DNA of 39,648 nt from Bacteroidales bacterium (GTDB lineage Bacteria > Bacteroidota > Bacteroidia > Bacteroidales > JAADJA01). A model generated the notes under the pieces. It saw nothing but the letters and a program-made list of their open reading frames with translations, did not search any database and was not told the origin of the DNA. The first letter of the stretch is position 1, and the number at the start of each line of letters is the position of its first letter. The stretch spans positions 1 through 39,648 of the forward strand of contig JAGVPB010000028.1 of the NCBI GenBank assembly GCA_020052415.1. The letters are read 5' to 3'. Made by a program: the position numbers and the translations under genes. This document shows positions 1 to 39,648 of this stretch, piece by piece.

Positions 1-2
1 AA

Positions 3-15
3 TGCCCTACGGGCA
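3..15. repeat. Short REP-like hairpin at window edge
   Basis: TGCCC-TAC-GGGCA forms a perfect 5-bp stem with a 3-nt loop. No T-run follows on the plus strand, so it is not a convincing terminator for plus-strand transcription. It resembles the other small 3-nt-loop palindromes scattered through this window. What lies to its left is outside the window. Confidence 0.4.
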
Positions 16-106
16 AAATTCTTTATTCTATTTTTATTAACTTTAAAAAGAACTCATTATCAATTAATCTAAGCCAGCACATCAAAATAAAATATAGCCG
101 AAGAAA

Positions 107-192
107 GTTCTGAGTTCAGTGTTCTGAGTTCCGTGTTCAGTCTCGCCAACGGCGAGATGAGTTCTGAGTTGACTGCCGCTGCCACTCTCACC
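107..192. repeat. Heptad-period intergenic repeat with hairpin
   Basis: On the minus strand this reads as tandem 7-nt units of the type GAACNCN. The run is interrupted by the perfect palindrome TCTCGCC-AAC-GGCGAGA (141-157) and followed by CTGCCGC-type words. It belongs to a family of 7-nt-period spacers seen at 2813, 16141, 20991, 22615, 34536 and 37813. No open reading frame crosses it convincingly. Confidence 0.7.
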
Positions 193-195
193 TCT

Positions 196-236
196 CCTTA
201 TACCCTTATACCCCTATACCCCTATACCCTTCGTAC
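196..236 (+). repeat. Octanucleotide tandem repeat CCYTATAC
   Basis: Four consecutive 8-nt units (CCTTATAC twice, then CCCTATAC twice) and a partial fifth lie 112 bp upstream of the peptidase start at 348. The period is 8, unlike the 7-nt period of most intergenic repeats here. The stretch from 237 to 347 shows no further clear structure. Confidence 0.75.
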
Positions 237-347
237 ACATTATTCCATTGTAAATTGTTCCTTTTATATGTAGTCTCCGCTATATTTTATAAAGTCGTAA
301 ATTTATGCCCGAAAAAGACTTGTAAAAATAGAATAACGCCCATAAAT

Positions 348-2747
348 ATGAAACACTTGTACCTGCTAATATATGCACTGTTGCTAACTTCTATCCAAAC
401 CACACACAGCCAGGATGATCCTGAAATATTTGCTGAAACCAACCTTGACGAACCTGTGTGTTCACACCAGGCAAAATACTTTTTGGAAGCCGGCAATAAA
501 TCGGTGATCAATCCCAATCCCCTTGTGTTTGAATATGATGTGAAGTTCTACAAGCTCGACCTTGAGGCTTATGATTCCACAAACCAGTTCAGCGGAAGTG
601 CAACTGTCCTTGCACAGGTTGTCGCTACGGAGACGGATACCTTTTCCATTGAATTGAGCAACAAGCTGAGCGCGGATTCGGTTTTTATCAACGGGGTAAA
701 ACTTACGTTCAACCATGTTTCAAACAATATTTACGTTCCTTTGCCTGTACCGGTTCCGACCGGGAACTTAATTGAATTTCTGCTTTATTACCATACACCG
801 CCCGCTTACACTTCAATTTATTTTAGTTCAACCCTTGCTGTTAACTATGGTAATTTCGTCGTTTCGCAGACTTTTTCGGAACCTTATTTTGCACATGAAT
901 TCATGCCTTGCAAGCAGGAACTCGAAGACAAAGCAGATTCGGTGTTTGTTTTTATCACAACAAAAGATGACCTGAAAGTTGCCGGGCCGGGCTTGCTGAC
1001 ATTGGTTCCCCTGCCCGATCAAAAAGTAAGGTATGAATGGCGCACTCATCAGAAAACCGCTTTTTACCTCATCTGCTTCGCCATTTCGGATTACCAGGAA
1101 TACAGCATTTACGCGAAACCCGACAGCCTGCCGGGCGATTCAATACTTGTACTCAATTATGTGTATGACTATCCCAACTGCCTCGAATCGAACAAAGCCA
1201 CCATTGACAAAACTCCGGCAATGATAGAGTTGTTTTCGGACAAGTTAGGATTATATCGCTTTCACGAAGAAAAGTACGGCCATTACATGTGGTATCCTTC
1301 AAACTTTTCGGGGATGGAGCATATTACTATGACCGGCATCAGGAGTTTCTCGGAAAACCTGATCGCACATGAACTCACCCATTCCTGGTTCGGCGACAAC
1401 GTTACCTGCGCCACATGGTCGGATATCTGGATCAATGAAGGATTTGCATCTTACGGCGAGTATATCGAGCGGCAAAACCTCATTTCTCAGGCAAGCGCCA
1501 ATTCGCTCATGCTTACTTATATGAATTATGTAATGACTTTGCCCGGAGGTTCGGTGTATGTTCCTGAAGCCGATATTGACAACTGGGGAAGGATTTTCAG
1601 TACGCGGCTTACCTACAGGAAAGGCTGTGCACTGGTCCACATGATCCGCTATGAAATGCAGAACGATTCACTCTTCTTTAAAACCCTGTATGATTTCCTT
1701 CAACAATATCAGGACAGCATAGCCACCGGTCTTGATTTTAAATCCGTTTGCGAAAATGTTTCAGGCCTTGATTTTACCGGTTTCTTCAACCAGTGGTATT
1801 TTGGTGAGGGATATCCGACTTTTTCGGTAATCTGGTCACAGGATGAGGATACGGTTTGGCTGAATTCCATTCAAACTACCTCAACAATAATAACCACCTT
1901 ATTCAAAACACCTGTTGATTTTAAGCTCAGTTATTCAGGCGGAAGCCAGACTGTGCGATTGTACCAATTGACAAACGATACCACCTTTAAAATCGTCATA
2001 CCTCATGAAGTGACCGGAATAACGATTGATCCGGACAACTGGATACTGAACCAGTCGGGAACTATAACCCATAGAAACAACCTGGATATTAAGGTTTGGC
2101 TTGAAGGACCATTTAACGGTTCCGAAATGAACACGGATTTAACCGGATTGGCCGATTTTCCTTTGTTACAGCCGTATAACCTGCCACCCTGGAATTACAA
2201 CGGTGATGAAAGTATTACCATAATTCCTGACAATTGTGTTGACTGGGTGCTGGTCGAATTGAGGGATACCACGTTTGGATCACCTACTTCGGTAGCTACG
2301 ACCATCAACAGGCAGGCTGCTTTGCTTTTAAATGACGGAAGGATCGTTAAGCCGGATGGAAGCTCAAAACTTCAGTTCGACAGTACCCTGCTCAACCAGT
2401 TGTATGTTGTTATCAGGCACAGGAACCACCTGGGAATCCTTTCGGCATTTCCGCTTATTTACGATATGGGAGTTTACCGATATGATTTTACTACAAGCTA
2501 TTTGCAGGTTTACGGTGGAATCAATGCTTGTAAAGAACTTATCCCCGGCGTATGGGGAATGATTGCGGGAGATGCCGATGGCAGCGGAATAATTGAAGAT
2601 ACGGATAAGACATTGGTCTGGGAAACATCTGCCGGTGGCTTTGGTTATCTTTCATCCGATCTGAACCTTGACGGACAATCTGACAATAAAGACAAGGATG
2701 ATTATTGGCTACCGAACCTGGGGAAAGGAACGATGGTTCCGGAATAA
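348..2747 (+). CDS. Secreted M1-family metallopeptidase with dockerin-like C-terminus
   Basis: This is probably an exported zinc aminopeptidase of family M1, cleaving N-terminal residues from peptides. From the ATG at 348 the protein has 799 residues. That start is preferred over an upstream in-frame one because it begins directly with a signal peptide (residues 1-21, hydrophobic core then SQ). The zinc site HELTH is at 341-345, with the third ligand E364 exactly 18 residues later in NEGF. The exopeptidase motif, GAMEN in classical members, appears as SGMEH (321-325) with its Glu retained. Residues 741-799 contain two EF-hand-like calcium loops (starting DADGSG at 742 and DLNLDGQSD at 771), a dockerin-like tail. 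No T9SS sorting domain is visible. The gene stands alone, with no co-directional neighbour. The family call is firm; the substrate is unknown. Confidence 0.9.
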   Translation: MKHLYLLIYALLLTSIQTTHSQDDPEIFAETNLDEPVCSHQAKYFLEAGNKSVINPNPLVFEYDVKFYKLDLEAYDSTNQFSGSATVLAQVVATETDTFSIELSNKLSADSVFINGVKLTFNHVSNNIYVPLPVPVPTGNLIEFLLYYHTPPAYTSIYFSSTLAVNYGNFVVSQTFSEPYFAHEFMPCKQELEDKADSVFVFITTKDDLKVAGPGLLTLVPLPDQKVRYEWRTHQKTAFYLICFAISDYQEYSIYAKPDSLPGDSILVLNYVYDYPNCLESNKATIDKTPAMIELFSDKLGLYRFHEEKYGHYMWYPSNFSGMEHITMTGIRSFSENLIAHELTHSWFGDNVTCATWSDIWINEGFASYGEYIERQNLISQASANSLMLTYMNYVMTLPGGSVYVPEADIDNWGRIFSTRLTYRKGCALVHMIRYEMQNDSLFFKTLYDFLQQYQDSIATGLDFKSVCENVSGLDFTGFFNQWYFGEGYPTFSVIWSQDEDTVWLNSIQTTSTIITTLFKTPVDFKLSYSGGSQTVRLYQLTNDTTFKIVIPHEVTGITIDPDNWILNQSGTITHRNNLDIKVWLEGPFNGSEMNTDLTGLADFPLLQPYNLPPWNYNGDESITIIPDNCVDWVLVELRDTTFGSPTSVATTINRQAALLLNDGRIVKPDGSSKLQFDSTLLNQLYVVIRHRNHLGILSAFPLIYDMGVYRYDFTTSYLQVYGGINACKELIPGVWGMIAGDADGSGIIEDTDKTLVWETSAGGFGYLSSDLNLDGQSDNKDKDDYWLPNLGKGTMVPE

Positions 2748-2812
2748 TAATATTGAGTTACATTTTTTATATTTTAGTGTAAAACCTATATTTGCAGATA
2801 AAGGTTAATTCC

Positions 2813-2860
2813 AACGAAATACGAATAACGAACAATCGAAGTAAGAATTAAGAATGAAGA
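2813..2860. repeat. Heptad-period intergenic repeat (CGAAYAA / AAGAATK type)
   Basis: About six units with a 7-nt period move from CGAAATA-like to AAGAATT-like words in the gap between the converging peptidase and SGNH hydrolase genes. The repeat ends a few bases before the hydrolase stop codon at 2865. No terminator hairpin was found in this convergent gap. Confidence 0.6.
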
Positions 2861-2864
2861 TTAT

Positions 2865-3533
2865 TTAAGGATGGGGGCTCAATTCTATGGAGAGAAATGA
2901 TTTAACCTGTTTTGCCCAAATATCGTAACCCTTTCGGTTAAGATGAATACCGTCAATTGTCAGCTCTTTCTTTAAACCATTATCATCAACAAGGTTCTCA
3001 TTGATATTCAGGAATGCAACTTTTTTCATTGCCGCAAGCTCCCGGAAACTTGTATTTATTGAATCCACCTCAGCATTATAAACCGGATCATCAAACCTGA
3101 AAAATAATGACTCAACCACCGGCCGGATGGAATGCCTCTGCAATGAATCAATCATTTCCTCCAGGATTGCAATTAAGGTATTCCTGTCGTAACAGTCACT
3201 GCTGATATCATTGCCTCCGGCGTGGATAAAGCAATACACAGGCTGATATTTTAAAACATTCGACATGAGTTTATCCTTAAGCTGACCTGAAGTAAATCCG
3301 GGATAACCGAATTCAACAGCATCATATCCCCAGAGAAGTGAAGACCAGTTTGCATTTGCAGTATGTGAATCGCCGAACATAATGACTTCCGGTTCGCCTT
3401 TTATAAGAACAAGCTTTTGTAATACTTTTTCGTGGTTGCGAACCAGGAAGATCGCAAACAGGATCAGAAAAATGACATTTAAGGCAATCGAAATCTTTAA
3501 AGCCAGATGTTGAAATTTGTGTCCCGCACTCAT
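2865..3533 (-). CDS. Membrane-anchored SGNH/GDSL hydrolase
   Basis: A 222-residue protein with one hydrophobic segment near the N-terminus (about 12-31), so it is probably anchored in the inner membrane with the catalytic domain outside. SGNH-family blocks are visible in order: GDSHT with nucleophile Ser56, GGND with Asn108, and DGIHL with Asp194 and His197. Such enzymes are esterases or deacetylases acting on acyl or acetyl esters. Its ATG overlaps the stop of the upstream acyl-CoA reductase by 4 bp (ATGA), which implies translational coupling and a shared function around acyl groups. The substrate cannot be read from the sequence. Confidence 0.85.
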   Translation of the reverse strand: MSAGHKFQHLALKISIALNVIFLILFAIFLVRNHEKVLQKLVLIKGEPEVIMFGDSHTANANWSSLLWGYDAVEFGYPGFTSGQLKDKLMSNVLKYQPVYCFIHAGGNDISSDCYDRNTLIAILEEMIDSLQRHSIRPVVESLFFRFDDPVYNAEVDSINTSFRELAAMKKVAFLNINENLVDDNGLKKELTIDGIHLNRKGYDIWAKQVKSFLSIELSPHP

Positions 3534-4612
3534 GGTATCAATGATTTTAAATTGATCAGAAATTCCATGGTATCAATCCCATCTGCATAATCCCACAGCT
3601 CCGGATTTTGAGCAGTACCAAAAGGAATAGCCACAGGAATATCTTTTGAACCGCTGACGATACATTGTATTTTTTGAGAGTCCGCACTCAATTTTTTGAC
3701 AAGATCAGAAGGATCATTATATTCTTCAAAGTAAAGCACAGCCGGCGGAGAGGAGTAAGAATTGTCTTGCGCAACCAGAAGAAAGCCATTATCGAGATGA
3801 TGAACGCCATTGATCAGGAAGATGGATTTGTAGTACTCATAATTATTGCGGTATTTATTGTGGTTACCAACATAATTATAACTTTCTGCGGTTTCTAACA
3901 ACTTGTTAAAAGAATAGCCGGCTGGAACAAAAACCTTTGAAACATTTCTGCAGCCCAGACCAAAATAAAGGAAGATGTCCCTGCCAAGATTTTTCAAATC
4001 CTCAATTGATTCATGACCTGTTAAAACGGCAACCCCGTTCCTGTTTTTACGGATGATGTGCGGATGTTTTCCAAAATAATATTCGAAATAACGAGAGGAA
4101 TTATTACTGCCGGTTGCAATCACTGCGTTAAAATTTTCAAGCTTTCCTTCTGTCATTTCAATGTAAGCTTCAAATCCGGGCTCAATCTCAACAAGTTTCC
4201 GGGCTATAAAAGGCAGTAGCTTGTTGTCGTCAGATGAGAGTTTCCCAATAAACCGGTTCCCCGACATTAGCACAGATATAAAATCATGAAATCCTGCAAG
4301 TGGGATATTGCCCGCCATCACCACGCCCACATTTCTGACTTTTCCGGAAACTGATAATTTATTGCGATACGGACTCAGCCATTGATTCAATTTCGAAAGC
4401 GTCAAACTCTCACCAAGCCGGAGACAAGCTTCCCTTACGAATTCCGGTATGAACCATGGATTATAAATATGACTTTCTTCAATCAACCGGTCAAAGTGAT
4501 TTTTACCTTGACCTTCTGAAAATTTTAAATCATCCGGGACATTTAATCCGGGTTTTCTCAGATACTCACCCAACTTTTCGAAGGCAGAGATTGTCTTTTC
4601 AGTCGTCAGCAT
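3530..4612 (-). CDS. LuxC-like acyl-CoA reductase
   Basis: A 360-residue protein resembling the LuxC acyl-CoA reductase family, which reduces activated acyl groups to aldehydes with NADPH in the aldehyde-dehydrogenase fold. The candidate catalytic cysteine is Cys221 in FGLGCRNVSKV. The cofactor-binding half lies before it, around AGNIPLAG (100-107) and SGNRFIGKLS. It is shorter than LuxC of luminous bacteria (about 480 residues), and no LuxD/LuxE or luciferase genes are present, so bioluminescence is excluded. In Bacteroidota I recall this gene commonly lying next to serC, as here in divergent orientation. It is coupled to the SGNH hydrolase by an ATGA overlap. The physiological substrate is unknown. 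Confidence 0.82.
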   Translation of the reverse strand: MLTTEKTISAFEKLGEYLRKPGLNVPDDLKFSEGQGKNHFDRLIEESHIYNPWFIPEFVREACLRLGESLTLSKLNQWLSPYRNKLSVSGKVRNVGVVMAGNIPLAGFHDFISVLMSGNRFIGKLSSDDNKLLPFIARKLVEIEPGFEAYIEMTEGKLENFNAVIATGSNNSSRYFEYYFGKHPHIIRKNRNGVAVLTGHESIEDLKNLGRDIFLYFGLGCRNVSKVFVPAGYSFNKLLETAESYNYVGNHNKYRNNYEYYKSIFLINGVHHLDNGFLLVAQDNSYSSPPAVLYFEEYNDPSDLVKKLSADSQKIQCIVSGSKDIPVAIPFGTAQNPELWDYADGIDTMEFLINLKSLIP

Positions 4613-4651
4613 TTTAAAGCTAATTTTTTAATTTTTAATACTTTAAGGGTT

Positions 4652-4680
4652 TAAAGATAATATCATTTTTCGAAACAAAA
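4652..4680 (-). promoter_or_regulatory. Possible promoter for the acyl-CoA reductase operon
   Basis: On the minus strand TTTTG (4676-4680) is followed after 16 nt by TATCTTTA (4652-4659), a 7/8 match to the Bacteroidota -7 box TAnnTTTG. It lies about 40 nt upstream of the start codon at 4612. It is a motif match only. Confidence 0.35.
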
Positions 4681-4777
4681 CTGAATGAAGAAAGATAAAT
4701 TTTCCTTAAACTCTTTCCAAATAAGGCCTTCAGCAAAAATAATATTATGATTTATGATAAAATATTTAATAAAATTT

Positions 4778-4785
4778 TACTTTTG
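4778..4785 (+). promoter_or_regulatory. Bacteroidota -7 box for serC operon
   Basis: TACTTTTG is a full match to TAnnTTTG, 56 nt upstream of the serC ATG at 4842. No good TTG box is visible at the expected -33 distance, so the call rests on the -7 box and position. Confidence 0.45.
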
Positions 4786-4841
4786 CTTCCCTTTCAAACT
4801 TAGATGATTGATAATTAATGTAATTTAAAATATCTGCAATT

Positions 4842-5912
4842 ATGAAAAAACATAATTTTTATGCCGGCCCATCTATTCTGCCGGAGTTTACTATTGAAAA
4901 CACTGCCAATGCAGTAAGGGATTTTGCAGGAACAGGATTGTCCATACTTGAAATTTCACACCGCAGCAAAGAATTTATAGCTGTTATGGATGAGGCTCAG
5001 GCTTTATTCAAAGAGTTGTTAAACATCCCCGAAGGATATTCGGTTATTTTTCTTGGAGGTGGAGCAAGCCTGCAGTTTGCGATGGTTCCGTTTAACCTGT
5101 TCAATAAAAAGGCTGCTTACCTGAGTACAGGTGTTTGGGCTAAAAAGGCGATTAAAGAGGCGAAGATATTTGGAGAAGTGGATGTTGTTGCTTCTTCCGA
5201 AGATAAGAACTTCACCTATATCCCAAAGAATTTTACCATTCCCAAAGATGCAGATTATTTTCACATCACCACCAATAATACGATCTATGGTACTGAACTC
5301 AGAAAAGATTTAGACAGTCCGATTCCTTTGGTAGCCGATATGTCGTCCGATATTTTCAGCCGCCCGGTTGATGTTTCGAAATATGCCATCATTTATGGCG
5401 GAGCTCAGAAAAATCTTGCACCCTCGGGAGTTACATTTGTGGTTGTGAGGCATGATGTACTGGGAAAAGTTGAAAGAAAAATTCCCACCATGCTCAGTTA
5501 TCAAACCCACATCGAAGGTGAATCCATGTTCAATACACCTCCTTGTTTACCTGTATTTTCAGCGCTTCAAACCCTGAAATGGCTGAAAAATAATGGCGGG
5601 ATTGCCGCAATGGAAAAAAAGAACATTGAAAAAGCAAAAGTAATGTATGATGAGATTGACAGAAACAAACTGTTTGTCGGCACCGTGGAAAAGGAAGATC
5701 GCTCACTGATGAATATTTGCTTTGTGATGAAGGAAGAATACAAGCACCTTGAAGAAGAATTTGGGAAATTTGCAGCAGGCAGAGGTATGATCGGATTGAA
5801 GGGTCATCGTTCTGTCGGAGGCTTCAGGGCTTCCACTTACAATGCGCTGCCAAAAGAAAGTGTTGAAGCGCTTGTGACAGTAATGCAGGATTTTGAAATT
5901 CAGAAAGCTTAG
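4842..5912 (+). CDS. serC: Phosphoserine aminotransferase
   Basis: Catalyses the PLP-dependent transamination of 3-phosphohydroxypyruvate with glutamate to phosphoserine, the second step of serine synthesis; it can also act on the phosphohydroxythreonine of pyridoxal-phosphate synthesis. The protein has 356 residues, the normal length. It opens with the family signature FYAGPSILP. The PLP-binding lysine is Lys190 in [11 protein letters not shown], the phosphate-binding region is GGGASLQF (72-79), and the substrate-contact SHRS motif is at 39-42. It is the first gene of the plus-strand serine operon, 50 bp ahead of serA. Cytosolic. Confidence is high. Confidence 0.97.
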
Positions 5913-5962
5913 CTTTCGATGGAATTCTACAATGAAAATTATCAATTTAAATACCTACAAAA

Positions 5963-6883
5963 ATGATCAAAGTACTTGTTGCAACAGACAAACCGTTTGC
6001 GCCTGTTGCTGTCGAAGGCATCAGAAAAACCATTGAAGGCGCCGGTTACGAACTAAAACTTCTTGAAAAATACATTTCGCAGTCAGATTTCGTCAAAGCT
6101 GTCGAAGACGTTGACGCCGTGATCATCCGCAGCGACAAAGCCACCAAAGAGGTAATTGAAGCGGGTAAGAAACTGAAGATAATTGTCAGGGCAGGAGCCG
6201 GATATGATAATATTGACCTTGCTGCTGCCACTGCCCGTAAGGTAGTTGCTATGAACACTCCGGGTCAGAATTCAAATGCAGTTGCGGAACTCGCAATGGG
6301 AATGATGGTTTATATGGCCCGGAATCTTTTTAACGGCTCATCAGGTACGGAACTCAAAGGAAAGAAAATAGGCATCCATGCTTTTGGAAATGTAGGCCAG
6401 TTGGTCGGCCAGCTTGCCAAAGGATTTGGAATGGATGTTTATGCCTGTGATCCTTTTATTCCATCGGATCAGATCGAAAAACACGGGGTTAAAGCATTGA
6501 ATAGCCCTGAAGAACTATATGCAAAGTGCCAGTACATTTCATTGCACATACCTGCAAATGAAAAAACCAAAAAATCCATAAATTATGAGCTGCTTTCAAA
6601 GATGCCGAGAGGGGCAACTCTTGTAAATACTGCAAGAAAAGAAGTGATAGATGAAGAAGGATTGATGAAGATTTTCGCTGAGAGAAGCGATTTTAAGTAC
6701 ATTTCAGATATAGAACCTGATTGCAAAAATGACCTGGTAACGGGTTATGCCGGAAGGTTTTTCTTTACCCCGAAAAAAATGGGGGCCCAGACTGCAGAAG
6801 CCAATATTAATGCAGGTATTGCAGCCGCCAGACAAATCGTTGATTTTTTTGAAAAAGGAGACACTACTTTTAAAGTGAATTGA
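5963..6883 (+). CDS. serA: D-3-phosphoglycerate dehydrogenase (short form)
   Basis: Catalyses the NAD-dependent oxidation of 3-phosphoglycerate to 3-phosphohydroxypyruvate, the first step of serine synthesis. At 306 residues it is the short form without a C-terminal ACT regulatory domain, so feedback inhibition by serine through ACT is not expected. The Rossmann motif HAFGNVG (139-145) and the active-site arginine in NTARKE (Arg225) are visible. Oddly, the region that normally supplies the catalytic His (PHxGA) reads PKKMGAQT (270-277), so lysines occupy the His position. The first Gly of GxGxxG is also Ala. The gene follows serC by 50 bp, which supports the assignment. I believe the Lys form is shared by Bacteroidota relatives, but could not check. 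Confidence 0.92.
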   Translation: MIKVLVATDKPFAPVAVEGIRKTIEGAGYELKLLEKYISQSDFVKAVEDVDAVIIRSDKATKEVIEAGKKLKIIVRAGAGYDNIDLAAATARKVVAMNTPGQNSNAVAELAMGMMVYMARNLFNGSSGTELKGKKIGIHAFGNVGQLVGQLAKGFGMDVYACDPFIPSDQIEKHGVKALNSPEELYAKCQYISLHIPANEKTKKSINYELLSKMPRGATLVNTARKEVIDEEGLMKIFAERSDFKYISDIEPDCKNDLVTGYAGRFFFTPKKMGAQTAEANINAGIAAARQIVDFFEKGDTTFKVN

Positions 6884-6988
6884 TTTTTAAAATTCACTGT
6901 TGACAGCAACTGACTTACAGTTCGGTTGAGAGGTTTACTGTCTGTAATACTAAAATATAGAGGTTATAAATAATAAAAATTGAATATT

Positions 6989-7456
6989 ATGGAGCAAGAG
7001 TCTACCAAGAGCGTATCTTTTTTCAGGTTTGAAGATTTGAGAATTTATCACAAAGCCCTTGATTATATTGATTGGGTTTACAGCACTACCAGCTTATTTC
7101 CCGAAGATCCCGCAAGGGGTCTCGCCGGTAAATTTCTGGCAACGGCACAGGCAATAGCATTTTATATTGCCGAAGGTTCTTCCAGGAACAAAAGCCAGTT
7201 CATCTATTATCTCAAACTGGCTAAAAGCGCCGTGAGAGAATGCGTCGTACTGACATCTGTTCTCGAAAAACAGGGTTCGATCACACCGGCCTCGGTCGAA
7301 GCATCGAGAGGGCAACTGGTTGAAATGACTAAAATGATCGGAGCGTTAATCGGGTCGTTGCAAAAAGCGGGTCAAAGAAATGGCAGTAAAAATAATGACC
7401 ATGAGGTTGAAGATGAACTCGAATTTGTGGATCAGATTAATGCCAGAAGATATTGA
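6989..7456 (+). CDS. Four-helix-bundle protein (S23 / 23S rRNA intervening-sequence type)
   Basis: A small helical protein of the family first known from 23S rRNA intervening sequences and also free-standing in Bacteroidota. The FRFEDLRIYHKAL block after the N-terminus and the AEGSSRNKSQFIYYLKLAKSAVRE segment in the middle are family hallmarks; the C-terminus is charged and variable. The ATG at 6989 (155 residues) is preferred over a TTG three codons upstream at 6980. It lies between serA and the DUF1015 gene, 25 bp before the latter, so it is probably co-transcribed. Members bind nucleic acid or act as helical adaptors (the Avd protein of diversity-generating retroelements is related), but no reverse transcriptase or rRNA is nearby. 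Function unknown. Confidence 0.85.
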   Translation: MEQESTKSVSFFRFEDLRIYHKALDYIDWVYSTTSLFPEDPARGLAGKFLATAQAIAFYIAEGSSRNKSQFIYYLKLAKSAVRECVVLTSVLEKQGSITPASVEASRGQLVEMTKMIGALIGSLQKAGQRNGSKNNDHEVEDELEFVDQINARRY

Positions 7457-7481
7457 TTCTTCAAACAAATAACTAAACAAA

Positions 7482-8729
7482 ATGGCAGTTTTAAAACCAT
7501 TTAAAGGATTGCGTCCTCCTGCTGATTTGGCTCACCTCGTCGCATCAAGGCCTTATGATGTTTTAAATTCGGATGAAGCAAGGGAAGAAGCGAAAGGAAA
7601 TGAATATTCATTGCTTCACATCATTAAGCCCGAAATAGACCTTGATCCGGCCACAGATATACATGACACGAAGGTGTATGAAAAAGCCAGAGAAAACTTC
7701 GGAGCATTTCAGAAAAAAGGGTGGCTTATTGAGGATAAGCAGGAATGCCTTTATATCTATGGTCAGACCATGTGGGGAAAAACCCAGTTTGGAATTGTGG
7801 GTTGTGCATCCGTGGATGATTACCTCAATAATGTGATCAGGAAACATGAGCTTACACGTCCGGATAAAGAAGAAGACAGGATGAAGCATGTAAGGATCAA
7901 CAATGCCAATCTTGAACCGGTATTCTTTTCATATCCTGCAAACACGGATATTGACGAGATAGTGAAACGTTTCATCCTGAACAATATACCGGAATACGAC
8001 TTTGTCGCTGACGACGGCATCGGACATCATTTCTGGGTTATTAGCGACAATGGTATTATTGATAGTATCATTGAGCTTTTTGCCGAAATTCCATGTACCT
8101 ATGTGGCGGACGGACATCACCGGACTGCTGCTGCGGCACTTGTAGGTAAGGAAAAGCGCGACAAAAACCCCAAACATACCGGTAATGAGGAATATAATTT
8201 TTTCCTGGCTGTACATTTTCCTGATGATCAGCTCACAATAATAGATTATAACCGCGTAGTGAAGGACCTGAACGGATTGAATACAAAAGAGCTTATTTCA
8301 AAACTAAAAGAAACTTTTGAAGTTAAGGAAATGGGGAAAGATATATGCAAACCCGACAGGCTTCACAACTTCAGCATGTATCTTGAAAGTGAATGGTACT
8401 CTTTGAATGCCAAAAAAGGAACCTACGACGACAATGACCCTATTGGTGTTCTGGATGTTACTATCCTGTCGAAACATGTATTGGATAACATCCTTGGTAT
8501 AAAAGATCTGAGGACATCACAGAGGATTGATTTCGTCGGAGGAATCAGGGGGCTTGACGAATTAAAAAAGCGGGTTGACAGCGGTGAAATGAAAATAGCC
8601 TTTGCCCTGTTTCCTGTTTCGATGAAACAACTCATTGACATAGCCGACAGCGGAAATATTATGCCTCCAAAGACCACCTGGTTCGAACCTAAACTAAGAA
8701 GCGGCCTTGTGGTTCATAAGCTGGATTGA
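7482..8729 (+). CDS. DUF1015 family protein in serine operon
   Basis: A 415-residue cytosolic protein. Its N-terminus (PFKGLRPP, then SRPYDVLN), the HELTRPDKEEDR block (122-133) and the motif VADGHHRTAAA (208-218) mark it as DUF1015. The DGHHR signature (210-214) resembles the core motif of ParB-fold nucleotide-binding proteins, including the free-serine kinase SerK of Thermococcus. That similarity is my inference. It is the last gene of the serC-serA unit and is followed by a strong terminator. No phosphoserine phosphatase (serB) is present in the operon, so this gene is a candidate for a serine/phosphoserine-linked step. Biochemical function is not established from the sequence. Confidence 0.88.
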   Translation: MAVLKPFKGLRPPADLAHLVASRPYDVLNSDEAREEAKGNEYSLLHIIKPEIDLDPATDIHDTKVYEKARENFGAFQKKGWLIEDKQECLYIYGQTMWGKTQFGIVGCASVDDYLNNVIRKHELTRPDKEEDRMKHVRINNANLEPVFFSYPANTDIDEIVKRFILNNIPEYDFVADDGIGHHFWVISDNGIIDSIIELFAEIPCTYVADGHHRTAAAALVGKEKRDKNPKHTGNEEYNFFLAVHFPDDQLTIIDYNRVVKDLNGLNTKELISKLKETFEVKEMGKDICKPDRLHNFSMYLESEWYSLNAKKGTYDDNDPIGVLDVTILSKHVLDNILGIKDLRTSQRIDFVGGIRGLDELKKRVDSGEMKIAFALFPVSMKQLIDIADSGNIMPPKTTWFEPKLRSGLVVHKLD

Positions 8730-8752
8730 TCTTTTTAAAATTATTAATATTG

Positions 8753-8777
8753 AAGGAGCCGGACAGCTCCTTTTTTT
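8753..8777 (+). terminator. Rho-independent terminator of the serine operon
   Basis: AAGGAGC-CGGACA-GCTCCTT gives a perfect 7-bp stem, followed immediately by a run of seven T (8771-8777). It begins 24 nt after the DUF1015 stop codon. It is the clearest intrinsic terminator in the window. Confidence 0.9.
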
Positions 8778-8913
8778 ATTCAGTGGAATGGGGTACGCAG
8801 TTTGAATTTGAATCATAAAATCACCTGAAATCAGGCACTCCTGAATGGAAATTACAAACTGAGGCCAATAAGGATCATTCAATTTATAGAACTCCTGCGA
8901 AATTAAAAACAAA

Positions 8914-8925
8914 TTACATTTGTAA
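8914..8925. promoter_or_regulatory. Operator-like site 1, TTACATTTGTAA
   Basis: The site is an inverted repeat TTACA-TT-TGTAA. It also contains TACATTTG, a match to the Bacteroidota -7 box TAnnTTTG, so it could be either an operator or a promoter element. An identical 12-mer occurs at 9288. Confidence 0.4.
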
Positions 8926-8979
8926 ATTGAATTCAATTAAACTGTCTAAAAAGTTGAAACTCAATATAAATAATATAAG

Positions 8980-8991
8980 TGACAAATGTAA
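8980..8991. promoter_or_regulatory. Operator-like site 2, TGACAAATGTAA
   Basis: This site matches the reverse complement of TTACATTTGTAA at 11 of 12 positions. The ACA-N2-TGT core is intact. Confidence 0.35.
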
Positions 8992-9240
8992 ATCAATATT
9001 TATATATTCTGCAAAATGTTTACATTTTTCAATTGGTCTGAGATGCAGAATAATTATTCAACTTTTCATATTCATTACCAGTATTTTAAATTTTTTAACT
9101 AAAGTTTTGGTTTAAAAGAAATCATTAAAACCTCCTTATCTGTTTTGTCCTGGATTGAAATCCGGTTCCGGCTTAAACATATTGCTACTGTTATAGTTTC
9201 CATGAATAACAAATGCTTTCCGGCCACTACAATTTAATAT

Positions 9241-9252
9241 TGACATTTGTAA
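9241..9252. promoter_or_regulatory. Operator-like site 3, TGACATTTGTAA
   Basis: This site matches TTACATTTGTAA at 11 of 12 positions and lies 133 nt upstream of the XRE regulator start. Because it has GACATTTG, it lacks the TA of a -7 promoter box. That favours a protein-binding explanation for this copy. Confidence 0.4.
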
Positions 9253-9287
9253 ACAGTCAATTATATTTATCTCTATCAACATTTTAA

Positions 9288-9299
9288 TTACATTTGTAA
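9288..9299. promoter_or_regulatory. Operator-like site 4, TTACATTTGTAA
   Basis: An exact second copy of the 12-mer seen at 8914, ending 85 nt before the XRE regulator start codon at 9385. This placement suits autoregulation of that gene. No -33 TTG is present at the expected distance. Confidence 0.42.
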
Positions 9300-9384
9300 C
9301 TTCAATTTTTGTATTAATAAGATGGAATTTATATCTGTAATCAGGAGTTAATAAGTTTCTTAATCATTCAAAAATCGAACAATA

Positions 9385-9795
9385 ATGATCAACCGGATTC
9401 AGTCTATCCTGAAATCGAAGAACCTCTCCCCTTCTGTGTTCGCGGATGCAATCGGGGTTCAGAGGTCGGGTGTATCGCATATCCTGTCGGAGAGAAATAA
9501 GCCCAGCCTCGATTTTGTGATAAAAATACTAAAAGCATTTCCGGAGATAGATGCGGATTGGTTACTTTTCGGAAAGGGTGAAATGACTCAAACAACTTCC
9601 GAATCTAAAACCAAGTTGACTGTAAAACTACCAGCCTTAAAAATAAATGAAACGCCTGAGATCGGCAAACATGAAGAAAAAACCATTACTTCAAGCCATC
9701 CTCCTGCTTTAAAAGATTTTCATAACAAAGGAGAAATAGCAAAGATTGTTATACTTTACACTGATAATACATTTTCAGAATACATCGCCAGGTAA
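9385..9795 (+). CDS. XRE-family helix-turn-helix regulator
   Basis: A 136-residue protein with an N-terminal Cro/C1-type HTH (about residues 3-60). It reads as helix 1 around RIQSILKSKNLS, turn and recognition helix around VQRSGVSHILSERNKPS, then the DADWLLFGKGE end typical of this family in Bacteroidota. The remaining 70 residues are hydrophilic with no protease or ligand-binding domain recognised. Repeated TTACATTTGTAA sites lie upstream and may be its operators. It sits just ahead of a lysozyme-like gene on the same strand, 201 bp away, in an accessory-looking stretch. It could be a remnant of a phage-type repressor or a free-standing regulator; its target is unknown. Confidence 0.87.
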   Translation: MINRIQSILKSKNLSPSVFADAIGVQRSGVSHILSERNKPSLDFVIKILKAFPEIDADWLLFGKGEMTQTTSESKTKLTVKLPALKINETPEIGKHEEKTITSSHPPALKDFHNKGEIAKIVILYTDNTFSEYIAR

Positions 9796-9996
9796 TAAAA
9801 ACCAACTTAATGATTATTTTGGAGGTCAGCTCTACCATAGAATAAAACTAATTTGAATTTTATTTGTTCCTATTACAAGACTGAGAGTTTGTCTTAGAAT
9901 CATTTACCTGTAAAATATATTTTCGATTTATTTCTTTAATTCAATCACTATAGCAATTCATAATAATAACAACCAAATCATTCAAATAATAAAAAA

Positions 9997-10938
9997 ATGG
10001 GAAGAGTTTATTTTCTAAGAGCAAAGAATGGTTACCGGGCTGTGCGTGGCGAGGTAATAAGTCGTGTACAGAACGCACTGAAAGCGGCAGGATCGGATCC
10101 AAAAAACATTGATGGCATATACGGCGGCGACACCGAAAGTGCATTAAGGGATTTTCAGCATAAACGAAACCTGGAAGTCAACGGTATATTAAGTGAACAA
10201 ATTTGGACTACCCTTACCGGGGAACCCGTTCCTGACTTACTCAGCCGCTGCCTGCAGTTAACCGGAGACTTTGAAGGACACGGATTTCAAAAAGTTGCAG
10301 GCAATTTCGATGGTGCTGGTTTGACATGGGGAATAATAGGATTTACTTTACAACATGGTGAGGTTCAGAATATCCTGAAGACGATTCAGCAAAAGAACCC
10401 TTCCCTGCTTGATCAGGCATTTGGTAACTTAAGGGATAATCTCCGTTCGATGCTCAACCTGAGCCTGAATGATCAGATTAAATGGGCGGATAGCATTTCT
10501 GTCGGTTCAAATAAGTATCAGGTAGCTCCATTGTGGGAACAAGCCTTTAAAGTGCTGGGATCTTTTGCTGAAGTAAAAGCGATACAAATGGAACGCGTTA
10601 AAAAATATTGGGATGTTGCATTGAAAGATGCTAAGCGTTTCGGCCTGAAATCGGAAATGGGAATGGCACTTTGTTTTGATATCGCTGTTCAAAACGGAGG
10701 TATAGACACGGATGTTGAAGAACGCCGGATTATGATGGGCCGAAATACCACACCTCCACCCTCTGAGCGCGATTTATGTATTCTGATAGCAAATACGGTT
10801 GCAGAAAACAGCCGGCCGCAATACATAGAAGACGTGCGTAAACGCAAACTTACCATAGCAACAGGTGATGGCATTGTTCATGGAGTCCGGTATTCGACTG
10901 AAGACTGGGGTATTGGAGAATATCCCTGGCAAACCTAA
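9997..10938 (+). CDS. Peptidoglycan-binding domain plus lysozyme/chitosanase-like domain protein
   Basis: A 313-residue protein. Residues about 15-75 form a PG_binding_1 domain (RVQNALKAAG, then IDGIYGGDTESALRDFQ and NGILSEQIW). Residues about 80-300 resemble the GH46 chitosanase / lysozyme-like fold: DFEGHGF with candidate acid Glu93, NFDGAGLTWGIIGFTLQHG (103-121) with Asp105, AVQNGG (230-235), and IATGDGIVHG near the C-terminus. It probably cleaves or binds cell-wall glycan. There is no signal peptide or membrane segment, as in phage endolysins and injected or lysis-released effectors. No phage structural gene is nearby. The ATG at 9997 gives a domain start at the expected position. The catalytic assignment is tentative. 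Confidence 0.7.
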   Translation: MGRVYFLRAKNGYRAVRGEVISRVQNALKAAGSDPKNIDGIYGGDTESALRDFQHKRNLEVNGILSEQIWTTLTGEPVPDLLSRCLQLTGDFEGHGFQKVAGNFDGAGLTWGIIGFTLQHGEVQNILKTIQQKNPSLLDQAFGNLRDNLRSMLNLSLNDQIKWADSISVGSNKYQVAPLWEQAFKVLGSFAEVKAIQMERVKKYWDVALKDAKRFGLKSEMGMALCFDIAVQNGGIDTDVEERRIMMGRNTTPPPSERDLCILIANTVAENSRPQYIEDVRKRKLTIATGDGIVHGVRYSTEDWGIGEYPWQT

Positions 10939-10942
10939 AGAT

Positions 10943-11098
10943 GAGGCTGTCTCAAAAGTCAGAAATCGTGGTCACATTGAGACTTCGGCGTGAGCTCAGT
11001 CGAACGCCCGTCGAAATGTGTATTAGGCTGAAAATCAATCATACTTCGACAGGCTCAACATGATCGCGGAACCTGAAAAAGTCTACTCAGACAGTCTC
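10943..11098. mobile_element. MITE-like element with imperfect terminal inverted repeats
   Basis: The left end GAGGCTGTCTCAAAAGTC (10943-10960) matches the reverse complement of the right end (11081-11098) at roughly 12 of 17 core positions. GGCTGTCTCAAAAG ends are common among insertion sequences. Inside are two inverted copies of a TTCGAC-GAGCTCA / TTCGACAGGCTCA motif (about 10982-11006 and 11043-11059), a repeat type I associate with Bacteroidota genomes. No transposase is encoded. It starts 4 bp after the lysozyme-like gene's stop codon. It may be a decayed IS end pair. Confidence 0.45.
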
Positions 11099-11138
11099 TG
11101 AAGAATTTATTCATGAAGCTGAAACAGCGGTTTGAAAA

Positions 11139-11221
11139 TTAATACCGATGTGATTTATGTAATAGTCCATCCAAAAATGAATCTACTCATTGGACAATAA
11201 CATAAATTCAATCGGCATTAA
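11139..11221. repeat. Long imperfect inverted repeat (30-nt arms)
   Basis: The arms at 11139-11168 and 11192-11221 are reverse complements at about 24 of 30 positions, with a 23-nt loop. The outer parts TTAAT-CCGAT and ATTTATGT are best conserved. It abuts a second inverted repeat at 11221-11281. No coding sequence is present. Confidence 0.6.
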
Positions 11222-11281
11222 CCAAAGTTAGAAATTCCAATACGTCCGCCTGAAGCGGACTAATTAGAATTTCACTTTGGT
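11221..11281. repeat. Inverted repeat with nested GTCCGC hairpin
   Basis: ACCAAAGT (11221-11228) pairs with ACTTTGGT (11274-11281), and GAAATTC-like stretches continue the stem. At the centre lies the perfect stem GTCCGC-CTGAA-GCGGAC (11244-11260). No T-run follows, so a terminator role is unproven. Confidence 0.6.
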
Positions 11282-11290
11282 ATAAAATCT

Positions 11291-11310
11291 CCTGGCAAAC
11301 AATTGCCGGG
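11291..11310. repeat. Hairpin CCTGGCAA-ACAA-TTGCCGGG
   Basis: An 8-bp stem with one G-T pair and a 4-nt loop, third in a row of four palindromes before the TSUP gene. It is followed by AACC and seven A, so on the minus strand a T-run precedes the stem rather than follows it. Confidence 0.5.
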
Positions 11311-11333
11311 AACCAAAAAAATACTAATATTGA

Positions 11334-11350
11334 ATCCCGTTTAACGGGAT
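11334..11350. repeat. Hairpin ATCCCG-TTTAA-CGGGAT before TSUP start
   Basis: A perfect 6-bp stem that ends 4 nt before the ATG at 11355, so in mRNA it would cover the usual ribosome-binding region. A similar CGGGAT-AA-ATCCCG palindrome occurs inside the REP-like unit at 27619-27831. Confidence 0.55.
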
Positions 11351-11354
11351 AAAT

Positions 11355-12116
11355 ATGAGTATAATAGATTTAATTATTGCCGGACTGGCAGCCATTGCAG
11401 CAGGAATGGTAAATGCCATTGCAGGAGGTGGCACTTTGATCACTTTTCCGGTCCTTACTGCACTTGGTGTTCCGGCAATAGCCGCCAATGTCACAAATAC
11501 GGTGTCATTATGTCCCGGTTATCTTGGAGGCAGCTGGGCACAATCGAAGGACCTGAAAGGCCAGAAAACCAGAATTCTATTGCTGGTGCCTGCGGCCATC
11601 CTGGGTGGGATCGCCGGCGGTATTCTTCTTCTTGTGACCGGCGAAAGGCTATTCCGCAGCCTTGTTCCCTGGCTGATCCTGTTCGCATCAATATTGCTGG
11701 CTATTCAGGAACCGCTTCGTAAAAAGTTAATTAAAAAGCAGCCTTCGGCTAAATCCGTATCCGGGATCGCCGGTTCAACAATTGCAATTGTCCCTGCTGC
11801 TGTCTATGGCGGCTATTTCGGTGCAGGGCTCGGTGTGATATTAATTGCTACCCTTGGCCTTTTGCACGAAGATTCACTGATCAGGCTCAATGCTCTGAAA
11901 CAACTCCTCTCACTGAGTGTGAACGTAGCTGCAGCTTTTTTCTTTGTTTTTTCGGGACATGTTTACTGGCTCGTTGCTGCAATTATGGCTGTTTGCGCCT
12001 TGTTTGGAGGAATGGCAGGTGGTAAACTTGCCGGTAAATTTAGTCCGGTTGTTCTAAGGTGGGTGATCGTGACTATTGGAGTAACTGTTGCAGTTATTTA
12101 CTTTATTTCAGACTAA
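11355..12116 (+). CDS. TSUP (TauE/SafE) family membrane permease
   Basis: A 253-residue integral inner-membrane protein of the sulfite exporter TauE/SafE family, with about 7-8 hydrophobic helices. The family hallmarks are the glycine-rich AGMVNAIAGGGTLITFP near residues 16-32 and, in the second half, the repeated equivalent YGGYFGAGLGVILIA. Members move sulfur-containing anions such as sulfite, sulfoacetate or thiosulfate, but the substrate cannot be assigned. The start at 11355 directly follows the hairpin at 11334-11350. It converges with ndk, 26 bp away, and has no sulfur-metabolism neighbours here. Confidence 0.9.
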   Translation: MSIIDLIIAGLAAIAAGMVNAIAGGGTLITFPVLTALGVPAIAANVTNTVSLCPGYLGGSWAQSKDLKGQKTRILLLVPAAILGGIAGGILLLVTGERLFRSLVPWLILFASILLAIQEPLRKKLIKKQPSAKSVSGIAGSTIAIVPAAVYGGYFGAGLGVILIATLGLLHEDSLIRLNALKQLLSLSVNVAAAFFFVFSGHVYWLVAAIMAVCALFGGMAGGKLAGKFSPVVLRWVIVTIGVTVAVIYFISD

Positions 12117-12142
12117 CACCAGGATTACTTATATTATCAGGT

Positions 12143-12562
12143 TTAAAACCGTTCCATTTTCGAAAAGAAAAAATCACCCTCAATAATCGCATTTTCATCA
12201 CTATCCGAACCATGAACAGCATTGGCTTCCAGGCTTGTGCCATACAGTGCCCGGATGGTTCCGGGAGCGGCATTGGCAGGATTGGTGGCACCAATATAAT
12301 CGCGCCAGGCCTGAACTGCATTTTCCTTCTCCAGGATTGCTGCTACAATGGGGCCTGAAGTCATCGAATTTACAAGACTATCATAGAACGGCCTGTCCTT
12401 ATGAACTTCGTAAAACTTCCTTGCCTGGTTAACAGACAATCTGGTATATTTCATTGCAATTATTTTAAATCCGCCTTCGGCAATTTTTGCCAGGATGGGG
12501 CCGGTAAAACCTTTTTGAACCGCAAGCGGTTTGATCATTGTAAGTGTGATGCTTCCTGCCAT
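12143..12562 (-). CDS. ndk: Nucleoside diphosphate kinase
   Basis: Transfers the gamma-phosphate of ATP to nucleoside diphosphates through a phospho-histidine. The protein has 139 residues, the usual bacterial length. The N-terminal TLTMIKPLAV motif and the active-site NAVHGSDS with His117 are present and intact. It is divergent from nrnA with an 81-bp shared promoter region. A neighbourhood of ndk, nrnA and gldI is, from memory, a recurring Bacteroidota arrangement. Cytosolic. Confidence 0.97.
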   Translation of the reverse strand: MAGSITLTMIKPLAVQKGFTGPILAKIAEGGFKIIAMKYTRLSVNQARKFYEVHKDRPFYDSLVNSMTSGPIVAAILEKENAVQAWRDYIGATNPANAAPGTIRALYGTSLEANAVHGSDSDENAIIEGDFFFSKMERF

Positions 12563-12588
12563 ATAAATTCTGATTTTAATGAGGCGGG

Positions 12589-12596
12589 CAAAATTA
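12589..12596 (-). promoter_or_regulatory. -7 box for ndk
   Basis: On the minus strand this reads TAATTTTG, a full match to TAnnTTTG, 27 nt upstream of the ndk start. Together with the plus-strand box at 12608-12615 it makes a face-to-face promoter pair whose polymerase footprints must overlap. Confidence 0.45.
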
Positions 12597-12607
12597 AAGA
12601 TATTTTA

Positions 12608-12615
12608 TAAATTTG
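12608..12615 (+). promoter_or_regulatory. -7 box for nrnA
   Basis: TAAATTTG is a full match to TAnnTTTG, 29 nt before the TTG start codon at 12644. The predicted transcription start would lie near 12622, giving a short leader. Confidence 0.45.
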
Positions 12616-12643
12616 CAGCCTTAAATCTCAAATCTTAAATTTA

Positions 12644-13657
12644 TTGGATAATTTGGATTTTTCGTCAATCACTCCTTTATTATCAATCCCGAAAAGAGTT
12701 TTGCTGACATCTCATACCAATCCTGATGGAGATGCCATCGGGGCCTGCCTTGCCATGTTTCATTTTCTGCATATTTGCGGCCATGATGTAAAGGTAATGG
12801 TGCCCAATCATTTCCCCGGTTTCCTTTCATGGATGAAAGGTCAGGATGAGATATTGATTTATAAGGATGAGAAGGAAAAGTGCGATTTGCTTTTTGTAAA
12901 TGCAGAATTGATTTTTTCACTCGACTATAACTCGCCTACGCGTTTAGGGGATGCTGAGGAAGCATTCAACAGGGCGACCGGGATAAAAATATTGATTGAT
13001 CACCATATTCAGCCTGCCATGCAATATTATGACCAGGTATATTCAACAATAGAAACCTCCTCAACTTCTGAACTGATCTTTGATTTTATTATACAAAACA
13101 AAAAGGACACTTTAAACAGGACAATAGCCGAATGTATATATGCTGGCATAATGACTGATACCGGCTCGTTCAGTTACTCCTGCAACCACGAAAAAACTTT
13201 TCGTATAGTGGCCGAACTTTATAAGACCGGCATTGACGGTGTGATGATCAACAGGCTGGTTTACAGTACATTTTCTGAAAAAAGATTAAGGTTACTCGGT
13301 TATGCCCTCAGTGAGAAACTAAAGGTCATTTACCAATACTCCACTGCATATATTTCACTGACCAAAGAAGAACTGGCACGCTTTGATTTCAGGGTAGGTG
13401 ATACTGAAGGTCTTGTAAATTATGCTCTTGCCATTAAAGGGATGAAGTTTGCAGCCTTATTTGTTGAAAAGGATAATAAAGTGAGAATATCCTTACGCTC
13501 GGCCGGTGATTTTTCGGTAAACAATTTTGCCCGCAACCACTTTGAAGGTGGAGGACATAAAAATGCTGCCGGTGGCGATTCTTACATTTCACTTGAGAAA
13601 ACCCTTGAGAAATTTGAAGATTTGCTTTCCGGTTATCAGGATGAATTACGGAATTAA
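12644..13657 (+). CDS. nrnA: DHH/DHHA1 phosphoesterase, NrnA-type
   Basis: A bifunctional oligoribonuclease / 3',5'-bisphosphate nucleotide phosphatase-type enzyme that clears short RNA oligomers and pAp. The DHH domain shows TSHTNPDGDAIG (22-33), a metal-binding Asp94 in FSLDYN, and the IDHHIQP motif (Asp119, His120, His121). The DHHA1 domain ends with GGGHKNAAGG near 307-316. Its length of 337 residues is typical. The start must be the TTG at 12644: no ATG occurs before the first catalytic motif, and a stop lies just upstream at 12608-12610. It is the first gene of a unit with the gldI-like gene, an FKBP gene and sucC, all separated by 20 bp or less. Confidence 0.93.
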   Translation: MDNLDFSSITPLLSIPKRVLLTSHTNPDGDAIGACLAMFHFLHICGHDVKVMVPNHFPGFLSWMKGQDEILIYKDEKEKCDLLFVNAELIFSLDYNSPTRLGDAEEAFNRATGIKILIDHHIQPAMQYYDQVYSTIETSSTSELIFDFIIQNKKDTLNRTIAECIYAGIMTDTGSFSYSCNHEKTFRIVAELYKTGIDGVMINRLVYSTFSEKRLRLLGYALSEKLKVIYQYSTAYISLTKEELARFDFRVGDTEGLVNYALAIKGMKFAALFVEKDNKVRISLRSAGDFSVNNFARNHFEGGGHKNAAGGDSYISLEKTLEKFEDLLSGYQDELRN

Positions 13658-13675
13658 AGCAATTACAACGCCTGA

Positions 13676-14203
13676 ATGATTCCTTTCCTAAAAATAACGA
13701 TATTTGTTTACATTCCTATCGTCCTGATGAGCTGTACGGGATACCAGAATAACAATAATAACAATGTTAAAAAGGATGCAAATGAAACACTGATAAAAGC
13801 AAATCAAAAACTGGTAAAAACCGAAAGCGGGCAAATAGAAGATTTCATAAGCCGATACGGATGGAAAATGAATCAAACGGGCACAGGGTTGAGGTATATG
13901 GTCTATAAGAATGGAAGCGGTGTAAAAGCTGGTAAAGGAATGATTGCTAAGATCAATTATACGGTCAGCCTGCTTACCGGTGAATTGTGCTATTCATCGG
14001 ATACGGGAGGTCCGAAAGAATTTATTATCGGTAAGGGCATGGTGGAAAACGGGATAGACGAAGGAATTTTATTTTTGAAAACCGGAGACAGAGTAAAATT
14101 TATTTTACCTTCGCACCTCGCTTTCGGGCTTGCGGGCGATGGTGATAAAATACCGGCAAAAGCAGTACTGGTGTATGATATAGAGTTATTGGAATTAAAA
14201 TAA
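13676..14203 (+). CDS. gldI: FKBP-type peptidyl-prolyl isomerase lipoprotein, GldI-like
   Basis: A 175-residue lipoprotein: a hydrophobic N-terminus ends in the lipobox LMSC (Cys19), followed by an Asn-rich linker. Residues about 75-175 form an FKBP domain (KAGKGMIAKINYTVSL, then AFGLAGDGDKIPAKAVLVYDIELLE). It catalyses proline cis-trans isomerisation, probably in the periplasm, and helps fold exported proteins. GldI is the isomerase lipoprotein linked to gliding motility and the T9SS in Bacteroidota. The position between nrnA and a second FKBP gene supports that name. No other gld gene is in the window, so an involvement in motility is not shown. Confidence 0.75.
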   Translation: MIPFLKITIFVYIPIVLMSCTGYQNNNNNNVKKDANETLIKANQKLVKTESGQIEDFISRYGWKMNQTGTGLRYMVYKNGSGVKAGKGMIAKINYTVSLLTGELCYSSDTGGPKEFIIGKGMVENGIDEGILFLKTGDRVKFILPSHLAFGLAGDGDKIPAKAVLVYDIELLELK

Positions 14204-14217
14204 AAATCTAAATTAAA

Positions 14218-14919
14218 ATGAAAATCACAAAAATTACAAAAGGTTTATTCTTTTCTGTTACAGCAATTTCATTGTTTGCTTCCTGTGGTCAGCTTGGCGG
14301 ATCAAAAAAAGATGTTACTCTTAACAATGAACTTGATAGTGTTAGTTATGCTATTGGAATAGATATCGCAACAAACCTGAAGAAGAATGGGTTCGACGAC
14401 ATCAACTCAGATGCCATTGCACAGGGATTTTCCGACATGTTTGCAGGAGTTGAGCCGAAGATCAGTGAAGAAGATGCCAATCGTTATGTCATGAATTATT
14501 TCGAGAGGATAAGAACAAGGAAAAGTGATGCAAACCTTAAAGAAGCCGAAAATTTTCTGACTGAAAACGGGAAAAAGGAGGGTGTTCAAACCACTGCAAG
14601 CGGTTTACAATATAAAATCATTCAGACAGGAAATGGTCCGATACCTACAGAAACTGATATGGTAAAAGTTTACTATAAAGGAACCCTGATCAATGGAAAA
14701 GAATTTGAAAGTACCGAAGAAAATAATCCGGCCCAGTTCCGTTTAAATGGTGTAATCAAGGGATGGACCGAAGCTTTAAAACTTATGCCGGCAGGTTCGA
14801 AATGGACACTCTATGTTCATCCCAATCTTGCTTATGGAAACAGGCCGCCACAGGGAAGTAATATAGAATCGAACAGCTTGCTTATTTTTGATCTCGAATT
14901 ATTGGAGGTTGTAAAATAA
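14218..14919 (+). CDS. FKBP-type peptidyl-prolyl isomerase lipoprotein (Mip/FkpA-like)
   Basis: A 233-residue lipoprotein with lipobox FASC (Cys23). Residues about 35-115 form the helical N-terminal dimerisation domain typical of Mip/FkpA proteins (DSVSYAIGIDIATNLKKNG opening). Residues about 125-233 form the FKBP catalytic domain (VKVYYKGTLINGKEFEST, LMPAGSKWTLYVHPNLAYG, SLLIFDLELLEV). It is a periplasmic chaperone/isomerase. It lies 14 bp after the gldI-like gene and 14 bp before sucC, so it is probably co-transcribed with both. Confidence 0.93.
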   Translation: MKITKITKGLFFSVTAISLFASCGQLGGSKKDVTLNNELDSVSYAIGIDIATNLKKNGFDDINSDAIAQGFSDMFAGVEPKISEEDANRYVMNYFERIRTRKSDANLKEAENFLTENGKKEGVQTTASGLQYKIIQTGNGPIPTETDMVKVYYKGTLINGKEFESTEENNPAQFRLNGVIKGWTEALKLMPAGSKWTLYVHPNLAYGNRPPQGSNIESNSLLIFDLELLEVVK

Positions 14920-14933
14920 ATTAACGGATATAC

Positions 14934-16124
14934 ATGAATTTACACGAATATCAGGGGAAAATCCTGCTCAAAGGATTTGGTGTATCAGTCCCGCTTGGTA
15001 TAGTTGCTTTTTCTCCTGAAGAAGCAGTTGACGGAGCAAGGTCAATTCAGCAAACTACAGGATTAACCAAATGGGCAGTAAAGGCACAGATCCATGCCGG
15101 CGGCAGAGGTAAAGGGGGCGGTGTAAGAATCGCAGATACTCTTGAAGAAGTTTGGATTTATGCCGATGAAATAATCGGGATGCAACTGGTTACACCCCAA
15201 ACAGGTCCCGAGGGGAAAAAGGTTCGTAAGGTTCTGGTTGAGCAAAATATTTATTACACAGGGGAATCCGATATCAGGGAATTCTATATGTCTATTTTAC
15301 TCAACAGGCAAACCGGCAGAAATATGATTCTTTATTCGCCAAGAGGTGGTATGAATATCGAGGAGGTCGCCGAAAAATCACCGGAAGCCTTATTTACAGA
15401 AGAAATTGATCCGGTAGTTGGACTGCAGCCATTCCAGGCAAGGAAAATAGCATTTAACCTTGATCTTGATGGAGCTGCATTTAAAGAGATGGTAACTTTT
15501 ATCCTCGCTCTTTATAAAGCCTATATCGGTGTTGATGCTTCGCTTTTTGAAATCAACCCGGTAATTAAAGCTGCCGATAATAAAATTTATGCTGCTGACG
15601 CAAAAGTGGTCATTGATAACAACGCCCTTTTCCGCCATCCAGAGATACTTGACTTCAGGGACTTTAATGAAGAAGATCCGAACGAAGTCGAGGCGAGCCG
15701 TTATAATCTGAGTTATGTAAAACTCAGTGGTAATGTCGGATGTATGGTCAACGGCGCCGGGCTCGCCATGGCAACGATGGATATCATTAAGCTTTCGGGT
15801 GGTGATCCTGCGAATTTTCTCGATGTAGGAGGTTCTGCCGATTCAAAACGTGTGGAGGAGGCATTCAGGATCATACTGAAAGATCCTAATGTAAAGGCTA
15901 TCCTGGTTAATATTTTCGGCGGGATTGTACGTTGCGACCTCGTTGCAACCGGTGTTGTGGACGCCTGCAAGCGAATAGGGGAAATACATATACCCATTAT
16001 TGTCAGGCTTCAGGGAACCAATGCGGAGGAAGGTAAAAGAATTATTGACCAATCGGGATTGAAAGTACATTCTGCAATACTTTTACGCGAAGCAGCCGAA
16101 AGAGTTAGAGAGGTTTTGTCCTGA
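14934..16124 (+). CDS. sucC: Succinate-CoA ligase subunit beta
   Basis: The beta subunit of succinyl-CoA synthetase, which couples succinyl-CoA hydrolysis to ATP or GTP formation in the TCA cycle. The protein has 396 residues, the usual length. It begins with the signature MNLHEYQGK. The ATP-grasp domain includes KAQIHAGGRGKGGGV (50-64) and FEINPV (about 202). The ligase domain has GGSADSKRV and NIFGGIVRCD. It is preceded by an FKBP gene at 14 bp. The alpha subunit gene sucD does not follow. Instead there is a repeat block and then minus-strand genes, so the alpha subunit must be encoded elsewhere. Confidence 0.96.
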   Translation: MNLHEYQGKILLKGFGVSVPLGIVAFSPEEAVDGARSIQQTTGLTKWAVKAQIHAGGRGKGGGVRIADTLEEVWIYADEIIGMQLVTPQTGPEGKKVRKVLVEQNIYYTGESDIREFYMSILLNRQTGRNMILYSPRGGMNIEEVAEKSPEALFTEEIDPVVGLQPFQARKIAFNLDLDGAAFKEMVTFILALYKAYIGVDASLFEINPVIKAADNKIYAADAKVVIDNNALFRHPEILDFRDFNEEDPNEVEASRYNLSYVKLSGNVGCMVNGAGLAMATMDIIKLSGGDPANFLDVGGSADSKRVEEAFRIILKDPNVKAILVNIFGGIVRCDLVATGVVDACKRIGEIHIPIIVRLQGTNAEEGKRIIDQSGLKVHSAILLREAAERVREVLS

Positions 16125-16134
16125 TGACTCCAAA

Positions 16135-16403
16135 TCTCTTGTTCAAAGTTCAAAGTTCAAAGTTCGGAGTTTAGAGTTCTGAATTCTTTGGCGACTGCTT
16201 GTTGCCGGCTGGTTACTTGTTTCTGGTTACTTGTTACTGGTTTCGGGTTTTGTGTTCAGAGTTCAGAATTCCTGGTTCATGCTGCTGCCACTGCTGCTGC
16301 CGACTGCTCTCGCCTGTGGCGAGACCGACTGCCTACTGATTTCTGAGTTCCGGATCAAACAATCTTACATCTAATTTCTAATATCTAATTTCTAATTTCT
16401 CAA
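16135..16403. repeat. Composite heptad-period repeat block with hairpin
   Basis: This block fills the gap between sucC and the diacylglycerol kinase gene. Three word families follow one another, all with a 7-nt period: GTTCAAA-like (16141-16187), GTTACTT/GTTACTG/GTTCAGA-like (16211-16268), and TTCTAAT/ATCTAAT (16367-16400). Between them are CTGCTGC words and the perfect palindrome TCTCGCC-TGT-GGCGAGA (16308-16324). No gene is visible in it. Confidence 0.75.
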
Positions 16404-16409
16404 GTCTCC

Positions 16410-17288
16410 TTATGGTACAATGACATTTAGTGTCTGCGGATAAACTTTTATATGTAGCTTCTTCTTCATCTTTACGGGCTCCCCGTCAATATTTACCCAG
16501 CGCTTTCTTCTGGTTTTAAGGACCAGTTCATTGGTTTTATAAATCTCGATGTGCTTTGAGAAATCAATTTTTCGCCAGTACAATAAACTTGCGAGAAAAG
16601 GAAGTTCAATCATCATGGGCTTTTTCATGATGGTAATATCAAGCAGTCCGTCATCCACCTGGGCACCGGGAGCTATTGAAGTGTTATATCCGAACTGATC
16701 GGAATTTGCAAATGAAATGAATAAGGCTTTGGTTTTTATTTCTTTTCCGTTAAAACTGAGTGTATATCTGCGCGGCCTGTATTTTGGATATTCCTCGGTT
16801 ACGATTCGCAGGTAAGTAAGAAAACCCCTCCGCCTGCTTTCTGCAAATTTTCGAGCCACCAGCCCGTCGAATCCGATACCCGCAATGCTTACAAATAATC
16901 TATCATTAATGGAACCGGTATCCATTCTTATGACTTTTCCTTTGTTGATAATATCAATAGCCTGTTTGAATTGCCCTGGAATTTTAAGGTGATGGGCAAG
17001 TCCGTTGCCTGAGCCCGCGGGAATAATACCAAGAATAACATTAGTTCCTGATATTCCCCTGGCAATTTCATTCACAGAACCGTCACCTCCAACAGCCACG
17101 ATGATGTCGGTACCGTTTTCCACATGGATCATACATATTTCTGTAGCATGCCCTGGCTCCTTAGTATATTCAACAGAGTAATCGTATTTATTCGCATCAA
17201 TATTGTCGTCAATAATTTTCTCAATATTGGTTTTGGTGGCAACACCTGATGCGGGATTAATGATAAAAACGATCTTCTTTTTGTACAT
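16410..17288 (-). CDS. Diacylglycerol kinase family lipid kinase (YegS/DgkB-like)
   Basis: A soluble 292-residue lipid kinase that phosphorylates diacylglycerol or a related lipid with ATP. The catalytic domain shows INPASG (10-15), the nucleotide loop GGDGSVNE (67-74) and PAGSGNGLAHHL (90-101). The C-terminal beta domain contains DDGLLDITI. Its start lies 4 bp from the end of the LTA-synthase-like gene, so the two are co-transcribed. Because LTA-synthase-type enzymes release diacylglycerol when they transfer a lipid head group, this kinase probably recycles that product to phosphatidic acid. That link is inference from adjacency and chemistry. Confidence 0.92.
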   Translation of the reverse strand: MYKKKIVFIINPASGVATKTNIEKIIDDNIDANKYDYSVEYTKEPGHATEICMIHVENGTDIIVAVGGDGSVNEIARGISGTNVILGIIPAGSGNGLAHHLKIPGQFKQAIDIINKGKVIRMDTGSINDRLFVSIAGIGFDGLVARKFAESRRRGFLTYLRIVTEEYPKYRPRRYTLSFNGKEIKTKALFISFANSDQFGYNTSIAPGAQVDDGLLDITIMKKPMMIELPFLASLLYWRKIDFSKHIEIYKTNELVLKTRRKRWVNIDGEPVKMKKKLHIKVYPQTLNVIVP

Positions 17289-17292
17289 TGTT

Positions 17293-19227
17293 TCAGTCTT
17301 TAATTTTCAGATCGTTGCGGATCATGCGGTTGTTAAACTGCTGAATAATGGCTTTCATCAGTGTATCCATTTCGCCGGCCACATTATTTTCACTGGCGGT
17401 AAGGTTGTTTACCAGTTTTTTATTCTTCGTAAAATTATAAAGTGAAATACTTTTTTCGCCATCAAACTGGTAAACAAAATTATCCATGATCAACTGGTAA
17501 GTTCCATTGTTGTATGAAACGGCAAACCTTTTAGCGGCAGGATCAAATATACTGCTGCCAAACGAAACGCAATTTCCGTCATAATTCAGGTAATCAAGCA
17601 CACTTGGGAAAATATCCGAGTGCTGAATGGTTTCCTGCCTGAACACGGGAAGAATATTATGGATATGATAAAACACAATCGGTACCATATACCGGCCAAC
17701 CATGTTTTTGTAGAACTGGTGATAACCCATGTAAGTATGATCGGCTGTCAGAACAAACAGGGTATGATCGAACCATGACATCCGCGAAACTGTATCGAAA
17801 AATCGTTTAAGGGAATAATCTGCGTAAGCGATGCTTTCATGAATTTCCTGCTTCCCTTTCGGAAACCGGTTTTTATATTTTTCAGGAATGGTATAAGGAT
17901 GATGCGAAGAAAGTGTAAAAATTGTCGTAAAAAACGGCTCTTTCATCTGGTCCGTTTTAAGAGCAGTAAATTGCAGAAACTCTTCATCAAAAATGCCCCA
18001 CTTTCCGTCAAAATAATCATCATTTCCAAACTCAGTTCTGCCATAATATTTATCGAATCCGGCAATTTTCGTATAGGCTTCAAAACCCATAGTGCCATTG
18101 GTTCCGCCATGAAAAAAGGCTGTCGAATAACCTGTTTTCTTTAACAGCGAGGCTATAGAATTAAAGTCATTAGAGGCATAAGGTGACAATATAAACGGGC
18201 TGTTCATTAATGAAGGAATTCCGGATAGGATGGCCGGAATGCCGTCAATGGATTTCTCTCCATTTGCATATCCTTTATAAGTAAGGCTTTGCTTCATTAA
18301 AGAGTCGAGAAAAGGTGTGTAACCTTTATAATTTCCGCCTTCGAGATCAGGATTCAAATAACCGCTTTGTTCGGCCGAAAAACTTTCGAGAATTATTATC
18401 ACCACATTTAATCGCTTATCCGTCACAAAACTGTTTTTAAAAGAATTAACCGGTGTGAAAATGCCATCAGGTTCCCTGCCATTAAAATAATTTTTAGGCG
18501 ATACAGCAGTTTCGTTCTTGGTTTTAATAATGGTGTAAGGAGTATTAAGGATCACAGGGAAATACCTGGGCTGGGTATATTCCCCGGCATTTATTATATT
18601 TATCGGTTTATTCTGAACCCCTCCCCTGCTGAATAACAGAAATAGCGCCGTGACAATCAAAAACCTGAAGGTATCAATCAAATAATTTTTCCTGTAAAAG
18701 TTCTTTTTCAGATTAAAATTGATCCTGATGCGTTTGGACAACCAGATCAAAAGTCCGCAAGCGCCTATCCATAAAACGACTGCAAACCAGAAATCACGCA
18801 GAAAATCAGGGATAAGAGATAAAATTTCTTTACTGTTTTCTCCCACGTAGCTGAAAATATCTATAGTCATCCTTTTTTGTGTGAACCGGAAATAAATCAC
18901 ATCAATGAAGTTAGCGGAAATCCCGATAAGGTTGAACAGGTAAAAACAGAAATTGGCAACCATCTGGTAAATCCTGTTGTATTTAAAGCCAAAAGGAATG
19001 GAATTCAATGCAATAAAAGGTATATTCAGGATTACAAGAGAGAAAAGGTCAAAGCGCAGTCCGGCGAAAAAGATGAAAAGAAGGTGAGAATATGTAATTT
19101 CAGCAAATAATGATATATTAAAAAACCAGATCAGTATCCGGGATAAAAATAACAGTGCCAGAGCAATAGAAAGCTTCAGCGCCATTGCAATATATGTATT
19201 TCCCTGGTAAAGGGGCACAGTTTTCAT
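17293..19227 (-). CDS. LTA synthase/MdoB-family sulfatase-fold transferase
   Basis: An inner-membrane protein of the alkaline-phosphatase superfamily that transfers a phosphoglycerol or phosphoethanolamine-type group from a phospholipid to an extracellular acceptor. About five hydrophobic helices occupy residues 10-205. The catalytic domain starts near 270 with LNVVIIILESFSAEQ (metal-ligand Glu281) and continues with YANGEKSIDGIPAILSG, where Ser326 sits where the nucleophile is expected, and LTADHTYMGYHQ. The ATG at 19227 (644 residues) is preferred: an earlier start at 19293 would overlap the upstream lipoprotein gene by 38 bp and precede the first helix with polar residues. The acceptor is unknown; teichoic acid is not expected here. 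Confidence 0.88.
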   Translation of the reverse strand: MKTVPLYQGNTYIAMALKLSIALALLFLSRILIWFFNISLFAEITYSHLLFIFFAGLRFDLFSLVILNIPFIALNSIPFGFKYNRIYQMVANFCFYLFNLIGISANFIDVIYFRFTQKRMTIDIFSYVGENSKEILSLIPDFLRDFWFAVVLWIGACGLLIWLSKRIRINFNLKKNFYRKNYLIDTFRFLIVTALFLLFSRGGVQNKPINIINAGEYTQPRYFPVILNTPYTIIKTKNETAVSPKNYFNGREPDGIFTPVNSFKNSFVTDKRLNVVIIILESFSAEQSGYLNPDLEGGNYKGYTPFLDSLMKQSLTYKGYANGEKSIDGIPAILSGIPSLMNSPFILSPYASNDFNSIASLLKKTGYSTAFFHGGTNGTMGFEAYTKIAGFDKYYGRTEFGNDDYFDGKWGIFDEEFLQFTALKTDQMKEPFFTTIFTLSSHHPYTIPEKYKNRFPKGKQEIHESIAYADYSLKRFFDTVSRMSWFDHTLFVLTADHTYMGYHQFYKNMVGRYMVPIVFYHIHNILPVFRQETIQHSDIFPSVLDYLNYDGNCVSFGSSIFDPAAKRFAVSYNNGTYQLIMDNFVYQFDGEKSISLYNFTKNKKLVNNLTASENNVAGEMDTLMKAIIQQFNNRMIRNDLKIKD

Positions 19228-19255
19228 AAAAATTATTCCATCACAATATTTATTA

Positions 19256-19606
19256 TTACTTACAATACTCAACATTAACAGTTCGGGTAGCAATAGCTTC
19301 GTTACCGGCCTTGTCTTTTACCGAATAGGTTACCTGGTAGGTTCCTGTCAGGTGAATATCTATGTTTGACGAAGTGCTGATAGCCGATGTCAGATCTCCA
19401 TCCTCTTCGTCAACGGCAGTTGCCCCTGCATCAATGTATTCAGTGTAAATAGTGGTATCCTGCAACTGAATAATGCAATGAATATAAGGATTGTAACCCG
19501 TAACAGTTATGACCGGCGGACTATTATCCTTATTGCAGGAAAACACAATGATCAGCAAAGAAGCAATAAAAAGAACAACTGCAAACCCTAAAAATTTTTT
19601 TCTCAT
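19256..19606 (-). CDS. Small lipoprotein with DUF5011/Ig-like domain
   Basis: A 116-residue lipoprotein: a hydrophobic signal ends in the lipobox IVFSC (Cys24). Residues about 32-115 form one bacterial Ig-like domain of the DUF5011/HYR type, with the recognisable DAGATAVDEEDGDLT, then TGTYQVTYSVKDKAGNEA and VNVEY. Such domains are usually repeated in large surface proteins; here it is a single domain on its own. It is the first gene of the minus-strand unit with the LTA-synthase-like and lipid kinase genes, 28 bp ahead of the former. It may be a surface or periplasmic accessory; function unknown. Confidence 0.85.
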   Translation of the reverse strand: MRKKFLGFAVVLFIASLLIIVFSCNKDNSPPVITVTGYNPYIHCIIQLQDTTIYTEYIDAGATAVDEEDGDLTSAISTSSNIDIHLTGTYQVTYSVKDKAGNEAIATRTVNVEYCK

Positions 19607-19687
19607 AATCTCAAATTTACGGCAAAACTAAATAATTCACAATTTATTATCCCGGATAATTTAAGCCTTATAAAAATCTCATCCTAT

Positions 19688-19717
19688 TTGGACAGAAAGA
19701 GTTTTATTATAATTTTG
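19688..19717 (+). promoter_or_regulatory. Promoter for the citrate lyase genes
   Basis: TTG (19688-19690, in TATTTG) and TAATTTTG (19710-19717) are separated by 19 nt, matching the Bacteroidota -33/-7 consensus TTTG-N19-TAnnTTTG. They lie 29 nt upstream of the citDE start at 19747. It is one of the two best promoter matches in the window. Confidence 0.6.
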
Positions 19718-19746
19718 ATGCGGACAATAAAAATATCATATCCAGT

Positions 19747-21015
19747 ATGAAAGACTCAAAAAATCAAACAGCGGTTGCGGGTAATAAAGGCGACCGCGTA
19801 CGTTCGGATTGCCATGCAGAGCTTGAGATCACCGGTAGCAGCGGTTTGCAGATTTCAATTGACAGTAAGGTAAAAGTGATGTATGGAAATGCCATTCATA
19901 AACAGATTGTAGAAATCCTTGATTTTTTTGGCATTTCGCACGCGGTTTTGCACTTAACCGATTCAGGCGCACTGCCATTTGTAATTGCCGCGCGTGTTGA
20001 AGCAGTCATTAAAAAACTGGTTGAAACGGAAAAGGAATTCCTTCCCGAACTTATACCTGAGAATAAATATCAGACAAATAAAGACAGGTTTCGTTTTTCA
20101 AGGCTTTATCTGCCCGGAAATACTCCAAACCTGATGATAAATGCCGGTATTCATAAACCGGATGGGATCATTCTTGACCTTGAAGATGCAGTTGCACCGG
20201 ATAAGAAATTTGAAGCTGGCTTCGTAGTTCGAAATGCACTCAGACAGATTGATTTTTACGGTGCCGAACGCATGGTCAGGATAAACCAGGTACCCCGCGG
20301 ACTATATGACCTGGATATTATTGTTCCATCGAATGTTAATCTGATTCTGATTCCGAAATGCGAAGGTAAAGATCATGTCATAAAAGTGAATGAACGAATT
20401 GAAAAGATTAAAAAGGAAAAAGGAATTAATGGTGATATCTGGCTGATGCCGATCATCGAAAGTGCGCTGGGCGTAATGAGAGCCTTTGAAATAGCAACCG
20501 CAGCCGATAACATCACATCCATCGCCATCGGATTGGAGGATTACACAGCTGATCTTGGAACGCGGAGAACACAGGAAGGTACAGAATCGTTTTTTGCCCG
20601 ATCCATGGTAGTAAATGCTGCACGTGCTGCCGGAATCCAACCAATAGATTCGGTATTTTCAGACATTTCGGATATGGAAGCATTAAAGCAAAATGTATTG
20701 GCATCCAAAGCCCTTGGATTTGATGGAATGGGTTGTATTCACCCCCGACAGATCAGAGTGATTCATGAAAATTTTGCACCGGATGACGCTGAAATAGAAA
20801 AGGCAAAAAAGATTGTCAGTGCTTTCATTGAAGCCACAGAGAAAGGGCTTGGCGTAGTTTCGCTGGGTTCGAAAATGATTGATGCGCCGGTGGTGAAAAG
20901 GGCGGAAAAAACTGTGAACCTTGCGATTTCACTTGGGAAATTGAGTAAAGAATGGAGAACGGAAATGATGAAAGAAGTTCCAAGAGAAAAGATAAAAGTA
21001 AAAAGTAAAAAGTAA
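19747..21015 (+). CDS. Citrate lyase acyl-carrier (CitD) - beta subunit (CitE) fusion
   Basis: Two citrate lyase subunits in one 422-residue chain. Residues 1-92 match the CitD acyl carrier (AVAGNKGD, then YGNAIHKQIVEILDFF and DSGALPFVIAARVEAVI). Ser20 in VRSDC aligns with the serine that carries the phosphoribosyl-dephospho-CoA group. Residues about 113-400 are CitE, the citryl-ACP lyase TIM barrel, with RLYLPGN, the metal-binding LDLEDAV (143-149) and GIHPRQI-like GCIHPRQI. The reaction is citryl-ACP to acetyl-ACP plus oxaloacetate. CitF follows after 34 bp. The C-terminal tail KIKVKSKK is encoded by a 7-nt tandem repeat (see 20991). A relative acting on another acid cannot be excluded. Confidence 0.85.
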   Translation: MKDSKNQTAVAGNKGDRVRSDCHAELEITGSSGLQISIDSKVKVMYGNAIHKQIVEILDFFGISHAVLHLTDSGALPFVIAARVEAVIKKLVETEKEFLPELIPENKYQTNKDRFRFSRLYLPGNTPNLMINAGIHKPDGIILDLEDAVAPDKKFEAGFVVRNALRQIDFYGAERMVRINQVPRGLYDLDIIVPSNVNLILIPKCEGKDHVIKVNERIEKIKKEKGINGDIWLMPIIESALGVMRAFEIATAADNITSIAIGLEDYTADLGTRRTQEGTESFFARSMVVNAARAAGIQPIDSVFSDISDMEALKQNVLASKALGFDGMGCIHPRQIRVIHENFAPDDAEIEKAKKIVSAFIEATEKGLGVVSLGSKMIDAPVVKRAEKTVNLAISLGKLSKEWRTEMMKEVPREKIKVKSKK

Positions 21016-21019
21016 GAAG
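20991..21019 (+). repeat. Heptad repeat AAAAGTA forming 3' end of citDE
   Basis: AAAAGTA-type units with a 7-nt period cross the citDE stop codon, so they encode the Lys-rich last residues and the stop itself. The same word type lies at the end of citF (22615-22660). Confidence 0.7.
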
Positions 21020-21049
21020 TGGTATTTAAGAATTGTAAAAACAAGATAA

Positions 21050-22621
21050 ATGGTTAAATACGATAAGCTTGTGAAAAATGCAGCCGGAAGATTGGTTCCA
21101 ACTATTGTCAATGGTATAGAACAAATCCCGTATTTGGGCGTTGGAAAATTCAAACCAACAGGCAGGAAATCTGCTCCGCCCATAGCATCCTGTGCTGATT
21201 ATCCTGATGACGGGAATAAAACCGTTCCTACCTTAAAAGATGCATTGGTCAAAGCCGGTTTGAAAGACGGAATGACGATATCAACACATCATCATTTCAG
21301 GAACGGCGACCTCATCGCCAACCAGATTTTCGACATTGCTCATGAACTGGGAATTAAAAACTTACGCTGGTTTCCTTCAGCTTCATTTCCTTGTCATGAA
21401 TATCTTATTAAATATCTTGAAGACGGAACGATCAACAGGATAGAAGGAAGCATGAATGGACCTCTTGGAAAATTCACTTCACAGGGAAAAATGAAAGGTT
21501 TGGGGGTTTTGCGGTCGCACGGTGGCAGATACCAGGCTGTTCAGGATGGTGAAGTTCATATTGATATTGCAGTAATTGCCGCTCCGACTTCCGACCCTTT
21601 CGGAAATGCGAATGGTGTCAATGGTCCTGCTGCCTGCGGACTGCTTGGTTTTGCCTTAGCCGACTCACAATATGCCGATAAAGTAATCATAATAACTGAT
21701 AATTTGGTTCCTTTCCCTTGTATTCCATGGCAAATTCATGGTAACTATGTGGATTACGTTGTAAAAGTTGACCAGGTTGGATTACCAGAAAAGATTATTT
21801 CCGGAACAACTCAGATAACCAAAAGCCCTGACAGGCTTTTAATTGCTGAATTAACCGCTAAATTCTGCGATGAAGCAGGCATCATAAGAAATGGATTTTC
21901 CTACCAGGCCGGAGCAGGAGGAACGGCATTATCAATAGGGATTTATTTCAGTGAAATATTAAAAGAAAGAGGCTGGAAAGCCCGCTTTATCCGTGCCGGG
22001 AGTAATCAGTACCCGGTAAAAATGCTTGAAGAAGGCCTGGTGGAGTATATTCTCGATGGTCAAACTTTTGATCTCGAAGGCGTACGTTCGATGCGTGAAA
22101 ATCCGGGACATGTCAACACGAGTCCCTTCACAAGCTATAACTATCATGGCAAAGGGAACTTCGCCACACAGGTTGATGTCGTTATTCTGGGTGCAACAGA
22201 AGTAGATGTGAACTTCAATGCCAATGTTGTAACACATTCCGATGGCTTGCTGCTGCATGGAATCGGCGGCTGGCAGAATTGCCTGTTCTCAAAATGCACC
22301 ATTCTGCCAGTACCTCTTTTCCGCGACAGAATGCCGGTAATCAGGGATGAAGTTACAACCCTTTGCGGACCCGGGGAATTGATAGATGTGATAATTACCG
22401 AACGTGGAATTGCAATTAATCCGCTAAGAAAGGATCTGATCGAAAAATTAAAAGGTTCAAACCTGCCCATCAAGACCATACAAAAATTGAAGGAAGAAGC
22501 CGAAAGAATATGCGGTGTGCCTGAAAAGCCTCAATTTACTGATGAAGTAGTAGCAGTCATTAAATGGGTTGACGGAACGATCATTGACTCCGTTTGGAGG
22601 GTGAAGGAGGAAGGAAGATAA
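21050..22621 (+). CDS. citF: Citrate lyase alpha subunit (citrate:acetyl-ACP transferase)
   Basis: The alpha subunit exchanges acetyl for citryl on the acyl carrier. The protein has 523 residues, close to the usual 510. Recognisable blocks are the N-terminal GRKSAPPI, STHHHFRNGD, the central FGNANGVNGP, VVTHSDGLLLHGIGG near 405-420, and the C-terminal FTDEVVAVIKWVDGTIIDSVWRVKE. The gene follows the CitD-CitE fusion by 34 bp on the same strand and completes the three functions of citrate lyase. The accessory genes for prosthetic group synthesis and acetylation (citC, citG, citX) are not in the window. The last codon is followed directly by an AGATAAA-type repeat that supplies the TAA stop. Confidence 0.93.
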   Translation: MVKYDKLVKNAAGRLVPTIVNGIEQIPYLGVGKFKPTGRKSAPPIASCADYPDDGNKTVPTLKDALVKAGLKDGMTISTHHHFRNGDLIANQIFDIAHELGIKNLRWFPSASFPCHEYLIKYLEDGTINRIEGSMNGPLGKFTSQGKMKGLGVLRSHGGRYQAVQDGEVHIDIAVIAAPTSDPFGNANGVNGPAACGLLGFALADSQYADKVIIITDNLVPFPCIPWQIHGNYVDYVVKVDQVGLPEKIISGTTQITKSPDRLLIAELTAKFCDEAGIIRNGFSYQAGAGGTALSIGIYFSEILKERGWKARFIRAGSNQYPVKMLEEGLVEYILDGQTFDLEGVRSMRENPGHVNTSPFTSYNYHGKGNFATQVDVVILGATEVDVNFNANVVTHSDGLLLHGIGGWQNCLFSKCTILPVPLFRDRMPVIRDEVTTLCGPGELIDVIITERGIAINPLRKDLIEKLKGSNLPIKTIQKLKEEAERICGVPEKPQFTDEVVAVIKWVDGTIIDSVWRVKEEGR

Positions 22622-22838
22622 AAGATAAAAGTATAAAGTAAAAAGTAAAAAGTTGGCAGTTTGTTTCGCCATAGGCGAGAGCAGTTGGCAAATTCACACT
22701 CGTTCCCACAACCCAAACTCAGCTCCATGTCGATGCGAAGCGAAGATCCCGCCAACGGCGGGGCTCCCTGCTCCCTGCTAATGAAAAAGTTAGTAACACT
22801 CTGAACTCAGAACTCTGAACTTGGAATCAAGAACTCAT
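22615..22838. repeat. Composite heptad-period repeat block with two hairpins
   Basis: In order: AGATAAA/AGTAAAA units (22615-22655) starting inside the citF stop; hairpin TTTCGCC-ATA-GGCGAGA (22664-22680); hairpin CCCGCC-AAC-GGCGGG (22748-22762); CTCCCTG units (22764-22777); then GAACTCN units (22802-22838). It fills the gap between the converging citF and DUF1080 genes. Confidence 0.75.
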
Positions 22839-22859
22839 TACGATGCAGCCTGTAATTAT

Positions 22860-23651
22860 TTAAAGTTCCCTTATCTTAATATTCCTGAACCAAACATCGT
22901 CGCCGTGATCCTGCAGGCCAATGTAGCCTTCCTGTGCAGTATTCACAAAATCATCATAATCCTTAAACTTGCTGTTTCCAACCATCTTCTTCCAGTCGTC
23001 GGTCCAGAGGTGGTATTCCAATACATTCTGCCCGTTCATCCAGTGGACCACCGTTCCTTTATAAACCATGATCTTGATATGGTTCCACTCACCGGCGGGC
23101 TTTACAGCTTCAAATTTTCCCGGAATCAAATCATAGAGTGAACCGGCGGCGCGATTGCCATTCACGCCCAATTTGGCATCGGGATGTTTGGCGTTGTCCA
23201 ATATCTGCATTTCAGGTGCCGATTTCCAGATCGGTTGATCCGGTTTCTCCTGTGCCAAATAGAATATACCGCTGTTACCTCCTTCAGATACTTTCCATTC
23301 GAGAGATAACTCAAAATTGCCATATTTTTTTACTGTGATAATATCACCTCCGCCACCGGCTTCACCTTTCCCGGATCCAAGAATATGGAGGGTTCCTTCT
23401 TCTGCAACCCAACCCTTTGATGGAAATGAATCGAGCCCATAACCTCGCCAGTTACCTGTGGACTGTCCGTCGAAAAGCAACGCCCAGCCTTCATCAAATT
23501 CAGCCTGGGTTAAAGTGTTTGGCCCGGCTTCCTGAACAACAGCCTCATCCTTTTGTTCAAGTTTTTCTTTATTCTGCTCCCCTCGTGGTGCACATGAAAC
23601 GACGAACATGGCCACTAAAGCCACCATTAATAATTTAATAATAGTCCTCAT
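22860..23651 (-). CDS. DUF1080 lipoprotein (3-keto-glycoside hydrolase/lyase-type)
   Basis: A 263-residue lipoprotein with lipobox VVSC (Cys20), hence periplasmic or surface-facing. Residues about 50-263 form a single DUF1080 domain, a concanavalin-like beta-sandwich: GWALLFDGQSTGNWRGYG, GGGGDIITVKKYGNFELSLEWKVSEGGNSGIFY, and YIGLQDHGDDVWFRNIKIREL. Characterised relatives in Bacteroides act on 3-keto-glycosides after a sugar dehydrogenase has oxidised C3. It ends the minus-strand sugar cluster and lies 154 bp downstream of a Gfo/Idh/MocA oxidoreductase gene. A second, tandem-domain DUF1080 gene opens the cluster at 32176. The actual substrate is not known. Confidence 0.88.
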   Translation of the reverse strand: MRTIIKLLMVALVAMFVVSCAPRGEQNKEKLEQKDEAVVQEAGPNTLTQAEFDEGWALLFDGQSTGNWRGYGLDSFPSKGWVAEEGTLHILGSGKGEAGGGGDIITVKKYGNFELSLEWKVSEGGNSGIFYLAQEKPDQPIWKSAPEMQILDNAKHPDAKLGVNGNRAAGSLYDLIPGKFEAVKPAGEWNHIKIMVYKGTVVHWMNGQNVLEYHLWTDDWKKMVGNSKFKDYDDFVNTAQEGYIGLQDHGDDVWFRNIKIREL

Positions 23652-23762
23652 AATAATAATAAGTATTTAACATTTGTCGTGAATAATAGATATTTGTTTT
23701 ATCAAAACTAAAATTTGAATTTTTTTTTCCTCCCGCTTAATCCCACACCAAATGAGGAAATT

Positions 23763-23801
23763 AAAAGCAACCTTAAACTTTCAAAAGCAACCTTAAACTT
23801 T
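23763..23801. repeat. Direct tandem duplication of a 20-bp word
   Basis: AAAAGCAACCTTAAACTTT occurs twice in tandem (starts at 23763 and 23783) in the gap between the oxidoreductase stop and the DUF1080 gene. It is a perfect recent-looking duplication. Confidence 0.75.
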
Positions 23802-23805
23802 GAAC

Positions 23806-25290
23806 TTATAATTTCCAACCTTCTCTGTAGGTATGTTTTATATATTCTTCAGCTGCAGGTAAAGCCTTGATTGTAGCATACTGGGTATCAAAATGCGGAT
23901 GGCCTTCAATGACATTAAACTTATCGGTGGTCACAATTCTGATCTCATCCGTTTCCGAAATATTTGTGATCCTCATATTCTCACCATCCCACATCAGTTT
24001 ACGTTTCAGGTCCTGCAATCTTACCGCAAGGTTACCCATTACTACCACTTCATTTAAAGGCCCCGAATATTCAAAGTTTGAACTTGTCTGAACACGATTT
24101 TCCTGGCTTTCCTTACAGGCTCTGATCCAGTCCAGTTCGTGACCGCCTTCCATAGCTTTTTCAATTCTTCTAAGGGTTGGTTCGGGACGTTTATATTCAT
24201 TGTGAAGAGCATCCGGAAGTAAAATCGGATTACGGCCATAACAACCTGTTATCAATTTTCCTTTTTTCCCGACAAACAGTACTCCGCCGCTCTGATCGCC
24301 CATGATCTGGCCATCCTTTAATTCCTGGGGCCTTGGAGGGAGTAGCCCACCATCATACCAGGTCAGTTTTACAGGTGGAAGATTTATCTTTCCGAATTTA
24401 CCCCTGTCGGGAAATTCATAATGTACAATTTCGGAATGTGGTGCGCTCTCAGTATTGACCTGGGTTGAACTTGCATAAATGCAGTTTGGATGTCCAAGCT
24501 TCAATGCCCAAAATGCCGGATCTACAATGTGGCAGGCCATGTCGCCCAGCGCTCCCGTTCCAAAATCCCACCATGCCCGCCAATTCCAGGGTGTGTATGA
24601 AGGATGATAAGGCCGCATTTGAGCCGGACCAATAAACAAATCCCAATCGAGTGTTGAAGGAACCGGAACTATTTCCGAAGGTCTTTCAAGTCCCTGCGGC
24701 CAAATAGGCCGGTTGGTCCATGCATGAACTTCAGTTATTTCCCCTATCGCCCCATCCCAAATCCATTCACATGTCTGGCGAATGCCATCGCCCGAATTTC
24801 CCTGGTTTCCCATTTGTGTAGCTACCTTGTATTCTGCTGCAAGTTTGGTGAGTTGTCGCGATTCAAAAACGGTGTGAGTCAGTGGTTTTTGTGTATAAAC
24901 ATGTTTCCCCATTCTTATTGCGGCAGCAGTAGCAATTGCATGAGTATGGTCAGGAGTAGCGATGATGACAGCATCAATGGATTTACCCATTTCGTCATAC
25001 ATCTTCCTATAATCCATGAATTTCTTTGCTCCCGGATATTTTTCAAAAGTACCGGCTGCATAAGCCCAATCAACATCACACAAGGCCACGATATTTTCGC
25101 CGGAACAATTGCTTACATTGGTAGCACCTACTCCCCCGACTCCGATGCCCGCTATATTAAGCTTATCGCTGGGCATCTTGTGACCAAAACCGCTGATTAC
25201 ATAACTGGGTAAAATAGTAAATCCTGCGGCTGCAGTTGCCGTACTTCCTATAAACTGCCTCCTGTTCATGGTGCTTTTATTTTTTTTCAT
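23806..25290 (-). CDS. Exported Gfo/Idh/MocA family oxidoreductase (Tat signal)
   Basis: A 494-residue NAD(P)-dependent sugar dehydrogenase-type protein with a twin-arginine signal (NRRQFIGSTATAAAGF), so it is folded with its cofactor before export. The Rossmann motif is GIGVGGVGATN (48-58). The family's EKP motif reads QKP in YTQKPLTHTVFESRQL, an altered residue compared with the canonical Glu. The C-terminal substrate domain includes DFGTGALGDMACHIVDPAFWAL. A second possible start at 25269 would begin directly at MNRRQF. It is probably a glycoside or sugar oxidoreductase of the locus. The IS200-like array separates it from the next gene upstream. Confidence 0.9.
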   Translation of the reverse strand: MKKNKSTMNRRQFIGSTATAAAGFTILPSYVISGFGHKMPSDKLNIAGIGVGGVGATNVSNCSGENIVALCDVDWAYAAGTFEKYPGAKKFMDYRKMYDEMGKSIDAVIIATPDHTHAIATAAAIRMGKHVYTQKPLTHTVFESRQLTKLAAEYKVATQMGNQGNSGDGIRQTCEWIWDGAIGEITEVHAWTNRPIWPQGLERPSEIVPVPSTLDWDLFIGPAQMRPYHPSYTPWNWRAWWDFGTGALGDMACHIVDPAFWALKLGHPNCIYASSTQVNTESAPHSEIVHYEFPDRGKFGKINLPPVKLTWYDGGLLPPRPQELKDGQIMGDQSGGVLFVGKKGKLITGCYGRNPILLPDALHNEYKRPEPTLRRIEKAMEGGHELDWIRACKESQENRVQTSSNFEYSGPLNEVVVMGNLAVRLQDLKRKLMWDGENMRITNISETDEIRIVTTDKFNVIEGHPHFDTQYATIKALPAAEEYIKHTYREGWKL

Positions 25291-25395
25291 GGTTGATTTT
25301 ATTAAAAAGTTATTAATTGAATTTATTTATAGCAGTTGAATTATCATTTGATCATTTCCCAGTTCCATTGTAAATTGTAAAAAATAACCTTAATA

Positions 25396-25439
25396 GCAAA
25401 GACAATATGGACATAAATTTGTGAAAATGTACCTGCCAT
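25396..25439 (-). pseudogene. Truncated 5' end of a second IS200-like transposase
   Basis: The start codon (25437-25439) and about the first 14 codons of tnpA are duplicated here, then the homology stops. Together with the following spacer, 25396-25531 matches 26089-26224 at about 134 of 136 positions. It is therefore a remnant of another transposase copy rather than chance similarity. The gap from 25291 to 25395 shows no other feature. Confidence 0.75.
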
Positions 25440-25452
25440 TTGTTAGGTATTA

Positions 25453-25667
25453 TGTCACCCCTTTGGGGTTTATATCAATTTTTCAATTTCATTTGCTACA
25501 ATCATGTCATTCCTTCGGAATTCTTATAAATTCTTATGAACGGAACAATTCCTGAGAATTATTCGACCTACCGGAGCTATCTTTGTACGCTCCAGAACAA
25601 TCCCGAAGGGATGATATTATTCTAGAAAATCCTAAACCCTGATAATCCGAACCCCGAAGTGGTGATA
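25453..25667. repeat. REP/BIME-like unit, copy 1
   Basis: A 215-bp unit bounded by TGTCACCCCTTTGGGGTT on the left and a partly decayed inverse on the right (ACCCCGAAGTGGTGATA). It contains four small palindromes with TTC or GAA loops. Copies 2 and 3 are at 26146 and 27619. This copy differs from the other two in its middle third. It lies downstream of the intact tnpA on the minus strand. Confidence 0.85.
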
Positions 25668-25670
25668 TTG

Positions 25671-26132
25671 TCATTCTATCCATTTGAATAAATATTTTTC
25701 ATCATATTCAACTTCAAATTTTTTCAAAAATTCAAGATATTCCTCGCGAAATGTTTTCTTTTTGTGATGTACCTCCTGTTTTAAAATATAATTGTAAACC
25801 GTCCCGACTTGTGATTGTGCATATGAAAATGAACCATATCCCTCCTGCCACGAAAATTTTCCTCTCACCAATTTTTTCTCATTAATAAAATTAGAAGAAT
25901 TGTTTTTAATGTCTCTCACCAAATCAGATACTGCCTTTGAGGGTTTTAATCCAACGAAAGCATGAATATGGTCCGCAACACCATTTACGATTATTGGTTT
26001 TTGATCCTTGCCTTTAATTATTCCCGCAATGTATTTAAATACTTCATTTCTCCATTCTTTCTCAAGAAGATTTGTTTTGCCATTTACGGCAAAAACAATA
26101 TGGACATAAATTTGTGAAAATGTACCTGCCAT
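25671..26132 (-). CDS. tnpA: IS200-like / RAYT-type Y1 transposase (TnpA)
   Basis: A 153-residue single-strand-DNA transposase of the Y1 HUH family. The HUH motif is His55-Ile-His57 in ADHIHAFVGL. The candidate catalytic tyrosine is Tyr115 in VYNYILKQ, after the KFSWQEGYGSFSYA block typical of the family. The gene is intact. It is flanked on both sides by palindromic REP-like units, and no tnpB is present, which fits IS200 or a REP-associated tyrosine transposase (RAYT). It lies between two sugar oxidoreductase genes of the same orientation. Decayed tnpA pieces lie at both outer ends of the array, so it is the surviving member of a tandem series. Confidence 0.92.
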   Translation of the reverse strand: MAGTFSQIYVHIVFAVNGKTNLLEKEWRNEVFKYIAGIIKGKDQKPIIVNGVADHIHAFVGLKPSKAVSDLVRDIKNNSSNFINEKKLVRGKFSWQEGYGSFSYAQSQVGTVYNYILKQEVHHKKKTFREEYLEFLKKFEVEYDEKYLFKWIE

Positions 26133-26145
26133 TTGTTAAGTATTA

Positions 26146-26359
26146 TGTCACCCCTTTGGGGTTTATATCAATTTTTCAATTTCATTTGCTACAATCATGT
26201 CATTCCTTCGGAATTCTTATAAATGCTACTGAACGAATAAATCCCGGGACCTTTTCTACCAAATAGAATTACTATTTTCTTTTCCGCCATAATCCCGAAG
26301 GGATGATATTATTGTAGAAAATCCTAAACCCTGATAATCAGAACCCCGAAGGGGTGACA
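26146..26359. repeat. REP/BIME-like unit, copy 2
   Basis: A 214-bp unit with the best-preserved ends: TGTCACCCCTTTGGGGTT on the left and AACCCCGAAGGGGTGACA on the right, a terminal inverted repeat. Internal palindromes are ATTCC-TTC-GGAAT and ATCCC-GAA-GGGAT. Its left 79 bp is nearly identical to copy 1, whereas its middle agrees better with copy 3. It lies directly upstream of the intact tnpA start and may carry its promoter. Confidence 0.88.
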
Positions 26360-26362
26360 TTG

Positions 26363-26551
26363 TCATTCTATCCATTTGAACTAATATTCTTATCAAGTTT
26401 CCCCTCAAAATTATTCAAATATTCCAGAATTGTTCATGAAATGTATTCTTTTAAGTTCTATTTCCTGATTTAAAATATCCTAAACCAACTCAACCTCAGA
26501 ATTTGTATTGAATATGCATATTGCCTTTCCCGCTACAAAAAGTTTTCTAAA
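26363..26551 (-). pseudogene. Decayed 3' part of an IS200-like transposase
   Basis: From the stop codon (26363-26365) onward this stretch aligns by eye with the 3' part of the intact tnpA starting at 25671: 18 identical bases, then patchy matches including CCTGATTTAAAATAT against CCTGTTTTAAAATAT, and ATATGCATA-like and CCCGCTACAAAAAGTTTTCT-like segments. It has frame-breaking changes and is cut off at the downstream end of the Gfo/Idh/MocA gene. Confidence 0.75.
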
Positions 26552-27604
26552 TTACAATTTTACTTTGATTCGTTTGCTTAATTTGTTGCTTTCAAAAGCA
26601 AGCTCGATGATCCTGATGACATTTCTTGCTTCTAACGGTTTTACTGCCATCTCAGCTTTTCCGGTGAGGACGTCATAAACATTTCTGTAAAATTCCTGAT
26701 AACATCCTGCTTCTGTTTCGACAGAGCCATGAATATTGAGGTCCTGATAGTCAATAGTTATCATGCCCCACTGATCCGGGCTTTCATTTCCCCAATTTTT
26801 TGAACCAGGCAATCGTCCTTCCCTCAGATCTTTTTCCTGTGGATCAATGCCGTATTTTATATACGAACCTAAAATACCGTGAAGAATATACCTTGGTCCG
26901 GGATCGCGAACTAACATCCCGGCTGTAAGAATAACCCTGAGACATTTGAAATAGAGAATTATTCTGAAATAGTCATCTACCACGCTACCGTTACGCTGGT
27001 TGGTAATTTTTGCTTCCAGGCCGTTGGGAATTCCAAATAATTGCAGTGCCTGGTCAATCAGGTGTGAACCGAGATCATACAATACTCCCCCACCCTCATT
27101 TATATGTTCCCTCCAAACATTCCGCGGTGGCTCGGGTCTGAACCTGTCGAAATGAGCCTCATACTCCTTTAATTCACCCAGGGCACCACTTTTCAAAAGT
27201 TGGCGGATGGTCAGGAAATCACCATCCCAGCGACGGTTCTGGTAAACAAAAATCCGGAGATTAAGTTTTTCAGAAAGCTGTATAAGATCATCGGCTTCAG
27301 TTGAAGTAACAGTGAACGGTTTTTCAACAACAACATGTTTACCGGCCAGAAGGCTATCTTTTGCCATTTGATAATGCAGTGAATTTGGCGTACATATCAC
27401 CATGAGTTCAATTGCCGGATCTTTCAAAACATCTATGTAACTTTTTACAATGGTTGCCTCTGGATATAACTTACTTGATTCCTTACTTGTTCGCTCAACG
27501 ATTTGGCTGATATTGAATCCCGGATGCAGATGCAGGAATGGAGCATGGAAAACTCTTCCGGATAAGCCGAATCCAATAATTCCGGTATTTATTATTTTTT
27601 TCAT
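26552..27604 (-). CDS. Cytosolic Gfo/Idh/MocA family oxidoreductase
   Basis: A 350-residue NAD(P)-dependent oxidoreductase without signal peptide, so cytosolic, in contrast to its two exported relatives in this locus. The Rossmann motif is GIIGFGLSGRVFHAPFL (9-25). The EKP motif is intact in VVEKPFTVTS. The C-terminal domain has EGGGVLYDLGSHLIDQALQLFG, with a His typical of the active site. The overall pattern resembles scyllo-inositol or sugar dehydrogenases of the YdgJ/IolW type. It probably oxidises or reduces a sugar released by the exported enzymes. It is flanked on both sides by REP-like units, which separate it from its operon neighbours. Confidence 0.9.
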   Translation of the reverse strand: MKKIINTGIIGFGLSGRVFHAPFLHLHPGFNISQIVERTSKESSKLYPEATIVKSYIDVLKDPAIELMVICTPNSLHYQMAKDSLLAGKHVVVEKPFTVTSTEADDLIQLSEKLNLRIFVYQNRRWDGDFLTIRQLLKSGALGELKEYEAHFDRFRPEPPRNVWREHINEGGGVLYDLGSHLIDQALQLFGIPNGLEAKITNQRNGSVVDDYFRIILYFKCLRVILTAGMLVRDPGPRYILHGILGSYIKYGIDPQEKDLREGRLPGSKNWGNESPDQWGMITIDYQDLNIHGSVETEAGCYQEFYRNVYDVLTGKAEMAVKPLEARNVIRIIELAFESNKLSKRIKVKL

Positions 27605-27618
27605 TGTTTTCAGTATTA

Positions 27619-27831
27619 TGTCACCCCTTCGGGGTTATATCAATTTCTAAATTTCAATTTCTATAATCATGTCATTCCTTCGGAATTCTTTTAAATACTC
27701 CTGAACGGGATAAATCCCGGACTTTTTCTACCAATTAGAATTATTATTTTTTTTCCGCCATAATCCTGAAGGGATGATATTATTGTAGAAAAACCATATT
27801 TCCTAATAATCTGAACCCTGAAAGGGTGACA
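27619..27831. repeat. REP/BIME-like unit, copy 3 (solo)
   Basis: A 213-bp unit with ends TGTCACCCCTTCGGGGTT and AACCCTGAAAGGGTGACA and the same inner palindromes. It includes a CGGGAT-AA-ATCCCG stem that is less clear in the other copies. There is no tnpA next to it. It lies 14 bp upstream of the start of the 26552-27604 gene. The rest of this gap (27832-27912) shows nothing recognisable. Confidence 0.87.
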
Positions 27832-27912
27832 TTTAAAATTATCGTAATCATTTTTTTAACCATTTTACTACTGATCGCTGTTTACCTTCAGAGTTAAACT
27901 TCAATTTCAGTT

Positions 27913-28767
27913 TTATATACCTGAAAGTAATTTAAACAGATAATTATAACTAATGGTAATACTTTCTACCGGAGCGATTTTAAAGGACTCCTGTTCAACA
28001 AAAAAATATTTCATTCCCGATTTCTCTTTCATCCGGAATAATTCCGGGAAATTGATCTTTCCCGTGCCTATCTCTGTACTTTCCCTGCCTTCACCGGCTT
28101 CCATATCCTTAACATGCCACACTTCAAATCTCCCGGGATATTTTTCGAAATAATCAAACGGATCATACCCCGCATAAACCATCCAATACAAATCAATCTG
28201 AACAAAACACAATTCAGGATCGGTTCTTTCGAGCAAGATATCGAATGGTATTTGATTATCAATCTTTTCAAATTCAAAAGCATGATTATGGTACCCGAAT
28301 TTTATTCCCGCATTTTTACATTTACTTCCGATAATATTAAATTCATCGGCAAGTTTTTTATAATCATCCGCATTTTGCCGCTTTTCTTTTGCTACTGAGG
28401 GTAATACAAGGTATTTCATTTCGGCTTTTGCCGTATCTGCTATGACTTCATCAGCATTTATAAGATTTACGCGGCTGTGCGTGCTCAATGGCTGTATTCC
28501 GTTTTCTTTACAAATAATAGCATAATCTCCCGGGTTCAAACCATAAAATTTTCTGTTTTGGTAACCGGCAGCTTCAATTGCACTGTAACCGATTTTTGAC
28601 AATGCTTTCAATGTACCGATAAAATCACTATTCACTAAATCCCTGATAGTATATAATTGTATCCCGATTGTCCTGGCTATCGGGGAAGCCAATAATTTCC
28701 CTGGCAAAATGAGCCCGGCGGCAACGGTGGCACTCAGTCCCTGTAAAAATGTTCTCCGGTCAATCAT
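27913..28767 (-). CDS. Exported sugar phosphate isomerase/epimerase-like TIM-barrel protein
   Basis: A 284-residue protein of the xylose-isomerase-like TIM-barrel (AP endonuclease 2) family with a Tat-type signal (DRRTFLQGLSATVAAG). Metal-site elements are visible: YHNHAFEFE near 168-176, the QIDLYWM segment near 197 and HVKDMEAGEGRESTEIGTG near 228-246. Such proteins isomerise, epimerise or eliminate keto-sugars. Related TIM-barrel proteins occur with DUF1080 and Gfo/Idh/MocA genes in Bacteroides keto-glycoside loci. It lies 23 bp downstream of the 526-residue oxidoreductase gene, so the two are co-transcribed. The exact reaction is unknown. Confidence 0.88.
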   Translation of the reverse strand: MIDRRTFLQGLSATVAAGLILPGKLLASPIARTIGIQLYTIRDLVNSDFIGTLKALSKIGYSAIEAAGYQNRKFYGLNPGDYAIICKENGIQPLSTHSRVNLINADEVIADTAKAEMKYLVLPSVAKEKRQNADDYKKLADEFNIIGSKCKNAGIKFGYHNHAFEFEKIDNQIPFDILLERTDPELCFVQIDLYWMVYAGYDPFDYFEKYPGRFEVWHVKDMEAGEGRESTEIGTGKINFPELFRMKEKSGMKYFFVEQESFKIAPVESITISYNYLFKLLSGI

Positions 28768-28790
28768 TTTTGTTATTATTTACCGGCTTT

Positions 28791-30371
28791 TCAAACAATT
28801 TCCTTTTTTTCCTGATCCCAATAGACTTTCCTGTTTTCCAGATAAGCAATGGTTCCCATGTGTGATGTCATAGCTTCTTCAAAACCAACATCAATATTAC
28901 ACATCGGAATACCACCGGCCCGGATGCAGTCGAGCCAGTCTTTGATATGAAGATGCGATGTATCAATTCTTTTTCCGCCGCGATAGGTATAGAGCAATCC
29001 CCTGCCTGCGAAATATTGTTCAGTGGGAGATGTGATGGCATCCACGTGCTTAGCCCCGGGTGTAAACGAATATATTGGCATCGAAGGGTCAATTATACCC
29101 TTTTCTATTTTTTCACGATATTTTGTCGAACCCTGATCTGCAAAAAGCTTCAAGTCGTTGTCAACTTCTAGGTACGCATCGTGGCCCATGATCACCTTTC
29201 CCCTCATCTTGTTACTTGCGAGAGAAGCACTATAGATCAGGGTTAAATTACGGTCGGGATATTCAAAAACCTGTTGGAGAACATCCGGCACTGTTCGCCC
29301 GTCTTTATAAAAGTATATTCCCCCTGAAGAAACTGCCGAATGTGGAATGCCTAATCCCAGGATTTGGTTCATAGCATCATATTCGTGGGTGAACAGATCG
29401 CCCGACAAACCGGTACTATAATCCCACCAGCACCTCCATCTGAAGAACCGTTCAAGGCTGAATTCATGATAAGGCGCGGGCCCTATAAACTGATCCCAGT
29501 CAATATTATATTTCCCTGCTTCTTCATCTATTTTATAAACCCAGGCCCCTTCGGGATCATTCCGGTTTGTCGTTACCTCGACAAGGTTAACCGCACCGAG
29601 CAGTCCTTTCTCAAAAACTTCCTTTGCCTTGATATAGCTTTCGGTCTGACGGTTCTGATGCCCAAGCTGAAATACGATGTTATTTTCTTTCACTTCTTTC
29701 ACTACTTCATAAGTCTCAGCCACCGTCCATGTCATCGGCTTTTCGCAATAAACATGCTTCCCGGCTCTGGCTGCTTCAATGGTTATGGTTCCGTGCCAGT
29801 GGTCGGGAGTTGCAATGATCACCGCATCAATATCATCCGAAGCGAGGAGTTCTTTATAGGTCCTGTACCTTTTTGGTTTTTGACCCATCGTACCTTCCGA
29901 ACCGTTGCGGTTGTTATTGGCGCTTGCTCGTAGCCCTTTATCAGCATTCAGGTCATAAATATCACAAAGGCCATTAACAATTACATTCAGATCCGGCTGT
30001 TCCATGAATTCAGCCAATCGGGTATCGGTTTTATCCTTTTTATTACCTTCTGTCCAGTCGTCAATCAGCTCAGGACGAAGAAATCCTAAGGCTTTAAGCA
30101 AGGACCTGCCTCTGCCCCCGGTTCCTATGATCCCCAACCTGATCTTCTTGTCCATGGGCACGCTTCGGTTTAAAACCGGAATATCAGTACCAAGATTAAG
30201 TTCATGTCTGATCTCACCTTTAAGGATTTTATCAAATTTCTGCTTTCTGTACCAACCATATAAGAAGGCACCAAGAACAGGAACCGTTGCCAGTCCGCGG
30301 ATAACCTCCCTGCGACTTAATTTCTTTTTATTTCCTAAAGGTTTTTCTTCCGGATTATTTTTGGTTTCCAT
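28791..30371 (-). CDS. Exported Gfo/Idh/MocA family oxidoreductase (long form)
   Basis: A 526-residue oxidoreductase, longer than the usual 350-450. The N-terminal SRREVIRGLATVPVLGAFLYG combines a Tat-like twin arginine with a hydrophobic helix, so it is exported and possibly membrane-held. The Rossmann motif is GIIGTGGRGRSLL near 80-92. EKP is intact in VYCEKPMTWTVAETYEVV. The substrate domain includes DYSTGLSGDLFTHEYDAMNQILGLG. Its start overlaps the end of the DoxX gene by 17 bp, which implies tight coupling and suggests that reducing equivalents could pass to the membrane. It probably oxidises a glycoside in the periplasm; the substrate is not known. Confidence 0.9.
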   Translation of the reverse strand: METKNNPEEKPLGNKKKLSRREVIRGLATVPVLGAFLYGWYRKQKFDKILKGEIRHELNLGTDIPVLNRSVPMDKKIRLGIIGTGGRGRSLLKALGFLRPELIDDWTEGNKKDKTDTRLAEFMEQPDLNVIVNGLCDIYDLNADKGLRASANNNRNGSEGTMGQKPKRYRTYKELLASDDIDAVIIATPDHWHGTITIEAARAGKHVYCEKPMTWTVAETYEVVKEVKENNIVFQLGHQNRQTESYIKAKEVFEKGLLGAVNLVEVTTNRNDPEGAWVYKIDEEAGKYNIDWDQFIGPAPYHEFSLERFFRWRCWWDYSTGLSGDLFTHEYDAMNQILGLGIPHSAVSSGGIYFYKDGRTVPDVLQQVFEYPDRNLTLIYSASLASNKMRGKVIMGHDAYLEVDNDLKLFADQGSTKYREKIEKGIIDPSMPIYSFTPGAKHVDAITSPTEQYFAGRGLLYTYRGGKRIDTSHLHIKDWLDCIRAGGIPMCNIDVGFEEAMTSHMGTIAYLENRKVYWDQEKKEIV

Positions 30372-30864
30372 TTTCTGTATTAAATTTCCTGTTTGAAAAA
30401 ATTAACCTGTCTATTCCTATTTTTCTGTGTGCTGGGAAGATAAATAATACCATCATTGCGACTATTTCTATAAAATTTTTATTTATGAAAAGGTAGCTGC
30501 CCTCCATAGGCAACTCATACTTTAATCCGACAAAAGGCGGATGGGAAAGGTAATAGAAAGCAAGCATTACTATTCCAGCGGGCAGAGTAATACGGTTGAA
30601 TGCGCCAAGGATCAAACCAAGTCCGATTGTGATCAATCCCCAGATGTTCATGAAATCCACAACACTAAGTGTGTCAGGATTAGCTGCGAGTCTGTAAAAA
30701 AAGCCTTTCATAAATCCTGCCGAATCGAGCAGGTAACCCACACTTGACCAGTTGGGATTCACAGCTTTTACAAGGCCTTCGTAAAGAAAATGCCAGCCGA
30801 TAATGACTCTTAGAAATGTGAGCCAGAACACCTGAGACGCAGTATAGCTTGTTCCTTTATTCAT
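30355..30864 (-). CDS. DoxX-family membrane protein
   Basis: A 169-residue integral membrane protein with four hydrophobic helices. DoxX-type blocks are visible: FLRVIIGWHFLYEGLVKAVNP near 14-34, NIWGLITIGLGLILGAFNRITLPAGIVMLAFYYLSHPP in the middle, and NKNFIEIVAMMVLFIFP near 128-144. DoxX relatives are linked to quinone-dependent electron transfer. Here the gene overlaps the following exported oxidoreductase gene by 17 bp and follows the tandem DUF1080 gene by 31 bp. A role in re-oxidising the oxidoreductase is an attractive inference but is unproven. Confidence 0.85.
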   Translation of the reverse strand: MNKGTSYTASQVFWLTFLRVIIGWHFLYEGLVKAVNPNWSSVGYLLDSAGFMKGFFYRLAANPDTLSVVDFMNIWGLITIGLGLILGAFNRITLPAGIVMLAFYYLSHPPFVGLKYELPMEGSYLFINKNFIEIVAMMVLFIFPAHRKIGIDRLIFSNRKFNTENGNQK

Positions 30865-30895
30865 TTCAATTTATTATTTTAAACTTGTCTTCCAT

Positions 30896-32176
30896 TTAGA
30901 GTTCTTTTATAAAAATATTCCTCCACTTCACTTTAATCCCTCCTCCGTCATGGATTTGCACCGCGATGACTCCGGTTGCCTGCCCGATCTTTCCATCAGT
31001 GATATCGGTCATCATTTCGTTATTAAGCCAGGTCATCACACGGTCACCTTCAACTTTTATAACCATGTCATTCCATTCACCCATTTTTAAAATATCCTCT
31101 TTATCCTCCGGTATCTGGTAGAGCCACCCTCTGCCATAAGATTCATAAATTCCGCCTGTGTCTTTTCCCGGAGGGGCAACCTCTGCCTGCCAACCGGTTA
31201 TTTTTGTACCCTCGATTGCTGAATGGAAAAATACACCGCTGTTTCCTTCCGATTCCTGTTTGAACTGCAATCTCAGAATAAAATTTTTATAAATTCTCTC
31301 AGTTGCAAGGTAACCATACTGCTTATCCGCGCCGCTTTCACAAACCAATTCCCCGTTTTCAACATACCACTTTTCAGTCCCATGAATTTTCCAGCCCGTA
31401 AGATCTGATTCATTAAAAAGCTGGATTCCGGTATCAGTTAAATCCCTTATCCTGACATTCCTGAATTTTGCGATGCTTCCATGATCCTGAAGTGCAATAT
31501 GACCTTTGCAGGCAAGTCCGTAACCCGGATAATCCTTCCATTTTGATTTCTGAACGCGATCATACCAATCCTCAGTCCATAGATCATAAGCAACAACCAG
31601 GCTTCCATTGAGCCAATGTTCAACGTGGCAATTTTTAACGATTATCCTGCTCTCGTTAAATTCACCAACAGCTTTAAGGGATTTATTTTCTGGGTCATGC
31701 ATCGCGTAGTTGGCGCCGGTTTTTTGCCACTCTTCAAGCTTTTCAGGAAATCCTGCATCATCAATCAGCTGATATTCTGGACCGGTCGCATAAACAGCGG
31801 GATAATCATTTTCGAGGACATGATAAAAGATGCCGCTATTGCCACCTTTTGATATAGCCCATTCTACGATCAGTTCGAAATCCGCGAATTGCTCTTCAGT
31901 AATAATGTCACCGCCCATGTTTCCACCTTTCCCCTGAACTATAAGGCTTCCGTTTTCAACATACCAGTCTTCATTCACACCGTTACCTTTAAAATTTCTC
32001 CAGCCATTGGTAGTTTTGCCATCGAACAGAATTTTCCAGCCTTCTTCATCCTGTGGCTGCAACACAGAGCCCGGCGTTTCATGACAAGAACTTTTTCGCG
32101 GTTCCGTTTTGAAAGAGAATCCAGCAATCGCCAGGATCAGAAAAAAAACAGAATAATATAAGAAACTTAATTTCAT
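30896..32176 (-). CDS. Secreted protein with two tandem DUF1080 domains
   Basis: A 426-residue exported protein with signal-like residues 1-22 (hydrophobic core, no clear lipobox) and two DUF1080 beta-sandwich domains. Domain 1 spans about 42-232 (GWKILFDGKTTNGWRNFKG, GGDIITEEQFADFELIVEWAISKGGNSGIFY, HIALQDHGSIAKFRNVRIRDL). Domain 2 spans about 236-426 (GIQLFNESDLTGWKIHG, ILRLQFKQESEGNSGVFFHS, VIAVQIHDGGGIKVKWRNIFIKEL). Each keeps the GNSG core; they are diverged, so this is an old duplication. It is the first gene of the minus-strand sugar locus, 31 bp upstream of DoxX. A 3-keto-glycoside hydrolase/lyase role is inferred from the family. Confidence 0.88.
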   Translation of the reverse strand: MKLSFLYYSVFFLILAIAGFSFKTEPRKSSCHETPGSVLQPQDEEGWKILFDGKTTNGWRNFKGNGVNEDWYVENGSLIVQGKGGNMGGDIITEEQFADFELIVEWAISKGGNSGIFYHVLENDYPAVYATGPEYQLIDDAGFPEKLEEWQKTGANYAMHDPENKSLKAVGEFNESRIIVKNCHVEHWLNGSLVVAYDLWTEDWYDRVQKSKWKDYPGYGLACKGHIALQDHGSIAKFRNVRIRDLTDTGIQLFNESDLTGWKIHGTEKWYVENGELVCESGADKQYGYLATERIYKNFILRLQFKQESEGNSGVFFHSAIEGTKITGWQAEVAPPGKDTGGIYESYGRGWLYQIPEDKEDILKMGEWNDMVIKVEGDRVMTWLNNEMMTDITDGKIGQATGVIAVQIHDGGGIKVKWRNIFIKEL

Positions 32177-32299
32177 TTTATCGAGTTTAAATTATCCGAT
32201 TAAGAGGGTTTAAAAATAATGAATGTTGACTATCGTTTATACAATTGAATAAAAATAATATTTTTTTGAAGAAAATTCTGTGGATAAATTATTTAAAGA

Positions 32300-32333
32300 T
32301 TGAACATTTAGAAGTAATAAATCGTTAATTTTG
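32300..32333 (+). promoter_or_regulatory. Promoter for T9SS cargo gene
   Basis: TTG (32300-32302) and TAATTTTG (32326-32333), a full -7 match, are separated by 23 nt, slightly longer than the usual spacing. They lie 47 nt upstream of the ATG at 32380. Confidence 0.45.
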
Positions 32334-32379
32334 CCGCCGTTATGTCTGATTATTTTGGTAAATTATACAATAAATAAAT

Positions 32380-33114
32380 ATGAAAAGAGCTGGTTTGTTT
32401 TCAGTATTATTCTTAGGTTGTACAATTGCTTTTTCGCAGAGCCTAAGTCTTGTCTATGAAGGAAATTCAATACCCGGTAACCATCAACTTATCATTCAGG
32501 GACCGGCGACAGGTGATGAAATGGTAGTGGGGGTTGATGTTACAAACAATGCATCCGTTGCTCTTACAGTATTGGTAAAAAAAGTAGAAAACTATCTGAT
32601 TACGGGTTCCGTGAATACATTTTGCTGGGCAGGGCTTTGCTATGCTCCGAATGTTTATGTTTCGCCGCTTTCGACGATCATTCCTGCCGGAGGAACAACC
32701 GCACCCGGAGAATTTTCAGGACATTATAACCCGAATGCCAATCCAGGGCAATCCTCCATTTCTTACGTTTTCTTTGATCAGAATAATGTTAATGATTCAG
32801 TGATGGTGACGATTTTATTCACTACCGTTACTACCGGATTAACTTCACATATTTCCGAAAATTTCAATCTTTCGAACCCTTATCCAAATCCGGCAAACAA
32901 TTTCACCAGTTTTGATTATCAATTATCTGAACCGGCGGAATCAAGCCTTAAGGTTTATTCATTGATCGGATCGCTCGTGAAGGAAATTGATATTTCGTCT
33001 GTTGAAGGAACCCTTCGGATTGAAACCAGAGATTTTGAAGAAGGATTTTATTTCTATGTTTTATCCGCCGGCAATAACGAAATTAAATCAGGCCGGTTCA
33101 TCGTAAAGCATTAA
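32380..33114 (+). CDS. Small T9SS-secreted protein (type A sorting domain)
   Basis: A 244-residue secreted protein. Residues 1-20 form a signal peptide ending in AFSQ. Residues about 25-155 form a beta-rich domain with a likely disulfide in FCWAGLCY (Cys82, Cys87). Residues about 163-244 form the type A C-terminal sorting domain of the type IX secretion system: NPYPNPANN, LKVYSLIGSLVKEI, then GFYFYVLSAG and GRFIVKH. The C-terminal domain targets the protein across the outer membrane and is removed there. The function of the passenger domain is unknown. It stands alone, followed 149 bp later by a two-component system on the same strand. Confidence 0.92.
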   Translation: MKRAGLFSVLFLGCTIAFSQSLSLVYEGNSIPGNHQLIIQGPATGDEMVVGVDVTNNASVALTVLVKKVENYLITGSVNTFCWAGLCYAPNVYVSPLSTIIPAGGTTAPGEFSGHYNPNANPGQSSISYVFFDQNNVNDSVMVTILFTTVTTGLTSHISENFNLSNPYPNPANNFTSFDYQLSEPAESSLKVYSLIGSLVKEIDISSVEGTLRIETRDFEEGFYFYVLSAGNNEIKSGRFIVKH

Positions 33115-33263
33115 GTCCAAATTTACTTTTCCTCAATTCTTTATATACCGCAGTCAGGCTACAAAACTACCTGTACTATTTTTTTCTTATTTCACAAGAT
33201 CATATTTTTTAGAAAAGAAATTTTACAGATCGCGGGTCATTCAATTTTCCTACTTTTACTCAC

Positions 33264-34529
33264 ATGAAAAATAATCAGATCAGGATAGCGGTAATCCTCG
33301 GTTCTGTTTCTATCATCGGGATTATTATGTTTCAGTTTTATTGGGTGAAGACATCCTATAATCTGGCAGAACAGCAGTTTAACCGGACTGTTGAAATTGC
33401 GCTGTACGATGTAGCCCAAAAGATGGTGACGTTTAACGGCCATGAACTCCCCAACGAAAATCCTGTGCGCCAGATTTCTTCCAATTATTTCATTGTTGAC
33501 ATTAACGAGATCATTGATCCGGGCATCCTCGAACATTACCTTAAAACCGAATTTGAATACAGCAATATCCATATCAGCTATGAGTATGCTATTTATGATT
33601 GCGAAACGGACAAGATGGTTTATGGTAATTATATTAATCCGTCGAAAGTAAGGATCAATGAAGAAAGGAAATTTCAAAAATATGATGAGTTTACATACTA
33701 TTTTGGAATTATTTTCCCGACCAAGACCATCTACATCCTGAATACAATGAATATCTGGCTCATTTCATCCTTTGTTTTGATCACTGCTCTGGTATTTTTT
33801 GCTTACGCTATTTTTATCATGCTGCGCCAAAAGAGGCTTTCCGAAATTCAAAAGGATTTTATAAATAATATGACCCACGAGTTTAAAACTCCGATTTCCA
33901 CCATCGGCATTTCGGCAAATGTACTTTCCGAACCCGGAATACTTAACCAGCCGGACAGGTTAGCTAACTATGCCGCCATTATTTCGGATCAGAACAAAAG
34001 ACTGGAAAACCAGATCGAAAAGGTTCTTCAGATTGCACGAATTGAACGTAACAAGCTCAGGCTTAAACTTGAAGAAACCGATGTCCATAAGATTATTAAT
34101 ATGGTTTCCGATAATTTTAAAATGAACCTTAAAGACATAAACGGCAACCTGATCCTTAATCTGGGTGCAATAAATCATATCATAAAAGCCGACAAAATTC
34201 ATCTTACAAATGTGATCTATAACCTGATTGACAATGGAATAAAATATTCAGGGCAGGAGCCAAAAGTGGAAATCAGCACATTTAATAATCCCGGTTATGT
34301 TATTATCGAATTTAAAGATAACGGAATAGGGATAGAGAAGAAATACCACAAAAAAATATTTGAAAAATTTTTCAGGGTTCCGACTGGAAATATCCATAAT
34401 GTGAAAGGTTTCGGGATAGGACTCAGTTATGTTAAAAGCATCATCAACAGCCACAAATGGGAAATAAATGTAGAAAGTGAGACCGGCAGGGGAACCCGGT
34501 TTCGCATTGTAATTCCCCTCGCATTTTGA
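33264..34529 (+). CDS. Membrane sensor histidine kinase
   Basis: A 421-residue two-component sensor kinase. Membrane helices at about 8-27 and 163-186 enclose a 135-residue periplasmic sensor region with no recognised fold. No HAMP domain is evident. HisKA has the phospho-acceptor His205 in NMTHEFKTPIST. The ATPase domain shows the N box IYNLIDNGIKYSG, G1 box FKDNGIGI and G2 box KGFGIGLSYVKSI. Its partner is the response regulator at 34688, 158 bp downstream. The pair resembles the RprX/RprY type of Bacteroides. The signal sensed is unknown. Confidence 0.93.
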   Translation: MKNNQIRIAVILGSVSIIGIIMFQFYWVKTSYNLAEQQFNRTVEIALYDVAQKMVTFNGHELPNENPVRQISSNYFIVDINEIIDPGILEHYLKTEFEYSNIHISYEYAIYDCETDKMVYGNYINPSKVRINEERKFQKYDEFTYYFGIIFPTKTIYILNTMNIWLISSFVLITALVFFAYAIFIMLRQKRLSEIQKDFINNMTHEFKTPISTIGISANVLSEPGILNQPDRLANYAAIISDQNKRLENQIEKVLQIARIERNKLRLKLEETDVHKIINMVSDNFKMNLKDINGNLILNLGAINHIIKADKIHLTNVIYNLIDNGIKYSGQEPKVEISTFNNPGYVIIEFKDNGIGIEKKYHKKIFEKFFRVPTGNIHNVKGFGIGLSYVKSIINSHKWEINVESETGRGTRFRIVIPLAF

Positions 34530-34535
34530 ACAGGA

Positions 34536-34672
34536 AAGCAAAAACACAAAACAAAAAATGAAAAATTACAAAATAACAACCGAACCCGGAACTCAGAACC
34601 CGGAACCCGGAACTCCAAACCCCGCACTCCCTGCCCCATACTCCACGCTCCCTGCTCCATGCTACACGCTAA
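34536..34672. repeat. Heptad-period repeats between kinase and response regulator
   Basis: Three successive word families with a 7-nt period: A-rich AAAACAC/AAAATGA (34538-34580), GAACYCN (about 34582-34616) and CTCCMTG/CTACACG (about 34625-34672). The block starts 7 bp after the kinase stop codon and ends 16 bp before the regulator ATG. Confidence 0.8.
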
Positions 34673-34687
34673 TACCCTAATCACAAG

Positions 34688-35389
34688 ATGGAAAAATTAA
34701 AAGCAAAAATATTGTACGCCGAAGATGATGTTTACCTTAGTTTCGTTACTAAAGATAATCTCGAGAAAAACGGATATCAAATTACCCTGTGCAGGAACGG
34801 AGTGGAAGCACTTTCGGCCTTCGGACAAAGTAATTTCGATCTTTGCATCCTTGATGTCATGATGCCAGAGATGGATGGATTTACCCTTACAAAAAAAATC
34901 AGGGAGAAGAATCAAAATATTCCGATTCTTTTCCTTTCGGCCAAATCACTCAAGGAAGACCGCATTGCAGGACTCATGACAGGTGGGGATGATTTTTTAA
35001 CAAAACCATTTAGCATTGAAGAGCTCATTTTAAAGATCGAAGTATTCCTGAGACGAAGTAAAATTTCGGATCAGTACCAGCTTAAACGGGGACAGGTAAA
35101 AATCGGTGAGTTTATTTTTGACCCGTTGAATCTTATATTAACCATTAAGGAGGATTCACAGAGGCTGACATCGCGTGAAGCAGAATTATTAAAATACTTT
35201 GCCGAAAACCGGAACAAGGTTCTAAAAAAAGAAGATATACTTCATGAAGTGTGGGACACCGACGGTTATTTCAACAGCCGAAGCCTCGATGTATTTGTTT
35301 CGCGCCTCAGGAAATACCTTGCTAAGGATTCCACCATAAGGATCAACAATATTCATGGCATTGGGTTTATCATGGTTACCGGTTCCTGA
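34688..35389 (+). CDS. OmpR-family response regulator, RprY-like
   Basis: A 233-residue DNA-binding response regulator. The receiver domain (about 8-120) has the acidic pocket EDD (12-14), phospho-acceptor Asp56 in CILDVMMPEMDG and the conserved Lys in FLTKPF. The winged-helix effector domain (about 140-230) includes LTSREAELLKYF, SRSLDVFVSRLRKYL and INNIHGIGFIMV. The sequence recalls RprY of Bacteroides, including PILFLSAKSLKEDRIAG. It is the partner of the upstream kinase gene despite the repeat-filled 158-bp gap. Its regulon is not visible here. Confidence 0.94.
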   Translation: MEKLKAKILYAEDDVYLSFVTKDNLEKNGYQITLCRNGVEALSAFGQSNFDLCILDVMMPEMDGFTLTKKIREKNQNIPILFLSAKSLKEDRIAGLMTGGDDFLTKPFSIEELILKIEVFLRRSKISDQYQLKRGQVKIGEFIFDPLNLILTIKEDSQRLTSREAELLKYFAENRNKVLKKEDILHEVWDTDGYFNSRSLDVFVSRLRKYLAKDSTIRINNIHGIGFIMVTGS

Positions 35390-35501
35390 AATCAACTATT
35401 TTGTAATTCAAAGCAGGCTTGCAGGAAGATATCCATAAGTTTATTGAAACTGCATGAACTGTAAATGTAAAGACTTATTTGGGTTGATTCGTATTACAGA
35501 A

Positions 35502-37625
35502 TCAGGATAATTTTTTGAAAAATTTGCCAATAAATTTACCCAATTTACCTATTTGATCTATATTTTCCTGCAAGGTTCCAATATTCATATCATCAGTAGG
35601 AAGCACGGTTGAGATGTTTGGAATTTGTTCCGGGTAAATCAGAATAAAATTTAAACTCCCGAACAAATGATTTAACTTGTCAGGTAAGTTATGAAGAGCA
35701 TGCTGATATGAGATTGTACCCTGCCGGGCGCTGATGATGAGCAACAAGTAATCCTTTTCAATCCTTTCCCTTACGCCTGCAAAGTGATTCCATTCATCAA
35801 AATATACAGATTTGAAATCGTTTCTAAAATCATTTTTTTTTGAAATTTTTAAAATATTCTTACGGGTATCTTCATTGCAAAAAACTGATAATCCGTTACC
35901 GACCTGTTTGGACAAATAATTGATTTTTTCGAAAAGTTTTATAAAACCAATCTCATACTCACCATTGGGCGGGATTAATACAACGGTTCGTCTTATTGTA
36001 TTCAACGGCTGATTAATGCTGCACACCCATAGCATTTGGCTGCAATTGTTCAATATATTGGTGAGTAAGGTTCCGAATATCTTATCGGTTGCTTTGGTTT
36101 TTTCGCTCCAGCCCATGATAATACAGGTGATCAGAAGTTCTTTCACCGTGCGTGATATGCCACTCGAAACATTAATATCTATGCGCGTTATTATCTGAAC
36201 TTTGTGGTCGGAAGTGGAGGCATGGATTATAGCTTTTTCAAGCATTTTATTACTTAACTGTATTTTTTCTTTTGCTTCCTCATCATCCTGAACAACTGTT
36301 AAAGGGTAAATGGATTCGGGCGATTTCTTATCCTTTAGCAAAATCGCCAGGTCAATAAGCCTTTCAATGGTTGATGGATTATAGATCGAAACCAGGATTT
36401 TCTCCCTCACCTCAGGCACTTCAGTCGCCTTTGAACTTTCAGACTTGGCTAGATTCCTGCCTCCTTTATCGGTAACAAATGAAGCAACAAGGCAAGTGAT
36501 AAATACAAGAACAATGGTTCCGTTCAGAACGTTAATATTTACCAATCCTATATTAAAACCTATGGTAATTACTGCAAGGGTTGCTGCTGCGTGCGAACTG
36601 CTGAGCCCAAAGATTACCTTCCTTTGATTTGCGCTGAAACTGAAAATCTTCTGTGTGAAAAAGGCTGCAAGCCATTTTCCAATCAGCGCAACTGAGGTTA
36701 GAACAACGATTACCTTAAAAGCCTCATAACCGTTAAAAAGAACCCTCAGGTCAACCATCATACCCACACTGATCAGAAAGAAAGGAATAAATAAAGCATT
36801 TCCTACAAATTCGATACGGTTCATAAGAGCAGAACTATGGGGAATAAACCGATTGAGGGTTATGCCTGCCACAAATGCTCCTAAAATAGGCTCAATACCG
36901 GCAAGTTTTGAAAGAAAAGCGGCAACAAACAGCAAGGTAAGAACAAAAATATACTGTATCGTTTTTTCGCTTTCAAGATGTTTAAGAAACCATCTCGCTA
37001 TTTTTGGAAAGCCCCAGAACACGATTAATCCAAAGACCACAAGCGAAACTATAAGCCTTAACCAAAAAGTGAAGTCTGCCCCACTTCCCTCTGTTCTGAT
37101 AATAACTGCGAGTATTAACAAAACCAAAACATCTGTGATGATGGTTCCACCGACTGCTAACATTACTGCTTCATTGCGGGTAATTCCAAGTCTGCTTGCA
37201 ATGGGATAAGCCACCAGGGTGTGTGTTGAAAACATACTCGATATAAGTATCGAAGGAGTCATGTCGAAGCCTAGTATATGGTGGCATACCGGTATTCCTA
37301 TGAAAAATGGTATGGTAAAGGTAAAGAACCCAAAGAGAATGCTTTTATACCTGCTCTTTTTGAACTCATTAAAATCGAGGTCAAGACCGGCCAGGAACAT
37401 GATATAAATCAGTCCTACTGTTCCGAACAGGATGATGGCATCATTTCTTTCAAGGATTTTAAGTCCGTAAGGGCCAACCAGAACTCCTGCAATGATAAAT
37501 CCCACTATGCTGGGAACCTTGAACTTTCTTAATATCAGGGGTGCCAGCAGAATGATCAGCAGCACGATTGTGAATACAAGTACCGGGTCAGTAACAGGCA
37601 GTTTAAAGTATTGCATGATATCCAT
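35502..37625 (-). CDS. Kef-type (CPA2) cation:proton antiporter with C-terminal cytosolic domain
   Basis: A 707-residue inner-membrane protein. Residues about 1-390 carry some 12 hydrophobic helices of the Na+/H+ exchanger (CPA2) family, with KVPSIVGFIIAGVLVGPYGLK (35-55) and GIEPILGAFVAGITLNRFIPHS (about 243-264). Residues about 410-700 are soluble and show a universal-stress-protein-like pattern rather than a TrkA-N/RCK domain. It probably exchanges K+ or Na+ for H+, with the cytosolic domain sensing a ligand. The start at 37625 or three codons later is equally possible. It converges with the response regulator gene and has no obvious functional neighbour. Confidence 0.9.
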   Translation of the reverse strand: MDIMQYFKLPVTDPVLVFTIVLLIILLAPLILRKFKVPSIVGFIIAGVLVGPYGLKILERNDAIILFGTVGLIYIMFLAGLDLDFNEFKKSRYKSILFGFFTFTIPFFIGIPVCHHILGFDMTPSILISSMFSTHTLVAYPIASRLGITRNEAVMLAVGGTIITDVLVLLILAVIIRTEGSGADFTFWLRLIVSLVVFGLIVFWGFPKIARWFLKHLESEKTIQYIFVLTLLFVAAFLSKLAGIEPILGAFVAGITLNRFIPHSSALMNRIEFVGNALFIPFFLISVGMMVDLRVLFNGYEAFKVIVVLTSVALIGKWLAAFFTQKIFSFSANQRKVIFGLSSSHAAATLAVITIGFNIGLVNINVLNGTIVLVFITCLVASFVTDKGGRNLAKSESSKATEVPEVREKILVSIYNPSTIERLIDLAILLKDKKSPESIYPLTVVQDDEEAKEKIQLSNKMLEKAIIHASTSDHKVQIITRIDINVSSGISRTVKELLITCIIMGWSEKTKATDKIFGTLLTNILNNCSQMLWVCSINQPLNTIRRTVVLIPPNGEYEIGFIKLFEKINYLSKQVGNGLSVFCNEDTRKNILKISKKNDFRNDFKSVYFDEWNHFAGVRERIEKDYLLLIISARQGTISYQHALHNLPDKLNHLFGSLNFILIYPEQIPNISTVLPTDDMNIGTLQENIDQIGKLGKFIGKFFKKLS

Positions 37626-37757
37626 CCGAACTCCGATATGAAAATGTGAACCGGTACAAACCGGCGATTGTTTAAGTGTACAAATATAAAAGAATAAAAA
37701 AATTGTACGGGATTATTCTTTTACTAATAACCGGAATGTTATTATCAGGAAATTAAC

Positions 37758-37797
37758 AGATATTGATAGATATTGGTAAATATTGATTGAAATTGAC
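37758..37797. repeat. Decanucleotide tandem repeat (AGATATTGAT type)
   Basis: Four degenerate 10-nt units in the gap between the antiporter and the aminotransferase genes. The period of 10 sets it apart from the 7-nt repeats that follow. Confidence 0.6.
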
Positions 37798-37812
37798 CAA
37801 GCTCATTGGCAT

Positions 37813-37866
37813 AACCCGGAACCCAGAACTCAAAACTCTGAACCTCGAACCGGGAACTTTGAACTA
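37813..37866. repeat. Heptad-period repeat GAACYCN
   Basis: About seven 7-nt units of GAACYCN type with some drift, in the same orientation as the copies at 22802 and 34582. They end 24 bp before the aminotransferase stop codon. Confidence 0.75.
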
Positions 37867-37889
37867 TTCCCAGTTTGTCATCCGCTCCT

Positions 37890-39353
37890 TCATTCCAATT
37901 TAAACCATCCGTTCACTTGTCGCAGATTATCCTCCTTTTCTTTGACATGCCTGAATTCGTTTTTCCTTTTATTATAGATGTAATCCTTTTCCCAAACCTT
38001 AATATTTCTGACGATCTGCTTGAGGGCATCAATGAAGATCAGCATTTCATGGTCCTTCATTGTAGGATGTATCGAGAGCCTGACCCAGCCCGGCTTCACG
38101 GACAAGTCACCCGAATTAATGAGCTCGGTGATTCGGTGCGAATGCTCATAGCTCACATCCAGCAGGTAATGGCCATAAGTGCCGGCACAGGCACAGCCGC
38201 CTCTTACCTGTATTCCAAACCTGTCGTTCAGAAGCTTTACCAATAGATTATAATGAATGTCATCAATATAAAAGGAGATTATGCCCAAACGGTCTCTCAC
38301 ATTTTCAGCCAATATATGAATCCCCGGAACCTTTGGCAACTCTCTTAATACCAGGCTCGTCAATGCTCGGTCGCGTTCTATCATTTGTTTTGTACCCATT
38401 TGATTTTTAAGCTGGATACATAAGGCGGTTTTTATTGCCTGTAAAAATCCAGGTGTGCCGCCATCCTCGCGCACTTCTATATCGTCCGAATACTTATACT
38501 CTCCCCAGGGATTTGTCCAGTCCACAGTTCCCCCGCCCGGCTGATCTGGAGTAGGGTTTTTATACAACTTTGAATCGAATACAAGAACACCCGAACTACC
38601 CGGCCCGCCAAGAAATTTATGTGGTGAGAAATAGATTGCATCCAGTTTTTCCATCGGATCATCGGGATGCATATTGATATCCATATAGGGCGCAGCGGCA
38701 GCATAGTCAACGAAACACAACCCACCGTATTCATGCATCAGACGTGCCATATCGGAAAAAGGAGTGTAAACTCCCGTTACATTTGAACAAGCAGTGAACG
38801 AGCCGATCTTTAATTTCCGGTCTTTATATTTTTCAAGTTCATCACGAAGCAGATTTAAATCGAATAAAAGTTCTTTTCCGGGAGGAATCACAACCACATC
38901 GGCCATGGTTTCAAACCAGGAAGTGTGATTGGAATGATGCTCCATGTGGGTCAGAAAAACCACCGGCCTTTCCTTTTCTTTAAAACAATCGCCACCGGTA
39001 AACTGGGCATAGTGCTTCAATCCGAGTATTCTTTGAAATTTATTCACCACGCCTGTCATACCAAAGCCTGAGGTAATAATCACATCATCCGGCCCGGCAT
39101 TCACATGCTTTTTTATGATCTGGTGTGCAAGGTGATAAGAATGGGTCATCATGATTCCTGTTTCAGTGGTTTCGGTATGGGTATTGCCAACAAAAGGCCC
39201 AAAATCTTCCAGTAATTTTTTTTCGATGGGGGCATAGAGTCTGCCGCTGGCTATCCAGTCGGCATAGATCATTTTTTGCCTGCCATAAGGCGTTGTAAAC
39301 TCCAGCTCGTTTCCAATGGTGTTTTCCCTGAATTTCTTAAAGTAATGCTCCAT
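37890..39353 (-). CDS. Class V aminotransferase-fold PLP enzyme (SufS/cysteine desulfurase-like)
   Basis: A 487-residue PLP enzyme. The cofactor lysine is Lys246 in YFSPHKFLGGPGSSG; HMEHHSN (137-143) and DYAAAAPY (216-223) hold the ring and its counter-charge. A cysteine-containing loop, RGGCACAGTYGHYLLD near 375-390, parallels the region of cysteine desulfurases that carries the active-site Cys. It is longer than SufS (about 400), with a C-terminal Lys/Glu-rich tail. No suf or isc genes are nearby, so it may be a separate selenocysteine-lyase or desulfurase-like enzyme rather than the Fe-S cluster sulfur donor. A good promoter lies just upstream. Confidence 0.85.
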   Translation of the reverse strand: MEHYFKKFRENTIGNELEFTTPYGRQKMIYADWIASGRLYAPIEKKLLEDFGPFVGNTHTETTETGIMMTHSYHLAHQIIKKHVNAGPDDVIITSGFGMTGVVNKFQRILGLKHYAQFTGGDCFKEKERPVVFLTHMEHHSNHTSWFETMADVVVIPPGKELLFDLNLLRDELEKYKDRKLKIGSFTACSNVTGVYTPFSDMARLMHEYGGLCFVDYAAAAPYMDINMHPDDPMEKLDAIYFSPHKFLGGPGSSGVLVFDSKLYKNPTPDQPGGGTVDWTNPWGEYKYSDDIEVREDGGTPGFLQAIKTALCIQLKNQMGTKQMIERDRALTSLVLRELPKVPGIHILAENVRDRLGIISFYIDDIHYNLLVKLLNDRFGIQVRGGCACAGTYGHYLLDVSYEHSHRITELINSGDLSVKPGWVRLSIHPTMKDHEMLIFIDALKQIVRNIKVWEKDYIYNKRKNEFRHVKEKEDNLRQVNGWFKLE

Positions 39354-39376
39354 GCTGAGTTAAAATTTTGCACTTA

Positions 39377-39405
39377 CAAAAGTAGGTATTTGAATATAAT
39401 GTCAA
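39377..39405 (-). promoter_or_regulatory. Promoter for the class V aminotransferase gene
   Basis: On the minus strand TTG (39403-39405, in ATTGACA) and TACTTTTG (39377-39384) are separated by 18 nt, a full match to the Bacteroidota -33/-7 pattern. The -7 box lies 24 nt upstream of the start codon. Confidence 0.6.
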
Positions 39406-39476
39406 TATTTGTGACCGGTGTTTATTCCTGCAGAAAAATTAAACAATTTATTATCGGGTCATTCGGCGAGGATATT

Positions 39477-39484
39477 TATATTTG
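39477..39484 (+). promoter_or_regulatory. -7 box reading out of the window
   Basis: TATATTTG is a full TAnnTTTG match on the plus strand. Downstream an ATG at 39528 opens a frame of 40 codons to the window end. No clear -33 box is visible. Confidence 0.35.
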
Positions 39485-39527
39485 TAGGATAAAAAATATT
39501 TAACGACTGTTTAAATTTTTAAAAAGT

Positions 39528-39648
39528 ATGATTTTTACTCGTCAATGGGAAAAATTTATTTTCAAGATCCAAAGTTCAGTTTTGGAGGTTCTTCACCGCC
39601 TGTTGGCGGATATGAATGACATATTAATCCTTTTTATCAGGGGAGGCT
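39528..39648 (+). other. Possible start of a truncated gene, or leader DNA
   Basis: An ATG preceded by AAAAAGT opens an unbroken 40-codon frame running off the window. Its product shows no motif I recognise. The stretch also contains the palindrome CCGCC-TGTT-GGCGG (39596-39609), similar to those in non-coding repeat blocks, so it may be untranslated leader. The call cannot be settled without downstream sequence. Confidence 0.25.

Follow-up and report, generated by a model that had tools for sequence, protein, structure and literature searches.

A DoxX-type membrane protein paired with an anchored Gfo/Idh/MocA oxidoreductase in a candidate 3-keto-glycoside cluster of Bacteroidales

Results and Discussion

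A DoxX/DoxD-like membrane protein and a membrane-anchored Gfo/Idh/MocA oxidoreductase, here termed GFO6, are encoded side by side in a Bacteroidales gene cluster and in its relatives. Our leading reading, which we hold tentatively and at somewhat less than even confidence, is that a membrane oxidoreductase pair has been added to a glycoside cluster of a known kind, with DoxX and the GFO6 anchor forming one module that is probably quinone-linked. The window is the whole stretch of DNA analyzed, 39,648 nucleotides of contig JAGVPB010000028.1 from the Bacteroidales bacterium assembly GCA_020052415.1 (4.67 Mb, completeness 97.4%); the cluster occupies positions 22860-32176 on the minus strand (Table 1).

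Table 1. Features of the cluster, in the order of transcription
Feature	Position	Strand	Evidence
Two tandem DUF1080 (3-keto-disaccharide hydrolase) domains, predicted exported; first gene of the cluster	30896..32176	-	PF06439, 2 stretches, 277 bits
DoxX/DoxD-like membrane protein, 169 aa, partner of GFO6	30355..30864	-	PF04173 26.2 bits, PF07681 22.6 bits
GFO6, membrane-anchored, probably Tat-exported Gfo/Idh/MocA oxidoreductase, 526 aa	28791..30371	-	PF01408 65 bits
Xylose-isomerase-like TIM barrel, Tat-type; candidate 3-keto-glycal hydratase or eliminase	27913..28767	-	PF01261 59 bits
GFOcyt, Gfo/Idh/MocA without export signal; candidate 3-keto-sugar reductase	26552..27604	-	NF008607 PRK11579
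IS200/IS605-type Y1 transposase	25671..26132	-	PF01797 81 bits, NF033573 60 bits
Repeat copies around the transposase	25396..27833	.	families D1-D4, inverted pairs I1-I9
BT_2158-family glycoside 3-dehydrogenase, Tat-type signal	23806..25290	-	NF058561 829 bits
DUF1080 (3-keto-disaccharide hydrolase) lipoprotein	22860..23651	-	PF06439 176 bits

Gene content of the cluster

All seven protein genes that a preliminary description of this DNA had placed on one strand are present; that strand is the minus strand, their reading frames are intact, and the families it had proposed hold: two DUF1080 proteins, one of them tandem (PF06439 cut-off, 26.8 bits), three Gfo/Idh/MocA proteins, a TIM barrel, and DoxX. 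The last is assigned by the DoxD model PF04173 (cut-off, 22.7 bits); its score with the DoxX model PF07681 is slightly below the cut-off of 23.6 bits. The genes had also been called partly overlapping, which is true of DoxX and GFO6 (17 bp, 30355-30371) but not of the remaining genes. As had been stated, a SusC/SusD pair is absent, with no SusC- or SusD-like gene among the genes of the cluster; a genome search for SusD returned two matches elsewhere, both on contig C55. A search of the whole genome at E 0.001 found no DUF1080 match outside the cluster.

Family membership of the pathway enzymes is directly supported, which favors the proposal of a 3-keto-glycoside locus of the BT2157/BT2158 kind known from B. 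thetaiotaomicron. The BT_2158-family protein scores 829.1 bits with NF058561 (BT_2158_fam, "glycoside 3-dehydrogenase"; cut-off, 750), covering profile positions 1-483 of 487, and 590 bits with structure 8tdf, entitled Alistipes glucoside-3-dehydrogenase AL3. Relatives of solved structure, presumably from the same pathway study as 8tdf, were also matched by the DUF1080 and TIM-barrel proteins: the lipoprotein reaches 251 bits with 4hxc and 242 bits with 8tda, the tandem protein up to 192 bits, and the TIM barrel 163 to 158 bits with 8tcd, 8tcs, and 8tct. GFOcyt scores 330 bits with NF008607, at the cut-off of 330, as well as 328 bits with 3fhl and 284 bits with B. subtilis YvaA. GFO6 reaches 126 bits with NF058561, below the cut-off of 750. 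The BT_2159 model, with a cut-off of 650 bits, is not reached by any of the three Gfo/Idh/MocA proteins, which score 24.5, 43, and 18.6 bits. Judged by sequence, the part of the cluster comprising the BT_2158-type, DUF1080, and TIM-barrel proteins adds a new member to an oxidative glycoside-degrading kind that is already known. Like the BT2157/BT2158 and Alistipes AL-type pathways, it has a BT_2158-type 3-dehydrogenase, DUF1080, and a TIM barrel; unlike the BT2157/BT2158 pathway, it has no protein of the BT_2159 model, and the DoxX-GFO6 pair is extra. The isomerase role first suggested for the TIM barrel was not retained, because proteins annotated as sugar phosphate isomerases serve beta-elimination and hydration in related pathways (PMC7676230, PMC10628242).

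Export of these proteins is predicted from their N-termini. Twin arginines are present in the BT_2158-type, TIM-barrel, and GFO6 products; the smaller DUF1080 protein has a lipobox-like VVSC, and the tandem one has a hydrophobic stretch at its N-terminus.

DoxX and GFO6 are kept together

Support for the gene pairing is direct. We kept 80 of 91 GFO6-encoding stretches, 22 of which (L070-L091) carry distant homologues; the other 58 are loci L012-L069. DoxX lies directly upstream of GFO6 in all 55 loci having an upstream gene (L050, L063, and L064 begin within GFO6 and were left out of this count). The preliminary description had taken the 17-bp overlap as a sign of coupling. The overlap itself is not conserved, with a median gap of +11 bp and an overlap in only 9 of the 55 relatives when starts are chosen mechanically, and we dropped it as evidence in favor of adjacency; the pairing, on the other hand, is strongly kept. 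In the reverse test, GFO6 was found beside stand-alone DoxX on the same strand in 38 of 38 loci (L150-L187, comprising the 30 best stand-alone DoxX matches, our own window included, and 8 others). Of 395 genomes from the phylum, nine encode both proteins and the other 386 encode neither, at the cut-offs used. Twelve weaker stand-alone DoxX loci were also fetched, two of them (L188 and L195) cut by contig ends; adjacency is kept despite a swapped gene order in L190 and L198, and L194 encodes DoxX of this type without GFO6 within the 6.5 kb fetched. Among the distant GFO6 homologues listed, a recognized DoxX was upstream in none of nine, a count in which phmmer might miss a diverged DoxX.

Divergence of DoxX and GFO6 is correlated (r = 0.83, 52 loci). 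We did not count this as strong support for pairing: across 26 matched loci, the coefficient for DoxX-GFO6 (0.73) is only mildly above the controls, in which the BT_2158-type protein gave 0.58 with DoxX and 0.63 with GFO6.

Together, DoxX and GFO6 resemble an enzyme of two parts that is connected to the cell membrane. The open-access literature searched contained no description of a DoxX-Gfo/Idh/MocA pair among the matches listed. Cultivated hosts of the pair include Prolixibacter denitrificans, P. bellariivorans, and Seramator thermalis, which makes the DoxX-GFO6 question open to bench work.

GFO6 is a predicted anchored oxidoreductase with intact motifs

GFO6 consists of a twin-arginine anchor (residues 20-48) and a catalytic domain (about residues 75-526). 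It has the NAD-binding Rossmann motif, the EKP lysine, and the downstream D...H of Gfo/Idh/MocA proteins; thus, its cofactor and catalytic motifs are intact. All 38 sequences compared keep R20, R21, G80, G83, G85, D137, K211 (of EKP), D325, and H329. As in Tat substrates, the twin arginine precedes a hydrophobic stretch, so that export is predicted.

In the predicted model (pLDDT 79), the catalytic domain folds as DgpA, glucose-fructose oxidoreductase, and levoglucosan dehydrogenase (Z 29.6-32.3 in VIA). The glycoside 3-oxidases DgpA and D3dgpA share the Gfo/Idh/MocA fold of GFO6 (Z 31.6 and 32.3, the latter for DgpA1), and bound NAD is expected; what sets GFO6 apart from them is its twin-arginine membrane anchor and the adjacent DoxX. 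A further similar fold (Z 31.7) is 8qc8, an NAD-dependent glycosidase needing no outside acceptor. Glucose-fructose oxidoreductase of Zymomonas (Z 29.6) is a Tat-exported Gfo/Idh/MocA protein with a tightly held cofactor; it is soluble and has neither DoxX nor a membrane anchor. The Alistipes structure 8tdf ranks seventh for GFO6 in Foldseek, yet it is not among the 50 VIA rows listed.

The motif D..[ST]G[AS][ST], typical of ApbE flavinylation, occurs in 0 of 38 GFO6 sequences, and flavinylation of GFO6 was rejected on this count. One such motif next to GFO6, in L146, belongs to a peroxidase-family protein (PF00141, 238 bits) and was taken as chance.

A homologous anchor occurs in DoxX fusions

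Thirteen DoxX matches were fusions in open frames of 487-565 aa; twelve of them were fetched, and G030:C180 was not among these. A 679-aa frame in G014 contains a TAG and was treated as stand-alone DoxX. A profile of GFO6 residues 17-48 matched 12 of 12 fused proteins (16-45 bits, E down to 8e-13), and the best other open reading frame of 3360 was insignificant (E 1.1). The twin arginine is kept in all 12. The GFO6 anchor is thus, on sequence grounds, homologous to the anchor found where DoxX is fused to unrelated domains. In the fused relatives, the anchor is followed by a flavinylation-type motif (D..[ST]G[AS][ST] in 13 of 13, D..[ST]GAT in 10 of 13), and ApbE was found in seven of the seven genomes searched, six of which host fused proteins; flavinylation of these proteins is putative. 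The motif behind the anchor points to a redox use of the same module. The main text of a flavinylation survey (PMC8238504) mentions neither DoxX nor DUF362.

A fused anchor that crosses outward after DoxX would place the C-terminus of DoxX inside. With this orientation, most of the conserved polar residues (E29, K33, W39, N73, H108, E121, K129, and E133) read as lying in the periplasmic half. Eight DoxX positions (R19, E29, G30, K33, W39, G81, G87, and P109) are invariant in 63 partners of GFO6 and 12 fused relatives; H108 is present in 61 of the 63 partners and in none of the fused relatives. The 63-partner alignment omits L051 (under 150 bits, with a run of unknown bases).

These observations allow a broader reading, which we regard as possible but rather speculative: four-helix DoxX and a twin-arginine fifth membrane helix may form a previously undescribed modular chassis on which Bacteroidota mount varied periplasmic redox domains, each linked to the quinone pool. 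The mounted domain may be an NAD-type Gfo/Idh/MocA dehydrogenase encoded separately, or it may be fused, as either an unclassified domain bearing the flavinylation-type motif or a DUF362 domain; here, the chassis would turn the redox-neutral 3-keto-glycoside pathway into a respiratory one.

Role of DoxX

To our knowledge, few DoxX-type proteins have assigned functions. In the DoxD/DoxA thiosulfate:quinone oxidoreductase, a DoxD-type membrane protein works with an extracytoplasmic redox subunit. DoxX of this cluster resembles DoxD in passing PF04173; unlike in DoxD/DoxA, its partner is a sugar-type dehydrogenase, and its score with the DoxD equivalog model NF041179 is 19.7 bits, short of the cut-off of 300. 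Fold comparison gave no direct sign of quinone binding by DoxX. Foldseek with the predicted DoxX model (pLDDT 72) gave nothing significant (best E 0.43). The VIA rows for GGCX (Z 7.8), a VKOR-like protein (6.5), and DsbB with ubiquinone (4.0) are suggestive but fall below the helical-bundle mark of 13. Its top row was the receptor-assembly factor NACHO/TMEM35A, with a Z of 10.3 against the same mark.

This last match is consistent with DoxX being a non-redox assembly or docking subunit that would help GFO6, and likewise the fused domains, to enter or remain at the membrane, while GFO6 works in a closed DgpA-like loop or as an acceptor-free NAD-dependent glycosidase. The closeness of GFO6 to DgpA and 8qc8 favors such a scheme, as do weak matches, below cut-off, of the fused proteins L131 and L203 to MauE and to HvfX, a model of the DoxX family that is named as a maturation protein. 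Furthermore, DgpA-type enzymes regenerate their bound NAD+ with 3-oxo-glucose: D3dgpA recycles it with this compound or its methyl glycoside, and the disposal of electrons by exported NAD-type sugar oxidases is described as the reduction of another metabolite, such as 3-oxo-glucose (PMC11239390). However, a pure anchor would be redundant, because GFO6 has its own; DoxX is retained nearly always, with L194 as the exception; and three charged residues that never vary, R19, E29, and K33, suggest chemistry or ligand binding. We consider an assembly role somewhat unlikely.

A terminal oxidase was tried as a correlate of GFO6 (present at E under 1e-90) and rejected. COX1 (over cut-off) or CydA was found in 19 of 21 relatives with GFO6 and in 29 of 39 without it, about equally common in both; G054 has GFO6 and neither oxidase type.

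Neighborhoods of the pair

The order DoxX-GFO6-TIM barrel-GFOcyt-BT_2158 recurs in 16 of the 58 loci, and genes for DUF1080 and BT_2158-type proteins lie near the pair in 42 and 31 of them, respectively. No 3-keto gene was recognized in 9 of the 58, a provisional phmmer count in which five of the nine stretches are under 8 kb and one, L032, has a PF01261 TIM barrel overlooked by phmmer; L036, with a partial BT_2158-type gene at a contig end, falls outside the nine. In seven of eight distant genomes, no 3-keto gene was recognized within the 16 kb examined, and a Pfam check of nine neighbor genes from the eight distant loci turned up nothing of the DUF1080, TIM-barrel, or Gfo/Idh/MocA families. 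The eighth locus, L142, has a BT_2158-type gene adjoining the pair. These counts are evidence against the pair being tied to 3-keto pathways; it also occurs alone, and the substrate of GFO6 need not be glycoside C3.

Taken further, the seven distant genomes and nine loci would fit a quinone-linked dehydrogenase with a substrate outside the 3-keto-glycoside pathway, such as a cell-envelope or free sugar, found in the cluster in only one Bacteroidales branch. The frequency of DUF1080 and BT_2158-type neighbors, the fixed order, and the gene beside the pair in L142 argue against this, as does a fused DoxX relative (L128) that adjoins a DUF1080 gene; we find it unlikely.

Proposed mechanism

In the reading we favor, DoxX and the twin-arginine anchor of GFO6 would build a single membrane module, a complex in which the anchor keeps the NAD-type domain periplasmic, above the conserved periplasmic face of DoxX. 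In this module, GFO6 would probably move a hydride to tightly bound NAD from a hydroxyl of a sugar or glycoside, which we infer to be at C3 here, and DoxX would probably allow the NADH to be re-oxidized by quinone in the membrane. Cleavage and hydration of the 3-keto-glycoside would fall to the DUF1080 and TIM-barrel proteins. The keto-sugar would finally be reduced, either by the BT_2158-type enzyme or, once taken up, by GFOcyt. Whereas the DgpA loop is closed via 3-oxo-glucose, DoxX would here open it to the respiratory chain.

Electrons might also flow the other way, from quinol via DoxX to GFO6, which would reduce periplasmic 3-keto-sugars. Gfo/Idh/MocA reactions are reversible, and where a BT_2158-type oxidase acts, the pathway needs a reductase step as well; however, by standard potentials, reduction of NAD+ by quinol is uphill without a driving force, and the closed loop and GFOcyt already provide reduction, which makes this direction very improbable.

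Membrane-bound periplasmic C3 oxidation is found in LacABC of Caulobacter, a proposed feeder of a DUF1080 hydrolase (PMC9007349). Unlike this three-component lactose 3-dehydrogenase, the enzyme here is a Gfo/Idh/MocA protein with DoxX. If DoxX does feed the quinone pool, extracytoplasmic glycoside oxidation would be a respiratory entry without a flavin or cytochrome in the enzyme. The two-way partnership and the natural fusions give DoxX-type proteins a concrete, testable role.

A transposase inside the cluster

The IS200/IS605-type Y1 transposase (NF033573 cut-off, 55 bits) was overlooked in the preliminary description; no homologue of it was recognized in the 58 loci L012-L069. Repeat copies lie at 25396-25552, 26089-26245, and 27561-27717, together with shorter palindromic units, and they include a truncated second copy of the 5' end of the transposase gene. 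Transposase and repeats split the cluster here, leaving a distance of 1.26 kb between GFOcyt and the BT_2158-type gene.

A conserved DoxX-GFO6 gene pair

GFO6, a 526-residue protein of the Gfo/Idh/MocA family, has DoxX as its partner in the window. A search with short GFO6 motifs through one genome for each of 84,980 species returned 91 encoding stretches; of the best 80, which were kept, 58 hold a close GFO6 homolog and 22 a distant one. DoxX lies immediately upstream of GFO6 in all 55 close loci that have an upstream gene (the other three begin within GFO6); upstream of the distant homologs, no DoxX was recognized in the 9 listed of the 22. The phylum, judged from named relatives to be Bacteroidota, was evenly sampled at 395 genomes: GFO6 was found in 9 of them, the window's own included (E 1e-100), and DoxX in precisely the same 9 (E 1e-20), with match coordinates side by side every time, and a profile at 1e-8 added no phylum genome to these. 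Across 60 relatives, the DoxX and GFO6 genome sets differ only at G002, where GFO6 runs off the contig (L108), and G038, where DoxX is present in fused form only. In the reverse test, starting from stand-alone DoxX, GFO6 adjoined on the same strand at 38 of 38 loci (the 30 best of the order search, in which this DoxX type occurs in 87 of 393 genomes, and 8 others of the phylum search). Of 12 weaker stand-alone loci fetched, nine adjoin GFO6, two are cut by contig ends, and one (DoxX at L194:2755-3267) has no GFO6 within the 6.5 kb fetched; the gene order is reversed, still adjacent, in two weaker loci (L190:569-2627 and L198:1312-3393). The cluster genes had been described as partly overlapping, which holds for this pair (17 bp, 30355-30371) and not for the other genes, and the overlap is not conserved among relatives. 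That DoxX and GFO6 form a physical unit is, as a judgment rather than a measurement, highly probable.

Features of the window discussed in the text
Position	Strand	Feature	Remark
9997-10938		Peptidoglycan-binding domain and GH46-like match	35 vs 27 bits
19747-21015		CitD-like domain fused to CitE-like subunit
22860-23651	-	DUF1080 protein	single domain
23806-25290	-	BT_2158-type gene
25396-27833		Transposase with surrounding repeats
25671-26132		IS200/IS605-type transposase gene	profile match
26552-27604	-	GFOcyt (Gfo/Idh/MocA)
27913-28767	-	TIM barrel	PF01261
28791-30371	-	GFO6 (Gfo/Idh/MocA)
30355-30864	-	DoxX
30896-32176	-	DUF1080 protein	tandem domains
32380-33114		Gene with type IX secretion sorting domain	divergent

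Genomic setting of the pair

Neighboring genes in the 58 close loci, many of which are cut by contig ends, were assigned from phmmer scores above set thresholds: DUF1080 in 42 loci, BT_2158-type genes in 31, TIM barrels in 30, and GFOcyt, a further Gfo/Idh/MocA protein with no export signal seen by eye, in 19. The order DoxX-GFO6-TIM-GFOcyt-BT_2158 occurs in 16 of the 58. No TIM, BT_2158, or DUF1080 homolog was recognized by phmmer in nine loci, five of them shorter than 8 kb; one of the nine, L032, does hold a TIM barrel that phmmer overlooked. None of the three was recognized in seven of eight distant genomes either (44-48% identity, 16 kb fetched each). In the eighth (L142), a BT_2158-type gene adjoins the pair, and just upstream, on the pair's other side, lies a glucose/sorbosone dehydrogenase family gene (PF07995, 433 bits; L142:5500-6624). 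Because the 3-keto genes were not recognized near the pair in some loci and distant genomes, the unit is the two genes DoxX and GFO6, often but not necessarily set within the sugar cluster.

At L033:4769-7432, a zinc carboxypeptidase gene (M14, 887 residues) separates DoxX from the DUF1080 gene. In L035, L037, L042, L045, L047, L048, L049, L055, L059, and L062, the gene immediately upstream of DoxX encodes 872-899 residues, the M14 assignment coming from L033 only.

GFO6 anatomy and DoxX topology

The N-terminus of GFO6 has a twin arginine followed by a hydrophobic stretch and positive residues, with no clear cleavage site by eye, and is read here, from these sequence features, as a Tat-type anchor. 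All 38 aligned GFO6 sequences keep R20, R21, P31, and G34. Equally invariant are the glycines of the Rossmann motif, the lysine of the EKP motif (K211), D325/H329, and D137, which closes the second strand; an aspartate there is usual for NAD. The GFO6 model (pLDDT 79) consists of a low-confidence helix (20-58) and a catalytic domain. Among the closest folds to this domain (Z 29.6-32.3) are DgpA1, YjhC, DgpA, levoglucosan dehydrogenase, GFOR, and 8qc8, an NAD-dependent glycoside hydrolase.

The DoxX model has long helices at 9-35, 63-86, 93-106, and 129-142, which are taken as membrane helices; it also has some short helices and a polar one (151-165). In proteins where DoxX, a GFO6-like anchor, and another domain are fused in one frame, the chain leaving DoxX has to pass outward through the membrane at the anchor; therefore, the DoxX C-terminus would be cytoplasmic and loops 36-62 and 107-128 periplasmic. 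Given the topology deduced from the fused anchor, most of the residues conserved across 63 partner and 12 fused DoxX sequences (E29, K33, W39, N73, P109, E121, K129, and E133) would lie in the periplasmic half of DoxX, toward GFO6, with R19 deeper. H108 is found in 61 of the 63 partners, and Y, N, or S takes its place in fused proteins.

A DoxX-anchor module shared with fused proteins

The DoxX search of 60 relatives returned stand-alone copies and 13 matches within open frames of 487-565 residues. The 12 fused proteins fetched (L122-L133) have DoxX, a twin arginine (12/12), a hydrophobic stretch, and an extracytoplasmic domain, for which we found no Pfam match (four proteins tested), no significant NCBIfam match (four proteins tested), and no significant PDB match (one protein tested). 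When residues 17-48 of GFO6 were used by themselves as a profile, each of the 12 scored 16-45 bits, and no other non-GFO6 ORF in a set of 3360, TIM barrels with Tat-type signals included, exceeded 6.5 bits (E 1.1). Because this profile picks out the fused proteins but no other non-GFO6 ORF, the sequence comparison indicates that the two anchors are homologous. A single DoxX-plus-fifth-helix module is split in the GFO6 case and fused in the other, bearing unrelated domains. On the same chassis, L203 has a DUF362 match (26.8 vs 24 bits) and an interrupted arginine pair.

The motif D..[ST]G[AS][ST] follows the anchor in 13 of 13 fused proteins (the 12 fetched and L203), 10 of which have D..[ST]GAT. 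Within the 3360-ORF set, which does not include L203, the strict form is found in 13 ORFs, of which 9 are fused proteins, and the relaxed form in 27, of which 12 are fused. The motif resembles the ApbE flavinylation motif, a possible redox hint; passages by the describers of that motif call it not stringent on its own (PMC8238504). ApbE is encoded in all seven genomes searched, yet it was matched in 7 of 14 control genomes too. No flavinylation-type motif was found in 38 GFO6 sequences, as expected if NAD is the GFO6 carrier.

Possible role of DoxX

PMC11239390 reports that NAD(H) stays with D3dgpA, a related glycoside oxidase, through purification in a nearly equimolar amount, and that the enzyme restores NAD+ by passing the electrons to 3-oxo-glucose or the methyl glycoside of this sugar. 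DoxX would provide GFO6 with quinone-linked re-oxidation. This is the likeliest role of DoxX, since it is a steady membrane partner with invariant charged residues and the same chassis has a redox-type setting elsewhere. The main rival is an assembly or docking subunit, to which the best fold match of the DoxX model, an assembly factor, points. For quinone-linked re-oxidation, we give electron exchange between DoxX-GFO6 and quinone about an even chance, by judgment and not measurement. Among the open-access papers listed, none reports a pairing of DoxX and a Gfo/Idh/MocA enzyme. As a variant, the membrane-anchored dehydrogenase paired with DoxX is new, and the DoxX-anchor chassis may be new in kind.

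The sugar cluster and a transposase insertion

All genes named in the preliminary description lie on the minus strand at the positions given there, with their frames intact, and profile searches upheld the family assignments. The BT_2158-type product scores 829 bits (cutoff, 750) with the NCBI equivalog model for BT_2158-type glycoside 3-dehydrogenase and 590 bits against the solved 8tdf, titled Alistipes glucoside-3-dehydrogenase AL3; the TIM barrel matches the solved 8tcd (163 bits), and both DUF1080 proteins have solved relatives. These solved relatives reportedly come from one pathway study. GFOcyt is similar in sequence to YvaA and 3fhl. The host genome has eight Gfo/Idh/MocA matches, three of them in the cluster, and no further DUF1080 outside the cluster at E 0.001. 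PMC9007349 names the DUF1080 protein BT2157 a 3-ketotrehalose hydrolase. The step previously proposed as isomerization by the TIM barrel is more plausibly an elimination or a hydration: PMC7676230 and PMC10628242 describe two characterized pathways in which proteins annotated as sugar phosphate isomerases instead catalyze beta-elimination (LgdB1 and AtOGE) or hydration (LgdB2 and, on preliminary evidence, AtHYD). The sugar pathway of the cluster is already known in kind; on whether the substrate in this locus is C3 of glycosides, our judgment, which is not a measurement, is equally divided.

A transposase gene absent from the preliminary description separates GFOcyt from the BT_2158-type gene. 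Around it lie repeated palindromes, along with a second, truncated version of the transposase 5' end. No homolog of the transposase was recognized in the 58 close loci. The operon split by the transposase and repeats is compact in relatives, e.g., L013.

Besides DUF1080, the sole glycoside-hydrolase-named match in a Pfam scan of 17 window proteins is the GH46-like one, far from the cluster. The gene with the type IX sorting domain has homologs in 4 of the 58 loci (L013, L014, L015, and L020). Elsewhere in the window, a CitE-like beta subunit and a CitD-like citrate lyase acyl-carrier domain form one fused protein, and CitF comes next.
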